Source of the DNA: Bacteroidota bacterium
GTDB lineage: Bacteria; Bacteroidota; Bacteroidia; Bacteroidales; F082
NCBI GenBank assembly: GCA_014382445.1
Contig: JACNJS010000059.1
Location: 1-60,551 of the forward strand
Length of the DNA: 60,551 bases
Direction of reading: 5' to 3'
A model generated the notes under the pieces. That model saw only the letters and a program-made list of their open reading frames with translations, was not told where the DNA came from and ran no database searches. Shown here piece after piece: positions 1-60,551 of this stretch (within the stretch, counting starts at the first letter, position 1; every line of letters begins with the position of its first letter). A program made the position numbers and the translations under genes.

Positions 1-678
1 ATCTTCAAAAATTAATTCACAACTAAAGCCTGCTTGTTCGGATAAGCCTGCCAGATTTTCATAATCAACAAAAAGCCAATTAAATGGGGTTCCAGATACG
101 CCCTCATATTCAATAATATATTCCACCTCTCCGTAGTAGTTTTCATTTAAGTTGATTGTGTACGACCCATCATCTTCAGTGTATAAATATAGAAGATCGG
201 ACGAATCCAAAATTATTTGCCCGCCCGGCTTTAGTAGTTTTTTAACTGATTGAAGAAAAGTTGCCATCCCTTCAAAATTACAGGTAAAACCGATTCCGTT
301 CATCAGCATTAGCAGTGTGTCAAATTTATCTCCTTGATAATCTCTAATATCAGAGAGAACAGGTTTTTTCAATCCTCTTTTCTTCATTATATCCACAAAA
401 CCAGGCATTATATCTATGCCTGTAATATTGTAGCCCTTTTCCTGAAGATATAATGCATGGCTGCCTGCACCGGCTCCGATGTCGAGAATTTTACCTGAAC
501 ACATATTTAAGGCCTTTTTTTCCAAGTCAGGCATCTCATCGTAAGTCCTGAAAAAGCATGAAACAGGAATAACTTCATCTTCACCTTTGTTGCAGTGAAC
601 AATAATTTCAGCTGATTTTTTACCGTCAAAATAATCGTAAAAGGCTTTTTCAAAAGGATATAGCATGTGGTTTTTCAT
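1..678 (-). CDS. class I SAM-dependent methyltransferase, C-terminus beyond the window
   Basis: The minus-strand frame opens with ATG at 678-676 and stays open to base 1, so at least 226 residues are visible and the C-terminus is missing. The translation starts MKNHMLYPFEKAFYDYF. A Rossmann-type methyltransferase core follows: motif I ILDIGAGAGSHALYL binds S-adenosylmethionine, then GYNITGIDI with the acidic residue after strand 2, then KPGGQIILDSSDL as the post-motif III region. This is the general class I methyltransferase fold (COG2226-like). No substrate can be inferred. It is separated by about 70 bases from the LD-carboxypeptidase gene upstream on the same strand. The family call is solid; the role is unknown. 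Confidence 0.8.
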   Translation of the reverse strand, partial: MKNHMLYPFEKAFYDYFDGKKSAEIIVHCNKGEDEVIPVSCFFRTYDEMPDLEKKALNMCSGKILDIGAGAGSHALYLQEKGYNITGIDIMPGFVDIMKKRGLKKPVLSDIRDYQGDKFDTLLMLMNGIGFTCNFEGMATFLQSVKKLLKPGGQIILDSSDLLYLYTEDDGSYTINLNENYYGEVEYIIEYEGVSGTPFNWLFVDYENLAGLSEQAGFSCELIFED

Positions 679-751
679 TTATCATTTTATATAGCATTAG
701 ATATCATATTTTCAACTCGCTAAGTTCAAGGCAACTTAGCGGGTTTGCTTA

Positions 752-1651
752 TTACAAATTTACAAATGAACAATTTCTATTATTTATTTCCAGCTTGACT
801 CTTCCCCCCATCACCAATGCCCTGTTATCAGCAATATGTCCGGCGGGGAAACCAAAAAAAACAGGATAGTCAAACTCCTCAACAATATCGCGGATAATCT
901 CTTCTGCAGTTTTTCCAAATGGAATATTGTTATCATTCATTTTAGTCATTCCGCCAATTAACAGGCCAGCAAGATTAGTTAATTTACCGGCCCTTTTTAA
1001 CCCCATCATCATTCGGTCGATATGGTAAAGATATTCGTCAAGGTCTTCCAAAAACAATATATTTCCCTCCGTTTCCGGGAAAGAGACGCTGCCAATTAGG
1101 CTATACAATACTGATAGATTTCCTCCTGTCAATACCCCTTCTGCGTTTTCGGCCTTGTTTAATGGGTGTTGCTCAAATTCATATTCATGAAATTTACCCT
1201 TAAGTGAATCAAATAAAGAATCCAAAGCCGGTTTTGTATTTTTTGTAAAATTAACAGGCATTGAGGCATGTAGCGTTTTAACACCTAAATTTCTATTAAC
1301 ATGGCTGTGAAAAACGGTTATATCGCTATAGCCTACGAGCCATTTTGGATTAGTTACGAATTTGCTAAAATCAATATTGTCAATAATGCGAACGCTTCCA
1401 TAACCACCTCGTGCAAACATAATAGCCTTCACAGATTCATCGTCAAGCAGATGTTGTACTTCTTTAGTTCTTATTTTATCACTGCCGGCAAATTGGTTGT
1501 CTTCTGAAAAGAGGTTATCTGAATATACAACATCAAAACCATAGTTTCTGATAATTTCAAATGATGGTTCTAATTCTTCTTTCCCGATTTTACCGGCTGG
1601 GGCAACAATACCAACCGTATCTCCTTTTTTAAGAAATGGCGGACATATCAT
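752..1651 (-). CDS. LD-carboxypeptidase (peptidase S66, LdcA/MccF-like)
   Basis: Serine peptidase of family S66, which removes the terminal D-alanine from muramoyl tetrapeptides in peptidoglycan recycling; some relatives cleave microcin C-like compounds. Visible family features are the N-terminal KKGDTVGIVAPAGKI, the RGGYGSVRIIDNID block, the nucleophile region GYSDITVFH, and ENILFLEDLDEYLYHIDRMM near the middle with the conserved Glu/Asp. Length (299 residues) is normal for the family. I chose the second Met (MICPPFLKKGD) because family members usually start just before the PPxLKKGD motif; a start nine bases upstream at 1660 is also possible. There is no signal peptide, which fits a cytoplasmic recycling enzyme. 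It is divergent from metG with about 60 bases between. Confidence 0.85.
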   Translation of the reverse strand: MICPPFLKKGDTVGIVAPAGKIGKEELEPSFEIIRNYGFDVVYSDNLFSEDNQFAGSDKIRTKEVQHLLDDESVKAIMFARGGYGSVRIIDNIDFSKFVTNPKWLVGYSDITVFHSHVNRNLGVKTLHASMPVNFTKNTKPALDSLFDSLKGKFHEYEFEQHPLNKAENAEGVLTGGNLSVLYSLIGSVSFPETEGNILFLEDLDEYLYHIDRMMMGLKRAGKLTNLAGLLIGGMTKMNDNNIPFGKTAEEIIRDIVEEFDYPVFFGFPAGHIADNRALVMGGRVKLEINNRNCSFVNL

Positions 1652-1666
1652 TTTGAACATATTAGT

Positions 1667-1674
1667 TAACTTTG
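1667..1674 (+). promoter_or_regulatory. TAnnTTTG -7 element for metG
   Basis: TAACTTTG matches the Bacteroidota housekeeping -7 consensus TAnnTTTG and lies 37 bases before the metG start. I see no clear TTG at the usual -33 distance, so the call rests on the -7 box and position. Confidence 0.5.
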
Positions 1675-1711
1675 CCGAAAATACAGAATTTTAAACATTT
1701 TTCAATAAAGC

Positions 1712-3757
1712 ATGGCAGATTTTAAAAGATATACTATTACTTCAGCACTTCCTTATGCCAACGGCCCCATTCACATAGGTCACCTTGCAGGGGTTTATGT
1801 TCCTGCTGATATATATGCCCGTTACCTTAGGATGAACGATAAAGATGTGCTTTTTATTGGCGGGTCGGATGAACATGGAGTCCCCATTACTATTAAAGCC
1901 AGGCAGTTAGGCACTACACCTCAGGATATTGTAGATAAGTATCATAAGATCATTAAGAAATCGTTTGAGGATTTTGGTATTTCATTCGACATTTATTCAC
2001 GCACTTCTGCACCTGTTCATCACCAAACGGCTTCTGATTTTTTCACTGAACTATATCAGAAAGGAAAGTTCATTGAAAAGACTAACATGCAATATTATGA
2101 TGAAGAAAACCACCAGTTTTTAGCCGACAGATATATAACCGGAACATGCCCTCACTGCGGTTTCGAAAAAGCGTATGGTGATCAATGTGAAAATTGCGGC
2201 ACATCACTCAGCCCGCTGGAGCTAATAAACCCCAAATCCGCTTTAAGCGGTAATGTCCCTGTTTCGAAGGAAACAAAACATTGGTATTTGCCACTGGATC
2301 AATACGAAGGCTGGCTTACCGAATGGATTATACAGGGTCACAAAGATGACTGGAAACCGAACGTTTACGGACAGGTTAAATCATGGGTTGATCAGGGGCT
2401 GAAACCACGAGCGGTTACCCGCGATTTGGATTGGGGCGTAGAGGTTCCTCTTAAAGATGCCAAAGGAAAAGTACTATATGTTTGGTTTGATGCGCCCATA
2501 GGATATATCTCAGCTGCCAAGGAGTGGAGCGATCAAACTGGTAACGACTGGCAACCATACTGGAAAGACAAGGACACCAAGTTACTTCATTTTATAGGCA
2601 AGGATAATATTGTTTTTCATTGTATAATATTTCCTGCTATGCTCAAGGCAGAAGGTAGTTTTATACTGCCGGAGAATGTACCCGCTAATGAATTTTTGAA
2701 CCTTGAAAACGATAAAATCTCAACGTCACGCAATTGGGCAGTTTGGCTACACGAATATCTTGAGGAGTTTCCTGGAAAACAGGACGTATTACGATATGTA
2801 TTAACGGCAAATGCTCCCGAAACTAAGGACAATGATTTTACATGGAAAGATTTCCAGGCAAGAAATAATAACGAATTGCTAGCAATTTTTGGAAATTTTG
2901 TAAACCGCACACTGGTATTAACACAAAAATATTTTGATGGAATAGTTCCTTCCTTTGATTCTTTTGATGAAGAATCGGCCAATGTAATTGAAGAGATTAC
3001 AAAGTATCCTGACATAATTTCAAGCAGTATGGAAAGGTATAGATTTAGGGAGGCATTAAGTGAGTTTATGAATCTAGCCAGATTAGGCAACAAGTATTTA
3101 ACGGATATGGAGCCATGGAAAATATTCAAAACAGATCCAGAGAAAGTAAAACAGGTTCTAAATGTTTCGTTACAAATTGTGGCAAATTTGTCAATTCTTG
3201 GTGAACCATTTCTTCCATTTTCTTCAGCTAAGTTGCAGAAAATGATCAATATCGGAGGGCTTAAATGGAAGGATGCCGGAAAGCCTAACCTGCTTAAATC
3301 CGGCCACAAGCTTAACAAGCCTGAATTATTATTTGAGAAAATTGAGGATTGCACTATTGAAAAACAAGTTCAAAAACTCATGGATACAAAAAAAGAAAAT
3401 GAAGCAGTTGTCTCTGCCAAACCGTCAAAACCAACAATTGAATTTGACGATTTTATGAAAATGGATATCCGCACAGGGACTATCCTTAAAGCCGAAAAAG
3501 TAGCAAAAACAAAAAAGCTTCTCACGCTAACAATCGACACGGGAATTGATAGGCGGACTGTGGTTTCAGGTATTGCTGAATATTACCAGCCTGAAGATAT
3601 TATAGGCAAAAAAGTAAGTATCCTGATAAACCTTGCCCCCCGCAAACTACGCGGTATTGAATCACAAGGCATGATACTTATGGCTGAAGACGAAGATGGT
3701 AAACTATGTTTTGTTTCACCCACCGAAGATTTTAATAATGGCAGTGAAATAAAGTAA
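1712..3757 (+). CDS. metG: methionine-tRNA ligase
   Basis: Charges tRNA-Met with methionine. The class I HIGH signature is residues 21-24 (PIHIGHLAG). A zinc-knuckle insert carries two CxxC pairs (CPHCG and CENCG). The KMSKS loop is the variant KISTS at about residue 335. The anticodon-binding helical domain follows. The last ~110 residues form an EMAP/Trbp111-like tRNA-binding domain ([14 protein letters not shown] through [16 protein letters not shown]). The 681-residue length matches bacterial enzymes with this appended domain. The start [18 protein letters not shown] is the usual one. The 3' end is followed directly by a dispersed palindromic repeat rather than a classic terminator. Confidence 0.97.
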
Positions 3758-3769
3758 TGAAAAACAACA

Positions 3770-3802
3770 GATTGCTTCGGGCTTTACCCTCGCAATGACG
3801 TC
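3770..3802. repeat. dispersed GTCATTGCGAG-type palindromic repeat
   Basis: Read on the minus strand, this stretch has the two arms GTCATTGCGAG and GAAGCAATCT. I recognise this arm pair from short dispersed intergenic repeats in many unrelated bacteria. ATTGC (3771-3775) and GCAAT (3792-3796) form the base of the stem, with GGG/CCC inside. It lies between the convergent 3' ends of metG and the C69 dipeptidase. No U-tract follows, so it is not a normal intrinsic terminator. Only one full copy was noticed in the window. Confidence 0.55.
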
Positions 3803-3862
3803 TTGTTTGATTTTTCGGAGTGGCCACAATCTTTTAACCTCAATCTTCGGGCTTCCTGCTTT

Positions 3863-5470
3863 TCAAAACTTCTCGTCATATTTTGTCCAAAGGGAATCAC
3901 CTAATTTAATTGCTTCCTTCATTACTTTTTCGCCTTGCTCATTTGAATAGCGGGTAAGGAATTCAATAGCAGCTATTTTATTTTGATAATATAGTTCAAG
4001 AGCTTTTTTATCAACAGATTTTTGAGATTCAATAAGGTTCAATTGCATTGGTTTCCATACTGCATCAACATCATGGCGCATATCACCCCAGCGCTGGGAG
4101 GCAAGTGTTCCAAGGCGGTTAAAAATCCACCAAGCAGAGTTTAGTGTATAACCGTTAATCCGTCCCGGGGTTTTATACTGTTCAGGCAGATCGCTCACAC
4201 ATCCGTAAATCGGGACATAAATTGATGTTGCAACATTGTCCATTGCAAGCCACTCAACGCCACCAATTTCATCAGGTAGCCAGTTTCTTAGCTGGATAAT
4301 AGTTGCATACATTGTGTACCATCTGGCGATGGTGCGTTCGCCCAAAGGTCCCCATCCTCCGTTAATTTTGTGTAGTTTATTTGCGTCATAAGGCATATGA
4401 GGGCTGGCAAGAGGTGATATAATTGTTTTGCCATTTTCATCAGTAACGGTAAGGGATTTTGTCATATCGAACGGAGTTTCCTCATAATAATCTTTAAAAA
4501 CGTCAATTAGGTTTTCGAGAGTGACCAGTGTATCAGGCTTTACAGAAAAAGGATAATTCTCGGCATTAGGATCAAGTTTTAGCGAAGGAGCAAGAAGATC
4601 AAACACTCTCCATTCACGCCTCCGTGCTGCTATTGAGTTACGACTACCGGGTGCGTAAGCATAACAAAATCTAAATTCTTCTTCCTCTGGATTCCACCAG
4701 CCATTTTGCAATGCAACATCAAAAATATTTTCGGAAGCCATAAAATAGTCTTTATCTTTTAGGTCAATCTGCTTTATTGTGCTGGCATTCGCATTTACCG
4801 AGATATGCCCATCAGGTACTCGTTGAGCAGCCCATACAGCACCTGTTTTGCCTTGTCCCGGGCCTACGATCTCCAGATGCCAAACCTCATTTTTATCGGC
4901 TATGGTGAGCGCTTCGCCATAGTCATTCCATCCGTATTTTTCAAGAAGTTTGCCAGCCGTTTTAATTGCCTCCCGAGCCGTCGACTCCCGCGCAAGCATA
5001 AGCTGACAAAGCCTTTGGCAGTCAATAATACCCGAATCGCTTTGTAATTCATCTCTACCACCAAAAGTTGACTCACCAATACCAAGTTGTTTATTGTTTA
5101 AGCTTGGGTAAGCAGTATTAATATATCCATTTGTATGACTTACCTGAGGTATGCTGCCTACTTCCAAATGACCATAAGCAGGCATCGCAAGTGAGTCATT
5201 TTTTATACGTTTGTACATACTAACAACTTCACCTTTGGCATGCTTTTGCGCGGGAACTATATCAATCCATGAGCGGGTACGATGGCTGTCATCGGTATGT
5301 GATGTAATTACAGATCCATCAAAACTTGCAGCCTTCCCAACTGTTATTGATGTGCATCCTTCGGGGTAACCACCCGCCCAATCACTTTTGTCAGCAGTTT
5401 GTGCTAATGATGTATTTGATATTAATAAACTAAAGATCACTATTGCAATCGACTTAAAAATATTCCTCAT
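3863..5470 (-). CDS. secreted C69-family dipeptidase (PepD-like)
   Basis: Ntn-hydrolase dipeptidase of family C69. The first 24 residues are a signal peptide (IAIVIFSLLISNTSLAQ). The catalytic Cys lies shortly after it in GGYPEGCTSITVGK; in this family the Cys becomes the N-terminal nucleophile after processing. SFDGSVITSHTDDSHRTRSW and the later GEALTIADKNEVWHLEI and NANASTIKQID blocks are typical. The 535-residue length is normal for the Bacteroidota branch. It probably degrades dipeptides in the periplasm or outside the cell. It is monocistronic or loosely linked to the acetyltransferase behind it on the same strand. Confidence 0.88.
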   Translation of the reverse strand: MRNIFKSIAIVIFSLLISNTSLAQTADKSDWAGGYPEGCTSITVGKAASFDGSVITSHTDDSHRTRSWIDIVPAQKHAKGEVVSMYKRIKNDSLAMPAYGHLEVGSIPQVSHTNGYINTAYPSLNNKQLGIGESTFGGRDELQSDSGIIDCQRLCQLMLARESTAREAIKTAGKLLEKYGWNDYGEALTIADKNEVWHLEIVGPGQGKTGAVWAAQRVPDGHISVNANASTIKQIDLKDKDYFMASENIFDVALQNGWWNPEEEEFRFCYAYAPGSRNSIAARRREWRVFDLLAPSLKLDPNAENYPFSVKPDTLVTLENLIDVFKDYYEETPFDMTKSLTVTDENGKTIISPLASPHMPYDANKLHKINGGWGPLGERTIARWYTMYATIIQLRNWLPDEIGGVEWLAMDNVATSIYVPIYGCVSDLPEQYKTPGRINGYTLNSAWWIFNRLGTLASQRWGDMRHDVDAVWKPMQLNLIESQKSVDKKALELYYQNKIAAIEFLTRYSNEQGEKVMKEAIKLGDSLWTKYDEKF

Positions 5471-5541
5471 GTTACTGTGTATTTATATAGTATAAAATTT
5501 TAAAAATCGTGATTAAGAAGATTAACACTCCCCACACCACG

Positions 5542-5991
5542 CTACTTCATCCATTCAAAAACCTGATAATGATCACCATCCATTCCTAGTTTGTTATAAA
5601 CTTCGCGTGCAGCTAAATTTTTCTTGTCCACATAAAGTCTTATTCCTGCAACTTCATTACTGTCATTTACCTGTTTAAGAATATGTTGATACATCAGTTT
5701 GAAAACACCAATTCCTCTTTTTTCAGGAATAACATATACCGACTGAAGCCAGTAGACCCAATTATTTCTCCAATCGCTCCATTCATGGGTAATAAGCATC
5801 GAGGCAACAATTTTATCATTTTCAGCAGCAACATAATATTTGCCTTTCTGGGGATCCCTGAAAACAGAAATAATTCCGTTATTTACAGTATCCCTGTCAA
5901 GCTCTAAGCCTTCAGTTTCTCTCGCCATTTTTATTTGAAAATCGGCAATTACCTGAGCATCATATTCATTTGCAGGCCTTGTATGAATCAT
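5542..5991 (-). CDS. GNAT family N-acetyltransferase
   Basis: About 149 residues with a GNAT fold: an N-terminal RPANEYDAQVIADFQIKM segment, the acetyl-CoA loop VIPEKRGIGVFKLMYQHI (the R/Q-x-x-G-x-G/A motif), and the C-terminal YVDKKNLAAREVYNKLGM helix seen in small-molecule or protein N-acetyltransferases. I chose the Met at 5991 (MIHTRPANEY) because GNAT domains start near there. The longer frame from 6015 would run into the promoter of the divergent PurF-like gene. The acceptor cannot be predicted. Confidence 0.85.
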   Translation of the reverse strand: MIHTRPANEYDAQVIADFQIKMARETEGLELDRDTVNNGIISVFRDPQKGKYYVAAENDKIVASMLITHEWSDWRNNWVYWLQSVYVIPEKRGIGVFKLMYQHILKQVNDSNEVAGIRLYVDKKNLAAREVYNKLGMDGDHYQVFEWMK

Positions 5992-6007
5992 CTTTTTAGT
6001 ACTTTTG
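5979..6007 (+). promoter_or_regulatory. promoter of the PurF-like gene
   Basis: TTG at 5979-5981, an 18-base spacer, and TACTTTTG (TAnnTTTG) at 6000-6007. Transcription would start around 6013-6018, giving a short leader before the ATG at 6038. This supports that downstream start over the in-frame Met at 6005, which would overlap the -7 box. Confidence 0.6.
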
Positions 6008-6037
6008 TCACACAAATATAAATATTCTGTACAACAA

Positions 6038-7939
6038 ATGAGCGATCGTATAAATCACGAATGTGGCATCGCCTTAATTAGATTACGGAAGCCTCTGGAA
6101 TTTTACCTTTCAAAGTACGGAACCTCTGTTTACGGATTACAGAAGCTTCATCTTTTATTACAAAAACAGCATAACAGAGGGCAGGACGGAGCCGGAATTG
6201 CTGAGGTAAAGATTGACCTTGAACCGGGCCAAAAATATATCAGCAGGATACGATCTAACGCTACATCTCCAATTAAAGATGTTTTCAACACAGCGTATGA
6301 TAGGATACATAATGTTGCCAGGGGAGATAAAAAACGATTGGCAGATGTAAACTGGCTAAAATCAAATGCCGAATTTACAGGAGAAATGTTTTTAGGCCAT
6401 TTACGATATGGTACATTTGGCGGAAATAACATTTCGCATCTTCACCCACTTGTCAGGTCGAACAACTGGAAAACAAGAAGCCTTGTACTGGCAGGTAATT
6501 TCAACATGACAAACACAGGTGAATTATTTGAACAGCTTGTTGAATTGGGACAATATCCTGTTGAAACATCTGATACGGTAACTGTTCTGGAAAAAATCGG
6601 GCATTTCCTCGACGAGGAAAATCAAAAGTTATATACGCGATTTAAGGAGCGGGGTTTGAAGAAAAAGGAGATCACCGACCATATTATTGAATCGATAAAC
6701 ATTTTAAATATACTTGAGGAGTCGGCGAAAAGGTGGGACGGAGGATATGTTATTGGCGGTTTATTAGGCCATGGCGATGCTTTTATTATGCGCGACCCTA
6801 ATGGGATTCGGCCTGCATTTTATTACATAGATGATGAAGTGATCGTGGCGGCTTCGGAGCGTCCGGTTATCCAAACAGCATTTAATTTAAGTGAGCTGGA
6901 TGTTAAGGAGCTACACCCAGGTCATGCTATGATAATTAAAAAAGATGCCAGTGTTGAGATAAAAAGATTTAGTGATCAAAAACCAACTAAGGCCTGTTCG
7001 TTTGAACGAATTTATTTTTCCAGGGGAACTGATAAAGATATCTATCAGGAACGCAAAAGTTTGGGGAGGTCACTAACACCTGCAATTCTTGAAGAAATCG
7101 ATTATGATCTTAAAAATACAGTTTTTTCATTTATACCAAATACTGCTTCGGTTGCTTTCCAGGGAATGATGGATCAAATTCATTCCTTCTCGGCAGAAAT
7201 GATTAAACAGGAAATAATTAAAAATAAAGACAACCTGTCACAAAAAATACTTGACCATATTTTTAATTTTAAGCCCAGAGTTGAGTCAATAGCTGTAAAG
7301 GATGCAAATCTTCGCACTTTTATTACACAGGACACACAGCGTGATGATCTTGTAGGTCACGTATATGACGTTACTTATGGCGTAGTAAATAAAAATGTGG
7401 ATACTCTTGTAGTTCTCGACGACTCCATTGTACGTGGCACAACCCTGAAACAAAGTATAATACAAATACTTGACAAGCTTCACCCAAAGCGCATAATTGT
7501 TGCATCATCTGCTCCTCAAATCAGATATCCGGATTGTTACGGTATTGATATGGCGAAACTTAGTGACTTTGTAGCTTTTACTGCTGCTATTGAGCTGCTT
7601 AAAGAGACAAAACAGGATCATATAATAAATGATGTTTACAATAAATCGAAAGCGCAGCAAAATTTGCCAAAAGAGGACATTGTGAATTATGTAAAGGAAA
7701 TATACAAGCCCTTTACGGCAATCCAAATATCAAATAAGGTAGGCGAACTTGTTAAAGCAAAGGGAGTTCAAGCTGACGTGAAAATTATTTACCAAAGCAT
7801 TGAAGACCTTCATAAAGCGATTCCAAATCATACCGGAGATTGGTATTTTACCGGAAATTACCCAACTCCGGGAGGTAACCAAGTTGTAAACCAGTCGTTT
7901 ATTAACTATATCGAAGGAGTGAACACAAGGGCTTATTAA
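6038..7939 (+). CDS. amidophosphoribosyltransferase-like class II glutamine amidotransferase (PurF paralogue)
   Basis: Two-domain enzyme. The N-terminal glutamine amidotransferase domain has the nucleophile Cys9 in MSDRINHECGIALI, so an eight-residue propeptide would have to be removed. HNRGQDGAGIA and GHLRYGTFG are the conserved glutaminase segments, and NGIRPAFYY closes the domain. The C-terminal phosphoribosyltransferase domain has the PRPP loop VVLDDSIVRGTT. At 633 residues it is longer than standard PurF (about 470-500), with extra sequence in the glutaminase domain. This long form is known in Bacteroidota as a second PurF-like protein. It may make phosphoribosylamine, but a paralogous role is possible. 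Confidence 0.82.
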   Translation: MSDRINHECGIALIRLRKPLEFYLSKYGTSVYGLQKLHLLLQKQHNRGQDGAGIAEVKIDLEPGQKYISRIRSNATSPIKDVFNTAYDRIHNVARGDKKRLADVNWLKSNAEFTGEMFLGHLRYGTFGGNNISHLHPLVRSNNWKTRSLVLAGNFNMTNTGELFEQLVELGQYPVETSDTVTVLEKIGHFLDEENQKLYTRFKERGLKKKEITDHIIESINILNILEESAKRWDGGYVIGGLLGHGDAFIMRDPNGIRPAFYYIDDEVIVAASERPVIQTAFNLSELDVKELHPGHAMIIKKDASVEIKRFSDQKPTKACSFERIYFSRGTDKDIYQERKSLGRSLTPAILEEIDYDLKNTVFSFIPNTASVAFQGMMDQIHSFSAEMIKQEIIKNKDNLSQKILDHIFNFKPRVESIAVKDANLRTFITQDTQRDDLVGHVYDVTYGVVNKNVDTLVVLDDSIVRGTTLKQSIIQILDKLHPKRIIVASSAPQIRYPDCYGIDMAKLSDFVAFTAAIELLKETKQDHIINDVYNKSKAQQNLPKEDIVNYVKEIYKPFTAIQISNKVGELVKAKGVQADVKIIYQSIEDLHKAIPNHTGDWYFTGNYPTPGGNQVVNQSFINYIEGVNTRAY

Positions 7940-7968
7940 TTTTTACTTTAAGCAATTGATATTGGGGA

Positions 7969-8009
7969 TTCAATATTCTACAGTCAATTTACGCTTTTTG
8001 AATATTGAA
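7969..8009. terminator. possible bidirectional terminator
   Basis: TTCAATATTC at 7969-7978 and its exact complement GAATATTGAA at 8000-8009 sit between the convergent PurF-like and HIT genes. A T-rich stretch follows on the plus side. The 21-base loop and AT-only stem make it weak. Confidence 0.35.
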
Positions 8010-8017
8010 ATAATTTT

Positions 8018-8419
8018 TTACAATGCAGCATAAGCCAATCTAATTTGCCTGGCTAATTCCTGAAACTCATCTTGAGTGAATGTAAGTTTCGGCCGTTTAA
8101 AATCCATATCGTAAATAGAATTAATAGGAATAAGATGAACATGTGCATGTGGAACTTCTAAACCTATAACCGTGATTCCAATTCTCTTGCATTCTACAAC
8201 TTGCTCAATTGCTAAGCCTACTTTTTTAGAAAAAATAAAAAGCCCACCAAGCTTTTCATCTTCAATATCAAGAATATAATCGATTTCTTTTTTTGGTATT
8301 ACAAGCGTGTGCCCTTTGGCAAGGGGGTTAATATCAAGAAATGCATAATAATTGTCGGTTTCAGCAATTTTGTATGATGGTATTTCTTGGTTAGCGATTT
8401 TTGTAAAAATTGATGCCAT
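8018..8419 (-). CDS. HIT family nucleotide-binding hydrolase
   Basis: 133-residue histidine-triad protein. The signature H-A-H-V-H-L-I-P near residue 95 supplies the catalytic His. FLDINPLAKGHTLVIPKKE is the conserved nucleotide-binding segment. Relatives hydrolyse nucleoside phosphoramidates or dinucleoside polyphosphates. It starts 11 bases after the greA stop and is probably co-transcribed with greA, a pairing I recall as common in Bacteroidota. Confidence 0.93.
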   Translation of the reverse strand: MASIFTKIANQEIPSYKIAETDNYYAFLDINPLAKGHTLVIPKKEIDYILDIEDEKLGGLFIFSKKVGLAIEQVVECKRIGITVIGLEVPHAHVHLIPINSIYDMDFKRPKLTFTQDEFQELARQIRLAYAAL

Positions 8420-8430
8420 AGCAGTAATAT

Positions 8431-8904
8431 TTATCTAACAATTTCAATTATTTCAAAAGTGAGTTTTCCTGCGGGAACATTTATTTCTGCTGTATTACCA
8501 ACTTCTTTTCCCAACAAACCCTTTGCGATAGGTGACTCCACTGACATTTTACCTTTTTTTAAATTGGCCTCTTCTTCAGGAACAAGAGTATATGTCATTA
8601 TGGAATTAGTTTTTGTGTTTTTAATAGTTACTGTCGATAATAGATAAACTTTGCTATCATCCATTTTCGATTCATCGATAATTCTTGCATTACGCACACT
8701 GTCCTGAAGTTTTGAGATTTTCAGTTCAAGCATGCCTTGTGCATCTTTTGCCGCATCGTATTCTGCGTTTTCTGACAGGTCTCCTTTATCTCTGGCTTCA
8801 CTAATCTGCATAGAAATTTTAGGCCTCTCAACAGTGATGAGATGTTCAATATCATCACGAAGTTTTTTAAGCCCCTCTTCTGTAAAATATTTTGTGTCAG
8901 ACAT
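8431..8904 (-). CDS. greA: transcription elongation factor GreA
   Basis: 157 residues. The N-terminal coiled coil (EEGLKKLRDDIEHLITVERPKISMQISEARDKGDLSENAEYDAA) carries the acidic tip DLSENAEYDAA that stimulates RNA polymerase transcript cleavage in backtracked complexes. The C-terminal FKBP-like domain has SPIAKGLLGKEVGN. Full length. It follows the strong terminator at 8937-8968, so it has its own promoter. The HIT gene follows at once. Confidence 0.97.
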   Translation of the reverse strand: MSDTKYFTEEGLKKLRDDIEHLITVERPKISMQISEARDKGDLSENAEYDAAKDAQGMLELKISKLQDSVRNARIIDESKMDDSKVYLLSTVTIKNTKTNSIMTYTLVPEEEANLKKGKMSVESPIAKGLLGKEVGNTAEINVPAGKLTFEIIEIVR

Positions 8905-8936
8905 GGTAAACGTCTTTTTAATGTTATAAATAAGAT

Positions 8937-8968
8937 AAAAAGACCCTTAATCCAGATTAAGGGTCTTT
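8937..8968 (-). terminator. intrinsic terminator of the outer-membrane cassette
   Basis: AAAGACCCTTAATC (8939-8952) and its exact complement (8955-8968) form a long stem. Read on the minus strand it is followed by a T-rich run. It lies just downstream of the PorV-like gene and upstream of greA, so it ends the receptor/giant protein/PorV-like transcript. Confidence 0.88.
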
Positions 8969-9013
8969 AACAAGTTGCAAAGATAAAAAAGATTATTCTT
9001 GCAGTTTAAACTC

Positions 9014-10081
9014 CTAGAAATTAAAAATTATTCCGATAGTATGATTTCCGCTAAAGCTTTGTGATTCACGGTATGTGTAATCAATGCCTATATAGCTGCC
9101 AATTTCTTTTTTAAGAGGTACCTGCACGCTGAGGCCTGCACTGAGTCCGTTGTTTATGTTTATGTTTTCAGGAGATGTTATTTCTTCAAACATTCCTTGC
9201 TCATAAGTGTAGCCGCTTCTAAGCATTACGTAATCCTTCAGGCTGATTTCAAGGCCAAGTGAAAACTGGTCCCGACTAAATGAATTTGATGTAAAGTTAC
9301 CTGCAAGTGTAAGTCGGTAATCTTTTGGAAAAAGAAAATCATATGCAGCTCCAATATTCAGTTGGGCAGGCATTTCAAAAGCCATTGATCTCTGTTCTAC
9401 TGTAAATGAAGTTTCCTGACCGGTTATCAAAGTGCGCATCGAGAGACCATCGCCTGAAAACATCATCTTAGGGCCTACATTTTTTAATGCAATACCAAAT
9501 GATATTTGTTCCTCTGCACCGGTAACATATTGTATTCCGGCATCAATGGCTACTCCAACAGCACTTACATCGGCGATGGATTCAGAAATAACTTTCAAAA
9601 CAACACCAGCATAAATACTATTTGAAAATGCTTTGGCGTATCCAATACCAATATTCATCAGGTTCGGGCTATAAGTCCCCTGCGATTCATCCGGATTATC
9701 AACTGTTCTAATGTCAATTTCTCCAAACGACATTGACATTACCGATAAACTTAATGCTCCAGCATCGCCTACACGTTGCGACAGACCGAAAGTCATAATA
9801 TTAGTTCCAGTGCCTTTCAGCCATTGAGTATTAGCAAAAATTAGCTGAGTCTTTGGAGTAAAGGCAGTTCCTGCTATGTTACCCCAGATAGCCTCAAGGC
9901 CTTTCACCTTCGACATGTTTGCACTGGCCCATCCACTACTTCTTGCCCATGGATTAATTAATAACTCTGTGGCTCCGGCCTGACCAGACCGGTCTTTGTT
10001 TCCGGCAAAAGTAGACCCTGCGATGGGAAATATTAATGCTATGATCAATATTACGATCAGATTTTTATAAAGAGTTTTCAT
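9014..10081 (-). CDS. PorV/PorQ-family outer membrane barrel protein
   Basis: 355 residues. The signal peptide is MKTLYKNLIVILIIALIFPIAGSTFA. The mature part begins with GQAGATELLINPWARSSGWASANMSKVKGLEAIWGNIAG, the 'small, Gly/Ala-rich, structural Asn' start typical of PorV/PorQ-like FadL-type barrels. Repeated amphipathic strands follow and it ends in the outer-membrane C-terminal Phe (IGIIFNF). PorV works in type IX secretion by carrying cargo from the SprA translocon to the attachment complex; PorQ and many paralogues are less understood. The ATG at 10081 is used, since the longer frame would need TTG and would spoil the signal peptide. It is the last gene of the three-gene cassette with the giant protein and TonB receptor. 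Confidence 0.8.
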   Translation of the reverse strand: MKTLYKNLIVILIIALIFPIAGSTFAGNKDRSGQAGATELLINPWARSSGWASANMSKVKGLEAIWGNIAGTAFTPKTQLIFANTQWLKGTGTNIMTFGLSQRVGDAGALSLSVMSMSFGEIDIRTVDNPDESQGTYSPNLMNIGIGYAKAFSNSIYAGVVLKVISESIADVSAVGVAIDAGIQYVTGAEEQISFGIALKNVGPKMMFSGDGLSMRTLITGQETSFTVEQRSMAFEMPAQLNIGAAYDFLFPKDYRLTLAGNFTSNSFSRDQFSLGLEISLKDYVMLRSGYTYEQGMFEEITSPENININNGLSAGLSVQVPLKKEIGSYIGIDYTYRESQSFSGNHTIGIIFNF

Positions 10082-10126
10082 ATTTAACTTGATTAAGTTC
10101 TCGTTCAAGACAGATTAAATATTGTT

Positions 10127-13100
10127 TTAGAAGGTGTTTAAGTCAGGGATTCTTGAAATACAGAACCACTTAACTACTCGGTCACCTTCATCAGATTTAA
10201 CATGAAAATAATACACACCTCCTGCAATTGGTACAGAAGCAAAGTTTTTAAGATCCCACTCAATTGTTGTCTCAGGTGTATCTTTTTTAAATTGCTTTAT
10301 TTTACTACCACTTACATTATAAATGGTTATGGTACACTTCTCTGGAAGGTTGGTTATTTTTATCCTGTTATCTAAAGCATTATGTTCGTAAGCAGAATAA
10401 GCATAGTATGGATTTGGAACAACGGCAACGGCATCGAGGTCTATTTGTTCTTTCTCCGATACATTAAATTCTGTTTGAAGACCGGCCATAGTGAATTCGT
10501 ACATTGGATAAAAATTGTTTATATCCATACCAGGATATACAGTATCTAAAGGAAGACTCGAATAACCTGCTTTATAAGGTTTGCTAAACCTAATCCGAAT
10601 CGTTGCTTCATTCGACAGCCACTCCTCTCCAACAACACCCATTGGGATTCCTGTGTACATAATGGTTGCATAGAAGTAGCTTTTACCAAATTCGAAAAAC
10701 ATATTCGACAATGTATCAAGCAAATTAGACGCATATTGCCCTGCATCGTAAGCAGGTATATTAAATTTGTATAAAGTATCGTTACCAAACTTAAACGCAG
10801 TATTTCGGTGATCAAGTATATAAACATAGTGTTTACCTCCCATTACAGGAGTTAAGTTTGGCAATGCGCCAGAGAAAATATTTTTGTCAAAACGCTGATC
10901 TTCCAAATCAAGGTTACGTGAAGTAGGATTAAAAAGCATATCACGTCCGTTTTGTGCAACTAAATAAGAATCTTCGGCAAACATCATGTTCAGCCTTTCG
11001 CCTGTTTCAAGATTAATAGCATACCCGGGGAACCAGCCCATACCATTATCACTAATATAATTTGGATCGTTGATATTTTCACTTGGACCAACACCAATAT
11101 TAGCAAAGTTACCATCCTTGTCAACGGAAGGGGACCCTCGTTTGTAGAAACGTTTTGCATTGTTTTCTGCCAATTCAGGATAGAAACCAGCTTCCAGAAC
11201 AGGGCATCTGGTCCATTTATCTTTATCAGGGGTGAAAACAATATCAACACTAGCAACATCCTTCAACGCCGAATATTCTTTTGCATCAACACTGAAACTT
11301 GGGCCACAAGTATTTTGCGCACCCTCACCATCAATACCCCCCCCGTATGCTGTCATACAATATGGAGCCCATGTACTATTAATTATTTTTTCATATACCG
11401 AATTGGGATCCCATGGGTTACGTGGTGTAACACTCATGTTCCAGTCGTTTGCAGTTGTAGACACATCACTTTGGTAAGTGCCCGACCTTATCCAGTCGAG
11501 TGGGTTTTCAGGGATGTCAACATCACTTACACCGCTTAACCACATGCGTGAACTGTCGGCATATGAAATAGACGACTCTATCATGCCATTATTTGGGGCA
11601 AATATTTCAAAATATCGTCTGAAATCTGGTTGAGAGGCAGTCCCTAAATTTACCTTACCAATCTCAATTGGGCCGGGGATAAATGGCTGTTCAATATTAA
11701 TGGAGAAGCCAAGGTCAATAAATAGCTGCTCGTATTCTGTCATAATAGTTGTGTCGCTTTTATAAATTTCCCCCGTTGCTTTATTTATTAATGTCCAGTT
11801 ACCTACCAGTTTACTGGTTGTATCGCCTGCTAAAGCAACGGCATCACTCAAGTTGTGAATCATTACGCGTTTAAGTGTATCCATCTGCCAAATATATTCA
11901 GCATCAACAACACTTAACGGGTCAATTACTTTTATGTTTAACGGACCGGCGTTTATTTTGTAAACCGGATTATAAGCAATAGGATAATCAGGTGAACCGA
12001 AAATATTATCTGGTCCGGCAGGTGGCTTCGACAATATTTCATCAATTGTTTCCTGAGTGAAATCGAGATTCATTCCTCCGTTGCCATTACCTGCAATTCT
12101 GGTTATTTGTGGACTATTGCCATATTCGGAATTAAGAACCGTACCATTAATGGTAAGGTGTGGCATAGCAGTATAAACCGTAATGTTTTTTCTTCCTGAT
12201 AAATATGCGCGAGTCTGTCCGCTGCTATTTGGAAAATTCATACCGAAAGGAAGATAATTATTATGGGCATAAGCAAGAGCAAGAAAATAATATTGTTTAT
12301 TATTAACTAAACGCACATCATCGGTTGCAAAGGCGTCTTGGGTTAATTCGAATGAGTGGCTAATACCATTATCACCGCCATCAACTTCTACAACAGGAAC
12401 GTTTGCACCAATATAGTCGTTATAGTTGTAATTTACAATTTTCGTTACTCCATTTTTAACATCGAACTGGGCTATTAAACGGGCAAGGTCAGGATCGTGA
12501 ATATTATCAACACTAACGGTTGGTCCTTTAAGCTGAAAAATTAGATATCCTTCAAATCGATACCATGCGTCGCTGGGAACCGGAGGATTACTACCAGGTA
12601 ATGGTTGAATAATATTTGGATCAAACTCGGTATATTTTTCCAGATAATTATTTGATGTTATGGAGTTAGTAATATACACAATTAATTTTCTGTCCAGTTC
12701 AACTAATGAAAGGTCTGGAGCACTTGGACCATCAATTACTTTGAAACAGTTATCGAATAATGCCTGACATTTGTCATCAACTACTCTGAGAAGTTCAACA
12801 GAAGCCCAGGGGCCGCCTGCTTGTGCCCTTGCCCATGGTATACCTACGGTAATATAGTTAACAGCACCTGGTTTAAGTGTAAATGGCCCGGCTGATTGCA
12901 TAAAGCGTCTGTCGTCAGGAGGATTTGGTGATCCATTATCACCTGTTTCTTCCGTCCAGTAAAAACCACTTTGATTATATCCTCCATTTGGAGGCAGTCC
13001 TCTTGTTCCCCAGTTACATGGGTCGCTATCGCCCGGGAACATGAAATCACATTCAGGGCCTACAGTGCCGGCACCGGAAATGTGGGCAGTACCCCCGTAG

Positions 13101-14554
13101 TACATTTGAGTATTGTCTTTCCAAATTCCTCTTAAAAAGTTATAATACTCCGGGGCAGTACTAGGGTCGCTTTGGCTGGGATTACCGCCATTATTATGAT
13201 AAACAAACCTGCGCATACCGTAACGCTCATCGTCAACAATACCATTACCAAAGTTAACACCATTTATAGCTGCAGCTCTCACAATAGTAGGGGTAATAAC
13301 GTAACTACCATCAGGTTTATAAGTCACATTCCTTAGGTTACCATCTTGGGTAACAATATCGCAATTGCCACTAAAAGTAGGAGCAACAGTGCTATCACCT
13401 TTAAAGGATGGATTGTCATATCCGTCAGGATCCATATAAGGACCCTGGAAAAAGTCAACTCCAATTGCAGGAGGTTGCTCACCGTAAGCCTCAACCTCAC
13501 CATTACCATCAATAGCTTTGCCATTGTAACAATAACCCAAGCCTCGGCCAACATCGCATCCTACAAAGTCATCCCACGCGTATCCAAGGTCGGTATCAAC
13601 CCAGGGTGAAAAATAAGTTTGAGTAAGCTCAAATGTGGAGCGGTTGATTACTTCATAACTGTAAAATGTCATGTTATTAATAACATCATTTGTGGCAAAA
13701 GCAAATGCCTGACCCCTGATTTCCATACCAATGGCTGAGCCCGATGTTTCTGTATGGATATTTCCTTTATCATTGAAAACCCACCAAAGAGTCTGGTCGC
13801 CTTTAATAACCTGGTCGGCAAGAATACTTCCTGTAATAGTGCCACTTAGTTCTTCCTCCGGGGTTGGAATATCAGTATGACAAAGTTCATTTGATAAATC
13901 ATAATAGGGATAATCACCTGAAAAAGGATCGTATTCTCCATCTCCAAGAACATCATAAAACGGAGCTAAATAATAACTTTGTTGTTTTGACACATCGCCA
14001 TGAGCAGGCCAGTTAAGAATAGAAGGAGGTATTACATAATTTTCGCTGGGAATAAAATGTCCGTCTTCCGGATCGGTGTGTGAAAGGAATTCATCCACTT
14101 CTGCTCTTGTGATTTTGAAAAATTCGTCATACTGTGCACAAACAGCTTCATCAATGGATGCCGTTCCGTCAACCGTAAGAGGTCCTGTCCAATAATCAAT
14201 TCCCACCTGACGGTATCGTTGAGCAGCAAGTTTTAACTGGTTGTTAATGTCGAGCCCGCCAATCCACAACGAACCGGAGAACATAGAAGTAGCAGATCCT
14301 TCTTTAGGGATAAAGTACTTAGACCCAACTCCACCCGGCAGATCCCACCACATGTCGCCACCGGTATTAATTCGTGCCCTTACATTGTTTATGTCAAGCC
14401 AATCGTAAGCTGACGCCGGAGAACAGCCGGCAGTAGTTTGTTTCAGGGAGCTTCCCTGTTTTGTTTTCTCTCTGTGATATTCTTCGGCAGAAAGCTGATT
14501 CAAAAACACAAATGAAACAAAAACGATCATCCAAGCCCGTATAATATTCTTCAT
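10127..14554 (-). CDS. very large secreted protein with a C-terminal sorting-like domain
   Basis: 1475 residues with a signal peptide (MIVFVSFVFLNQLSAEEY). I recognise no enzyme domain. The body is rich in Asn, Gly, Pro, Tyr and Trp, as in extracellular beta proteins. Segments such as WWDLPGGVGSKYFIPKEG, SMFSGSLWIGGLDINNQLKLAAQRYRQ and WVDTDLGYAWDDFVGCD recur in a family I recall from Bacteroidota and Ignavibacteria. The last ~100 residues (VPNPYYAYSAYEHN..RIKITNLPEKCTITIYNVSGSKI..GGVYYFHV) look like a FlgD-like/T9SS type A sorting domain but end atypically in RIPDLNTF. It sits between a TonB-dependent receptor (52 bases upstream) and a PorV-like barrel, suggesting export by T9SS and display at the surface. 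Confidence 0.7.
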   Translation of the reverse strand: MKNIIRAWMIVFVSFVFLNQLSAEEYHREKTKQGSSLKQTTAGCSPASAYDWLDINNVRARINTGGDMWWDLPGGVGSKYFIPKEGSATSMFSGSLWIGGLDINNQLKLAAQRYRQVGIDYWTGPLTVDGTASIDEAVCAQYDEFFKITRAEVDEFLSHTDPEDGHFIPSENYVIPPSILNWPAHGDVSKQQSYYLAPFYDVLGDGEYDPFSGDYPYYDLSNELCHTDIPTPEEELSGTITGSILADQVIKGDQTLWWVFNDKGNIHTETSGSAIGMEIRGQAFAFATNDVINNMTFYSYEVINRSTFELTQTYFSPWVDTDLGYAWDDFVGCDVGRGLGYCYNGKAIDGNGEVEAYGEQPPAIGVDFFQGPYMDPDGYDNPSFKGDSTVAPTFSGNCDIVTQDGNLRNVTYKPDGSYVITPTIVRAAAINGVNFGNGIVDDERYGMRRFVYHNNGGNPSQSDPSTAPEYYNFLRGIWKDNTQMYYGGTAHISGAGTVGPECDFMFPGDSDPCNWGTRGLPPNGGYNQSGFYWTEETGDNGSPNPPDDRRFMQSAGPFTLKPGAVNYITVGIPWARAQAGGPWASVELLRVVDDKCQALFDNCFKVIDGPSAPDLSLVELDRKLIVYITNSITSNNYLEKYTEFDPNIIQPLPGSNPPVPSDAWYRFEGYLIFQLKGPTVSVDNIHDPDLARLIAQFDVKNGVTKIVNYNYNDYIGANVPVVEVDGGDNGISHSFELTQDAFATDDVRLVNNKQYYFLALAYAHNNYLPFGMNFPNSSGQTRAYLSGRKNITVYTAMPHLTINGTVLNSEYGNSPQITRIAGNGNGGMNLDFTQETIDEILSKPPAGPDNIFGSPDYPIAYNPVYKINAGPLNIKVIDPLSVVDAEYIWQMDTLKRVMIHNLSDAVALAGDTTSKLVGNWTLINKATGEIYKSDTTIMTEYEQLFIDLGFSINIEQPFIPGPIEIGKVNLGTASQPDFRRYFEIFAPNNGMIESSISYADSSRMWLSGVSDVDIPENPLDWIRSGTYQSDVSTTANDWNMSVTPRNPWDPNSVYEKIINSTWAPYCMTAYGGGIDGEGAQNTCGPSFSVDAKEYSALKDVASVDIVFTPDKDKWTRCPVLEAGFYPELAENNAKRFYKRGSPSVDKDGNFANIGVGPSENINDPNYISDNGMGWFPGYAINLETGERLNMMFAEDSYLVAQNGRDMLFNPTSRNLDLEDQRFDKNIFSGALPNLTPVMGGKHYVYILDHRNTAFKFGNDTLYKFNIPAYDAGQYASNLLDTLSNMFFEFGKSYFYATIMYTGIPMGVVGEEWLSNEATIRIRFSKPYKAGYSSLPLDTVYPGMDINNFYPMYEFTMAGLQTEFNVSEKEQIDLDAVAVVPNPYYAYSAYEHNALDNRIKITNLPEKCTITIYNVSGSKIKQFKKDTPETTIEWDLKNFASVPIAGGVYYFHVKSDEGDRVVKWFCISRIPDLNTF

Positions 14555-14606
14555 GATGATAATATTTTTTTCTTTCTTAAATTCAATTTATTAATATTGT
14601 TTAATC

Positions 14607-17600
14607 CTAAAAGTTAAACATTAGTCCCACACGTATTTGACGAGGAGAACTATAATTACCAGGATTATCAACGAAATTACCATACAAATCCCTAAATGCC
14701 ATTGGGTCAAGCTGATTGTTGATTTGGCGCTGCCATTCAGGGGCTGTTAAATAACCGTCGTCATTGGCATTGCCAGTATATGGATAAACATTGATAATAT
14801 TTTTTGTATCAAGCAGATTTAACACCTGGAGATAAACATTCAGATATGCACCCTTGGCATTATCGCCTTCATTTTTCTTGAGTTTGAAATAGAAGTCCTT
14901 GTCAACTCTCAGGTCAAGCCTGAATTGCCATGGAAGCCTGGAACCACTATATGTACCCTGCAGGAGATTTGTGCCTCCTGATAGGGGGGATGTAACATTT
15001 CTTGCGGCTGTATAGGGAGTGCCTGACCCACCGTTAACTGTTAAGCTGAATCCAAAATTACTTAATAGTTCCATTGGCGCTTTACCCGATTTTTCGCGAT
15101 TTATTGTCGGCCCATTGTACGTTTTTCCGGAACCCCAGCGATAGTCAAGAACAATATTAAATGCATGTCTTCTGTCCCATGGCATTGGGAAAGTTGAGCG
15201 TAAGTTTGGCAATCCTGCTGCAAGCAATGAAGCTGCTGTTGTTGTTGAAGCACCTGTTGCATCAGCAAATTGTAATGTGTAGGCTGCCCTTACACGTACG
15301 TTTCCGGTACGGCGGAGGTCGTATTCAGCTGTAAGTCCTTTTACTGTTCCAAAATCGAGGTTGTTAAACGAAGTATAATCCTTTGGATAGGCACCATTAA
15401 AGCGGTACATCTGAATCATACTGCGCATTTCGCGATAGAATGTTGTAAAAGTAATAGATGAGGTGGTTGATACCTTTTGCGTAAACCCTAACTCATAATC
15501 GATAGTTTTTGTTGGTTCTAACGACGGATTATTTAAGCTGCCACCAATGTTGTTAAAGAAATAATAAGAAGAAGGATTAGAAAAGGAATTACTGGTTGGT
15601 CTTTGTGTAAGAACATCGTAATGAGCAAAGAATAACGCTTCGTCGGAAATTGGGAATGAGAACGAAATTCGTGGCATTACATTAATTTGAGGATCATAAT
15701 CTTTGAATGAGTTTATGGTTACCTGCGATTGATCCTGGTTGAGTAAGGCAGGTGAAATGCCGTTACCAACATCTAAAATTGAAGGGTCAAGAATTTCAAT
15801 ACCCTCGGCATTATACCATATATATTCATTACGATAACCAACAACCTTGGTTGGATCTTTCACTTTGTCAACATACACTACAAAATCCCCACCCATATTT
15901 GAAGGATGTGATACATTTTCAAACCCTGTTTCGGTATTAATATTTGATACAGTATGAGCCGGATAAAGCAGGAATGGATCTTCCAATACTTTTTGGTTAG
16001 CATCAAACCTGTCAACCCGAACACCTATATTGAAAATAAGGTCTTTAAAAGCAAACTGATCCTGAATGTAACCAGCCATATAAATAGGCTCGTAAGCACC
16101 TATATCACGGGTATATACTCCATTTGCGTCAGTTCTGTTAAAAAAGTCCTCGTAGGCAGGCTGGGTTGTTAATACATTGCCCTGATAATCAAAGCCTGCA
16201 TAATTAATTGCCGAAAGCCCGTCGTTCCAAAGTTCATCGGGTGAAAACAGGCCTACATTAAGTGCGCCAGGGGCAAGGTTAACTGTATGCATATTACCAT
16301 TCTTATCGTAATATTCAATGGTTCCATTATCGTAATCGTACGAATCCATTACAATATAATCAAGCCCGTTAACAGGCAATCCCATTGCTTCCCGAAGGTT
16401 TATGTCGAAAGTACGCTGAGCATTGGCATCATATTTTCTCCTATATAATATAGTGTCAACATGGCCATTGTAAGATATCAGCTCAGGGTGATCTTTATCC
16501 AGCTCCCGTAAGTGGAAGTTGGTGAGCCCTTTACCATCGCGAATGAGGTTCCAAAAACCTGTGGGTGCATAATTAATAAACCTATTGGTGCGTTGCTCGT
16601 ACTGAAACCCGAGTTTAATACCATGGTTACCGATGTCAAGAGAAGCATCCATTCTCATATTGTACTGGTCGTTATTCCATTTTCCGTAGCCCGACTGATT
16701 TGTTCCGGGTGATTGATATAAGCCATAAATTGACTGTGGAGTACTACCGTTTATCATAGCATTACCCAATAGAAGATCATCAACATTTTGATAATGACCC
16801 ACAGGCATACCTTCGTAAATACTGTAATAATCAGTAGTATATTTTGCTACCAAAGGGTTTATATCGCGGGGGCTCCATTCAACGAGGGTGTCATAATCCC
16901 ATGAGTTTAGAACCCAAACATTTTGATAATAATGACCATTAACAGTATCGCTTCCCATCTCAAACGTTGGTGTTTTGTAAGTTGAGAATTTTCCGATATA
17001 TCCATATTCAAAAAGATTATCCCAATGATTTGCATCTCCAAACTCACCTTTATCTTTAGTGTAGTCGAATTGCAATGAATAGTAGAAGTTTGTAAAAACC
17101 GAAGTGCTTTGGGCATCAGTTGGGAACCGTTGTGTAAAACGTACATAACCGCGGTAGTTAGTATTATTTCTGAGCGTGTTTTTATCCCAGTTTGCCAGCG
17201 TTGCCCTATAATTGTAGTCGCGTCCGTTATAATAATAATAACTGCCGCCAAGAGTAAGGTTGATAGTTTCGGTTGTGCGAATATTTATATTACCTATAAA
17301 ATTATAACTCTGGCGAGCTGTATTTGGTGCTGTATTTACATGTTGGAGGTCGCTGTTTCGCAAAAACTCTCCATTTATAAAAGTACCTGATCCTGATCCT
17401 GAAGGTCTGACTGGGCTGTCTTCGAGAAGCATTAAGTTTTCATCACTAAGCGAAAAATAACCGGTTGAAGAAGGCCTTCCGTCAAGGTTAGAATTAATGT
17501 CGCCGGCAATAAAGAAACCTAGAAGAGAACTGGTTTTGTCTTTGTTTTTAATCAGGGGCCCCATCATATTAACTCCAACTCTGTTATGGCCAAAAGCGTC

Positions 17601-18326
17601 TAAAAACTGTGATGTTTCCAATTCAAAACCAGCACCAAACTGACGGGCAGGACCTTTAGTGGTTACGTTAATAATACCAGAGGTTACGTCACCGTAGCGG
17701 GCAGGAACACCGCCAAGGATAACGTCAACTTGTTCAATGGCTGATTGAGGAACACTTGAGTTTCCAATAACACGTATCCCATCGATGTACATTGCCGTGG
17801 CATCAGTACGGGCACCTCGAACACTACCTCTTTCACCATCCTCAGAAAACACTCCGCCAACTGTTGTTGCAACGGCGTTAGCACTTCGGTTTGGCATTTT
17901 CGATATTTCCGCGGCTGTAATTGTTGCGCCGGAAGTTGTTTGATCTTTGTCGATCAACGGCACCTTGTAGTCAACAATTTCTACAACATCAAGTGTTTCA
18001 ACAGTAGAAGTAAGCTCAATATCGTAAAACCTGATTTGATCGCCCCCGATAATGATTCCCTGGATAACTACGGTTTTAAAACCAACAAATGTTGCTTTCA
18101 AATCATACTTGCCAGGTGGAATAGGTTTAATCATGTAGTTGCCATCGAAGTCAGAAGTAGCACCTCCAACTTGCGAACCTTTGTTTTCCAGTACAATATT
18201 GGCAAAAGGAATTGGTTCTTTTGTGTCTTTATCAAGCACTTTACCTTTCAGTGCGCCCTGTTGAGCGAACATAATAACGCTTGTTGCAAAAAATAAACCA
18301 AATGTAAGGAGTAAATTTCTTAACAT
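14607..18326 (-). CDS. TonB-dependent receptor with carboxypeptidase-regulatory-like N-domain
   Basis: 1239 residues. Signal peptide (LLLTFGLFFATSVIMFAQQG), then a CarboxypepD_reg-like domain (GALKGKVLDKDTKEPIPFANIVLENKGSQVGG, about residues 23-110). The plug domain follows (ISKMPNRSANAVATTVGGV, RGARTDATAMYIDGIRV, IEQVDVILGGVPARYGDVTSGIINVTTKG). The rest is the 22-strand barrel ending in IRVGLMFNF. This is the SusC-like architecture for energised uptake across the outer membrane. No SusD partner follows. Instead the next genes are the giant secreted protein and the PorV-like barrel, so its ligand or role may differ from polysaccharide uptake. Confidence 0.9.
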   Translation of the reverse strand: MLRNLLLTFGLFFATSVIMFAQQGALKGKVLDKDTKEPIPFANIVLENKGSQVGGATSDFDGNYMIKPIPPGKYDLKATFVGFKTVVIQGIIIGGDQIRFYDIELTSTVETLDVVEIVDYKVPLIDKDQTTSGATITAAEISKMPNRSANAVATTVGGVFSEDGERGSVRGARTDATAMYIDGIRVIGNSSVPQSAIEQVDVILGGVPARYGDVTSGIINVTTKGPARQFGAGFELETSQFLDAFGHNRVGVNMMGPLIKNKDKTSSLLGFFIAGDINSNLDGRPSSTGYFSLSDENLMLLEDSPVRPSGSGSGTFINGEFLRNSDLQHVNTAPNTARQSYNFIGNINIRTTETINLTLGGSYYYYNGRDYNYRATLANWDKNTLRNNTNYRGYVRFTQRFPTDAQSTSVFTNFYYSLQFDYTKDKGEFGDANHWDNLFEYGYIGKFSTYKTPTFEMGSDTVNGHYYQNVWVLNSWDYDTLVEWSPRDINPLVAKYTTDYYSIYEGMPVGHYQNVDDLLLGNAMINGSTPQSIYGLYQSPGTNQSGYGKWNNDQYNMRMDASLDIGNHGIKLGFQYEQRTNRFINYAPTGFWNLIRDGKGLTNFHLRELDKDHPELISYNGHVDTILYRRKYDANAQRTFDINLREAMGLPVNGLDYIVMDSYDYDNGTIEYYDKNGNMHTVNLAPGALNVGLFSPDELWNDGLSAINYAGFDYQGNVLTTQPAYEDFFNRTDANGVYTRDIGAYEPIYMAGYIQDQFAFKDLIFNIGVRVDRFDANQKVLEDPFLLYPAHTVSNINTETGFENVSHPSNMGGDFVVYVDKVKDPTKVVGYRNEYIWYNAEGIEILDPSILDVGNGISPALLNQDQSQVTINSFKDYDPQINVMPRISFSFPISDEALFFAHYDVLTQRPTSNSFSNPSSYYFFNNIGGSLNNPSLEPTKTIDYELGFTQKVSTTSSITFTTFYREMRSMIQMYRFNGAYPKDYTSFNNLDFGTVKGLTAEYDLRRTGNVRVRAAYTLQFADATGASTTTAASLLAAGLPNLRSTFPMPWDRRHAFNIVLDYRWGSGKTYNGPTINREKSGKAPMELLSNFGFSLTVNGGSGTPYTAARNVTSPLSGGTNLLQGTYSGSRLPWQFRLDLRVDKDFYFKLKKNEGDNAKGAYLNVYLQVLNLLDTKNIINVYPYTGNANDDGYLTAPEWQRQINNQLDPMAFRDLYGNFVDNPGNYSSPRQIRVGLMFNF

Positions 18327-18434
18327 ACCTGCAAATTTATATTCAACTAAGTTCTTTTTACGTAAATCAAAAGTCGGTAAATTTAATAATATTTGGTTAT
18401 ACCGTACAAAATCGTTTTAACTTTTTTTAACATA

Positions 18435-18920
18435 TTAAAAATAAACTCTTTTCAGAATCTCAGAATAGATTACTGCTTTTCTTAAATCTACATTTTTTTT
18501 AACCTTCCTTTTATTGTAAGGTTTTTTAGATTTTTTCTCAGATTCAGCAATTTTAATAGTTGGAGTAGTTGGCTTTTTTTTAATGACATCAACTATCGAA
18601 TTATAGTTGTCTTCTTCATAGTAATCATCATATGAAAATACTTTCTCGTCGTATTCGGGAGTTTCCTGGTTTGTGTCAGCCTCAGTCTCAATCTCGCCAT
18701 ATTCAAAATCTTGAGAAGGTTTATTCGGATAAGGTACTTCTCGCTCTTCTTTAATTCCTATTTCATCTATTAAGGAATCAAATATGGATTTTTTTTCTTG
18801 GGCCGAAGCTGGAGTATTTTTCGCTTTTTTCTTTTTTTTTGCATTATAGTAAGAAAAAATTATCCATGCTAAACCTATTACAACATATAATATGTCCTCA
18901 AACGATGTGTGTACAATCAT
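18435..18920 (-). CDS. small membrane-anchored charged protein, unknown
   Basis: 161 residues. One N-terminal membrane segment (ILYVVIGLAWIIFSYYNA) is followed by a very basic stop-transfer stretch (KKKKKAKN), an acidic middle (YGEIETEADTNQETPEYDEKVFSYDDYYEEDNYN) and a basic C-terminus (KKSKKPYNKRKVKKNVDLRKAVIYSEILKRVYF). The C-terminal 'LRKAVIYSEIL.R' element recurs in small Bacteroidota proteins of unknown role. The composition suggests an inner-membrane anchor with a cytoplasmic disordered tail. It lies alone, with ~110-150 base gaps on both sides. Confidence 0.6.
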   Translation of the reverse strand: MIVHTSFEDILYVVIGLAWIIFSYYNAKKKKKAKNTPASAQEKKSIFDSLIDEIGIKEEREVPYPNKPSQDFEYGEIETEADTNQETPEYDEKVFSYDDYYEEDNYNSIVDVIKKKPTTPTIKIAESEKKSKKPYNKRKVKKNVDLRKAVIYSEILKRVYF

Positions 18921-19070
18921 AAATTATTTGATTAGTGCCAAAAAAAGCAATACCTTTTATCGGTTAAAAGTATAAATTTAAACTATACAATTAGTTTTTT
19001 ATCGATTAAATTTAAAAATCTGAGAGAGAAATCAATAGTTTGTTCTGAAAATTTCAAACCCTGGTTGCAA

Positions 19071-19457
19071 CTATCCATTGCTTTTTTGCATTTTAAGAAG
19101 GGCAACAATTTCGTAGGTTGTTAACAGCAAGTAATATACGAAAAAGGTGATCGTAAACGAAATCGCATCGTTGTGGTTTAACCATGCATAAACTATAATA
19201 ATAATAGAAAACAAAAATAATTTCCCAAAATTTATAAGCATAAAAGCGTTGGCAAAAAAAGTTAATTTGCTGTCAATGTATTTAGCCAGCGTGGCAAATG
19301 CAAATAACGTAAAAGCATACATGAACGCTATTATAAAGGGCCACGAATTACTAATTTCAATAATGGGTATCCATTGGTGAATGGCAAAACTCAATAAAAA
19401 TATTGCGATTGAATAATAACTAAAGCCTTTAATAAATGGAGTAATTTTAGTTTTCAT
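19071..19457 (-). CDS. four-helix membrane protein, AtpI-like
   Basis: 128 residues with four predicted membrane helices (FSYYSIAIFLLSFAIHQWI, WPFIIAFMYAFTLFAFATLA, FANAFMLINFGKLFLFSIIIIVYAW, ISFTITFFVYYLLLTTYEIVALL) and a basic end. The size, topology and position directly after AtpZ suggest an ATP synthase protein I-like assembly factor. The start at 19457 (MKTKITPFIKG) follows the AtpZ stop closely. The F0F1 genes that usually come next (atpB, atpE, atpF) are absent here. The name rests mainly on context. Confidence 0.6.
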   Translation of the reverse strand: MKTKITPFIKGFSYYSIAIFLLSFAIHQWIPIIEISNSWPFIIAFMYAFTLFAFATLAKYIDSKLTFFANAFMLINFGKLFLFSIIIIVYAWLNHNDAISFTITFFVYYLLLTTYEIVALLKMQKSNG

Positions 19458-19458
19458 G

Positions 19459-19683
19459 TCAGTTATTATTGCGTTTAAAAAGCTCACGCATTCCATAGAA
19501 AACAGCACCAATAACAGAAAGGATTGTTAATGATAATGTAAAAACAGGAAAATTCCAATTTAGCCAATTGTCAAGAGCTTTTCCGCCAAAGGCTCCGGCA
19601 ACAATAATTACAATCATCTGTAATGCAAGTGTTGAGTACTTAGCATAAAACTTCAGAGGATTATCTTTATTGTCATTCTTCAA
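19459..19683 (-). CDS. atpZ: AtpZ/AtpI family small membrane protein
   Basis: 74 residues with two membrane helices (LALQMIVIIVAGAFGGKALDNWL and FTLSLTILSVIGAVFYGMREL). The G-G-x-x-L-D-x-W loop between them is the signature of the AtpZ family, which accompanies F0F1 ATP synthase operons and is linked to c-ring assembly or divalent cation transport. It begins two bases after the bactofilin stop, so the two are translationally close. The ATP synthase genes themselves are not in this window. Confidence 0.82.
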   Translation of the reverse strand: MKNDNKDNPLKFYAKYSTLALQMIVIIVAGAFGGKALDNWLNWNFPVFTLSLTILSVIGAVFYGMRELFKRNNN

Positions 19684-19684
19684 C

Positions 19685-20056
19685 TTACTTTTTTTCGTTT
19701 ACTGATGTGTCGGAAGACATTTTACATGTTCCTGTAAAAACTGCGCCGGACTCGATGGATATTTTTTTTGTTATAACATCACCTGAAAATATTGAAGTAG
19801 TCTTAAATATGGTTAAGTTAATAACTTCAAGTTTTCCTTTTACGGTACCACAGATGTCGGCATTGGAGCATGTAATTTCACCGTCTACACTACCACTTTG
19901 GCCAACAACAATACGGCCTTTAGCCTTAATTTTCCCAACAATAGAACCTTCAATACGAAAATCCCCTTCCGATAATATATCACCAACAATGTTTGTGCCC
20001 TGGGCAATTATATTTGGCACCTGGCTATCGCCATTTCCGTTTTTATTTTTTTTCAC
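19685..20056 (-). CDS. bactofilin (polymer-forming cytoskeletal protein)
   Basis: 123 residues. A short disordered N-tail (MKKNKNGNGDSQVPN) precedes a right-handed beta-helix core of repeating short strands: GTNIVGDILSEGDFRIEGSI, GKIKAKGRIVVGQSGSVDGEI, CSNADICGTVKGKL. This is the DUF583 bactofilin pattern. Bactofilins self-assemble into membrane-associated filaments that place cell-wall enzymes or surface machinery. Its position between the PorW/SprE-like lipoprotein (16 bases away) and AtpZ, with a divergent M23 peptidase nearby, fits a link to envelope organisation. Confidence 0.9.
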   Translation of the reverse strand: MKKNKNGNGDSQVPNIIAQGTNIVGDILSEGDFRIEGSIVGKIKAKGRIVVGQSGSVDGEITCSNADICGTVKGKLEVINLTIFKTTSIFSGDVITKKISIESGAVFTGTCKMSSDTSVNEKK

Positions 20057-20071
20057 AGTAATTTTCTCTAA

Positions 20072-22717
20072 TTAATTTCTCTTATAATTTTCCTCAAAAA
20101 AAGTAGTGTACGAAGATACATTTTTATCCCTATAAAAAACAGGGTAATTTGAGGCTGATATTGAAAAAACTAAAAAATCTTTACTTTGGAGCCCCGACAC
20201 AACGTATTCATCGTTTTTAAGAGCTAACAAATAATTGCTGGATTCATCTTTATTTTTGAAATTACCTATTGTAATTATCGTTTGTAAATTATCAAGCATC
20301 AAACTTTTCACCCTTAAACTGGTTAACCCGAAATATTTTTTGTTAAAATCAGAAATCCTAACTTTAAAGGCACTTATATTAATTTCGGCAGATTGAACAA
20401 TAATCATAACCAGATGCATTTCGTCAGGGGTAAACTTGTAAATAGATTCCTTCTCAGAAGGGTTTCCAGCGGTTTGATCATTTGATCCTTCAGGTAAACC
20501 GATACCGTATTCAACCTGTAGAGTTTGTATCACAGATTTTGCCAAAGGAGTAACAGAACTTGAAGGGTATTCTTGAATAAGGGTTACAAGAGATTTATAT
20601 AAGGTGTCGGCAACATCAACTGCACCAAGTGAAATTGCTCGTAAATACATAAACTTGGGCATAAGAGCTGTGTCTTCAGGGTAGAGTTTAATTGCATCGT
20701 TGGCATAGTTAACAACTCTGTAATATTGTTCGCGGTTGAAGGCGGTATAAGTTTTTTCATAAAGGATAGCCGCTTCATTTTTTTGTTCACGAAGTTTAAT
20801 AAAATAATCAGGATCGAGAATAACTTTTGCATAATTACTTTCCGGGAAATTGCTCACAATCAAGTTGCTGTAATTTTGCGCTTTATTATTATCACCATTT
20901 GATGAATATATTTTGTAGAGGGCGTACCACGACTCAAGCCTGTATTTATTATCGGGATATTTGTTTTGAAAAGCGAGATAAGTTTCGCGTGCAAGAGTTG
21001 TGTCCTTCAAATCTTCGAGATACAGATAAGCCAATAGGTTATATGCCTCAACTATGAGGCTGTCAGATACAACCAATTGTTCAGGGGTGCGAGGGATGTG
21101 CTGCAAATAGAAAGCCCGGTCGCGAGGATTTGTAATTACAGTAATTGTACTGTCTTTTTCTTTAATTATTTCCTCATCAGTCAAGTCTTGCTCGTACGAT
21201 TGCATCATCATTCGTTTATCAGTTAGTCTCCAATTATCTTCTAATTTTCGATCTCCCCATTTCTTTTTGAATTCTGTGCGACCACGTCCTGAAGCTGCCG
21301 TATTATAAAAGTACCACCCACCACCACCTAATGCTTGCCCGGGTTTATTTCTTTCCATATCAACAAACTGAGTGCCCACCCCCAATTCCTTTTCCTCTGC
21401 AATTCTTTCCTGTTCTTTTTCATATTCCTCAATAAGGTTGTCAACCATAATATAAAGGTCGGCAGTATCCATACGCGAAATTGTTTGAAGGCTGTCTTGC
21501 AGATTAATGATTTGAATTTGAGTAACCAATTGAGACAACACGGTGGTTTTATTCATTATTGCCTCATAATCGGGATAATCCTTTGGCAGTGACATTGCTG
21601 CTGTATCATAATATGCCTGTGCTTCCTCGTAACTGCCATCATTAAAAAAAATGTCAGCTAACTCAAGTGATGATGTAGTTTTTTGAATAGGATCACTTAG
21701 GCTACTGCTAACAGACTTTACAAGATAATGGATCACTAAAGTATCCTTATTGTCAGCCATAGCAACTTTAGCAAGGGCATAATAAATCTGGTCAAGGTAT
21801 TCTTTGTTTTTTGCCTCTTTCGCCATTTTAAGCAATACCTTATTTATATGTTTACTGTCACCTGCTCCTTCACTATAACATTGAGCCATGTTCATTTGCG
21901 CTTCAAATGCCATTTTATAGGGAGGGTTTCTTTTAACCACTTTGGCAAAATATGAAGACGCTTTTTTATAATCCTCATTTTGTTGGTTAATTTGTCCCAG
22001 TATAAAATAAATGCGTGTTATAATCTCGGAATTGGTTGCCAGCTCAAGCCCCCTTTCGAGATACGGATATGCTGCATTATAATTTTCGCGTGCAAGAAAA
22101 AAATCGGCATAAACCAACGGCATAGCTTTTTCTACACTGCGCGGGAAGCCTTCCTCTTTACTCTTACTTTGTAATAGGTTTAGTGCAGCTTCTGCTTTTT
22201 CATATCGCTCCGTTTGAATAAATGTGCGGGCGAGCCACAAAATGGCATCATAATGTATTGGCGATGAATCGTATTCCTTAGCAACATAATCAAATACTCT
22301 TCGGGCACTTGTATAATCCTGTTTGTAAAAATGTGCCATTCCCATCATCAAGTAACTATCCTTAACCCACTTAACATATTCTTTCCCTGCAAAATTCATT
22401 GAATGACGCTGGATTCCAATGGATGCTTTTTTAATGGTTCTGTCCATTTTGGGGTTTAAGGTGGTGGCGTCTTCTTTGGTTCCATAATTATATACGCTTA
22501 GCACCTTATTATAATTATCGATAACTTTTTCAGATAACAACTTTGTCCCTTCGTCCAAACTTACCATCCCATTCCAATAAACATTATAATGACAAGTAAC
22601 ATTATGGAATGCCCGGCGCGACCATGTATTCTTTTTTGTGGAACATGAGTTCACGATAAATAGAAGCAGCCATGCTGCAAAAAAAATTATAACAGTATGT
22701 AATTTACGGATTGCCAA
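20072..22717 (-). CDS. PorW/SprE-like TPR lipoprotein of type IX secretion and gliding
   Basis: 881 residues. A lipoprotein signal ends at Cys25 in FIVNSCSTKKN. The mature start TWSRRAFHNVTCHYNVYWNGMVSLDEGTKLLSEKV resembles the conserved N-terminus of SprE/PorW proteins. Many TPR-like helical repeats follow (for example HFYKQDYTSARRVFDYVAKEYDSSPIHYDAILWLARTFIQTERYEKAEAAL). A C-terminal region (PDEMHLVMIIVQSAEINISAFKVRISDFNKKYF) is also typical. PorW/SprE is needed for T9SS function and, in gliders, motility. Length is close to the Flavobacterium protein. The downstream bactofilin and AtpZ form a likely operon. Confidence 0.78.
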   Translation of the reverse strand: MAIRKLHTVIIFFAAWLLLFIVNSCSTKKNTWSRRAFHNVTCHYNVYWNGMVSLDEGTKLLSEKVIDNYNKVLSVYNYGTKEDATTLNPKMDRTIKKASIGIQRHSMNFAGKEYVKWVKDSYLMMGMAHFYKQDYTSARRVFDYVAKEYDSSPIHYDAILWLARTFIQTERYEKAEAALNLLQSKSKEEGFPRSVEKAMPLVYADFFLARENYNAAYPYLERGLELATNSEIITRIYFILGQINQQNEDYKKASSYFAKVVKRNPPYKMAFEAQMNMAQCYSEGAGDSKHINKVLLKMAKEAKNKEYLDQIYYALAKVAMADNKDTLVIHYLVKSVSSSLSDPIQKTTSSLELADIFFNDGSYEEAQAYYDTAAMSLPKDYPDYEAIMNKTTVLSQLVTQIQIINLQDSLQTISRMDTADLYIMVDNLIEEYEKEQERIAEEKELGVGTQFVDMERNKPGQALGGGGWYFYNTAASGRGRTEFKKKWGDRKLEDNWRLTDKRMMMQSYEQDLTDEEIIKEKDSTITVITNPRDRAFYLQHIPRTPEQLVVSDSLIVEAYNLLAYLYLEDLKDTTLARETYLAFQNKYPDNKYRLESWYALYKIYSSNGDNNKAQNYSNLIVSNFPESNYAKVILDPDYFIKLREQKNEAAILYEKTYTAFNREQYYRVVNYANDAIKLYPEDTALMPKFMYLRAISLGAVDVADTLYKSLVTLIQEYPSSSVTPLAKSVIQTLQVEYGIGLPEGSNDQTAGNPSEKESIYKFTPDEMHLVMIIVQSAEINISAFKVRISDFNKKYFGLTSLRVKSLMLDNLQTIITIGNFKNKDESSNYLLALKNDEYVVSGLQSKDFLVFSISASNYPVFYRDKNVSSYTTFFEENYKRN

Positions 22718-22774
22718 GATATGATTTTTCCTTTATAACTAATTTTAAAGTGTTTTATTACAAAAACTGAATGG

Positions 22775-22782
22775 CAAAAATA
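22775..22782 (-). promoter_or_regulatory. -7 element for the PorW/SprE-like gene
   Basis: Read on the minus strand, TATTTTTG matches TAnnTTTG. It is about 58 bases before the PorW/SprE-like ATG. No clear -33 TTG at the right distance. Confidence 0.4.
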
Positions 22783-22887
22783 AAAGAGTTTAGTGAAAAA
22801 ACATATATAAGAGAAAATTGTTTGAAAAGACATACTTATTTGTGCAGACAGAATTATGATGATTAGTGTTTGTTAATTTTGCTTTTA

Positions 22888-22895
22888 TACCTTTG
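22888..22895 (+). promoter_or_regulatory. -7 element for the M23 peptidase gene
   Basis: TACCTTTG matches TAnnTTTG and lies only 10 bases before the ATG at 22906. The transcript would have almost no leader, so this gene may be translated from a leaderless or near-leaderless mRNA. Confidence 0.5.
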
Positions 22896-22905
22896 CACTT
22901 TCAAA

Positions 22906-23790
22906 ATGGCAAAAACAAAAACAAATAAAAAGTGGTATAAAAATCTTCGCGTAAAATACCGACTGGTGATTTTTAATGACCAGACATTTGAAGACAGACT
23001 TTCATTAAGGCTAACAAGGTTAAATGTTTTTTTAAGTGTATTTAGTGTTAGCATAATATTTATGACGCTAACCTTTATCCTTATTTCAAATACATCAATT
23101 AAAAAATACATACCAGGTTACCCCGATATAGACGAAAAACGACAGTTGTATAATTTGAATATCCTGGCCGATTCACTTCTTATGGATATCGAGAAGAAAA
23201 ACCTGTATATCGCGAATATTAAAAATATTTTTGAGGATAATATTATAGAGGAAAATTATGATGAGAGTGAGCTAATCGACCCACATTACGACACCATAAA
23301 AAACATAAAATCGGATAATGACAGCATTTTGAGAGCTGAATTTGAAAATCAAAGTATGTATAATCTTTATTTTACCGAATCAGGTCAGCTTACCGAATCA
23401 AATGAATCGTCAATAAAGAGTTTTAATTTTTTTACGCCATTGCAGGGCATTATTACTTCTCGCTTTAATTTGATGGAAAATCATTATGGAATTGACATTG
23501 TTACTTCGCATAACGAAGCTGTAAAAGCTACGCTGGAAGGTACAGTTATTTTTTCGGGATGGACACTCGAGACAGGTTATATAATCGGATTGCAACACGA
23601 GCGGAATTTCATTTCTGTTTATAAACACAATTCGGTGCTGTTAAAAAAGGAAGGCGACCATGTTTTAGCCGGTGAACCAATTGCAATTTCAGGCCAATCG
23701 GGTGAGTTAAGTACAGGTCCGCATTTGCATTTTGAATTGTGGGAAAACGGTACTCCTGTTAATCCGGAAGATTATATAGTGTTTTATTGA
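22906..23790 (+). CDS. M23 family metallopeptidase, membrane-anchored
   Basis: 294 residues. One N-terminal membrane anchor (LNVFLSVFSVSIIFMTLTFILIS, about residues 37-60) follows a basic cytoplasmic start. A periplasmic helical linker comes next, then the M23 domain. Zinc and catalytic residues are visible: HYGID (HxxxD), TLEGTVIFSGW, and HLHFELW with the HxH pair. Such lytic endopeptidases cut peptidoglycan cross-links. The ATG at 22906 gives MAKTKTNKKWYKNLRVKYRLVIF, a start I recall for this subfamily. The nearby divergent bactofilin operon is notable, because bactofilins recruit M23 peptidases in other bacteria. Confidence 0.9.
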   Translation: MAKTKTNKKWYKNLRVKYRLVIFNDQTFEDRLSLRLTRLNVFLSVFSVSIIFMTLTFILISNTSIKKYIPGYPDIDEKRQLYNLNILADSLLMDIEKKNLYIANIKNIFEDNIIEENYDESELIDPHYDTIKNIKSDNDSILRAEFENQSMYNLYFTESGQLTESNESSIKSFNFFTPLQGIITSRFNLMENHYGIDIVTSHNEAVKATLEGTVIFSGWTLETGYIIGLQHERNFISVYKHNSVLLKKEGDHVLAGEPIAISGQSGELSTGPHLHFELWENGTPVNPEDYIVFY

Positions 23791-23908
23791 AAAATCAAAT
23801 CCCAAAACCAACATTCAATTAAATACCATAATAAAAATTTCAAATTCCAAATCCGACGAATAATATTTGCCTTTAACTTGTTAAAGGTTTTTAAAGTTGT
23901 TTCTTTTT

Positions 23909-25060
23909 ATGAAAAAACGAGTTGCAATATTAGGTTCCACAGGTTCAGTTGGCAGCCAGGTCTTGAGCGTTATTGATGTGCAGCATGAATTGTTTAGTGT
24001 TGAAGTCCTTAGCGCTTATAATAATGCCGACCTGTTAATTAGCCAGGCAATTAAATATTTGCCAAATGTTGTTGTAATTGGGAATGCCGATCATTACTCC
24101 AAAGTACGTGATGCTCTCAATAGCTACGATATTAAAGTATATGCAGGTTTAGATGCGATTAGCCAGATTACTGAAATGGGTACTATCGACATTGTACTTA
24201 TTGGTATTGTTGGCATTGAAGCATTGAACCCTTTACTATCAGCGATAAGAAACAAGAAGAAAATTGCTCTGGCAAATAAAGAAAGTCTCGTAGTGGCCGG
24301 TGAATTGATATCAAAAATTGCCATTGAAAACAATGTTCAAATTATCCCTGTTGACTCCGAACATTCAGCAATTTTTCAGTGTTTGATGGGAGAATTTGAT
24401 AACCCTGTTGATAAAATTGTTCTTACTGCTTCTGGTGGCCCTTTTTTGGGCAAGGATAATAACTATCTCAAAAATGCCACACCTGAAGAAGCCTTAAAGC
24501 ACCCAAACTGGAAAATGGGAAAAAAGGTAAGTATCGACTCGGCAACGTTGATGAACAAGGGACTTGAAGCCATTGAAGCCCGATGGTTATTTAATATTCA
24601 GCATTCCCAAATAGAGGTTATTATCCATCCGCAAAGTATTGTTCATTCACTTGTTTATTTCGCAGATGGCTCTGTAAAAACCTTGCTTAGCTTCCCGGAT
24701 ATGCGCATTCCGATTCAATTCGCGCTTACTTTTCCCCACAGGTTGAAAAGCACATTTCCAACGTTGGATTTACTTTCGGCGAACACTCTTAATTTTGAAC
24801 GCCCTGATGTGAAAAAATTTCGTAATCTTGCACTCGCATTTAAAGCCTTGGAAATTGGAGGTAATATGCCATGTATCCTGAATGCAGCTAACGATATCGC
24901 GGTTCAGGCTTTTTTAAATAAAAAGATTGGGTTTCAGCAAATTCCTGATATAATTGAGAAATGCATGGACTTAATACCGCTAACTGGTAATCCTGTTTTA
25001 ACTGATATTTTCGAAACAGATAAACTAACAAGGCATAAAGCAAGTGAGTTAATTAAATAA
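23909..25060 (+). CDS. dxr: 1-deoxy-D-xylulose 5-phosphate reductoisomerase
   Basis: Second step of the MEP isoprenoid pathway: NADPH-dependent conversion of DXP to methylerythritol phosphate. The NADPH motif is GSTGSVGSQ at the N-terminus. LANKESLVVAGE and PVDSEHSAIFQCL hold the metal- and substrate-binding Asp/Glu. HPNWKMGKKVSIDSATLMNKGLE is the flexible-loop and active-site region. At 383 residues it is full length. The start at 23909 (MKKRVAILG) is better than the Met 12 bases upstream because the Rossmann strand should begin at once. The 3' end is 18 bases from rseP, and dxr-rseP is a recurrent pair. Confidence 0.97.
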   Translation: MKKRVAILGSTGSVGSQVLSVIDVQHELFSVEVLSAYNNADLLISQAIKYLPNVVVIGNADHYSKVRDALNSYDIKVYAGLDAISQITEMGTIDIVLIGIVGIEALNPLLSAIRNKKKIALANKESLVVAGELISKIAIENNVQIIPVDSEHSAIFQCLMGEFDNPVDKIVLTASGGPFLGKDNNYLKNATPEEALKHPNWKMGKKVSIDSATLMNKGLEAIEARWLFNIQHSQIEVIIHPQSIVHSLVYFADGSVKTLLSFPDMRIPIQFALTFPHRLKSTFPTLDLLSANTLNFERPDVKKFRNLALAFKALEIGGNMPCILNAANDIAVQAFLNKKIGFQQIPDIIEKCMDLIPLTGNPVLTDIFETDKLTRHKASELIK

Positions 25061-25078
25061 TAATCATAAATAAATATA

Positions 25079-26404
25079 ATGGAAATAATAATCCAGATCC
25101 TACAGCTCTTATTGAGCCTTTCTATATTAGTAATTGTACATGAATTCGGGCACTTCGCTGCAGCAAAAATCTTTAAAACAAGGGTTGAAAAGTTCTACTT
25201 ATTTTTTAATCCATGGTTTTCGGTTTTTAAATTTAATTTTAAAGGAACCGAATACGGATTGGGGTGGTTACCACTTGGCGGATATGTGAAAATTTCGGGA
25301 ATGATTGATGAGTCGATGGACAAAGAAGCAATGAAAAAGCCACCTCAGCCATGGGAGTTTCGCTCTAAGCCCTCATGGCAAAGGCTCATTATTATGTTAG
25401 GCGGCGTTATAATGAATGTTGTGCTGGCTTTTATTATTTATATTGGCATGCTCACTTTTTGGGGCGATGAATACCTAAGCACTAACGAGGTTAACAAATA
25501 TGGCATCCGACCCGACAGCCTTGCCATGGAAATGGGTTTTATGCATGGCGATAAAATAATTTCGCTCGACGGGTTGTATATTGATGATTTTAGTAAGATA
25601 CCAATGAACCTGGTGTTAAACGAAGTTAGTTCGGTTGAAATTATCCGTGATGATGTGCCAACTATTGTAACCCTGCCCGAAGGAAGTCTAAATAAGCTGA
25701 TAAACCATAGAGAGCAACTTTTTACAATAAGAATACCTTTTATAGCCGATAAATTCTCAAAAGAGTCGTTGGCCGAAAAAGCAGGAATGCAAATTGGAGA
25801 CACTATACTGGGCATTAACGGTAAAAATATTATTTATTACAACGATTTCAGGGATGAAATTCAAAAGCATAAAAATGAAAATGTTGTTATATCTGTAATA
25901 CGAAATATTGATACTGTTGATCTTCCTATGCAGTTAGATGAAGAAGGGTTGATAGGCGTTTATCCGAAGGGAGATCTCAACGAATTTTTTACTATCAGCA
26001 AAAAAGAATACACAATTGCAGAAGCAATACCCGCAGGGTTTACACGAACAATTAGCGGGATCGACAATTACCTTAAACAATTGAAACTCTTATTCTCCCC
26101 CGAGGTTAAAGCATACGAGGGCGTTGGTGGGTTTATTACAATCAGCAGCATTTTTCCGAAGCAATGGCATTGGGAAAGTTTTTGGAAGCTTACAGCCTTT
26201 CTTTCGATAATGCTTGCAATTCTGAACATATTACCAATACCGGCATTAGATGGCGGACATGTGTTATTTTTGTTATATGAAATAATTGCCCGCCGCAAAC
26301 CCAGCGATAAGTTTTTGGAAAACGCACAGGTATTTGGTATGATAGTTATATTCAGCCTTTTGATATTAGTCAACGGAAATGATATAGTGAAATTGTTTAG
26401 ATAA
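25079..26404 (+). CDS. rseP: RIP metalloprotease RseP (site-2 protease)
   Basis: 441 residues. The zinc site HEFGH (residues 21-25) sits in the first membrane helix. Two PDZ domains lie in the periplasmic part (around residues 130-200 and 215-290). The third metal ligand motif is NILPIPALDGGH near the C-terminus, within a membrane helix. This enzyme performs intramembrane cleavage of anti-sigma factors and remnant signal peptides. It may act on FecR-type anti-sigma factors such as the one at 57.7 kb; that link is inference. Confidence 0.95.
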   Translation: MEIIIQILQLLLSLSILVIVHEFGHFAAAKIFKTRVEKFYLFFNPWFSVFKFNFKGTEYGLGWLPLGGYVKISGMIDESMDKEAMKKPPQPWEFRSKPSWQRLIIMLGGVIMNVVLAFIIYIGMLTFWGDEYLSTNEVNKYGIRPDSLAMEMGFMHGDKIISLDGLYIDDFSKIPMNLVLNEVSSVEIIRDDVPTIVTLPEGSLNKLINHREQLFTIRIPFIADKFSKESLAEKAGMQIGDTILGINGKNIIYYNDFRDEIQKHKNENVVISVIRNIDTVDLPMQLDEEGLIGVYPKGDLNEFFTISKKEYTIAEAIPAGFTRTISGIDNYLKQLKLLFSPEVKAYEGVGGFITISSIFPKQWHWESFWKLTAFLSIMLAILNILPIPALDGGHVLFLLYEIIARRKPSDKFLENAQVFGMIVIFSLLILVNGNDIVKLFR

Positions 26405-26429
26405 GGTATTTCTATATTTCTCTAATATT

Positions 26430-26954
26430 TTACAGCAATAATCTGAACCCAAAAACTGGGAGCTCACCTTGCAGGAAATCTAAATCTTTAGCCCTTTTAA
26501 ATCCCATATTTTCATACATATTCCATGCTGTTTGCATTGCTTTTGTAGTATGAATTATCAACTGACTTTGTTTTTCTTCTTGGGCTAATTGAATGCAGGC
26601 CTCCGACAGAAGCTTGCCTAAGCTACTTCCTCTTTCTTCCAGAGTTACTGCCAATAATCTAAAGCCCGATGCATTTTTTTCGAGAGGAGCAGTTCCTCCT
26701 GAACCATAATATTTCATGTCACCAATAAAAACCACGCTGCCACTAATTTTTCCATTTGAGGAAACGGCAATTAATAGTTTGGTTTTGGGGTTTTCGGTTA
26801 AACGGCCAATATCGGCAAGCATACTATAATAATCAGGTTGATCACTTTTTGTTGGAAATCCGTCCAATTGTGAATATACATTTACCATTAATTCCCCTGT
26901 TTCACGAAACTCATCAGGGGTAGCTTCTCGTATAATATATTTCTGATCATGCAT
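26430..26954 (-). CDS. GNAT family N-acetyltransferase
   Basis: 174 residues with a GNAT core: IREATPDEFRETGELMVNVYS at the start, GFRLLAVTLEERGSSLGKLLSEACI carrying the acetyl-CoA pyrophosphate loop, and the terminal AMQTAWNMYENMGFKRAKDLDF helix-strand. Acceptor unknown. The 3' end converges on rseP with a 25-base gap and no obvious hairpin. Confidence 0.85.
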   Translation of the reverse strand: MHDQKYIIREATPDEFRETGELMVNVYSQLDGFPTKSDQPDYYSMLADIGRLTENPKTKLLIAVSSNGKISGSVVFIGDMKYYGSGGTAPLEKNASGFRLLAVTLEERGSSLGKLLSEACIQLAQEEKQSQLIIHTTKAMQTAWNMYENMGFKRAKDLDFLQGELPVFGFRLLL

Positions 26955-27054
26955 AATTGTAAAACTACATATTTTTATTAATCCTGGTTATTTAATACAA
27001 GCCTGATCGTAATATGATATCTCACTTTTGAAGATTATATTAATTTATAAGTTT

Positions 27055-27948
27055 TTAATCCTCAATCTTATCCTTCAACGACTTAAACCCATTCCCAAGT
27101 ATTTCGTTTGAATTTAGTACTGTTACAAAGGCATTTGGGTCGACATGATGTATAAATTCTTGTAACATTGCCATTTCACGTCGGCTTACGGCCGTAAATG
27201 CAATGGATTTTTCTTGTCCGCTGAACATACCTTCGCCTTTTACTATTGTTCCCCCACGGTTGAGATCGTTCACTATTTTATCTCTAATTTCTTGCGTTTT
27301 TTCTGAAACAATAAATAGAACTTTGTCGTAGCTCATACCCTCAAGTATTACGTCAACAACCTTTCCTGTAATAAAAATCACTATCAGTGAATAAAGAGGG
27401 ATTTTCCAATCCTGAAAAGCAACCAACCCAACAAGCACAATTATTGAATCCACGATAATCATTAGCTGACCAAGTGGCATTTTCGTATATTTACTAACGA
27501 TCATCGCTACAATATCCGATCCTCCGGAAGTGGCTTTTGCTTTAAAAATCAAACCCAGTCCAACACCAATAAATAAACCCCCAAAAATTGACGAAAGTAA
27601 AGCATCATCTGCTACAAGAGGTTCATTACCATAAAAATATGTTAAGGTATCAACCATAACTGCAGTTGCAATAAAACCAACAACTGTTTTCACGCCAAAA
27701 CGGGGTCCTAAAATTTTAATCCCAATGAGTGTCAGGGGTATGTCAAAAGCAAGAGCCATCATGCCAACAGGAGTTCCTATTAAATAGTGCAGCACAATTG
27801 AAATACCATAAACTCCGCCAGGAACTATTTTGTATGGCGTTATAAATAGTACAAAACCCGATGCCATAATAAAAGCACCAATTAATATCATGCTGTAGTT
27901 TTTTATCCAGCGAATGCTGAATATTTTGTCTTTCTGAATAAATACCAT
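27055..27948 (-). CDS. YitT family membrane protein (DUF2179)
   Basis: 297 residues. Five or six membrane helices make up the first ~200 residues, with family signatures FVLFITPYKIVPGGVYGISI, KATSGGSDIVAMI and FITGKVVDVILEG. The soluble C-terminal DUF2179 domain has LNRGGTIVKGEGMFSGQEKSIAFTAVSRREM and VDPNAFVTVLNSNEILGNGF. Substrate is unknown. It stands alone between an acetyltransferase and a divergent T9SS cargo gene. Confidence 0.92.
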   Translation of the reverse strand: MVFIQKDKIFSIRWIKNYSMILIGAFIMASGFVLFITPYKIVPGGVYGISIVLHYLIGTPVGMMALAFDIPLTLIGIKILGPRFGVKTVVGFIATAVMVDTLTYFYGNEPLVADDALLSSIFGGLFIGVGLGLIFKAKATSGGSDIVAMIVSKYTKMPLGQLMIIVDSIIVLVGLVAFQDWKIPLYSLIVIFITGKVVDVILEGMSYDKVLFIVSEKTQEIRDKIVNDLNRGGTIVKGEGMFSGQEKSIAFTAVSRREMAMLQEFIHHVDPNAFVTVLNSNEILGNGFKSLKDKIED

Positions 27949-28226
27949 TATCTAAAGTTTTTAACTGGTTTTCTTGCCTGAAAATCAGTATGGTTATACA
28001 TTATTTTATAAGCGGGCAAAAGTACATTTTTTAGCATTATTATTATCGTAATAACAACTTTTTATTTACGTAGTTGGTCCTTGTTTTTTTAGATATAAAA
28101 TTTAAAAGAAATTTAATTAACCATGCGAAAATATTATACGAGATGTTTTTTATTTAGCTTTGCAACTATAATATATCTATTAAGATAAATATGTTATAAT
28201 ATTATTCACCAATCAAAACACATGCT
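27949..28226. other. intergenic region between divergent yitT-like and T9SS cargo genes
   Basis: 278 bases, very AT-rich. Contains the -7 element at 28155-28162. I see no RNA gene, repeat or open frame of note. Confidence 0.5.
28155..28162 (+). promoter_or_regulatory. -7 element for the T9SS cargo gene
   Basis: TAGCTTTG fits TAnnTTTG. It is 64 bases before the ATG at 28227. No clear -33 box. Confidence 0.45.
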
Positions 28227-30548
28227 ATGAAAAAAATTCTATTTTCTTTTTTAGTTATTGCTATTTCAGCCTATAGTCTATTAGCTCAGGTAAACCGTGC
28301 AATAGTTCTTGTTGAAATCGCAACCGGTACTGGTTGCCAATATTGCCCTGGTTCTGCTATGGGTTTAGATGATTTATATACAAATGGTGATCCTGTTGCT
28401 GGTATCGAATACCACAGTTACAACAGCGGTGATCCGTTTAATACTCCTGAAGCAGCCGCACGAAATTCTTATTATGGTGTAACGGGTTACCCTACTGCAC
28501 AATTTGATGGCGAATGGGCTCAATATGTAGGAGGAAGCAATACACAAACAATGTACCCTTCCTATTTGCCATTGGTAACTGCTCGTATGGCAATTCAATC
28601 AGAATTTACCGTTGAGATTTATGGTGACAACACCGGTAATAACTACAATATTACGGTTAGAGTTAACAAAGTCTCTACATATAGTGGATCAAATTTAAAG
28701 GTTCGTTTTGCACTAACCGAAACTGACATTCCATATAACTGGTATGGAATGACTACTATTGATTATACGGAAAGAATTATGGTTCCAGATGAAAACGGAA
28801 CAGCAGTATCTTTTACAAGCGGTAACGAAGTTGATGTAAACCTTAGTTTTGTATTTAATAGTACATGGGTTGATTCAAACTGTGAACTTATTGCCTGGAT
28901 ACAGGATGATGCTAACAAATATGTATTGCATTCAGAAAGCGTTATGCTATTAAATCTACAACCCGATGTTGCCACTGCTAATTTTAGCGCTAGTACTAAC
29001 ACAGTTTGTGAAGGTGGATCGGTACAGTTTACTGATTTGTCGGGAGGAGCTATTACATCATGGGACTGGACTTTTGAAGGGGGAACACCACCTACATCAA
29101 CTGATCAAAACCCAAGTGTAATTTATAACACTCAGGGTAACTATGATGTGACTCTTGAAGTTTCGGATGGAACAACAACCAGCACTTTGCTAAATGAAAA
29201 CATGATAGATGCAATAGTTGAACCAATCCAACCTGACACCCCCGTTGGAGAAATTGATGCCTGTAACAGTGGCACCTACTTATATACAACGCAGCCCGTT
29301 CCTTTTACTGATACCTATGTTTGGGAAGTAATACCCGCTGATGCGGGAACATTTAGCGGTAGTGGCACGGAGATAACATTTGAAGCTGATGGTAGTTGGA
29401 CAGGGGCCTATACTGTTTCTGTTAGGGCCGATAACAGCTGTGGTATCGGAACATGGTCGGCACCCTTAAACTGCACCCTTAATTATACTCCTTTGGTTTT
29501 TGAGCTTTCTGATGGCGGTGGGATTTGTGAAGGCAGTCCCGGGCTTGAGTTAACTCAGGATGGTTCAGAAACCGGCATAGACTATGATGTGTATCTTGAT
29601 GGCGTATATACAGGAAACAGTGTGTCAGGTACCGGCAATCCGTTAAGTTTTGGATTCCAAACAGATCCGGGTATATATACTGTATTTGGTTCTGCAGCTG
29701 TTTGCGAAACTCTAATGATGGGAACACCATGGATTTATTATATAGAAACTCCTGCTCAGCCATCTCCACCCGATGGCTCATCAGAAGTTTGTAATAATTC
29801 CACTTCAAATTATACAGTTTCATTAGTAGATTATGCCGACACAATTTACTGGGCTTTATCGCCAATAGATGCAGGTTTGGTTATTGGAGGATACTTTGAG
29901 GCAGATATTGAATGGGATCAAAATTTCGTTGGTTTAGCATATTTAAGCGCACAGGGTGCAAATGAATGCGGAGTTGGTCCTGTGTCAGATGAGATAGAAA
30001 TAACAGTAAGTCAAACACCTAATCCTGTAGTTTCAGGCCTTGCTTTGGTTTGTAATGATGAACAAGCCGATTATTCAGTTGAAGAAAATGCCGGAAGCAC
30101 ATATGTATGGGAAGTTGTTGGCGGTGACATTGTTGGCGGTTCTGGCACCAGTGAAATTTCGGTAATGTGGGGAGTTCCCGGTGTAGGTTCGGTTTTAGTT
30201 ACCGAAACCTCAGTTGATAACTGTGATGGATTATCTGATTTGTTTGAAGTTACTATCGACGACTGTATTGGAATAAATGAATCAATTATCAACAAAAATG
30301 TTCTTTTGTATCCAAATCCTGCTAGTACAAATATCGAAATTGAGTTCAATGAAAAAGCAGGTCAATCATACAAAATTGTTGTTTATAATAGTATTGGCAA
30401 GGTTATGACCGAAACCAGCGGGATTACATTTGGTAAAATGCAGAATGTTAAAATAGATGTGAGTAAATATCAGTCAGGTATTTATATCGTTAATCTGATG
30501 ACCGAGAGTGGGCTTAATATCAGTAATACATTTGAAAAGACAAAATAG
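28227..30548 (+). CDS. T9SS type A sorting-domain protein with Omp28-like and PKD domains
   Basis: 773 residues. Signal peptide KKILFSFLVIAISAYSLLAQ. An Omp28/thioredoxin-like domain follows, with VLVEIATGTGCQYCPGSAMGLDDL (a CxxC pair at about residues 37-40). A PKD domain lies near residues 250-325 (FSASTNTVCEGGSVQFTDLSGGAITSWDW). Further Ig-like modules (VWEVIPADAGTFSG, YWALSPIDAGLVIGG, YVWEVVGGDIVGGSGT) follow. The C-terminal type A sorting signal is LLYPNPASTNIEIEF..VVYNSIGKVM..YQSGIYIVNLMTES, ending in Lys. It is exported through the inner membrane by Sec and across the outer membrane by T9SS. The Cys pair could be redox-active. It is followed by a good terminator. Confidence 0.9.
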   Translation: MKKILFSFLVIAISAYSLLAQVNRAIVLVEIATGTGCQYCPGSAMGLDDLYTNGDPVAGIEYHSYNSGDPFNTPEAAARNSYYGVTGYPTAQFDGEWAQYVGGSNTQTMYPSYLPLVTARMAIQSEFTVEIYGDNTGNNYNITVRVNKVSTYSGSNLKVRFALTETDIPYNWYGMTTIDYTERIMVPDENGTAVSFTSGNEVDVNLSFVFNSTWVDSNCELIAWIQDDANKYVLHSESVMLLNLQPDVATANFSASTNTVCEGGSVQFTDLSGGAITSWDWTFEGGTPPTSTDQNPSVIYNTQGNYDVTLEVSDGTTTSTLLNENMIDAIVEPIQPDTPVGEIDACNSGTYLYTTQPVPFTDTYVWEVIPADAGTFSGSGTEITFEADGSWTGAYTVSVRADNSCGIGTWSAPLNCTLNYTPLVFELSDGGGICEGSPGLELTQDGSETGIDYDVYLDGVYTGNSVSGTGNPLSFGFQTDPGIYTVFGSAAVCETLMMGTPWIYYIETPAQPSPPDGSSEVCNNSTSNYTVSLVDYADTIYWALSPIDAGLVIGGYFEADIEWDQNFVGLAYLSAQGANECGVGPVSDEIEITVSQTPNPVVSGLALVCNDEQADYSVEENAGSTYVWEVVGGDIVGGSGTSEISVMWGVPGVGSVLVTETSVDNCDGLSDLFEVTIDDCIGINESIINKNVLLYPNPASTNIEIEFNEKAGQSYKIVVYNSIGKVMTETSGITFGKMQNVKIDVSKYQSGIYIVNLMTESGLNISNTFEKTK

Positions 30549-30580
30549 AGAGGTATTAACAAATAGTGTGATAATGAAGA

Positions 30581-30608
30581 GCCAATCCTTACCGGGGTTG
30601 GCTTTTTT
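30581..30608 (+). terminator. intrinsic terminator after the T9SS cargo gene
   Basis: GCCAATCC (30581-30588), a six-base loop, GGGTTGGC (30595-30602) with one G-U pair, then six T. It stands 33 bases after the stop codon. Confidence 0.88.
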
Positions 30609-30663
30609 AGGTATTAACGGTCAGGTTTAGTATATTTGGGAAAAATTAACGTGAATATATTGC

Positions 30664-32205
30664 ATGGGATATAAACGGATTTCAATAGTAATACCAACAG
30701 GTTATGAAGATGACCGGTTGAGAAAAAAAATAGAAAGGCTTCTTTTGATTAAGGATTTTACTTATTCAATTGAGAGCAAAAGCCTCGATGCACGCAAAAA
30801 AAATAATATTCATTGGGAAATGAGGATACTTGTTTCATCAGATGAATATAGCGATGACCTTAATGTCTCAAAACCGGAGCTGGAAATTCCATATAAGAAA
30901 CGAAACAAAAACGTTGTGGTTGTGGGAAGTGGACCAGCAGGTTTTTTTGCAGCAACGATACTTCAACAGGCCGGATTTAATACCACACTTATTGAAAGAG
31001 GTACAGATGTAAAGAAAAGAACAGAGGGAATTGAAGTGTTTGAGGCTACAGGCATTTTTAATCCTGTTAGTAATTATGCTATGGGAGAAGGAGGTGCCGG
31101 CACTTTTTCGGATGGCAAACTGACTTCCAGAAGTAGTAGGATATCAATTGAGAAGAAGTTTATTCTGGCAAGTTATGTTAATGCCGGTGCTCCTGATGAA
31201 ATCCAATACATGACCCATCCCCACCTTGGAAGTGATAATCTTAAAATAATTGTTGAAAACCTTAGAAAACAGTTTGTAAATATTGGAGGAACGGTACTTT
31301 TTGAAACCACTATGATCGACCTTAAAGTTGAAAACAATAAAGTATCACACATTGAAACTAATAAGGGAAATATTGATAGTGATTATTTCCTGGTTGCTCC
31401 CGGTCACTCGTCATATGATACTTACCGTATGTTGATGAAACGCAGCGTAGGTTTTCATACCAAGAACTTTGCCCTTGGCAGCCGCATGGAACATCATCAG
31501 GAGATAATAAATATGGCTCAGTGGGGCAGGAAAAGTATTTCGGGGGTTAAAGCAGCTGAATATCGGCTGACTTCAAAAGGAGATGGTAAGCAGCAGGTTT
31601 ACAGCTTTTGTATGTGCCCCGGTGGTGTAATTGTTCCGGCTATGGCAGTTGAGCAGGCAAATATTGTGAATGGTATGAGTAAGTATTTGCGGAATGAGAA
31701 ATTTGCTAATGCAGCCTGTGTTGCAACAATTAATCTTGGCGATTTGCTGAAAAGAGAAGTGTTGGCAGAAGAAACGCTTGATTGGATGGAAAATCTTGAA
31801 CGCAGTTTCTATGAGTTCTCCCTTGGTTATAAAGCACCCATGTGCAGCATCAGGGATTTCATTAATAAAAAAGTAACTAACACAGTATCAGAAACAAGCT
31901 ATCCATTAGGAATTATCCAGGCACCTTTATGGGAACTTCTACCTGATAATGTTGAAAAAGCTATCCGTGAAGGATTGAAAGATTTTATCAGAAAAATGAA
32001 AGGCTTTGAGACCGGTAACATTATGGGTCTGGAAAGCAAAACCTCAGCCCCGATTCAGGTAGAAAGGGAAAATGATGGGCGCTGCTCTGGTTTCGAAAAT
32101 TTGTATGTAATTGGCGAAGGAAGTGGTTATAGCGGAGGTATTATTTCAAGTGCTGCTGATGGAGTAAAAGCAGCTATGACCATCATATCAGGTGAGTATT
32201 CCTAA
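30664..32205 (+). CDS. FAD-dependent oxidoreductase (COG2509 type)
   Basis: 513 residues. An N-terminal ~80-residue domain (KRISIVIPTGYEDDRLRKKIERLL) precedes the Rossmann FAD site VVVVGSGPAGFFAATILQQAGFNTTLIERG at about residue 85. Family marks include AMGEGGAGTFSDGKLTSR, HPHLGSDNLKIIVENLRKQF, SFCMCPGGVIVPA and the C-terminal FAD closure YVIGEGSGYSGGIISSAADGVKAA. This is a widespread but uncharacterised dehydrogenase family. It ends ~30 bases before the promoter of the Fe-S/NifX cluster, whose own promoter makes co-transcription unlikely to be essential. Confidence 0.88.
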   Translation: MGYKRISIVIPTGYEDDRLRKKIERLLLIKDFTYSIESKSLDARKKNNIHWEMRILVSSDEYSDDLNVSKPELEIPYKKRNKNVVVVGSGPAGFFAATILQQAGFNTTLIERGTDVKKRTEGIEVFEATGIFNPVSNYAMGEGGAGTFSDGKLTSRSSRISIEKKFILASYVNAGAPDEIQYMTHPHLGSDNLKIIVENLRKQFVNIGGTVLFETTMIDLKVENNKVSHIETNKGNIDSDYFLVAPGHSSYDTYRMLMKRSVGFHTKNFALGSRMEHHQEIINMAQWGRKSISGVKAAEYRLTSKGDGKQQVYSFCMCPGGVIVPAMAVEQANIVNGMSKYLRNEKFANAACVATINLGDLLKREVLAEETLDWMENLERSFYEFSLGYKAPMCSIRDFINKKVTNTVSETSYPLGIIQAPLWELLPDNVEKAIREGLKDFIRKMKGFETGNIMGLESKTSAPIQVERENDGRCSGFENLYVIGEGSGYSGGIISSAADGVKAAMTIISGEYS

Positions 32206-32232
32206 TTTGTTTAAAAATAATCGATAATTCAC

Positions 32233-32263
32233 TTGCATAATGAACATATGTTCATTATCTTTG
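32233..32263 (+). promoter_or_regulatory. promoter of the Fe-S/NifX cluster
   Basis: TTG (32233-32235), a 20-base spacer, and TATCTTTG (32256-32263) match the Bacteroidota -33/-7 pattern closely. The expected start site lies near 32270, giving a leader of about 40 bases before the ATG at 32309. Confidence 0.75.
32237..32258. promoter_or_regulatory. perfect 22-bp palindrome, probable repressor operator
   Basis: The half-site ATAATGAACAT is followed directly by its exact complement, giving a 22-bp perfect palindrome with core TGAACATATGTTCA. It fills the spacer between the -33 and -7 boxes and overlaps the first bases of the -7 box, so a bound dimer would block RNA polymerase. No candidate regulator gene lies beside it. 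Confidence 0.8.
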
Positions 32264-32308
32264 CGGTCTGATTTATTAATTAAATATTTTAAACTAAAAA
32301 ATAAAATT

Positions 32309-32512
32309 ATGAGTATATTAGGAAGCGGAAAAGGGCTTGGGCTTGGAGGTGGCCGGGGTCGAAACAAAGGTGGTGCATTTGGCGTTGGCGGTTATTGCGT
32401 TTGCGCTAAATGTGGAGAAAAGCTACCTCATCAGCAAGGTATAAAATGCACTACAATTAAATGTCCTGCGTGTGGAACAACAATGATAAGAGAAGAATTG
32501 CTTAAGAAATAA
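32309..32512 (+). CDS. small Gly-rich, four-Cys zinc-ribbon or Fe-S protein
   Basis: 67 residues. The first third is glycine- and arginine-rich (MSILGSGKGLGLGGGRGRNKGG). The second half has Cys pairs CVCAKCG and CPACG plus two further Cys, spaced like a rubredoxin or zinc ribbon. I recall similar small proteins beside NifX and Mrp-type ATPase genes in anaerobes, but no function is established. The ATG at 32309 follows the mapped promoter with a sensible leader; a longer frame from 32240 would start inside the operator. It is six bases from the ATPase gene, so it is the first gene of the operon. Confidence 0.75.
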   Translation: MSILGSGKGLGLGGGRGRNKGGAFGVGGYCVCAKCGEKLPHQQGIKCTTIKCPACGTTMIREELLKK

Positions 32513-32517
32513 TGTGA

Positions 32518-33384
32518 ATGAAAATAGCAATCGCCAGCGGTAAAGGAGGGACAGGAAAAACAACCCTCTCAACAAATTTTGCCGCATATTTGTCAGAGTT
32601 CGGAGATGTAGTGCTATGTGATCTGGATGTAGAGGAGCCAAATTCCGGCTTGTTCATTAAAGGCGACATTGTGCATCGTGAAAAAAAGTTTAAAATGATT
32701 CCGCAATGGAATGAAGATACTTGTACTCTTTGCGGAAATTGCCAGAAATCATGTAACTTTCATGCAGTTATACAGCTGGGTCCTAATATCATGGTGTTTC
32801 CGGAACTGTGCCATAGCTGTTATGCTTGCTCCGAATTATGCCCCACATCATCATTACCGATGGTAAACAAAAAGATAGGTCAATTAACACATTATCAAAA
32901 AGATAACCTTAATTTTATAGAGAGCAGGCTGGATATAGGAGAAGAACAGGCTGTTCCTCTTATTGCTCAAACCAATAAATTCGTTGATGATAATTTTTCG
33001 GATTTCATAATTAAATTATTTGATTCTCCTCCCGGAACATCATGTCCGGTAATTGAAGTAACAAAGGATGCAGATTTTGTAATACTTGTTACTGAGCCCA
33101 CACCTTTTGGCCTCCACGACCTTAAACTAGCTGTTGAAACAATGAAGGAACTCAGGAAAAACTTTGGCGTAGTTGTAAATCGGTACGGTATAGGAAACGA
33201 TGATGTTATAGCATATTGTGAAAAGGAAAGTATTCCTCTTTTGGCAAAAATACCCAACAGCAGGCAGATAGCAGAACTCTATTCGTCAGGTAATCTGATA
33301 TATAAGGAGTTTCCTGAAGTAAAGCAACAATTGGAAAATATCAAAAACTTCATAATGAATCAAATACAGCAGCCAACAGTATGA
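32518..33384 (+). CDS. MinD/Mrp-superfamily P-loop ATPase with inserted two-cluster ferredoxin domain
   Basis: 288 residues. The deviant Walker A is ASGKGGTGKT (residues 6-15) and the switch I Asp is in CDLDVEEPN (34-42). A 2x[4Fe-4S] ferredoxin domain is inserted at ~60-115, with Cys 69, 72, 75, 79 and 98, 101, 104, 108. Switch II is DSPPGTSCP (~169). The nucleotide-specific region VTEPTPFGLHDLKLAVE and VVNRYGIGNDD follow. These proteins are related to Mrp/NBP35 Fe-S carriers and normally occur as adjacent pairs with NifX-like proteins. The exact job is unknown, probably assembly or delivery of a metal cluster. It overlaps the next gene by four bases (ATGA). Confidence 0.9.
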   Translation: MKIAIASGKGGTGKTTLSTNFAAYLSEFGDVVLCDLDVEEPNSGLFIKGDIVHREKKFKMIPQWNEDTCTLCGNCQKSCNFHAVIQLGPNIMVFPELCHSCYACSELCPTSSLPMVNKKIGQLTHYQKDNLNFIESRLDIGEEQAVPLIAQTNKFVDDNFSDFIIKLFDSPPGTSCPVIEVTKDADFVILVTEPTPFGLHDLKLAVETMKELRKNFGVVVNRYGIGNDDVIAYCEKESIPLLAKIPNSRQIAELYSSGNLIYKEFPEVKQQLENIKNFIMNQIQQPTV

Positions 33385-33884
33385 AGGAAATTGTAGTTAT
33401 CTCAGGAAAAGGAGGCACAGGTAAAACATCACTTACAGCATCGTTTGCCGTGCTTGTTGCTAAAGTTAAAAACGAAGCAAAGGAAATTGCTGAAGATGAG
33501 TTTAAGGACTATGTAATTGTTGACGGCTCACCCGGTGTTGGTTGTCCGGTGGTTTCATCACTTTCAGGAGCTAAATTCGTGGTACTTGTGACCGAACCTT
33601 CTGTATCAGGATTTCATGATTTAAAGAGGGTATATGAACTTGTTAAGAAATTTAATATCAAAACCGGATGTATAATCAATAAATACGATATCAATAAAAA
33701 AATAACTTCAGAAATAAAAGAATATCTAATTAAAGAAAACATTGTCCATATATCTAATCTGCCATATGATGAGGATTTCACAAAAGCGATGACCAACGGC
33801 CAAACCATTGTTGAATATTCAAGTGGCCGGTTAAAGGAATTAGTTACAGATAGTTGGAATACCATATTAAAAAACGTATCATAA
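33381..33884 (+). CDS. second MinD/Mrp-type ATPase with large internal in-frame deletion
   Basis: 167 residues. Walker A VISGKGGTGKTS is intact at residues 7-16 and switch II is DGSPGVGCP at ~48. The neighbouring ATPase has about 122 more residues between these points. The whole switch I strand and all eight ferredoxin cysteines are missing. The join lies near VLVAK/VKNEAKEIAEDE. The rest (VTEPSVSGFHDLKRVYELVKKF, CIINKYDIN) is normal. Frame and stop are intact, so it is either a shortened working partner or a relic. Without switch I it is unlikely to be a normal ATPase. It starts inside the stop of the first ATPase gene. Confidence 0.8.
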   Translation: MKEIVVISGKGGTGKTSLTASFAVLVAKVKNEAKEIAEDEFKDYVIVDGSPGVGCPVVSSLSGAKFVVLVTEPSVSGFHDLKRVYELVKKFNIKTGCIINKYDINKKITSEIKEYLIKENIVHISNLPYDEDFTKAMTNGQTIVEYSSGRLKELVTDSWNTILKNVS

Positions 33885-33896
33885 AAAAAAAGAATA

Positions 33897-34235
33897 ATGA
33901 AAATAGCATTTACAACAAAAGGAACAAATTGGGATTCGGAAATGGACCCAAGATTTGGAAGAACTGAATACTTTGTATTTTATGACGAAACTAAAAAGGA
34001 GGTTACCAGTTACGATAACAGGGATACCGGAAATGATGCTCACGGTGCCGGACCAAAAACAGCGCAAAAATTATTTGAACTAAAAGCTGATGTACTGATA
34101 ACTGGAAACGGTCCGGGAGGCAATGCCGCAGCAGTAATGAACAAAACAGGTATTACTACATATGTTGGGGCAGGCGAAATGACCGTTAAACAAGCATATG
34201 CTGCTTTTATAAAAGGCGACCTCAAAAAAGTATAA
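33897..34235 (+). CDS. NifX/NifB-family FeMo-cofactor-binding-like protein
   Basis: 112 residues forming one dinitrogenase iron-molybdenum cofactor-type domain (ribonuclease H-like fold). The start KIAFTTKGTNWDSEMDPRFGRTEYFVFYD and the GAGPKTAQKLFELKADVLITGNGPGGNAAAVMN segment are family marks. The protein has no cysteine. Stand-alone members of this family carry or insert metal-sulfur clusters, but none outside nitrogen fixation is well defined. It is 12 bases from the shortened ATPase and belongs to the same operon. Confidence 0.88.
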   Translation: MKIAFTTKGTNWDSEMDPRFGRTEYFVFYDETKKEVTSYDNRDTGNDAHGAGPKTAQKLFELKADVLITGNGPGGNAAAVMNKTGITTYVGAGEMTVKQAYAAFIKGDLKKV

Positions 34236-34549
34236 TGGCTCAATCTGATTGTTGTTCGGATTCCTGATGAGTGGCAAAAACTAATTGAGACTACTTTAGA
34301 TAGTGAAACAATCAGAAAATCGTATGATTAATACATCTGGTAAAATAATTTAACCATTTTAAATAATAATTAAAATAAGTGTAACTAATCAGTGTCACGA
34401 CCGAAAAATCAATAAATAAATAAGTATGTTTATAAACCTACCACTGCACCCCTTCAAGCAGGGGATTATAGGTATTTATTTCTTGTTATTCCTCAATTGA
34501 AACCTTTTATTGACAACACTGCTTAGTTACAAATAAGTAAATTGTAAAT
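34236..34549. other. gene-poor stretch with an open-frame fragment and a hairpin
   Basis: 314 bases. Immediately after the NifX-like stop, ATG at 34234 opens only a 10-residue frame (MAQSDCCSDS). A second frame reads LIVVRIPDEWQKLIETTLD and then stops at about 34330 with no start codon, as if it were the end of a lost gene. CCCCT/AGGGG near 34450 forms a short hairpin nested in flanking complementary bases. No promoter was seen. Confidence 0.4.
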
Positions 34550-34936
34550 ATGAAATTAGAACATATAGCACTTACGATAAATTCTCAGAAAGAAATTAAG
34601 GAGTTTTATCAGGGTATCCTCCAAATGGAGTTAGTAAAAACATTTACTTTAAATGCTGAGCTTTCTAAAGCTATTTTTAAGGCTGATTCCGATGTTCCAG
34701 TTTATATAGTAAAGAATGATAGTTTTATTTTGGAGATATTTGTTAGTGATGAGAAAAAATATCATAGTTTCGGTCATATTTGCATTTCTGTAATTAATAG
34801 GGAGTTAATAATGAAAAAAGCAGTTGATAAAAATTATCCTATAATTAAAATAGAAAGGGAGTACGGCGATTTAGTTTTTGTACATGATTTAAATGGTAAT
34901 ATGTTTGAGATTAAAGAATTTATGCTTGACAATTAA
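34550..34936 (+). CDS. VOC/glyoxalase-superfamily protein
   Basis: 128 residues in one vicinal-oxygen-chelate domain made of two beta-alpha-beta-beta-beta units: KLEHIALTINSQKEIKEFYQGILQMEL, FILEIFVSDEKKYHSFGHICISV and DLVFVHDLNGNMFEIKEFM. His5 and the later His and Glu are in metal-ligand positions typical of the fold. Substrate unknown. The stop overlaps the next frame's ATG by one base. It interrupts what otherwise looks like a NifX-type accessory cluster. Confidence 0.85.
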   Translation: MKLEHIALTINSQKEIKEFYQGILQMELVKTFTLNAELSKAIFKADSDVPVYIVKNDSFILEIFVSDEKKYHSFGHICISVINRELIMKKAVDKNYPIIKIEREYGDLVFVHDLNGNMFEIKEFMLDN

Positions 34937-35192
34937 TGATTTGTTTATGGAAATTAAATTTGAAAGCTAAAGGAGTTAAAGTCTTGGTGTCAATGCAGTT
35001 TGGAAAAAACGCAAAGATTATAAACGAACATTTTATTCCGATAATAATTTACTCAGATCAACCTGAACAAGTTATTGATGCATTGAATCATCATCTGCAT
35101 TGGATATCTGATGAACTTAAAAAAATATTTCTTCAAATTTTAAACTAACTATAATAAAATCAGGAATACTTAAAACCGCAGTTAAGAAATAG
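34936..35192 (+). pseudogene. frameshifted C-terminal remnant of a NifX-cluster protein
   Basis: The frame from 34936 reads KAKGVKVLVSMQFGKNAKI, then INEHFIPIIIYSDQPEQ, then VIDALNHHLHWISDELKK, and stops at 35146-35148. If one shifts frame at the run of seven A (35119-35125), it continues as SNFKLTIIKSG then ILKTAVKK and ends at 35190-35192. I recall this combined C-terminal pattern from NifX-type accessory proteins of Bacteroidota; that recollection is the weaker part. The N-terminal half is missing. So the gene is both truncated and frameshifted. A sequencing error in the A-run could explain only the second point. Confidence 0.6.
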
Positions 35193-35199
35193 ATATCAA

Positions 35200-35369
35200 A
35201 TGAAAAAAGACAGTATTTTTCCTGTTAAAGGCAAAATGCTATATTATTGCCAGCCACAAAAGTTGCCGAGGATGATATCATACTGAAAGCCTCAAAAACT
35301 ACTGAATTAGAATATAAACAGAACCCTTCAGAATTCCCGCCTGCCTCAGGTTGGAATCCTAAAGAGTAA
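35200..35369 (+). pseudogene. decayed small gene read in two frames
   Basis: The frame from ATG 35200 gives MKKDSIFPVKGKMLYYC then stops at 35284-35286. A second frame gives LLPATKVAEDDIILKASK then TTELEYKQNPSEFPPASG and WNPKE before the stop at 35367-35369. The two pieces join into one plausible ~55-residue protein if a small indel near 35240-35255 is undone. I do not recognise the protein. It follows another frameshifted gene, so the whole 34.9-35.4 kb stretch looks degenerate. Confidence 0.5.
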
Positions 35370-35419
35370 TGTAAAGGTTAGCCATCATAAATGCTTTTGC
35401 TAACCTGCTGTAGTTACTG

Positions 35420-35620
35420 CTATTCCTCAATTACTTCTCCCTCGTCCTCTAATATTATCAGAGAATCAGGCTCTAATATAATAACTGAATCAGGTACAGC
35501 AATATTAATACTATCCTCAGTAATTACTTCTTCCTCAACCACTTTGGGTTGTGGATTTAAACATCCTGAAAACATAAAAAATCCTACAATTGCCAAGCTT
35601 AATACTAATAATTTTTTCAT
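35420..35620 (-). CDS. small acidic lipoprotein
   Basis: 66 residues. Lipoprotein signal LLVLSLAIVGFFMFSGC with a lipobox Cys at residue ~19. The mature part is about 47 residues, very acidic and imperfectly repetitive: VVEEEVITEDSINIAVPDSVIILEPDSLIILEDEGEVIEE, where DSxII(L)E units recur. The start at 35620 gives a normal signal; the longer frame does not. Unknown role, outer or inner membrane. It lies alone and is transcribed against the decayed cluster. Confidence 0.7.
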   Translation of the reverse strand: MKKLLVLSLAIVGFFMFSGCLNPQPKVVEEEVITEDSINIAVPDSVIILEPDSLIILEDEGEVIEE

Positions 35621-35825
35621 TTGTATGGTTTTTAGTTTGATTATGGTTGCAAATATAAACAACTGTTTTGTTAATTTCAACAAAATAAACAACTATCTCT
35701 GTCTTTTCTATCTAAAAACGGAAATGATTATAAGTTGTCGGGAACAGCCAAAATATATCATTATCGAAGCGATACATTATTTATTGACCACACTGTTTCG
35801 TTCGATGCTTTTAAAATTCACTAAA

Positions 35826-36941
35826 TTATCCTGAAATCTTTTTGTTGGCAAATTCGAAAGCGCCAACGGCTACAGCATTTGATGTTCCAAGCCTGCTAAT
35901 GCCAACTCCAACTTTTTTAATAGAGGAATATGACACATTATCGTTTGAATACGGGACATCTATTCTAACTTCATCATGCTGCAAAAAATCTCTCATACAA
36001 TCCGGATTTTCAAAATTGTATGCGAAAGTTTCTAATCGTTGAACAGTTTCCCCGTTTAATTTTCTGAAACTACCATTCATTTCTTCTATTGCTTTTGGCA
36101 GGAAAAGGGAATGTGCACCCGAAAGTCCTCCACCAATTACTATAAGTCCATCAATTAATGTTATTGCATTTGCAAGAGTTTGGCCGAGAACTACTCCAAA
36201 AGTCTCCCATGCTTTAATTGCAGCCTCAGTATTTCCCTTTCTTTGACCGGTACCAATTTCAAAAATTTCGGTTGGTTCCGGACACAAATCAGGCTCAATC
36301 CCTGAAGCCTCACAATAAAGGTGCTTAATTCCACGAATGCTGAGGGTTTCCTCAATACTCATTTCGGGATTTAAAAAGTTGTTGGAGCGGTTAATTTCGG
36401 CACCGGCAGAGTTATCACCAATAAGCAATTCACCATTAATTATAATTCCACCCCCTGTTCCCGTTCCCAATGTTATACCAAGTAAGTTGCGATATTGTTT
36501 TGTATTGCCATTTTCTTTCAGCGCTGTATTTATCAAGGGCAATAATCCATTAATAGCTTCGCCAAGTGTAAAAAGATCGCCATCATTATTAATATACACG
36601 GGCAATTTAAATTCTCTCTCAAGCATCGGTTTCAATGCCACTCCACCTTTGAAGAATGGAAGATTTTCCAAATCACCAATAATGCCATTTTGATAATTAG
36701 CAGGGCCGGGAAAACAAAAGCTAATGGCATTGGCTTTATTGCCTGTTTTTTGGTTTATGGTATGAAACCCCGATAAAAGTTTTTGCAGGAATTCATCAAG
36801 AGTTTTTGATGAAGCCGGCAGTACAGTATCGGCGCTAATATTGTTTTGAGCATCAATAGCGTTAAAAACCAGGTTTGTCCCGCCGGCATCTAAGGTTAAT
36901 ATTATATTGCTGGATTGCTTCATCAGTTCGCCAAGTTTCAT
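35826..36941 (-). CDS. ROK family sugar kinase or regulator-like protein
   Basis: 371 residues with a ROK fold. The N-terminal phosphate loop is ILTLDAGGTNLVFNAID. INNDGDLFTLGEAING holds the catalytic Asp (NDGD). LGITLGTGTGGGIIINGELLIGDNSAGAEIN follows, then VIGGGLSGAHSLFLPK as the adenosine site. The usual zinc motif HxnCxCGxxGC is missing, and there is no DNA-binding N-domain, so it is a kinase-type ROK rather than a repressor. The substrate is probably a hexose or amino sugar. Convergent with nothing obvious; 158 bases downstream of the polA stop on the same strand. Confidence 0.85.
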   Translation of the reverse strand: MKLGELMKQSSNIILTLDAGGTNLVFNAIDAQNNISADTVLPASSKTLDEFLQKLLSGFHTINQKTGNKANAISFCFPGPANYQNGIIGDLENLPFFKGGVALKPMLEREFKLPVYINNDGDLFTLGEAINGLLPLINTALKENGNTKQYRNLLGITLGTGTGGGIIINGELLIGDNSAGAEINRSNNFLNPEMSIEETLSIRGIKHLYCEASGIEPDLCPEPTEIFEIGTGQRKGNTEAAIKAWETFGVVLGQTLANAITLIDGLIVIGGGLSGAHSLFLPKAIEEMNGSFRKLNGETVQRLETFAYNFENPDCMRDFLQHDEVRIDVPYSNDNVSYSSIKKVGVGISRLGTSNAVAVGAFEFANKKISG

Positions 36942-37099
36942 TATGTATTATTTATCAGATATATGACCCCAATTCAATAACTTTCCATTCTTCGTTCCAA
37001 TATTTATTTTCCATTTCTTGTAGTGTTAATCCTTAGTATTCTTGGCAACATCTTTTTCAAATGCTAACTAACGCATCAAAAATAATAAATCATTCATTT

Positions 37100-39868
37100 T
37101 CAATGCGCTTCCAGCCATGTTTTCCCAACATTAATGTCAACAACAACAGGAACTTCAAGCTTAATTGCGTTCATCATTTTCTCCTCAACGATCGACCTCA
37201 CTATTTTTTCTTCATTTTTAAATAAATCAAAAACCAGCTCATCATGCACCTGAAGAATCATCTTTGTTTTTAATCCTTTCTTTGTTAATTCACTATAGAT
37301 ATTGATCATTGCAATCTTTATCATGTCGGCTGACGATCCTTGTATTGGTGCGTTTATGGCATTTCGTTCAGCAAAGCCTCTAACAATTGCATTGGCCGAA
37401 TTTATATCCTTCAGATAGCGTCTGCGTCCCAAAATTGTTTCAACCCATCCATGTTCTTTAGCAAAAGCTATTGTGTTGTTCATGAACTTTTTTACACCAG
37501 GGTATTTTTCAAAATAGTTGTTTATTATATCTGCAGCCTCGCCACGAGGTATGCCCATCCGTTCGCTTAAACCAAATGCCGATATGCCATAAATAATCCC
37601 AAAGTTAACCGTTTTTGCCCTGCTGCGCATTTCTTTGGTTACGTCATTATATTCAACTCCGTAAACTTTTGCTGCCGTGGCTGTGTGTATATCGAGGCCT
37701 TCTTTAAACGCGTCAATCATTCCTTGATCTTTACTAAGATGAGCAATAATGCGCAATTCAACTTGCGAATAGTCGGCTGCAAGCAGCAAAAATTCCTCAT
37801 TTCTTGGAATAAAGGCTTTACGTATTTCTCTTCCTTTTTCTGTTCTTATCGGGATATTTTGAAGGTTAGGGTTATTCGAACTTAATCGCCCGGTAGCTGC
37901 AACTGCCTGATTAAAGGATGTGTGGATACGGCCGTCACGCTGATTTACAATCGCGGGAAGAGCATCAACATATGTTGATTTTAGCTTTGTTAATGATCGG
38001 TACTCCAATATTTTTTCAACAATAGGGTGCCTATAGATCAGTTTAGTTAACACATCTTCTCCGGTTCTATATTGCCCTGTTTTTGTTTTCTTCGGCTTTC
38101 CGGTTATTGCCAGTTTTTCGAAAAGTATTTCTCCCAATTGTTTTGGAGATGAAATATTAAATTCGATTTCTGCAATCTCGAAAATTGCAATCTCAATCTT
38201 GGTAATTTCTTGCGCAAGCAGTAAGCTAAATTCATTTAACGCCGACACATCTAACTTTATCCCTTCGGCTTCCATAGATGCAAGTACAGGCAAAAGAGGC
38301 ATTTCAGTTTCATCAAACAGCTTGTAAGTCCCTGTTTTTTTTAATTCAGGCTCAAAAACATCTTTCAGTTGTAAAGTAATATCGGCATCTTCAGCAGCAT
38401 ATTCCTTTACTGTTTCAATATCAACATTACGCATGCTCAATTGATTTTTCCCTTTTTTACCAATTAGTTCTTCAATCGAAACAGTCTTGTATTTTAGATA
38501 AGTTTCCGATAGTACGTCCATATTATGACGCATATCAGGTTGTAGCAAATAGTGGGCTATCATTGTGTCGAAAAACGGTCCTGCCACTTTAACGTCGTAC
38601 CACGACATAATACTAATATCAAATTTAATGTTCTGTCCGATTTTAATGATATTTTCTGATTCTAGTACAGGTTTAAATACCTTAACTATTTTTTCGGCTT
38701 CATGAAAGTTTTCAGGAATTGGAATATACCATGCCTCGTGCGGTTTAACAGCAAATGACATGCCAACCAGCTCTGAGTTGTTAGGATCGAGACCGGTAGT
38801 TTCGGTATCGAAGGAAATAATTTTTTCGGCTAGCAGTTTTTCACCAAGCTCAGTGGCCTTATCGATAGTATCAACAAGCTGATAATTATGCTCTGTATTA
38901 CTAATATTTTTAAGACTTCCTTGTTCGGTTGAGTTTCCCTCATTATTAAAAAGCGATCCCTGAACAGGTTTTTCTATATCTTCAATGCTTGTATCTGTAA
39001 AAAATCGTTTGGCAAAATTCCTGAACTCAAGCTCATCAAATAGTTTTTTAAGATAATCAATATTAGGTTCTTCTCTTTTAAGGTCATCTTGGTTAAAATC
39101 AATAGGAACATCTAATTCTATGGTCGCAAGCTGTTTTGACATGAGAGCTTGCTCAGAGAAATTTTCGACATTTTCTCTTTGTTTTCCTTTTAGTTTATCT
39201 GTATTATTAAGTAGGTTTTCAACACTGTCAAATTCGCTGATTAGTTTTATGGCAGTTTTTTCACCAATACCCGGCACTCCTGGTATATTGTCAGACGCAT
39301 CACCCCATAATCCTAATATATCAATCAACTGCTTAGGTGAGGTAATTCCAAAACGTTCACAAACTTCATAAACTCCCCATATTTCAGGTTTATTTCCCAT
39401 ACGGGCAGGTTTGTACATGAAAATATTATCCGACACCAACTGTCCGAAATCCTTGTCAGGAGTCATCATATATGTTGTAAAGCCGGCAGCTTCTGCTTTT
39501 TTCGACAGTGTGCCAATAATATCGTCTGCTTCAAAGCCGTCAACCATCAGAATAGGAATGTTAAAGCCTTTAAGTATTTTCATGATATATGGGATGGATG
39601 CTGCCAAATCCTCTGGCATTTTCTCCCGGTTAGCTTTATATTCTGCAAAATTCTCATGGCGAAAAGTAATAGCTTTCGTGTCGAAAGCAACCCCAATATG
39701 TGTTGGATTTTGATTTTTCAGAATATCATATAATGTATTTATAAACCCCAGAATGGCTGAAGTGTTTTGTCCTTTGCTATTAATACGTGGATTTTTACTA
39801 AGAGCAAAATATGCCCTGTAAATTAATGCCATTGCATCAAGCAGAAACAATTTTTTTTGTGATCCCAT
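37100..39868 (-). CDS. polA: DNA polymerase I
   Basis: 922 residues with all three activities. The 5' nuclease domain is residues 1-~290 (LFLLDAMALIYRAYFAL, DGFEADDIIGTL, GIWGDASDNIPGVPGIGEKTA pattern). The 3'-5' exonuclease has SFDTETTGLDP, IGQNIKFDIS and YAAEDADITLQL, so the proofreading carboxylates are present. The polymerase has motif A DYSQVELRIIAHLS, motif B RAKTVNFGIIYGIS and motif C QVHDELVFD. I use the ATG at 39868 (MGSQKKLFLLDAM); the longer frame from 40012 would overlap the divergent phoH gene start. Needed for gap filling and repair. Confidence 0.97.
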   Translation of the reverse strand: MGSQKKLFLLDAMALIYRAYFALSKNPRINSKGQNTSAILGFINTLYDILKNQNPTHIGVAFDTKAITFRHENFAEYKANREKMPEDLAASIPYIMKILKGFNIPILMVDGFEADDIIGTLSKKAEAAGFTTYMMTPDKDFGQLVSDNIFMYKPARMGNKPEIWGVYEVCERFGITSPKQLIDILGLWGDASDNIPGVPGIGEKTAIKLISEFDSVENLLNNTDKLKGKQRENVENFSEQALMSKQLATIELDVPIDFNQDDLKREEPNIDYLKKLFDELEFRNFAKRFFTDTSIEDIEKPVQGSLFNNEGNSTEQGSLKNISNTEHNYQLVDTIDKATELGEKLLAEKIISFDTETTGLDPNNSELVGMSFAVKPHEAWYIPIPENFHEAEKIVKVFKPVLESENIIKIGQNIKFDISIMSWYDVKVAGPFFDTMIAHYLLQPDMRHNMDVLSETYLKYKTVSIEELIGKKGKNQLSMRNVDIETVKEYAAEDADITLQLKDVFEPELKKTGTYKLFDETEMPLLPVLASMEAEGIKLDVSALNEFSLLLAQEITKIEIAIFEIAEIEFNISSPKQLGEILFEKLAITGKPKKTKTGQYRTGEDVLTKLIYRHPIVEKILEYRSLTKLKSTYVDALPAIVNQRDGRIHTSFNQAVAATGRLSSNNPNLQNIPIRTEKGREIRKAFIPRNEEFLLLAADYSQVELRIIAHLSKDQGMIDAFKEGLDIHTATAAKVYGVEYNDVTKEMRSRAKTVNFGIIYGISAFGLSERMGIPRGEAADIINNYFEKYPGVKKFMNNTIAFAKEHGWVETILGRRRYLKDINSANAIVRGFAERNAINAPIQGSSADMIKIAMINIYSELTKKGLKTKMILQVHDELVFDLFKNEEKIVRSIVEEKMMNAIKLEVPVVVDINVGKTWLEAH

Positions 39869-39889
39869 ATACTTAATCTGATAAAACAA

Positions 39890-39897
39890 CAAAGGTA
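39890..39897 (-). promoter_or_regulatory. -7 element for polA
   Basis: On the minus strand TACCTTTG fits TAnnTTTG and is 22 bases before the polA ATG. It supports the short polA start. A -33 box at normal spacing is not evident. Confidence 0.45.
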
Positions 39898-40005
39898 ATT
39901 GAATCTTGTCAACTAAAATATGTTCGAAACTCCATTTATCCAGCCTGCAAAACACACTTTTAATATTTAAATTTACATGTTTGAATTCAAAGAAATATTC
40001 GAGAT

Positions 40006-41361
40006 ATGGCAAAAAGAAAGATTGAAGACAACCAAACAGCCGATAGCAAAAAGATTTTCGTGCTCGACACTTCGGTGATATTATATAACCATAATGCTAT
40101 AAATGAATTTGGTGATAACGACGTAGCCATTCCCATTACCGTACTTGAGGAGCTTGACAATTTTAAGAAAGGGAATACGAACAAAAATTTTGAAGCCAGA
40201 GAATTCATTAGATTTTTGGACAGCATTTCGGGTAAATCGACTATGAAAAACTGGAAACGGTTAAATGGACCGGAAAAGGGTAAGTTTAAGGTTGTTATGA
40301 ATGAGCATAGTAATCTTGATGCCCGTGAAATTTTTGATGATAATAAACCCGATCACAGAATTCTTAATGCTGCAATAAAACTTAAAGAGGACTATCCAAA
40401 AAGAAAAGTAATACTTGTAAGTAAAGATATAAACCTGAGGCTTAAAGCAAAATCATTGAGTTTGCAAGCCGAGGATTTTGAAACCGGCAAGGTTAAGAAC
40501 ATCGAATCGCTTTATACAGGAAGTTCAACAATTGAAAATGTTGATTCAGCAGCAATCGACAAACTATATTCACAGGGGTACTGTGATTCAAATGAGATTA
40601 ATATCAACACACCGGTAGCCAACCATTATTTTATATTGAAGAGTGCAAACTCCTCCGCATTGGCATATTATAGTTCTGTTACTAAGCGTGTTGAGCGCGT
40701 TGAAAAACGGAGCGTCTCGCGGATTATACCGCGAAATGCCGAGCAAGTTTTTGCCCTACATGCTATCATGAATCCTGAAGTTAAGCTAGTTACCTTACAG
40801 GGTGTTGCTGGAACAGGAAAGACCTTATTGGCACTGGCAGGAGCATGGGAACAAAGGCGGAATTTTAAGCAAATTTATCTTGCCCGACCAATTGTTCCAC
40901 TTAGTAATAAAGACATTGGTTATCTGCCAGGAGATATTCATGAGAAAATAAATCCTTACATGGAGCCATTGTGGGATAATTTAAAATTTATTCAAAGTCA
41001 GTTTGGTGAGCAGGATAACGAACATAAACGAATCAGTGATGCTATTGAAAGTGAAAAACTGATGATAACTCCACTGGCTTATATTCGAGGAAGAAGCATA
41101 TCAAATATTTGCTTTATTGTTGATGAGGCGCAAAACCTCACTCCTCATGAAGTAAAAACCATTATAACCCGTGCCGGAGAAAACACCAAAATTATTTTTA
41201 CAGGCGATATTTATCAAATTGACACACCATATCTCGATTCGCAGTCAAACGGACTTTCGGTGTTGATTGACAAGATCAAATATCACGATATTTATGCACA
41301 CGTAAGGCTTGAAAAAGGAGAACGTTCGGAGTTGGCTAATCTTGCTAATGAGTTGTTGTAA
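40006..41361 (+). CDS. PIN domain-PhoH fusion ATPase
   Basis: 451 residues. An N-terminal PIN nuclease domain (IFVLDTSVILYNHNAI, then PITVLEELDNFKKG and HRILNAAIKL, with Asp residues of the nuclease site) covers about residues 15-160. A PhoH ATPase domain follows, with Walker A QGVAGTGKTLLALAG near residue 266, LARPIVPLSNKDIGYLPGDI, and Walker B FIVDEAQNLTPHE near 373. PhoH-PIN fusions (PhoH2-like) are proposed RNA helicase/ribonucleases. Divergent from polA. No toxin-antitoxin partner (phoAT) is encoded next to it. Confidence 0.93.
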   Translation: MAKRKIEDNQTADSKKIFVLDTSVILYNHNAINEFGDNDVAIPITVLEELDNFKKGNTNKNFEAREFIRFLDSISGKSTMKNWKRLNGPEKGKFKVVMNEHSNLDAREIFDDNKPDHRILNAAIKLKEDYPKRKVILVSKDINLRLKAKSLSLQAEDFETGKVKNIESLYTGSSTIENVDSAAIDKLYSQGYCDSNEININTPVANHYFILKSANSSALAYYSSVTKRVERVEKRSVSRIIPRNAEQVFALHAIMNPEVKLVTLQGVAGTGKTLLALAGAWEQRRNFKQIYLARPIVPLSNKDIGYLPGDIHEKINPYMEPLWDNLKFIQSQFGEQDNEHKRISDAIESEKLMITPLAYIRGRSISNICFIVDEAQNLTPHEVKTIITRAGENTKIIFTGDIYQIDTPYLDSQSNGLSVLIDKIKYHDIYAHVRLEKGERSELANLANELL

Positions 41362-41393
41362 TATCGGGTGATAGTTGTTTTCTTGCATCCTAC

Positions 41394-41424
41394 TTGACAA
41401 ATATCTAAACTCTCATTACTTTTG
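41394..41424 (+). promoter_or_regulatory. promoter of the glycyl-radical enzyme operon
   Basis: TTG (41394-41396), a 20-base spacer and TACTTTTG (41417-41424) match the Bacteroidota -33/-7 consensus. The leader would be about 190 bases, containing the perfect inverted repeat at 41528-41558 and a possible 24-codon frame from ATG 41443 (MTRHFIHNQISHNLDKGLFE). The long leader suggests post-initiation control. Confidence 0.65.
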
Positions 41425-41527
41425 TAGCATATTTCTGATACCATGACACGTCATTTTATTCATAATCAAATTTCTCACAACCTCGATAAAGGTCTGTTCG
41501 AGTGCTGGATTTTTTGATGATTACCTA

Positions 41528-41558
41528 AACCTTTCAGTTTGATAAAAACTGAAAGGTT
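41528..41558 (+). repeat. perfect 13-bp inverted repeat in the leader of the activase gene
   Basis: AACCTTTCAGTTT (41528-41540), loop GATAA, then its exact complement AAACTGAAAGGTT (41546-41558). It lies ~65 bases before the activase start. No T-run follows, so it is not a simple terminator. It could be an RNA hairpin, a protein-binding site, or a copy of the palindromic repeats of this general shape found in Bacteroidota intergenic DNA. Confidence 0.8.
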
Positions 41559-41622
41559 GAATCCTGTTGCAGGTAAGTATTCCGCCAAATATCTTATAAC
41601 ATATAACTATTACCCATTCCCC

Positions 41623-42417
41623 ATGCACGGAATTATTTTCGATATAAAAAATTTTGCAATTCACGATGGCCCCGGCATTCGTCAAACCATCTTTTTCAAG
41701 GGCTGCCCATTGTTGTGTTGGTGGTGTCACAACCCTGAAAGCCGAAGTGCTGATATTTTTTCCATTGAAAAGGAAGAAATTATTGATGGCGTAAAAGTTC
41801 GTGATGTAGAAACTATTGGCAAAAAATATTCTGTTGCTGAACTGTTGAATGAAATAAAAAAAGATATAGTTTTTTTTGAAGAGTCGGGTGGAGGCATAAC
41901 TCTTTCGGGAGGTGAGCCATTATTGCAATACGATTTTGTACTGGCATTGTTAAAAGAATGTAGAAAACTTGAAATACACACTTGCATCGATACAACAGGA
42001 AATATAAATAGCGATAAGCTTTTGAATATAGCATCGTTAACAAACTTATTTTTGTTTGATTTGAAACATATGGATAATGATCAACATATCAAATATGCTG
42101 GCGTAAATAATAAGTTAATCCTTAAGAATTTGAAATTACTTGATGAAATGGGAAAAGATATATGGATTCGTTTCCCCCTAATTCCCGGAATAAATGATGA
42201 TGAAAGCAATTTACTCAGGATGATGGATTTTCTGTCAAAACGAAAGAGCTCACACCCCATAAGCATTCTCCCTTATCATAAAATAGGAAAACATAAGTAT
42301 GAACGAACTGGAATTGATTTTAAGATGAATGGATTTCAGGAACCTGCTACCAATGATGTAACCAAAATTATGAATATGTTTACAGATGCAGGCTTCAGTA
42401 CAAGCATTGGAGGATAA
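41623..42417 (+). CDS. radical-SAM glycyl-radical-enzyme activase, no ferredoxin insert
   Basis: 264 residues. The radical-SAM cluster motif CPLLCWWC gives Cys 28, 32 and 35 (CX3CX2C). GIRQTIFFKGCPLLCWWCHNPES and SGGGITLSGGEPLLQ (the GGE SAM motif) are typical of glycyl-radical activases. Most activases of dehydratase-type partners, including HypD's in Clostridioides, have an extra 8-Cys ferredoxin insert after this motif; here it is absent, as in PflA. It will cut SAM and abstract hydrogen from the glycine of the enzyme encoded 106 bases downstream. ATG at 41623 starts MHGIIFDIKNF, the usual place; the longer frame uses a TTG within the hairpin. Confidence 0.9.
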   Translation: MHGIIFDIKNFAIHDGPGIRQTIFFKGCPLLCWWCHNPESRSADIFSIEKEEIIDGVKVRDVETIGKKYSVAELLNEIKKDIVFFEESGGGITLSGGEPLLQYDFVLALLKECRKLEIHTCIDTTGNINSDKLLNIASLTNLFLFDLKHMDNDQHIKYAGVNNKLILKNLKLLDEMGKDIWIRFPLIPGINDDESNLLRMMDFLSKRKSSHPISILPYHKIGKHKYERTGIDFKMNGFQEPATNDVTKIMNMFTDAGFSTSIGG

Positions 42418-42522
42418 TTACTTGTATTTAAATACTGGCAAGCCAGGAGGGGCGAAATATTAAAATCTAAGATTATAAAGGCAAACTTTAACGAGCAATA
42501 TGTAAATTGAATCAAAAAAATC

Positions 42523-44886
42523 ATGAACAAGAGGATCAAAAAGCTAAGAGAACAAAGTCAAAATGCTGAACCACGAATATCGGCCGAAAGAGCATTACTG
42601 ATAACCGAATTCTACAAAAGTGAACTATGCCAACAGTTCAGTGTTCCCGAAAGGAGGGCTTTGGCTTTTAACCATATACTTAGTAATAAATCGATATGTA
42701 TTTTAGATGATGAGCTAATTGTTGGCGAGCGTGGCTCCGCTCCAAAAGCTGTTCCCACTTATCCCGAAATAAACCTTCACTCTTTAGAAGATTTGCACAT
42801 CCTTGATACCCGACCAAAAGTGTGGTTCAGGGTTGATGATGAAACCAGATCAGCTTATAAAAACATTGTTATTCCTTTCTGGAAAGGCCTTACTAACAGG
42901 GAGAAAATATTCTCAATCATAGATAACAACTGGATTGATGCTTATGAGGCAGGTGTATTTACTGAGTTTCAGGAGCAGCGGGCGCCCGGACATACAGTTC
43001 TTGGCAAGAAAATGTTTACTAAAGGATTTCTCGATTTGAAAAAGGAAATAGACATCAGCATTGCAGGTCTCGACTACCTTAATGATAAAAAGGCATACAC
43101 CAAACATGAAGAGTTGAAAGCAATGGATATTGCAGCTAGTGCTATCATTATGTTTGCAAACCGCCATGCTGATGAGCTTGATAAATTGGCTCAAAAAGAG
43201 GTTGATGAATACAGGAAAATTGAGCTTATGCAGATGGCTTCCATATGCAGGAAAGTTCCTGCCAATGCTCCCGAAACTTTTCATGAAGCACTACAACATT
43301 ATTGGTTTATTCATATTGGTGTTATTACGGAAGTTAATCCATGGGATAGTTTTAATCCCGGCAGGCTCGATCAGCATCTTTATCCATTTTATCGTAAAGA
43401 AATAGATGAGGGAACTCTTACAAAAGAACGCACGATTGAACTTCTGGAAGCGTTTTGGATTAAATTTAACAATCATCCTTCTCCACCAAAAATTGGTATA
43501 ACCGCCAAAGAAAGCAGCACTTACACTGATTTTGCACTTATAAATCTTGGCGGGGTTAAGGAGGATGGTAGTGATGCTGTTAATGAACTTACATTTATAA
43601 TTCTGGACGTAATTGAAGAAATGCGACTATTGCAGCCCAGCTCAATGATACAGGTTAGCAAAAAGAACTCTGACGAGTTTATTAAACGTGCAGCACAAAT
43701 AATTAAAACCGGATTCGGACAACCATCTGTATTCAATACCGATGCAATTATTCAACAACTACTGTATCAGGGAAAAAGAATTGAAGATGCGCGCAATGGA
43801 GGTGCCAGCGGCTGTGTTGAAACAGGTGCTTTTGGAACTGAGTGCTATATATTGACAGGTTATTTTAATCTTGTTAAAATATTCGAAATAACAATGCATA
43901 ATGGCATTGATCCCAGTACCGGGAAAATGATTGGGCTAAACACAGGATATATGTCAGAGTTTAAGGATTTAAATCAGGTGTTAGATGCTTTTGAAAAGCA
44001 AGTAAATTATTTTGTTGATATAAAAGTTAAAGGCACAAATATTATCGACCAAATTTGGGCTGAAAATTTACCGGTTCCATTTCTATCACTCTTAATCGAT
44101 GATTGTATTGAAAAAGGAACTGATTATAATAATGGAGGAGCTCGATACAATACAAGTTATATTCAGGGAGTTGGATTGGGAAGCCTTACAGATATTTTAA
44201 CTTCAATTAGATATAATGTTTTTGATGAGAAAAATATAGGGTTTAAGGAACTGGTAAACGCAACACTAGCAAATTTTGAAAACCAGCTGAAATTACGTAA
44301 CAAACTAATTAATCATACTCCAAAGTATGGCAACGATGATGATTATGCAGATGAGCAAGCTGTAAGCATTTTCAATATTTTTCTGAATGCCGTTGATGGA
44401 AGACCGAACATAGTAGGAGGTCATTTTCGAATAAACATGTTGCCAACCACATCGCACGTATATTTCGGAAGTGTAACCGGTGCAACTCCCGATGGCCGAC
44501 TAGCCTATAAACCATTATCAGAAGGAATATCACCTTTTCAGGGAGCCGACAGAAAAGGACCAACAGCGGTTCTAAAGTCAGCATCCAAAATCAACCATCT
44601 TAAAACAGGTGGCACGTTGCTGAACCAAAAATTTACTCCGGCATTATTGGAAGATGAAAAAGGACTGGATTCGCTTGTGCATCTTATTAGAGCTTATTTT
44701 AGGTTAGACGGTCATCATATTCAGTTTAATGTGGTTACAACCAAACAACTGCTAGAAGCGCAAAAACATCCCGAAGACCACAAAGATCTAATTGTACGAG
44801 TTGCCGGTTACAGCGATTATTTTAATGATCTGGGAGAAGAGCTCCAGGATGAGATTATCAGAAGGTCGGAGCATGGTGGGTATTAG
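42523..44886 (+). CDS. HypD-like glycyl radical enzyme, probable trans-4-hydroxy-L-proline dehydratase
   Basis: 787 residues, the same size as Clostridioides HypD. The thiyl Cys431 and base Glu433 lie in GGASGCVETGAFG, and the radical Gly762 in RVAGYSDYF. Motifs recalled from HypD are retained: NPWDSFNPGRLDQHL (Asp275), ESSTYTDFALIN (Ser332, Asp336, Phe337), GARYNTSYIQGVG and KTGGTLLNQKF. A Cys-x-Glu active site excludes pyruvate formate-lyase, which has Cys-Cys. HypD dehydrates hydroxyproline to pyrroline-5-carboxylate, which ProC would reduce to proline. No proC lies in this window, so the substrate is a strong hypothesis, not proof. Oxygen-sensitive. Confidence 0.88.
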   Translation: MNKRIKKLREQSQNAEPRISAERALLITEFYKSELCQQFSVPERRALAFNHILSNKSICILDDELIVGERGSAPKAVPTYPEINLHSLEDLHILDTRPKVWFRVDDETRSAYKNIVIPFWKGLTNREKIFSIIDNNWIDAYEAGVFTEFQEQRAPGHTVLGKKMFTKGFLDLKKEIDISIAGLDYLNDKKAYTKHEELKAMDIAASAIIMFANRHADELDKLAQKEVDEYRKIELMQMASICRKVPANAPETFHEALQHYWFIHIGVITEVNPWDSFNPGRLDQHLYPFYRKEIDEGTLTKERTIELLEAFWIKFNNHPSPPKIGITAKESSTYTDFALINLGGVKEDGSDAVNELTFIILDVIEEMRLLQPSSMIQVSKKNSDEFIKRAAQIIKTGFGQPSVFNTDAIIQQLLYQGKRIEDARNGGASGCVETGAFGTECYILTGYFNLVKIFEITMHNGIDPSTGKMIGLNTGYMSEFKDLNQVLDAFEKQVNYFVDIKVKGTNIIDQIWAENLPVPFLSLLIDDCIEKGTDYNNGGARYNTSYIQGVGLGSLTDILTSIRYNVFDEKNIGFKELVNATLANFENQLKLRNKLINHTPKYGNDDDYADEQAVSIFNIFLNAVDGRPNIVGGHFRINMLPTTSHVYFGSVTGATPDGRLAYKPLSEGISPFQGADRKGPTAVLKSASKINHLKTGGTLLNQKFTPALLEDEKGLDSLVHLIRAYFRLDGHHIQFNVVTTKQLLEAQKHPEDHKDLIVRVAGYSDYFNDLGEELQDEIIRRSEHGGY

Positions 44887-44920
44887 TTGAGATATCTCGC
44901 GATCTCGCGCTCACGACTCT

Positions 44921-44980
44921 GCTTGCGCTCGTTTGCAACGAGTTTGCAATACTTTTTGCGTTTGTAACACTACCACCAAA
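44921..44980. repeat. dispersed intergenic repeat, copy A
   Basis: Starts with GCTTGCGCTCGTTTGCAACG, whose CTCG/CGAG pair closes a loop, and ends in AACACTACCACC. It aligns with copy B at 49968-50022 over most of its length with two short gaps. It fills the gap between the convergent 3' ends of the glycyl-radical enzyme and nhaC genes. Confidence 0.65.
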
Positions 44981-44984
44981 CAAC

Positions 44985-46946
44985 CTAATCCACAACTTTT
45001 ATCTTCTCCGATGGCTTCCCGAAAATGTGAATAACTAAATACAAACCACCAATTCCAATTGGGAATAATATCCAGGGTGATATTCCAAATGAGGCAGGTA
45101 AAGTTCCCAAAAATATCGCGACTGCACCAGTTGTTAATGCATATGGAAGCTGAGTGCGTACGTGTTCGATATGAGGGCAAGAGCTTGCAAGTGAGCTTAA
45201 TATTGTGGTATCGGAAATTGGTGAGCAATGGTCGCCCAGCACCGACCCAGTTAGCACAGCTGCTGCCAGATTATGAAAAATTGAAAGAGTGGTGTCATAA
45301 TCCAGACCTGAGTTTTCAGCAAGCAGCCAACCCGATGGCAATATTAAAGGATAAAGTATGGCCATTGTACCCCATGAACTTCCGGTGGAGAACGAAACAA
45401 GGGCTGCAATAATAAATGTTATAACAGGAAGCAGGTAGGGTGATACCGATGCATCCATTAAAAGTCCCGAAATGAAATCGGCAGTATGCATATGTTCGGT
45501 AATCAATGCAACCGACCACGCAAGCGTAAGTATCATAATAGCAGGCAACATTGTTTTAAACCCTTGAATTATACTTTCAACAGCATCTTTTAAGCTTAAC
45601 AGGCGTTGCGATAAAGTTAATGCCAATGCAGTAAACAAACTTCCCAGCGAAGCCCATAGCAGAGCAATATATGAATCAGCCTGACCAATGGTTTCTGATA
45701 GTTTTTCGAAAAAGCTTACTGAGTTATTATTCCACACTTGCTGGTTCCAACCAGTATATAGCAAGGCCGATAAAGTTCCTATAATAATAACTAATATGGG
45801 AATAACCGCATTCAGACTTCTAGGAGTCACGCCCTTTTTTGCTGATATTTCTTCTATAAGATCATACGCAATCTCAGCATCGATAGAGTTATTATTGGCT
45901 GATAATGAGCCATCATGCCTTGCACGCTTTTCGGCTTTAAGCATAGGCCCATAATCAACCTTTTTCCAGATAAGAATAACAACAAAAGCCAATGTAAAGA
46001 AAGGATAGAATGAATATGCAAGTGAGTTAAAAAACACACCATATGCCGACTCATTTATGTTCAGCGTGTTAATTCCATCCTGAATATAGCTTAACTCGGC
46101 ACCAATCCATGTTGTAACAAAGGCTACAGAAGCTACCGGAGCAGCCGTAGAATCAATTATATATGATAGTTTTTCGCGGGAAATACGTAATTTATCAGCA
46201 AGAGGCCTCATTGTATTGCCTACCACCAGAGTGTTAGCATAATCATCGAAAAATATAATCAGTCCGAGCAGCCAGGTAATAAATGATCCGGAACGCGGAC
46301 TAGTGGCATACTTTGATAGTCGGGTTACAACACCTTTCATACCGCCGTTTTTTGAAATCAGGCTAACCGTAGCCGCGATTATCATTGAAAACAGGATTAT
46401 GGCCAAGTGTCCGCTGTTGTTAAGCGATTGAATAATGTAAGTATCAAGTATCGCCAACAAACCTTTAAAAAGAGCAACTAAAAACAAAGAACCTTTATAG
46501 AAATAAATAATTGTTGTTCCTACCCAAATACCTGCAAATAATGCAGTATACACTTCGCGGATTACAAGGGCAATTAAAATTGCAATTAACGGAGGCAGAA
46601 TTGAAAACCATAAAGGGATAGGGTTAACAGGTTCAGAATGAGTGAAACTTCCGATGCTAATGGTTAATGTTTCTTTAGTGTCAAATGTATAGGGAAGGAT
46701 TATTACACCGTTTATAACTTCTGCTTCTATTTTTGTTCCTGATATTATTACATCAACTTGCTTTTTGTTAAAACTCCGGGCAATTTTTTCATCGATTATT
46801 CTAATATCAATATCTTGTTGAACATTTTTAACAATGATTTCGGGAAATGTAATCTCTATATTTTGATTTGTAAATATGTCGGTTTCATTTGAGTAACATG
46901 AGATGTTAACAAGTAAAAGCAATAATGCAACGATTATTAAACGCAT
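44985..46946 (-). CDS. NhaC-type Na+/H+ antiporter with a secreted N-terminal domain
   Basis: 653 residues. It begins with a signal peptide (LIIVALLLLLVNISC), then ~90 residues of a beta-rich domain (VDVIISGTKIEAEVINGVIILPYTF, ETLTISIGSFTHSEPVNPIP). About 12 membrane helices of the NhaC/CitMHS type follow: LGLIIFFDDYANTLVVGNTMRPLAD, SYIIDSTAAPVASVAFVTTWIGAEL, FSTGSSWGTMAILYPLILPSG and SVLGDHCSPISDTTILSS. These hold the FDDYAN and GDHCSPISDT family signatures. The extra N-terminal domain is a feature of long NhaC proteins. It may exchange Na+ or a small metabolite; divergent from wtpA across a 140-base gap. Confidence 0.88.
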   Translation of the reverse strand: MRLIIVALLLLLVNISCYSNETDIFTNQNIEITFPEIIVKNVQQDIDIRIIDEKIARSFNKKQVDVIISGTKIEAEVINGVIILPYTFDTKETLTISIGSFTHSEPVNPIPLWFSILPPLIAILIALVIREVYTALFAGIWVGTTIIYFYKGSLFLVALFKGLLAILDTYIIQSLNNSGHLAIILFSMIIAATVSLISKNGGMKGVVTRLSKYATSPRSGSFITWLLGLIIFFDDYANTLVVGNTMRPLADKLRISREKLSYIIDSTAAPVASVAFVTTWIGAELSYIQDGINTLNINESAYGVFFNSLAYSFYPFFTLAFVVILIWKKVDYGPMLKAEKRARHDGSLSANNNSIDAEIAYDLIEEISAKKGVTPRSLNAVIPILVIIIGTLSALLYTGWNQQVWNNNSVSFFEKLSETIGQADSYIALLWASLGSLFTALALTLSQRLLSLKDAVESIIQGFKTMLPAIMILTLAWSVALITEHMHTADFISGLLMDASVSPYLLPVITFIIAALVSFSTGSSWGTMAILYPLILPSGWLLAENSGLDYDTTLSIFHNLAAAVLTGSVLGDHCSPISDTTILSSLASSCPHIEHVRTQLPYALTTGAVAIFLGTLPASFGISPWILFPIGIGGLYLVIHIFGKPSEKIKVVD

Positions 46947-46980
46947 TTCGGTTTTTTAAGGGTGTGAAAGTAAGAAAAAT

Positions 46981-47007
46981 CCTTTGCCATTTTACCAATG
47001 GTAAAGG
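46981..47007. promoter_or_regulatory. inverted repeat between divergent nhaC and wtpA genes
   Basis: CCTTTGCCATT (46981-46991), a five-base gap, and AATGGTAAAGG (46997-47007). Ten of 11 positions are complementary and the eleventh is a G-T pair. Both flanking genes start here, so it is not a terminator; it could be an operator for either gene. Confidence 0.55.
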
Positions 47008-47029
47008 AAATTTTAATCGTGTAATTGTT

Positions 47030-47063
47030 TTGTAATTCAATCGATATGTATACTTTTGCATAT
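47030..47063 (+). promoter_or_regulatory. wtpA promoter with enclosing inverted repeat
   Basis: The -7 box TACTTTTG is 47050-47057 and a TTG is at 47030-47032 (17-base spacer). GATATG (47042-47047) and CATATC (47058-47063) are exact complements 10 bases apart and enclose the -7 box. That is a typical place for a metal- or oxyanion-responsive repressor. The start site near 47063 puts a 25-base leader before the GTG start at 47088. Confidence 0.5.
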
Positions 47064-47087
47064 CCATATATACTAAATGATAAAGAC

Positions 47088-48062
47088 GTGAGACAAATTA
47101 TTTTTTTATTTGCAATTGTTTTATCAGGATCGGTTTTATCAGGTTGTAATAGTAACAGTAAGGAAACACACGCAGAAAATAAGCAGCTTATTATTTTCCA
47201 TGCGGGAAGTTTATCGGTTCCTTTTAAGCAAATGAAAGGTGCTTTTGAAAAGGAAAACACAAATGTTGAGATACTACTTGAAGCGGAAGGTAGTGTTAAG
47301 TGTGCCAGAAAAATAACTGATTTAAAAAGGGATTGTGACATTATAGTTTCAGCAGATTATACTATAATAGATGAAATGTTAATCCCTGATTATGCAAGTT
47401 GGAACATAAAGTTTGCCAGTAATGAAATGGCAATTGTTTACCACAAGGCTTCCGCTTTTTCAGAAGAAATAAATGCTCAAAACTGGTATGAAATATTATT
47501 GCGTGATGATGTATTATTTGGACGATCCGATCCTAACTCCGACCCGTGTGGATACCGTACTGTGTTAACAACTCAACTGGCAGAAGATTACTATAATCAA
47601 CATGGATTAACTGAAAATGTACTGAAGAAAAATCAGGAATATATACGACCCAAAGAAGTTGATTTATTGGCCTTATTGGAGTCAAATAACGTTGATTACA
47701 TTTTTTTATATCGTTCGGTAGCAGAACAACATAAATTAAATTATGTTATACTTCCTGATTCAATTAATTTAAAAGACCCCGGATTAAGTGATTTTTATAG
47801 TAAGGCAAAAACAAATATTACGGGAAAAACTCCCGGATCTATAATTACTAAAACAGGTCAACCCATGGTTTATGGCATTACCGTACTCGATAATGCCCCA
47901 AATAAAAAACTTGCTCAAAAATTTGTTGATTTTGCTTTGTCACAAAATGGAGGTATTAAAATTATGGAAGAAAATGGGCAACCATCAACTATTCCTATGT
48001 ATTCGGAAACATATAGTGCGATCCCTGAGCAGCTTAAGCAATACGCAAAACATATTCCGTAG
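47088..48062 (+). CDS. wtpA: tungstate/molybdate ABC transporter, substrate-binding lipoprotein
   Basis: 324 residues from a GTG start. Lipoprotein signal IIFLFAIVLSGSVLSGC, then the WtpA fold: LIIFHAGSLSVPFKQMKGAFEKENTNVEILLEAEGSVKCARKITDL, DIIVSADYTIIDEML, YASWNIKFASNEMAIVYH, GRSDPNSDPCGYRTVL and EYIRPKEVDLLALLESNNVDYIFLYRSVAEQH. Conserved Ser, Asp and Glu residues that bind the oxyanion are present. The GTG start is preferred over the ATG at 47025 because the mapped promoter lies between them. First gene of wtpABC. Confidence 0.9.
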   Translation: MRQIIFLFAIVLSGSVLSGCNSNSKETHAENKQLIIFHAGSLSVPFKQMKGAFEKENTNVEILLEAEGSVKCARKITDLKRDCDIIVSADYTIIDEMLIPDYASWNIKFASNEMAIVYHKASAFSEEINAQNWYEILLRDDVLFGRSDPNSDPCGYRTVLTTQLAEDYYNQHGLTENVLKKNQEYIRPKEVDLLALLESNNVDYIFLYRSVAEQHKLNYVILPDSINLKDPGLSDFYSKAKTNITGKTPGSIITKTGQPMVYGITVLDNAPNKKLAQKFVDFALSQNGGIKIMEENGQPSTIPMYSETYSAIPEQLKQYAKHIP

Positions 48063-48078
48063 TAAATAAACATAAAAG

Positions 48079-48873
48079 ATGTACAAAAACAAACTAAGAA
48101 CTTTTGATATTGTTATATTAGTACTTGGCGGTCTGGTACTACTATTTATTATTAGTCCGTTGCTTAGTATGTTTTTGGCAACAACTCCACTTCAATTATT
48201 CGAAACATCAAAAGATCCAGAAGTACAGGACAGTATTTGGCTAACATTAAAAGTTTCTTTTTTAGCCACTTTGTTTTTTGCAATAGGAGCTATTCCGTTA
48301 TCATACTTTTTGGCCCGGATAGATTTCAGGTTTAAGAACATTGTTAATGGTATTATTGATTTGCCAATTGTAATACCGCATTCGGCAGCCGGCATTGCAA
48401 TACTTGGTTTTATATCCCGCGATTCGGTATTAGGAAAATTGGCTTCATCGGTAGGTCTTAATTTTGTTGGCCATCCTATAGGTATTGCTTTAGCTATGGC
48501 ATTTGTAAGTATCCCATTTTTAATTAATGCTGCCCGTGATGGATTTGAGAATGTTCCGGTACGCTTTGAAAAAACAGCGTTAAATCTTGGGGTTTCTCCA
48601 ATGAAGGTATTTTTTACAATTTCGTTACCATTGGCATGGAAAAATATTCTGTCGGGATTAATCATGATGTTTGCACGTGGTTTAAGTGAGTTTGGAGCGG
48701 TAATAATTGTGGCTTATCACCCCATGGTAACACCTGTGCTTATTTATGAACGGTTTGGAGCATTTGGGCTGAAATATGCACGACCTGTTTCTGTAGTATT
48801 TATAATTGTTTGTCTGGTGTTCTTCATATTCTTAAGAACACTTGCAAAAGAAAAAAAATCAGGTAATGCTTAA
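48079..48873 (+). CDS. wtpB: tungstate/molybdate ABC transporter, permease
   Basis: 264 residues with about six membrane helices. The EAA loop region (VRFEKTALNLGVSPMKVFFTISLPLAWKNILSGLIMMFARGLSEFGAVII) meets the ATPase. IDLPIVIPHSAAGIAILGFI matches WtpB/ModB-type permeases. It starts 16 bases after wtpA and ends eight bases inside wtpC, so translation is coupled. Confidence 0.93.
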   Translation: MYKNKLRTFDIVILVLGGLVLLFIISPLLSMFLATTPLQLFETSKDPEVQDSIWLTLKVSFLATLFFAIGAIPLSYFLARIDFRFKNIVNGIIDLPIVIPHSAAGIAILGFISRDSVLGKLASSVGLNFVGHPIGIALAMAFVSIPFLINAARDGFENVPVRFEKTALNLGVSPMKVFFTISLPLAWKNILSGLIMMFARGLSEFGAVIIVAYHPMVTPVLIYERFGAFGLKYARPVSVVFIIVCLVFFIFLRTLAKEKKSGNA

Positions 48874-49906
48874 GTTAGTTGATATATCAATAAAATTAGG
48901 TGATTTTCAACTTAAAGATGTTAATCTTGAACTTAACAAAGGAGATTACTATGTTCTTTTAGGAAAATCGGGTGTTGGTAAAACTGTACTGCTTGAAATT
49001 ATTGCTGGGATGATAAAACAGGACTCAGGCACTGTTTATTTAAATGATGAGGATATAACCAATAAAAAAATACATAACAGAAAAGTAGGCATCGTTTTTC
49101 AGGATCATTCAATCTTTCCGCATTTAACTGTAAAACAAAATATTGCATATTCATTTAAAGCTAAAAACATTGCTAAAAGTGAACAAGAACGGTTAGTAAA
49201 TCAATACGCCGAATTAACCAAAGTAACACACCTATTGGATCGAAATACACAGAAATTATCGGGTGGGGAATTACAACGTGTTGCATTGGCACGTATGCTG
49301 GTTTCAAAACCCGATTGTTTACTGCTCGATGAACCCTTAGCTTCACTTGATGTACAGCTACAAGGTGGTTTGAGAGTTTTATTACGACAAATTAATCAAA
49401 GTGGAGTTACTATATTACACGTAACGCATAATTATGAAGAAGCAATTGCTTTGTCGAATAAAGTTGCTGTAATGCATGAAGGCGCGATAATTCAAAAAGG
49501 AACTACTAAAGATGTGTTTCAAAAACCTTTTAACGAGTTTGTTGCCAATTTCACCGGAATAAAGAATTTTTTTACCGCAGTATTTTCCCCAATTAATACT
49601 GCACGGATTAATGGGAAATTTGAAATTAATGTTTCTAATAATGAGCAAATTAAAAGAGGCAAAATCATTATCAGGGGAGAAGAAATTATACTATCAAATA
49701 GCAAGATTGAATCAAGTGCAACAAACAATTTCAAAGGCGTTATAAAGCAGATTATCCCTTATATGATGAATTATGAAGTTATTATTGATATCGGAATCGA
49801 GTTATCTGTTGTTATTTCACAAAGCTCATTACAGAGATTTAACTTTCAGGTAGGCACTGAAGCCTGGGTTTCATTTAAGGCTACTGCGATAAAGGTTCTT
49901 GCGTAG
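48866..49906 (+). CDS. wtpC: tungstate/molybdate ABC transporter, ATP-binding protein
   Basis: 346 residues. Walker A LLGKSGVGKTVLLEII, Q-loop VFQDHSIFPHLTV, signature LSGGELQRVALARML, Walker B CLLLDEPLASLD and switch His HVTHNYEEA. The C-terminal third (KGVIKQIIPYMMNYEVIIDIGIELSVVISQSS, then WVSFKATAIKVL) is a TOBE/MOP-like domain that in ModC-type proteins binds the oxyanion and regulates transport. ATG at 48866 starts eight bases before the permease stop. Confidence 0.93.
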   Translation: MLKLVDISIKLGDFQLKDVNLELNKGDYYVLLGKSGVGKTVLLEIIAGMIKQDSGTVYLNDEDITNKKIHNRKVGIVFQDHSIFPHLTVKQNIAYSFKAKNIAKSEQERLVNQYAELTKVTHLLDRNTQKLSGGELQRVALARMLVSKPDCLLLDEPLASLDVQLQGGLRVLLRQINQSGVTILHVTHNYEEAIALSNKVAVMHEGAIIQKGTTKDVFQKPFNEFVANFTGIKNFFTAVFSPINTARINGKFEINVSNNEQIKRGKIIIRGEEIILSNSKIESSATNNFKGVIKQIIPYMMNYEVIIDIGIELSVVISQSSLQRFNFQVGTEAWVSFKATAIKVLA

Positions 49907-49967
49907 TAGATTGAATTTTAGATATCGGATTACTGCGTACCCCAACATGTGCTAGCTTACCACCCCA

Positions 49968-50022
49968 CTCGCGCTTGTTTGCGACGCGTAATATCTTTGC
50001 GTAACGCTACCACCACCACATA
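49968..50022. repeat. dispersed intergenic repeat, copy B
   Basis: CTCGCGCTTGTTTGCGACGC.. to AACGCTACCACCACC. Matches copy A (44921-44980) apart from two short gaps and scattered changes. As with copy A, it follows a gene's 3' end (wtpC). Confidence 0.65.
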
Positions 50023-50162
50023 ACTTCACCATATACAACCGTAGAATTCTATCTTCTTTACTGTAATATTTTTCAACGGATTTGCTATGCGCCGTTGCCG
50101 CTTTTTTGTTGATTTTTGAGTTTGTGCTGACACTTCAAAATTAAGAATTAATTTTCTACGAA

Positions 50163-50182
50163 GCCATTGCCGCGGCTATGGC
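50163..50182. repeat. 20-bp imperfect palindrome next to the toxin cassette
   Basis: GCCATTGCCG / CGGCTATGGC pairs at nine of ten positions around a CCGCGG centre. It lies 12 bases outside the left arm of the cassette inverted repeat. Confidence 0.6.
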
Positions 50183-50194
50183 GTATGAGCTGTT

Positions 50195-50210
50195 GTTAGC
50201 AAAATGTGCC
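50195..50210. repeat. left inverted repeat of the toxin-antitoxin cassette
   Basis: GTTAGCAAAATGTGCC. The complement of this sequence, with one base missing and the run of T shifted, is found at 50910-50924. The toxin stop codon abuts it. Confidence 0.65.
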
Positions 50211-50612
50211 TTATTTTCTTTTGACCCAATTTTCAATCTTGATTCCATGAATTCTGTTGAATTCTTTAAGATTTTCTGTCACCATTACTAAGTTATTCTC
50301 AATTGCGGTACAGCCAATTAAGAGGTCAAAGTCGCTTATCATTTTTCCTTTCTTTCTTAATCTAGCTTTCTGTTGTCCATACTGTAATATAGAATTGAAA
50401 ATTGGTAGAATCGTCGTTTGTGCAACTAATTTTTCAATTAAGTCATGATTCTTTTTTGGGTTTGCACTATTTTCTGCGCCAAAGATTAATTCCGCAAGTG
50501 TTATTTCTGATATAGCACAGTTCTCTATTCCTATTTCGGTTAGTTTGTCTATTAGGTCAAATTTTCCTTTAAAAAAATGGATGCAAATATTCGTGTCAAG
50601 TAAGTATTTCAT
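50211..50612 (-). CDS. VapC-type PIN-domain ribonuclease toxin
   Basis: 133 residues, the usual VapC length. PIN active-site residues are Asp6 (LLDTNICIHFFKG), Glu41 (ISEITLAELIFGAE), Asp96 (MISDFDLLIGCTAIENN) and the VTEN segment at 111-114. VapC toxins cut tRNA or rRNA and are held inactive by the antitoxin. The start overlaps the antitoxin stop by one base, as expected for a coupled pair. Confidence 0.9.
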   Translation of the reverse strand: MKYLLDTNICIHFFKGKFDLIDKLTEIGIENCAISEITLAELIFGAENSANPKKNHDLIEKLVAQTTILPIFNSILQYGQQKARLRKKGKMISDFDLLIGCTAIENNLVMVTENLKEFNRIHGIKIENWVKRK

Positions 50613-50854
50613 TATAACTCAGCATTATTTTGTTTTTCAATTCTCGAATTCCTAATTTCACTAATTATTTCATCCGAGTCTCGATCATCAGTCCATGCTC
50701 CGTATAACAAATTCAAGTCGATATTTTCTTTCTTTTCTGTTTCAATTGATTCAGTAAGTCTTATTATTAGTCGTTTTTTTGAGTTATTGTCTAAGTTTAT
50801 AAGAAAACCAAAATATTTATCTAGTATCTTACTGCTGATTGTTAAGTGTCCCAT
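50612..50854 (-). CDS. antitoxin partner of the VapC-type toxin
   Basis: 80 residues, charged. The N-terminal half (ISSKILDKYFGFLINLDNNSKKRLIIRLTESIE) is helical, and the C-terminal half is acidic (NLLYGAWTDDRDSDEIISEIRNSRI), as expected for a segment that wraps the toxin. I do not assign a named antitoxin family; position and size identify it. It may also bind its own promoter. Confidence 0.78.
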   Translation of the reverse strand: MGHLTISSKILDKYFGFLINLDNNSKKRLIIRLTESIETEKKENIDLNLLYGAWTDDRDSDEIISEIRNSRIEKQNNAEL

Positions 50855-50909
50855 TGCTCTCTATTTTTTTGCAAGTTACATATTTTTTATGATTTCTAAT
50901 CTTGGTCTT

Positions 50910-50924
50910 GGCATTTTTGCTAAC
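50910..50924. repeat. right inverted repeat of the toxin-antitoxin cassette
   Basis: GGCATTTTTGCTAAC, inverted match of 50195-50210. The two arms enclose exactly the toxin-antitoxin genes and about 55 bases of their upstream region. Confidence 0.65.
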
Positions 50925-51067
50925 TAACCAATAAAGTGCATTGTTTGAAAGGTATATTTGCAAATTTCGTAATTAATCAGTTTCGGTAAAGCAAATAGCT
51001 TTTAATTAAATGTAAACTAAAACAACGTTTATTTTTCCCCCTTAGTGACCTTTTCAAGTGTTTTATT

Positions 51068-51841
51068 CTATTTTGACAGGTTCTCAACAACCTGTGTTAG
51101 TTCAACAAATTGAACCGGTGATAACTGCTCAGCTCGCAGTGAGAAAAATTTGTGGTCAGACTGTTGTATATTAGGAAGAAGAGGTTTTAATGCATTCCGT
51201 AGTGTTTTTCGCCTGTGGTTAAATGCAGTTTTTACAGTAGTAAAAAACAATTTCTCATCACAATCAAGTTTTTCATTTAAATTTCTTTTTAGTCGTATTA
51301 CAGCCGACTTTACTTTTGGAGGAGGGAAAAAAACATTTTCATTTACCGTAAAACAATATTCAATGTCGTACCAGCTTTGTAGCAATACGCTCATTATTCC
51401 GTAGGTTCTATTACCATGTGGAGCCGCAATGCGTTCGGCGACTTCCTTTTGTATCATGCCAACAACCAACGGTATACTATTCCTGTTTTCAAGAACCTTA
51501 AAAAATATCTGACTTGAAATATTAAAAGGAAAGTTACCAATTACTGCGAATGGTGTAGTAAAAATACTGTCAATATTTATTCTTAAAAAATCAGCGTTAA
51601 TAATACTTAGCCTGTCATCAGTAAAATTATTATTAAGATGTTCTATCGATTCAGCATCAATTTCAATGAGCTTTAGTTCTTTAATATACTCCTTATTTAA
51701 TAGGGGAGTAGTAAGCACTCCCATTCCGGGGCCAATTTCACAAACATTACTGAAGTTAGAATCCAGACAGTCAACAATTTTTTGAGCAATATTGTTGTCG
51801 GTTAAAAAATGTTGCCCCAGATGTTTTTTTGGCCTTACCAT
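51068..51841 (-). CDS. rsmA: 16S rRNA dimethyladenosine transferase
   Basis: 257 residues. Dimethylates two adjacent adenines near the 3' end of 16S rRNA using SAM. Motifs: KKHLGQHFLTDNNIAQKIV at the start, VCEIGPGMGVLTTPLL (SAM motif I), LIEIDAESIEHL, and the catalytic NFPF variant in IGNFPFNISSQIFFK. FFPPPKVKSAVIRLKR and FNHRRKTLRNAL complete the C-terminal part. Full length. First of a run of minus-strand housekeeping genes. Confidence 0.96.
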   Translation of the reverse strand: MVRPKKHLGQHFLTDNNIAQKIVDCLDSNFSNVCEIGPGMGVLTTPLLNKEYIKELKLIEIDAESIEHLNNNFTDDRLSIINADFLRINIDSIFTTPFAVIGNFPFNISSQIFFKVLENRNSIPLVVGMIQKEVAERIAAPHGNRTYGIMSVLLQSWYDIEYCFTVNENVFFPPPKVKSAVIRLKRNLNEKLDCDEKLFFTTVKTAFNHRRKTLRNALKPLLPNIQQSDHKFFSLRAEQLSPVQFVELTQVVENLSK

Positions 51842-51908
51842 ATTGTTTGTTGATGGGTAGTTGTTGATGGTTATTAGTCAATGCCTTAATAAGGTTGACC
51901 GTTTTCAC

Positions 51909-53825
51909 TTACATGTTTTCATCTTGTACCTCTTCTCTTTCTCCTTCAACTTCATCTTTGCTCAATAACCTATATATTTTCCGGGCTTTTCCCGAATAAA
52001 TACTCTCAGGGTAATCAGACATAAGAATCATATAAAGTTTCAAAGCCTCATCTTTATTATTTAATCGGGTTCGCAGAAGCTCTGCGCGCTCAAATAATGC
52101 GTTATCGGCTTTTATACTTTCAGGATAGCTCATAATAAGCTTGTTGAAAACGGAATCAGCTTGATGGAAATCATTCCTCTTGCTATATAAACGAGCTTTG
52201 TTGTAAAGCACATATTCCATACTATAGATACTGGCTGGGTCTTTTTCAATTTTATTTAAAAGCATCATAGCCGAATCATACTTGCCCTGGTAAGTGTATA
52301 AATCGGCTCCTGCAAATTTGCGAAGGTCAAAGCCAATTGTATCCTCTTCACGCATATTATTGATAAAAAGGGAAAGCTCGATAGCATCATTGGCAATGAG
52401 TTTCGATGTTGCAGATTTTAATATATCCAGCTTTGTGCCAGCCCAGTCAAATTCACCAACATAGTAAAAAACTTTAGCGTTTTTAAGTTTTGCTTCATGT
52501 CCCACAGGTTCGTTTTTCATATCCGATTCAACCTGCGAATATAGTAATGTGGCATCCCAAATTCGGCCCGTAGCAACAAGTATATCAGCAAGTTTTAGTT
52601 TAAGTTCAGCCTCATTCTTTTTATCCAGACGATGATTACTGAGGGCCTTTTCAATCATCTCTACAGCATCATCATATTTCGATAATTTAAAAGCTGTGAT
52701 ATCAGCAAGGTTAGTAACAATATCTGAAGTACGATTGTTAAGCCCCAGCACATTAATTGCCATTATGCCTGTTTTTTCAAGCTCTTCGTAATCATTAATA
52801 TTTGAATATGGATTTTCTTCCGCCTGTTTTACAACAGATAAAAAATACCCCTTATAGCTGTCCTCGTAATACGGCGTACTGTTCTTTTTGTTTTTAACGT
52901 AGTTATAAGCCTTTGTGCTGATATCGAAATTGTAATTTGAAAAGGCAATATTGGCAAGCTCAAGCATGTCTAAGTCGCGATCGCCAAACCTGCGATCGAT
53001 AGCAGTTGCCTGACGGTAAGCCATCTCGAAATCTTTTGTTTGCAACGAATACCACAACAACATTTCAGATAGTTGAACATTGTCGGTATTTTCTTGTGCC
53101 CCTTGCAATAATTTCATTTTAAGCATTTCCGACAAATTGCTGTTAACATCCATTCGCATAACATTTTGCAACTTGCTCTTTATTCGTTGAATATCACCCG
53201 GGTTTTGCTTTAGATAGGTGATGTAACCATCAAACATACTATCGTAATCACCACTGTATAAATATGCATCAGCAATTTCAAAATTGTAGGAATAATTATT
53301 ATCGGCCATCATACTGGCTTTCTGAAAAACCTTAATAGCCATGTTGTGATATCCTTTTGATTGCAAACCTGATGTTATCTGCATAATTTGGTTTCGTTGC
53401 GCAGGCAGGTCTTCCAAAATTTTGTTAAGAATTTTGTCAGACTTTTTTTTATTTCCTGATAAATCTGCAACATATGCTTCATCAATTAAATAGCGGTAAT
53501 TATTCTGGCTTAATTTCTTTTGTTGTTTAACTAATCGCTCCGCCTGCTTATAATCTTTAAGAGCCATCAAACAATTAAAATAGTAATTGTAATAATAATT
53601 ACCAGGCTTGATGTTGTAAAGTTGCTCGAATAACTCTGCCGCTTTCCCGTATTCTTTCTCACGGTAAAAATTTATAGCCAGCTTTTCCATAGGATCTTGC
53701 TGGTAAGGTTGCTGTTGAGATAGAATTGGGTTTGCCTGACGGATATCCTGGGCACTTGCAATAGACATAGGTATTATTCCCGATATGGCGACAAGAAATA
53801 GAAGATATTTGGCGATTATTCTCAA
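51909..53825 (-). CDS. secreted TPR-repeat protein
   Basis: 638 residues. Signal peptide KYLLFLVAISGIIPMSIASAQ. Then at least eight TPR-like helical pairs, e.g. FYREKEYGKAAELFEQLYNIKPGNYYYNYYFNCLMALKDYKQAERL, FQKASMMADNNYSYNFEIADAYLYSGDYDSMFDGYITYLKQNP, and near the C-terminus YSKRNDFHQADSVFNKLIMSYPES and ALKLYMILMSDYPESIYSGKA. The last part resembles BamD/YbgF-type repeats. Probably a periplasmic scaffold. Partner unknown. 27 bases downstream of serS on the same strand. Confidence 0.85.
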   Translation of the reverse strand: MRIIAKYLLFLVAISGIIPMSIASAQDIRQANPILSQQQPYQQDPMEKLAINFYREKEYGKAAELFEQLYNIKPGNYYYNYYFNCLMALKDYKQAERLVKQQKKLSQNNYRYLIDEAYVADLSGNKKKSDKILNKILEDLPAQRNQIMQITSGLQSKGYHNMAIKVFQKASMMADNNYSYNFEIADAYLYSGDYDSMFDGYITYLKQNPGDIQRIKSKLQNVMRMDVNSNLSEMLKMKLLQGAQENTDNVQLSEMLLWYSLQTKDFEMAYRQATAIDRRFGDRDLDMLELANIAFSNYNFDISTKAYNYVKNKKNSTPYYEDSYKGYFLSVVKQAEENPYSNINDYEELEKTGIMAINVLGLNNRTSDIVTNLADITAFKLSKYDDAVEMIEKALSNHRLDKKNEAELKLKLADILVATGRIWDATLLYSQVESDMKNEPVGHEAKLKNAKVFYYVGEFDWAGTKLDILKSATSKLIANDAIELSLFINNMREEDTIGFDLRKFAGADLYTYQGKYDSAMMLLNKIEKDPASIYSMEYVLYNKARLYSKRNDFHQADSVFNKLIMSYPESIKADNALFERAELLRTRLNNKDEALKLYMILMSDYPESIYSGKARKIYRLLSKDEVEGEREEVQDENM

Positions 53826-53852
53826 TTATTGTTATTTATAAAGTCTTCATAA

Positions 53853-55124
53853 TTAGTCAATAATATCAAATCGGGTGTAGCTTCTTAATACTTCGGGAAT
53901 AACTATACCCAGTTCGCTTTGGTTGTTTTCCAATAATGCAGCAACAATTCGAGGAAGTGCCAAAGCGCTACCATTTAGGGTATGGGCTAATCTTGATTTC
54001 CCGTTTTCATCTTTAAACCTTAGTTTCATGCGGTTTGCCTGAAAGTTTTCAAAATTAGAAACGGAGCTCACTTCTAACCAACGTTTTTGTGCTGCCGAAA
54101 AAACCTCAAAATCGTAAGTCAGGGCCGATGCAAAACTAAGATCACCACCACATAGCCGAACTATCCTGAATGGTAATTCTAACTTCCTCAGAAGTGCGGC
54201 AATCTGATCTTTCATTTCCTCAAGTGTGTTATATGACTTGTCGGGATGTTGAACTTGCACTATTTCAACTTTATCAAACTGATGTAGTCGGTTAAGACCT
54301 CTCACATCCTTACCATATGAACCTGCTTCACGACGGAAACAGCTTGAATATGCCACGTTTTTTATTGGGAAATCGTCCTCTTTCAATATTGTATTACGAT
54401 AAATATTCGTAATTGGCACTTCGGCGGTTGGTATTAGATATAGGTCATCCTCACTAATGAAATACATCTGGCCTTCCTTATCGGGAAGCTGTCCGGTACC
54501 AAATCCTGAATCGGAATTTATGAGTAATGGTGGTTGATATTCTATATAGTCCTGGGCTAAAGCTTCATCCAGAAAAAAATTGATAAGTGCCCTTTGTAAC
54601 CGTGCACCTTTACCACGGTAAAACGGAAATCCTGCACCAGTTACTTTACTGCCAAGATCGAAATCAATAATGTTGTATTTAGAAGCCAGATCCCAATGTG
54701 GCAATGAACCTTCAGCAAGCTCAGGGATTACCCCTTCTTCATGCATCAATTCGTTATCTGCATCCGATTTGCCTGAAGGAACAGAGTTATGTGGTATGTT
54801 TGGCAGTTCAATTAAAAAGCTGTTTAGATTGTTAACAGTGTCATTTAATTTCTGTTCAAGTTCTTTTGCTGTTTTTTTCAGGTTTATGGATTCCTCTTTT
54901 GCTTCTTCTGCTTTTTCGTGTTGCTCTGAACTATAAAGATTACCTATTTCTTTAGCCAGTTTGTTGCTTGTTGATAATATGTCGTCTAATTCCTTTTGAG
55001 TTATTTTTCTAAGGTCGTCAAACTTAATAACATGGTCAACAATTTCTGCTGCATCAAAATTTTTAATAGCCAGCCGTTTAATAATATCGGCTTTATTTTC
55101 TCTGATATAATTAAGTTGAAGCAT
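53853..55124 (-). CDS. serS: serine-tRNA ligase
   Basis: 423 residues. N-terminal long coiled-coil arm (residues ~30-100), which grips the tRNA long variable arm. Class II catalytic core: AEVPITNIYRN (motif 1 area), CFRREAGSYGKDVRGLNRLHQFDKVE (motif 2 area), and GSALALPRIVAALLENNQ (motif 3). Start at 55124 (MLQLNYIRENK) is standard; a start at 55142 would add MHKNYK. Charges tRNA-Ser, and selenocysteine tRNA if present. Confidence 0.96.
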   Translation of the reverse strand: MLQLNYIRENKADIIKRLAIKNFDAAEIVDHVIKFDDLRKITQKELDDILSTSNKLAKEIGNLYSSEQHEKAEEAKEESINLKKTAKELEQKLNDTVNNLNSFLIELPNIPHNSVPSGKSDADNELMHEEGVIPELAEGSLPHWDLASKYNIIDFDLGSKVTGAGFPFYRGKGARLQRALINFFLDEALAQDYIEYQPPLLINSDSGFGTGQLPDKEGQMYFISEDDLYLIPTAEVPITNIYRNTILKEDDFPIKNVAYSSCFRREAGSYGKDVRGLNRLHQFDKVEIVQVQHPDKSYNTLEEMKDQIAALLRKLELPFRIVRLCGGDLSFASALTYDFEVFSAAQKRWLEVSSVSNFENFQANRMKLRFKDENGKSRLAHTLNGSALALPRIVAALLENNQSELGIVIPEVLRSYTRFDIID

Positions 55125-55152
55125 TTTATAATTTTTATGCAAAGTTAGTCAT

Positions 55153-55190
55153 AAAAAAACCCGGCCAGTTAAAACAAGCCGGGCTTTTTT
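55153..55190. terminator. intrinsic terminator between rpmA and serS
   Basis: CCCGGC (55160-55165) and GCCGGG (55178-55183) with flanking A and T runs on both sides, so it works in either direction. It ends the rplU-rpmA transcript. Confidence 0.9.
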
Positions 55191-55224
55191 CAAGTCAAAA
55201 AAATAATTGACTATATATTCTTTG

Positions 55225-55494
55225 TTAATTACTACTGGTATCAGCAGGAACCACACTTACGTATGATTTATTATTTTGTTTTTTTCTGAATTCCACAACT
55301 CCGTCAACAAGTGCAAATAGTGTGTGGTCTTTACCCATGCCTACATTTAAGCCAGGATTATGTGTTGTTCCTCTTTGGCGTATAATTATGTTTCCGGCAA
55401 TTGCACCCTGCCCTCCAAAAATTTTAACACCTAATCTTTTACTTTGTGATTCGCGTCCGTTATGGGAGCTCCCCATTCCTTTTTTATGTGCCAT
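55225..55494 (-). CDS. rpmA: 50S ribosomal protein L27
   Basis: 89 residues. [28 protein letters not shown] is the near-universal L27 N-terminus near the peptidyl-transferase centre. It lacks the cleavable leader found in Firmicutes. Follows rplU by 37 bases. Confidence 0.98.
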
Positions 55495-55531
55495 TTTCTA
55501 ATATTTAGTAGCCTGCTTTAAAACAAACAAG

Positions 55532-55843
55532 TTAAACAGTAATTTTTTCAATTAACACCTTACTCATATCCCTGCGGAAACCATTCGACTTTTGATAACT
55601 TTTTCTTCTCTTCTTTTTGAAAACAACAACTTTGTCATCTCTCAGGTGTGAGATAATCTGGGCATCAATAGCCGCTCCTTTAACCAAAGGCTTGCCAACT
55701 TTTACTTTACCGTCGTTATCAACTAAAAGTACTTTGTCGAATACAACTTTCTCTCCTTCTTCACCTTCAAGTCTGTTAACCATAACTTCTTGTCCTTGTT
55801 CAACTTTAAACTGCTGTCCGGCAATGTCAACAACTACATACAT
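55532..55843 (-). CDS. rplU: 50S ribosomal protein L21
   Basis: 103 residues. MYVVVDIAGQQFKVEQGQEVMVNRL at the start and KVVVFKKKRRKSYQKSNGFRRDMSKVLIEKI at the end are L21 signatures. Classic rplU-rpmA pair. Confidence 0.98.
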   Translation of the reverse strand: MYVVVDIAGQQFKVEQGQEVMVNRLEGEEGEKVVFDKVLLVDNDGKVKVGKPLVKGAAIDAQIISHLRDDKVVVFKKKRRKSYQKSNGFRRDMSKVLIEKITV

Positions 55844-55886
55844 GTTTAATTATCTTTAGTTTAATTTCCTTAGAAATTTGGAGGTG

Positions 55887-55916
55887 CAAAATTATAAAAA
55901 AAACCCAATTAACAAA
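55887..55916 (-). promoter_or_regulatory. rplU-rpmA promoter
   Basis: On the minus strand TTTG at 55916-55913, an 18-base gap, then TAATTTTG at 55894-55887. The start site would be near 55880, 37 bases before the rplU ATG. Confidence 0.6.
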
Positions 55917-55925
55917 TAATTGTTG

Positions 55926-56864
55926 TTAATTTTTTTTCTTTCTTGAAAACAATAGTTTTGTAATAGTGTTAATATGCTTTCTGGGCTTAGTGTTTACCAA
56001 CAGAATGCCTAATAAAATAATTGTAACCCAAATTATATAAACCGGTTTAAATATTTCACCATCAATTATTCCCCATGCAATTGCTATAACCGGTATCATG
56101 TAAGTTACCGATGAAGCAAAAACCGGACTGCTCATTTTAATTAGTTTATTAAACGCTATTAATGCAATACCTGTACCTGCAACAGCAAGTATGGTTATAT
56201 AACCCAAACCTATAATAGCACTCTTTTCATGGATTAATTTATTTGGGACATCCGAAAAGATCAAAACATACGCCAAAGAAGGTATCCCTACATAAAAAAA
56301 GGTAAGAGCTGTAATAGTCAAAGCGTCAATTTTTTTTAAGTAAATTTTTATGAAATTTACATTAAATGCGTAGCATACGGTTGCTATAATAATTAAGGAG
56401 GCATATTTAATATTAATTATAAATCCACCTTCCCCGCTACTTACATAAATTAATCCTAACGCACCTATTAAACCAATAAACACTCCTACTATATTATACC
56501 AGGAAGCTTTAAATTTAAAAAAGGTAAGTCCCATAAATAAAGTAAAGAGCGGTGTAAGTGAATTTAAAATTCCCGCAAGCGAACTATCAATTTTTGTTTG
56601 TGCTATAGCAAACATAAAAGGAGGGATCAAACTTCCTATTATTCCCGAAATAATAAGATAATTTCTGTGTTTTTTGTCAATCCTGCGTATCTTGAACAGC
56701 GCAAATGGAAGTAAAAATATAAAAGTAATAGTAACTCTTAATATACCAACTTCCGGTGCAGTGAAATACAATAGAGATTTCTTTATCAGGATGAAAGAAC
56801 TCCCCCATACTACTGCCAGAACTATTAGTATTGTCCACGATATCAGACTGTTATTTCTTCCCAT
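55926..56864 (-). CDS. EamA/DMT-family transporter
   Basis: 312 residues with ten membrane helices in two EamA repeats. Repeat one starts WTILIVLAVVWGSSFILIKKSLLYFTAPEVGILRVT and repeat two YASLIIIATVCYAFNVNFIKIYLKKIDALTITALTFF. FSDVPNK..GLGYITILAVAGTGIALIAFNKL and VFASSVTYMIPVIAIAWGII are typical. Likely exports a metabolite or amino acid; substrate unknown. Ends with a very basic tail. Confidence 0.92.
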   Translation of the reverse strand: MGRNNSLISWTILIVLAVVWGSSFILIKKSLLYFTAPEVGILRVTITFIFLLPFALFKIRRIDKKHRNYLIISGIIGSLIPPFMFAIAQTKIDSSLAGILNSLTPLFTLFMGLTFFKFKASWYNIVGVFIGLIGALGLIYVSSGEGGFIINIKYASLIIIATVCYAFNVNFIKIYLKKIDALTITALTFFYVGIPSLAYVLIFSDVPNKLIHEKSAIIGLGYITILAVAGTGIALIAFNKLIKMSSPVFASSVTYMIPVIAIAWGIIDGEIFKPVYIIWVTIILLGILLVNTKPRKHINTITKLLFSRKKKN

Positions 56865-56954
56865 GCTATTAACAAATGTTGGACAAAACTAATTAAATAA
56901 AAGTAGTAGTGCCGAATTAACAAATATGAATTTGGCAGGTTAAAAGAATTATTT

Positions 56955-56962
56955 TACTTTTG
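56955..56962 (+). promoter_or_regulatory. -7 element for the ECF sigma gene
   Basis: TACTTTTG matches TAnnTTTG, 73 bases upstream of the sigma-factor ATG. This housekeeping-type box suggests the sigma gene is transcribed by the main sigma factor. Confidence 0.5.
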
Positions 56963-57035
56963 TTAATTGTTAGTTTCGGCTAAGTTGTGAATTCACAGGC
57001 TGAAATAGTGATGTTTATAAGGTTGTTACACAACT

Positions 57036-57617
57036 ATGATCGATAACCAGGATAGAATAATAGAGGGCTTAAAAAACGGCGATAAGTTGATTTTTGAGGA
57101 AGTGTATCGTGAATACTACATTCCGCTGTGTTATTATTGTGTAAAATATGTTGAAAAGATTGAAGATTCAGAAGAGATCGTGCAGGATCTTTTTTTAAGA
57201 CTATGGGAAAAACACAAAGAGCTTGAAATTAATAGTTCATTAAAAGCATATTTATATCGCGCTATTCAAAATTATGCTCTTAATTTTCTGAATAAGAAAA
57301 AAACTCAGGAAAAATATATTTTGTTCCAGGGGCGTCTTCTAAATGACGCATTTGATAACGGAGTTTTAAAACTCGAAGAAGAAGAACTACACACAATACT
57401 AAAACATGCTATACTACGCTTGCCCGAAAAACGCCGCAGAATTTTTGAGCTTAGTCGCTTTGATGGGTTGCAATATGGCACTATCGCAGGTCAGTTATCA
57501 ATTTCTGTAAAAACTGTAGAAGCACAAATGACTAAGGCTTTGAAATATTTACGTGTTGTACTAAAAGATTATATTCCGGCATTAACAATTATAGTGCTTA
57601 ATAATACCATATTTTAA
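57036..57617 (+). CDS. ECF RNA polymerase sigma factor (FecI-like)
   Basis: 193 residues. Region 2 is EVYREYYIPLCYYCVKYVEKIEDSEEIVQDLFLRLWEK (core binding and -10 recognition). Region 4 is LPEKRRRIFELSRFDGLQYGTIAGQLSISVKTVEAQMTKALKYLR, a helix-turn-helix for -35 recognition. Length is usual for this Bacteroidota group. Followed by its FecR-type anti-sigma gene after 122 bases. Confidence 0.93.
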   Translation: MIDNQDRIIEGLKNGDKLIFEEVYREYYIPLCYYCVKYVEKIEDSEEIVQDLFLRLWEKHKELEINSSLKAYLYRAIQNYALNFLNKKKTQEKYILFQGRLLNDAFDNGVLKLEEEELHTILKHAILRLPEKRRRIFELSRFDGLQYGTIAGQLSISVKTVEAQMTKALKYLRVVLKDYIPALTIIVLNNTIF

Positions 57618-57739
57618 CCGCTTTTTTAATAAAATTGTTGAGAACGAAAAAAATGAATTTAAAAAAAATTGATATCACAGTAAGGGTAAACTAATAGTTT
57701 GCTGTCTATATGGTATAGCACATTATTTGCGAACTAATA

Positions 57740-58756
57740 ATGAATAAGGAATTAAACATACAACAGCTGGTATCTTATATAACCGGAAACTGCTCAAAAA
57801 AAGAGCGGGAGTTAGTTGAACTATGGCTGGGTACGTCCAATGAAAATATGTTGTTGTTTAATGAGTTTAAAATGGTATGGGATGCTTCGGCTCCCCAAAA
57901 TGCATCGTGCTTAATTGACATTGACAAGTCGTGGAACAATTTTAAAAAACAAGCCTTCTTCACCGAAGAAACCCTTGAAGAGAATACAGATGTTAGTAAG
58001 GGATTTAGCTTGAAAAAAGTTATTTACTATGCATCTAGGGTTGCCGCAATGATTGTAATTTTATTTGGTCTGTATTTTTTGTTTGACAATGTAAAATCAG
58101 TTGAAACACATAGTTATACTGCAGCAACAGCGCAACTTGATTCACCATTTGTTCTTCCTGATGGATCAAATATTATTATGAACAAGGATGCTAAAATTGA
58201 TTATCCCGACCGTTTCTCTTCAGATATACGGTACGTTGATTTCACAGGCGAAGCCTTCTTTGATATTGTTAGCAACCCCCAAAAACCAATGGTTATCGCC
58301 GCAGATAATGTGAGGGTGAAAGTACTTGGCACATCTTTTAACCTGTGTAACTGTATCAATAATGATGAGATTACAGTTTATTTAGAGTCAGGAAAAATAC
58401 TGTTTTACTCAGTTGATATAACCGATGGCAGAATGCTTGAGCAAATTATTTTATATCCCGGACAGAAGGGTGTATATAATAAAAACACCGGGCTAATTAC
58501 AAAACATCAAATTACTGATAATAACCATACTGCATGGAAAACAGGTGCTTTGGAGTTTATAAAAGCACCATTGCCTGATGTTATTAAAATCCTTGAACAA
58601 ACTTACAGAATAAAAATTACTTCTCATATTTCATTAGATAATTATTTGCTTACGGCAAGATTTAATAATGAAACTCCCGAAAGTATTTTCGAATCGCTAC
58701 AGATTATATATGGTTTCAATTATGAAATTAACAGCGAGTCGATATTAATCAATTAA
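57740..58756 (+). CDS. FecR-family anti-sigma factor
   Basis: 338 residues. The cytoplasmic N-terminal domain (QQLVSYITGNCSKKERELVELWLGTSNENMLLFNEFKMVW) holds the sigma factor. One membrane helix follows (VIYYASRVAAMIVILFGLYFLFDN, about 92-116). The periplasmic FecR domain is TAATAQLDSPFVLPDGSNIIMNKDAKIDYPDRFSSDIRYVDFTGEAFFDI. The C-terminal STN-like DUF4974 domain (LEFIKAPLPDVIKILEQTYRIKI) receives the outer-membrane signal. Confidence 0.95.
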   Translation: MNKELNIQQLVSYITGNCSKKERELVELWLGTSNENMLLFNEFKMVWDASAPQNASCLIDIDKSWNNFKKQAFFTEETLEENTDVSKGFSLKKVIYYASRVAAMIVILFGLYFLFDNVKSVETHSYTAATAQLDSPFVLPDGSNIIMNKDAKIDYPDRFSSDIRYVDFTGEAFFDIVSNPQKPMVIAADNVRVKVLGTSFNLCNCINNDEITVYLESGKILFYSVDITDGRMLEQIILYPGQKGVYNKNTGLITKHQITDNNHTAWKTGALEFIKAPLPDVIKILEQTYRIKITSHISLDNYLLTARFNNETPESIFESLQIIYGFNYEINSESILIN

Positions 58757-58900
58757 ATTAGGTTCATTTCCTTCCATCTTTTCCTCTTGTATTATTTTAT
58801 CGATTGTTGTTGGCTTTAACAGATACTCATCATCTCGAATGTTTTTTTGTAATTTAGCCCGCTAATATTATTTTCAATTACAACTTTAATAGCTCTTTTA

Positions 58901-60202
58901 ATGGGGTTTAAATCTATACAAAGTTATCGGGTGCAGGAAAACATGCTAATGTTAAGGTGTTTTGTCGTTAGCTGTTTATCAGCTATCAGCTTGTTTATTT
59001 TTTTGTTCACAGCAAACCCATTACTTGCACAATCGAAGAATAGCGTCAGTATAAATTTTAAAATTGATAACGTAAGGCTTTCATCTGCATTATACAGGCT
59101 TGCTAACGAGGCGGATATGAATTTCACATATGATGCCGGCGACAGCTTGTTTAATACAAAGCTGAGCTATACTGCAGTAGATAAAATGCCAATAGTCATA
59201 CTTGAAGAACTACTTTCAAACACAAAACTCACCTACAAACAAATAGGAAATCAGGTTGTTATTTACAAGGTTCAACAATCACCTTTAGAAGAGGTGAGCA
59301 ACAACGAGGAACCGATGATTGCTGCAATTAAAAATGATATCCTTCCCGAAAAGGTTATCGACACTATTTTTATACTGGATACTGTATTTAGCATACAAAA
59401 GGATACCATTCGTATTACTGACACCATTTTTATAGAAAAAGAAAAACCTAAAACGCAGGTAACTGCTAAATTAAAAGAGATCCCCGTAGATTATTTTAAC
59501 CCAACTTCATCCCGCGAAAAAGGATGGGCGGCCGGTGTTTTTTTTGCACCTGTTGCCTCCAACTTTTCACTTGTAAGACAAAAAAATACTTTGTCGGTAC
59601 GTAATTTTTCAATGGGTATTGAAGCAAGTAAAATTTTCAATAATTGGAATATTTCAGCAGGACTTAAATTGACTCACTTTGCTGAGAAATTTAACCATAC
59701 TTATGATATTACTGATGGGGGCTACTTTGTTACGGATACTATAGATGAATATTATACGGTAATTCAAGCTGATACTAACTGGTATTATGTAACCGATTCA
59801 ACATGGAAACCAATCGATAATCACGAATACAGCTATAACATTAATAACAGAGTGGGGTATCTCGAGTTTGTTGCAGCATTATCATACGATTATTATAGCG
59901 ATCGCAAAATCAGATTATACGCAAAAGCAGGTGTGCAGGCAGGTGTTTTAATTTATAGAGCAGGACTTGCAATCCCGGATGCTAACGAACCCGCGGGTGT
60001 TGATTTTGCTAATCTTAAATTCAATACTCCATCATATTCAATTTTGGCTGGAGCCGGAGTGAAATACCGTATTAATGAAACTATAGATTTTAATTCTGAA
60101 CTATACTATTTTCAAAATATTAACTCTGTAGTAATCAATTATCCGGCAAATAAAAAAATAAACGGCGTAGGCCTGAAATTCGGATTGATATATTATTTTT
60201 AG
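58901..60202 (+). CDS. STN-domain protein with a small outer-membrane barrel, no TonB plug
   Basis: 433 residues. Signal peptide around LRCFVVSCLSAISLFIFLFTANPLLAQ. An STN (secretin/TonB short N-terminal) domain follows (VSINFKIDNVRLSSALYRLANEADMNFTYDAGDSL, TYKQIGNQVVIYKV). A linker with unusual repeats of DT-I-F-I/LDT (VIDTIFILDTVFSIQKDTIRITDTIFIEKEKP) leads to a beta-barrel of ~8-10 strands (GVFFAPVASNFSLVRQKN to KFGLIYYF). In normal FecI/FecR systems this place holds a SusC-like TonB receptor with STN. Here the plug and long barrel are missing. A start at 58943 is also possible. It is probably the sensor for the sigma/anti-sigma pair. Confidence 0.8.
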   Translation: MGFKSIQSYRVQENMLMLRCFVVSCLSAISLFIFLFTANPLLAQSKNSVSINFKIDNVRLSSALYRLANEADMNFTYDAGDSLFNTKLSYTAVDKMPIVILEELLSNTKLTYKQIGNQVVIYKVQQSPLEEVSNNEEPMIAAIKNDILPEKVIDTIFILDTVFSIQKDTIRITDTIFIEKEKPKTQVTAKLKEIPVDYFNPTSSREKGWAAGVFFAPVASNFSLVRQKNTLSVRNFSMGIEASKIFNNWNISAGLKLTHFAEKFNHTYDITDGGYFVTDTIDEYYTVIQADTNWYYVTDSTWKPIDNHEYSYNINNRVGYLEFVAALSYDYYSDRKIRLYAKAGVQAGVLIYRAGLAIPDANEPAGVDFANLKFNTPSYSILAGAGVKYRINETIDFNSELYYFQNINSVVINYPANKKINGVGLKFGLIYYF

Positions 60203-60310
60203 TGGAACAATAAGGATACACTTAATTGATTGCTTTTTATAAATATACACTAACGCTTGGTTTTGTTTTCAATAAATAGAATTGTAAAAACTGCTGTTCA
60301 TTTTGTGGTT

Positions 60311-60551
60311 ATGCACGCTAAAACAGGAGTGTCAATGCTGCTCCTAACAGTTGTGTTACAATCATATTCGCAAATAATTTATGTAGGAGGTATAATGAAC
60401 GAAAGCCAAACCTGGACAAGTGATTTTACCTATGTAGTTACTCAGGATTTGGTTGTTCCAAACAATGTGAAACTAATTATTGAGGCAGGGGTGGTTGTTA
60501 AAATAAATTATAACAGGGGTATAATTATCGAGAATGGAATTCTAAGAATTT
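60311..60551 (+). CDS. start of a secreted beta-rich protein, cut by the window edge
   Basis: Frame open from ATG 60311 to the end of the window (80 codons). Signal-like start MHAKTGVSMLLLTVVLQSYSQ. The mature part begins YVGGIMNESQTWTSDFTYVVTQDLVVPNNVKLIIEAGVVVKINYNRGIIIENGILRI, with the 'W..d..Y.v..dl.Vp....L.IeaGv.v' pattern of right-handed beta-helix surface proteins. In this lineage such proteins are often T9SS cargo. The C-terminus is not visible. An ATG at 60335 is an alternative start. Confidence 0.6.
   Translation, partial: MHAKTGVSMLLLTVVLQSYSQIIYVGGIMNESQTWTSDFTYVVTQDLVVPNNVKLIIEAGVVVKINYNRGIIIENGILRI

Follow-up and report, generated by a model that had tools for sequence, protein, structure and literature searches.

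The DNA analysed here, referred to as the window, is a stretch of 60,551 nucleotides (contig JACNJS010000059.1 of NCBI GenBank assembly GCA_014382445.1, positions 1 to 60,551 of the forward strand) from a Bacteroidota bacterium of the GTDB lineage Bacteroidales; F082. It carries a compact operon of four genes behind a promoter that contains a perfect palindrome. The features of this operon, together with a gene located on another contig of the same genome, are as follows.

32233..32235, + strand: -33 box TTG, read from the sequence, with a TTG-to-TAnnTTTG spacer of 20
32237..32258, no strand assigned: perfect 22-bp palindrome (ATAATGAACATATGTTCATTAT) with its core TGAACATATGTTCA at 32241-32254, the proposed DUF134 operator
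32256..32263, + strand: -7 box TATCTTTG, starting exactly 15 nt after the start of the operator core
32309..32512, + strand: six-Cys mini-protein of 67 aa (CxCxxC...CxxxxCxxC), ATG at 32309
32518..33384, + strand: Orp3/Orp4-like ATPase of the MinD/Mrp type, 288 aa, carrying two 4Fe-4S motifs (exceeds the cut-offs of PF01656 and PF00037)
33381..33884, + strand: second ATPase, internally deleted as judged by alignment with relatives, 167 aa against about 290, no ferredoxin motif
33897..34235, + strand: NifX/Orp8-like protein of 112 aa without cysteine (PF02579, 56.3 bits, cut-off 26.3)
Contig C33, L002:1548-2174: duf134 gene of the source genome (G000), encoding a protein of 208 aa (PF02001, 75.5 bits, cut-off 27)

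The genes follow each other with gaps of 5, -4 (ATGA) and 12, which agrees with the tight packing (gaps of 12 or less, one ATGA overlap) described in a first-pass annotation made from the sequence alone. The small protein had been called a four-Cys protein there, but it has six cysteines. It matches no Pfam or NCBIfam family above cut-off, and across 49 aa it shares 45% identity with the C-terminal end of the source genome's DUF134 protein. In the first ATPase, CbiA/ParA and 4Fe-4S motifs were recognised by Pfam and NCBIfam, in line with the earlier description of a MinD/Mrp ATPase with two ferredoxin-type clusters. The second ATPase is present as described, with a CbiA/ParA match, but the absence of its ferredoxin insert had been overlooked. 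The last gene was rightly called NifX-like, and its product matches the PDB structures 2wfb, an ORange Protein (ORP; E 1.4e-10), 1rdu (E 1.1e-11) and 1eo1. Upstream, a gene for an FAD-dependent protein (PF21688, 30664-32205) stops some 30 bp short of the operon's -33 box, and a glyoxalase-family gene (PF00903, 34550-34936) lies downstream, roughly 300 bp beyond the operon. A near-match comparison of the window with a plasmid collection gave no match.

The operon is not restricted to the source genome. Its first ATPase was detected (E <= 1e-30) in 71 of 198 genomes of the same order and in 10 of 395 genomes drawn from the phylum, the source genome being included in both sets. Close relatives mostly arrange the genes as duf134, the six-Cys gene, often a small nifX, the first ATPase, the second ATPase and nifX. 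Moreover, a scan of named genomes with the ATPase alignment as query yielded 332 confirmed loci, the best 80 of which carry labels of many phyla, archaea included.

The nearest known system is the ORP complex of Desulfovibrio. Orp3 and Orp4 contain two 4Fe-4S motifs each, are co-purified with Orp8 and take up clusters from MrpORP in vitro (PMC6345978). ORP proteins have been called similar to Mrp/ParA/MinD ATPases, and a role in placement of the division ring has been put forward as a hypothesis (PMC4672049). The operon of the window is alike in encoding an ATPase pair and a PF02579 protein, the latter matching an ORP structure. Furthermore, two additional genomes have MrpORP-like genes downstream of this operator, directly behind the site at L271 and second, after a 736-aa ORF, at L270; their products score 314 and 293 bits, below the NCBIfam cut-off of 450. 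No MrpORP was found by Pfam and NCBIfam among the four genes of the window operon. The differences are also clear. The Desulfovibrio orp operons are divergent and controlled by sigma-54 and DVU2106 (PMC3897727, PMC6345978), whereas the unit in the window is a single operon, has a DUF134-type operator in a promoter of the -33/-7 form, and adds the six-Cys mini-protein. Two 4Fe-4S motifs are found in the first ATPase and an Orp8-like protein is encoded, whereas the second ATPase has no ferredoxin motif. Since the second ATPase thus fails a defining feature of the complex, the unit is called ORP-like. It resembles a metal-cluster operon in which the products would handle metal clusters. The earlier statement that this combination has no defined job outside nitrogen fixation is not supported, given its resemblance to the ORP complex described in PMC6345978.

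Two other views of the unit have to be weighed. An accessory role in nitrogen fixation is suggested by the annotation of PF02579 as 'Dinitrogenase iron-molybdenum cofactor', but we give it almost no credence and rejected it: no PF00148 protein (NifD/NifK) was found in the source genome, the assembly of which is about 96% complete, and the score under the nifX model TIGR02663 is 17.4 bits where 112 are required. This agrees with the earlier remark that no nif genes were in view. Alternatively, the operon may be a decaying remnant that has ceased to function as an ORP-like complex, its second ATPase having suffered an in-frame deletion. Filtering left 139 ATPase ORFs in 80 loci. Two CxxCxxCxxxC motifs are present in 138 of these, and the sole exception, with none, is the second ATPase of the window. 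By alignment with two relatives, it misses about 120 residues with all ferredoxin cysteines, and duf134 has moved away from the operon. Being incomplete, this ATPase may point to decay of the unit or to a faulty assembly at this place; the loss of the insert may be a deletion or a misassembly of the source genome. Against decay, the gene keeps an open reading frame, what is left of it shares 72-76% identity with the two relatives, and operator, promoter and spacing are intact, so that we regard a remnant as doubtful, though a good deal less so than a nitrogen fixation unit.

The promoter was examined along with the palindrome. TTG and TAnnTTTG at -33 and -7 represent the promoter type of Bacteroidota, for which a spacer of 20 is normal. 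In the window, the spacer from TTG to TATCTTTG is 20, and the perfect 22-bp palindrome lies between the two boxes, as noted in the first-pass annotation. Across 82 loci (81 related loci and the window's own locus), 57 sites with at least 11/12 arm matches were found, compared with a mean of 3.4 and a maximum of 7 in 20 first-order Markov simulations that served as chance control. The position of the site is likewise conserved. In a set of 73 distinct sites that have a -7 box, TAnnTTTG lies at exactly +15 in 70 and at +14 in 3, and the commonest spacer from TTG to TAnnTTTG is 20; a -7 box was present in the same interval at 111 of 28,200 random positions. In 10 of the 73, a weaker second site follows 26-28 bp downstream, about the transcription start. 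A chance palindrome was considered and rejected, as the exact 14-mer core occurs as a single copy in the 3.47-Mb source genome, the sites far outnumber those simulated and a reversed-pattern control matches in 1 of 198 genomes. Recurrence of the gene order in relatives and conservation of the palindrome in orthologous promoters were the two tests that the first-pass annotation had set for itself. Both recur, so neither of its named refutations holds, and its view of a metal-cluster unit regulated through an operator within the promoter spacer is supported.

The first-pass annotation also missed the likely regulator. No regulator gene was found beside the operon within the window. The composite motif TGARCAWAWGTTCAYTANNTTTG (at most one mismatch) occurs twice in the source genome, at this operon and in the promoter of an unlinked duf134 gene on contig C33. 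The only one-mismatch core site of the genome, TGAACAAATGTTCA at C33:55137, occupies the same promoter position before duf134. Further sites with 11/12 arm matches exist in this genome, and TAnnTTTG follows none of the five examined (the site at C26:25481 lies outside that set). Directly upstream of duf134 on the same contig is a rubrerythrin-family gene (PF02915, L002:841-1344). The DUF134 family (PF02001; UPF0251, COG1342) is listed as of unknown function. In the literature searched, which leaves most subscription papers outside its coverage, no title or abstract on a regulator role of DUF134, UPF0251 or COG1342 was found, and DUF134 is absent as a whole word from PMC10434189.

The association between motif, operon and duf134 extends over the order. 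Among the 198 same-order genomes, duf134 is present in 105, the operon in 71 and the composite motif in 66. The gene was found in 62 of the 66 motif genomes versus 43 of the 132 others (p 5e-18, kinship ignored), and in 66 of the 71 operon genomes versus 39 of the 127 others (p 7e-19, kinship ignored). Moreover, the motif tracks duf134 even where the operon is lacking, occurring in 19 of 39 operon-less genomes with duf134 versus 2 of 88 without it. The association has exceptions. In four genomes (G404, G497, G503 and G549), the motif is accompanied by no detectable duf134, and in five (G427, G458, G497, G522 and G549) the same holds for the operon; in G497, the assembly of which is 99% complete, the motif stands at the operon itself. 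The composite motif (at most one mismatch) is absent from 43 of the 105 duf134 genomes.

The duf134 genes themselves carry the site. Within -200..+30 of 94 Bacteroidota duf134 genes, mostly from the same order but in a few cases from different orders within the phylum, sites with at least 10/12 arm matches were found at 70, versus 25 of 484 control ORFs; with at least 11/12, the counts are 60 of 94 versus 15 of 484, some of the control ORFs with sites being neighbours of real sites. Some of the 24 duf134 genes lacking a site of at least 10/12 have a TGAG...CTCA type. In addition, eight genomes have an operon and an unlinked duf134 (more than 10 kb away or on another contig) with both promoters readable, and in six of them (G000, G455, G496, G545, G551 and G571) both promoters carry a site of at least 10/12. 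In G487 and G567, the site is at the operon and none at the unlinked duf134; G398, G421, G434 and G547 were left out of this count, as their operon contig ends too early. Taken as indirect support, these data make DUF134 proteins the best candidates for binding the palindrome, which is best read as their putative operator. Several close relatives also have a near-operator about 320-380 nt inside the duf134 coding sequence (among others L089:2135, L090 on the reverse strand, L092:3821 and L095:3494). By eye, these near-sites coincide with a conserved Cys-Gly-His-Met-Phe stretch, and they were set aside as operators on account of this coding conservation, although a second site there may be real.

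Additional evidence comes from the predicted recognition helix. The DUF134 profile matches the DNA-binding domain of Bacillus subtilis DeoR, a SorC family member (7bhy, E 4e-5), with NISRPTVSR aligned to NVSRPTFTR and SRPT in register. Both TTGAACA and ACATATGTTCAA occur in the DeoR operator. The solved complexes show base-specific contacts in TTGAACA, and R39 touches G4 and T14 in one structure (PMC11229326). By the alignment, R39 is the Arg of SRPT. The two proteins are thus alike in an aligned HTH with SRPT and in the half-site (TTGAACA / TGTTCAA in DeoR), but DUF134 has C-terminal Cys clusters or a NifX domain in place of the SorC effector domain, and Pfam showed no SorC sugar-effector domain in any DUF134 protein that was scanned. 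Variation in the helix is accompanied by variation in the site. Dyads like TGAGAATATTCTCA, of the TGAG(N6)CTCA type, were read by eye at 13 of 15 genes with an SRxTFA helix and at 0 of 79 others, the best dyad per gene being taken without a consensus. Across all sources, 94 of 117 genes had a usable dyad, chosen by ends and symmetry. G stands at arm base 4 in 15 of 16 Ala68 genes versus 10 of 78 others (a group to which the Gly68 genes belong), and C stands at arm base 3 in 5 of 8 Ser65 genes versus 3 of 86 others. A tree from which the helix was left out shows 5 changes at residue 68 and 13 at arm base 4, with just two supported independent pairs, which have the same direction in most pairings. 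The link is striking, but these pairs are too few for a test.

The reading that we prefer, at a probability of roughly 0.8, is that the ORP-like operon is repressed in trans by the unlinked DUF134 protein, which senses a metal, cluster or redox state. A dimer of the protein encoded on contig C33 would read the TGAACA half-sites through its DeoR-like SRPT recognition helix. Once bound, it would cover the -33/-7 spacer and shut off both the operon and duf134 itself. The Cys-rich C-terminus may act as the sensor of metal, cluster or redox state, this part also including a copy of the six-Cys domain in the source species and a fused NifX domain in other genomes. Upon the signal, DUF134 would release the promoter when the operon products are needed. 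We infer repression from a site that fills the -33/-7 spacer, a position that fits but does not prove it. A dyad at a fixed register over the promoter fits binding by a dimer as well as repression, and the occasional second site downstream fits blocking.

The same placement could also serve activation. Operators of MerR likewise fill the promoter spacer, and DUF134 at the site could activate in MerR fashion, twisting the promoter into shape; the fixed register of the operator, with 70 of 73 at +15, would suit this. With a commonest spacer of 20, however, no distortion is needed, and the weaker second site in 10 of 73 cases suits blocking better, which makes activation unlikely. Still less probable is that another dimeric regulator, of the ArsR/SmtB type or of the SorC/DeoR kind, binds the palindrome and that duf134 is just a fellow target. 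SmtB-type operators presumably resemble the palindrome of the operon, the half-site TTGAACA is read by DeoR in B. subtilis, and 4 of the 66 motif genomes show no DUF134 match. On the other side, the motif follows duf134, the family compared, even without the operon, and the operator type shifts with DUF134's own recognition helix.

The reach of this regulator appears to exceed one operon and one phylum. Of the listed named loci (the best 80 of 332), 71 are not labelled Bacteroidota; among these, sites of at least 11/12 were found in 7 of 26 with duf134 and in 0 of 45 without, all seven beside duf134. The seven carry the labels Neomarinimicrobiota, Calditrichaeota, Nautiliales, Campylobacteraceae, Cloacimonadota, Alphaproteobacteria and Planctomycetota, although MAG labels can be erroneous. 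Apart from these seven, most duf134 genes not labelled Bacteroidota have no site of at least 11/12, and some have dyads like TGAGCATATGCTCA. A NifX-like gene is found on 30 of 38 duf134 stretches from operon-less genomes. DUF134 is fused to PF02579 in four proteins (L218, L241, L247 and L308), and many other DUF134 proteins are fused to the six-Cys domain. C104, C107, C124 and C127 are invariant in 16 aligned DUF134 proteins and are candidate ligands of zinc, an Fe-S cluster or a different metal. Genes behind sites in one or two genomes encode DUF5320, DUF364, FmdE, ARMT1-like, DUF1847, cupin and MrpORP-like proteins. Together, the NifX-like neighbours, the fusions and the genes behind sites fit a metal-cluster regulon. 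In two genomes, an operator also precedes, by 39-47 bp, a gene for a pyridine nucleotide-disulphide oxidoreductase (L258:2864-4222 and L263:1411-2769, reverse).

More broadly, we think it likely that DUF134 represents a widespread class of autoregulated metal-cluster repressors in several phyla, with a simple recognition code and sensing by its own Cys or NifX part. The code would probably be such that Thr or Ser at residue 68 reads TGAAC, with Ala or Gly going with TGAG and Ser65 with TGCAC. Within Bacteroidota and a number of further phyla, the targets would probably be genes of the ORP-like, NifX-family and MrpORP-like kinds. A family listed as of unknown function thus probably gains, on comparative grounds, the job of a gene switch. 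A regulator with a defined operator would offer a handle on the ORP complex and on the NifX-like proteins of organisms without nitrogenase. Its regulon would list their partners, among them, in a few genomes, DUF5320, FmdE-like, DUF364, DUF1847 and MrpORP-like genes, and its signal would tell what the ORP-like system responds to. If true, a function would be assigned to a family present in 105 of the 198 same-order genomes and in archaea.
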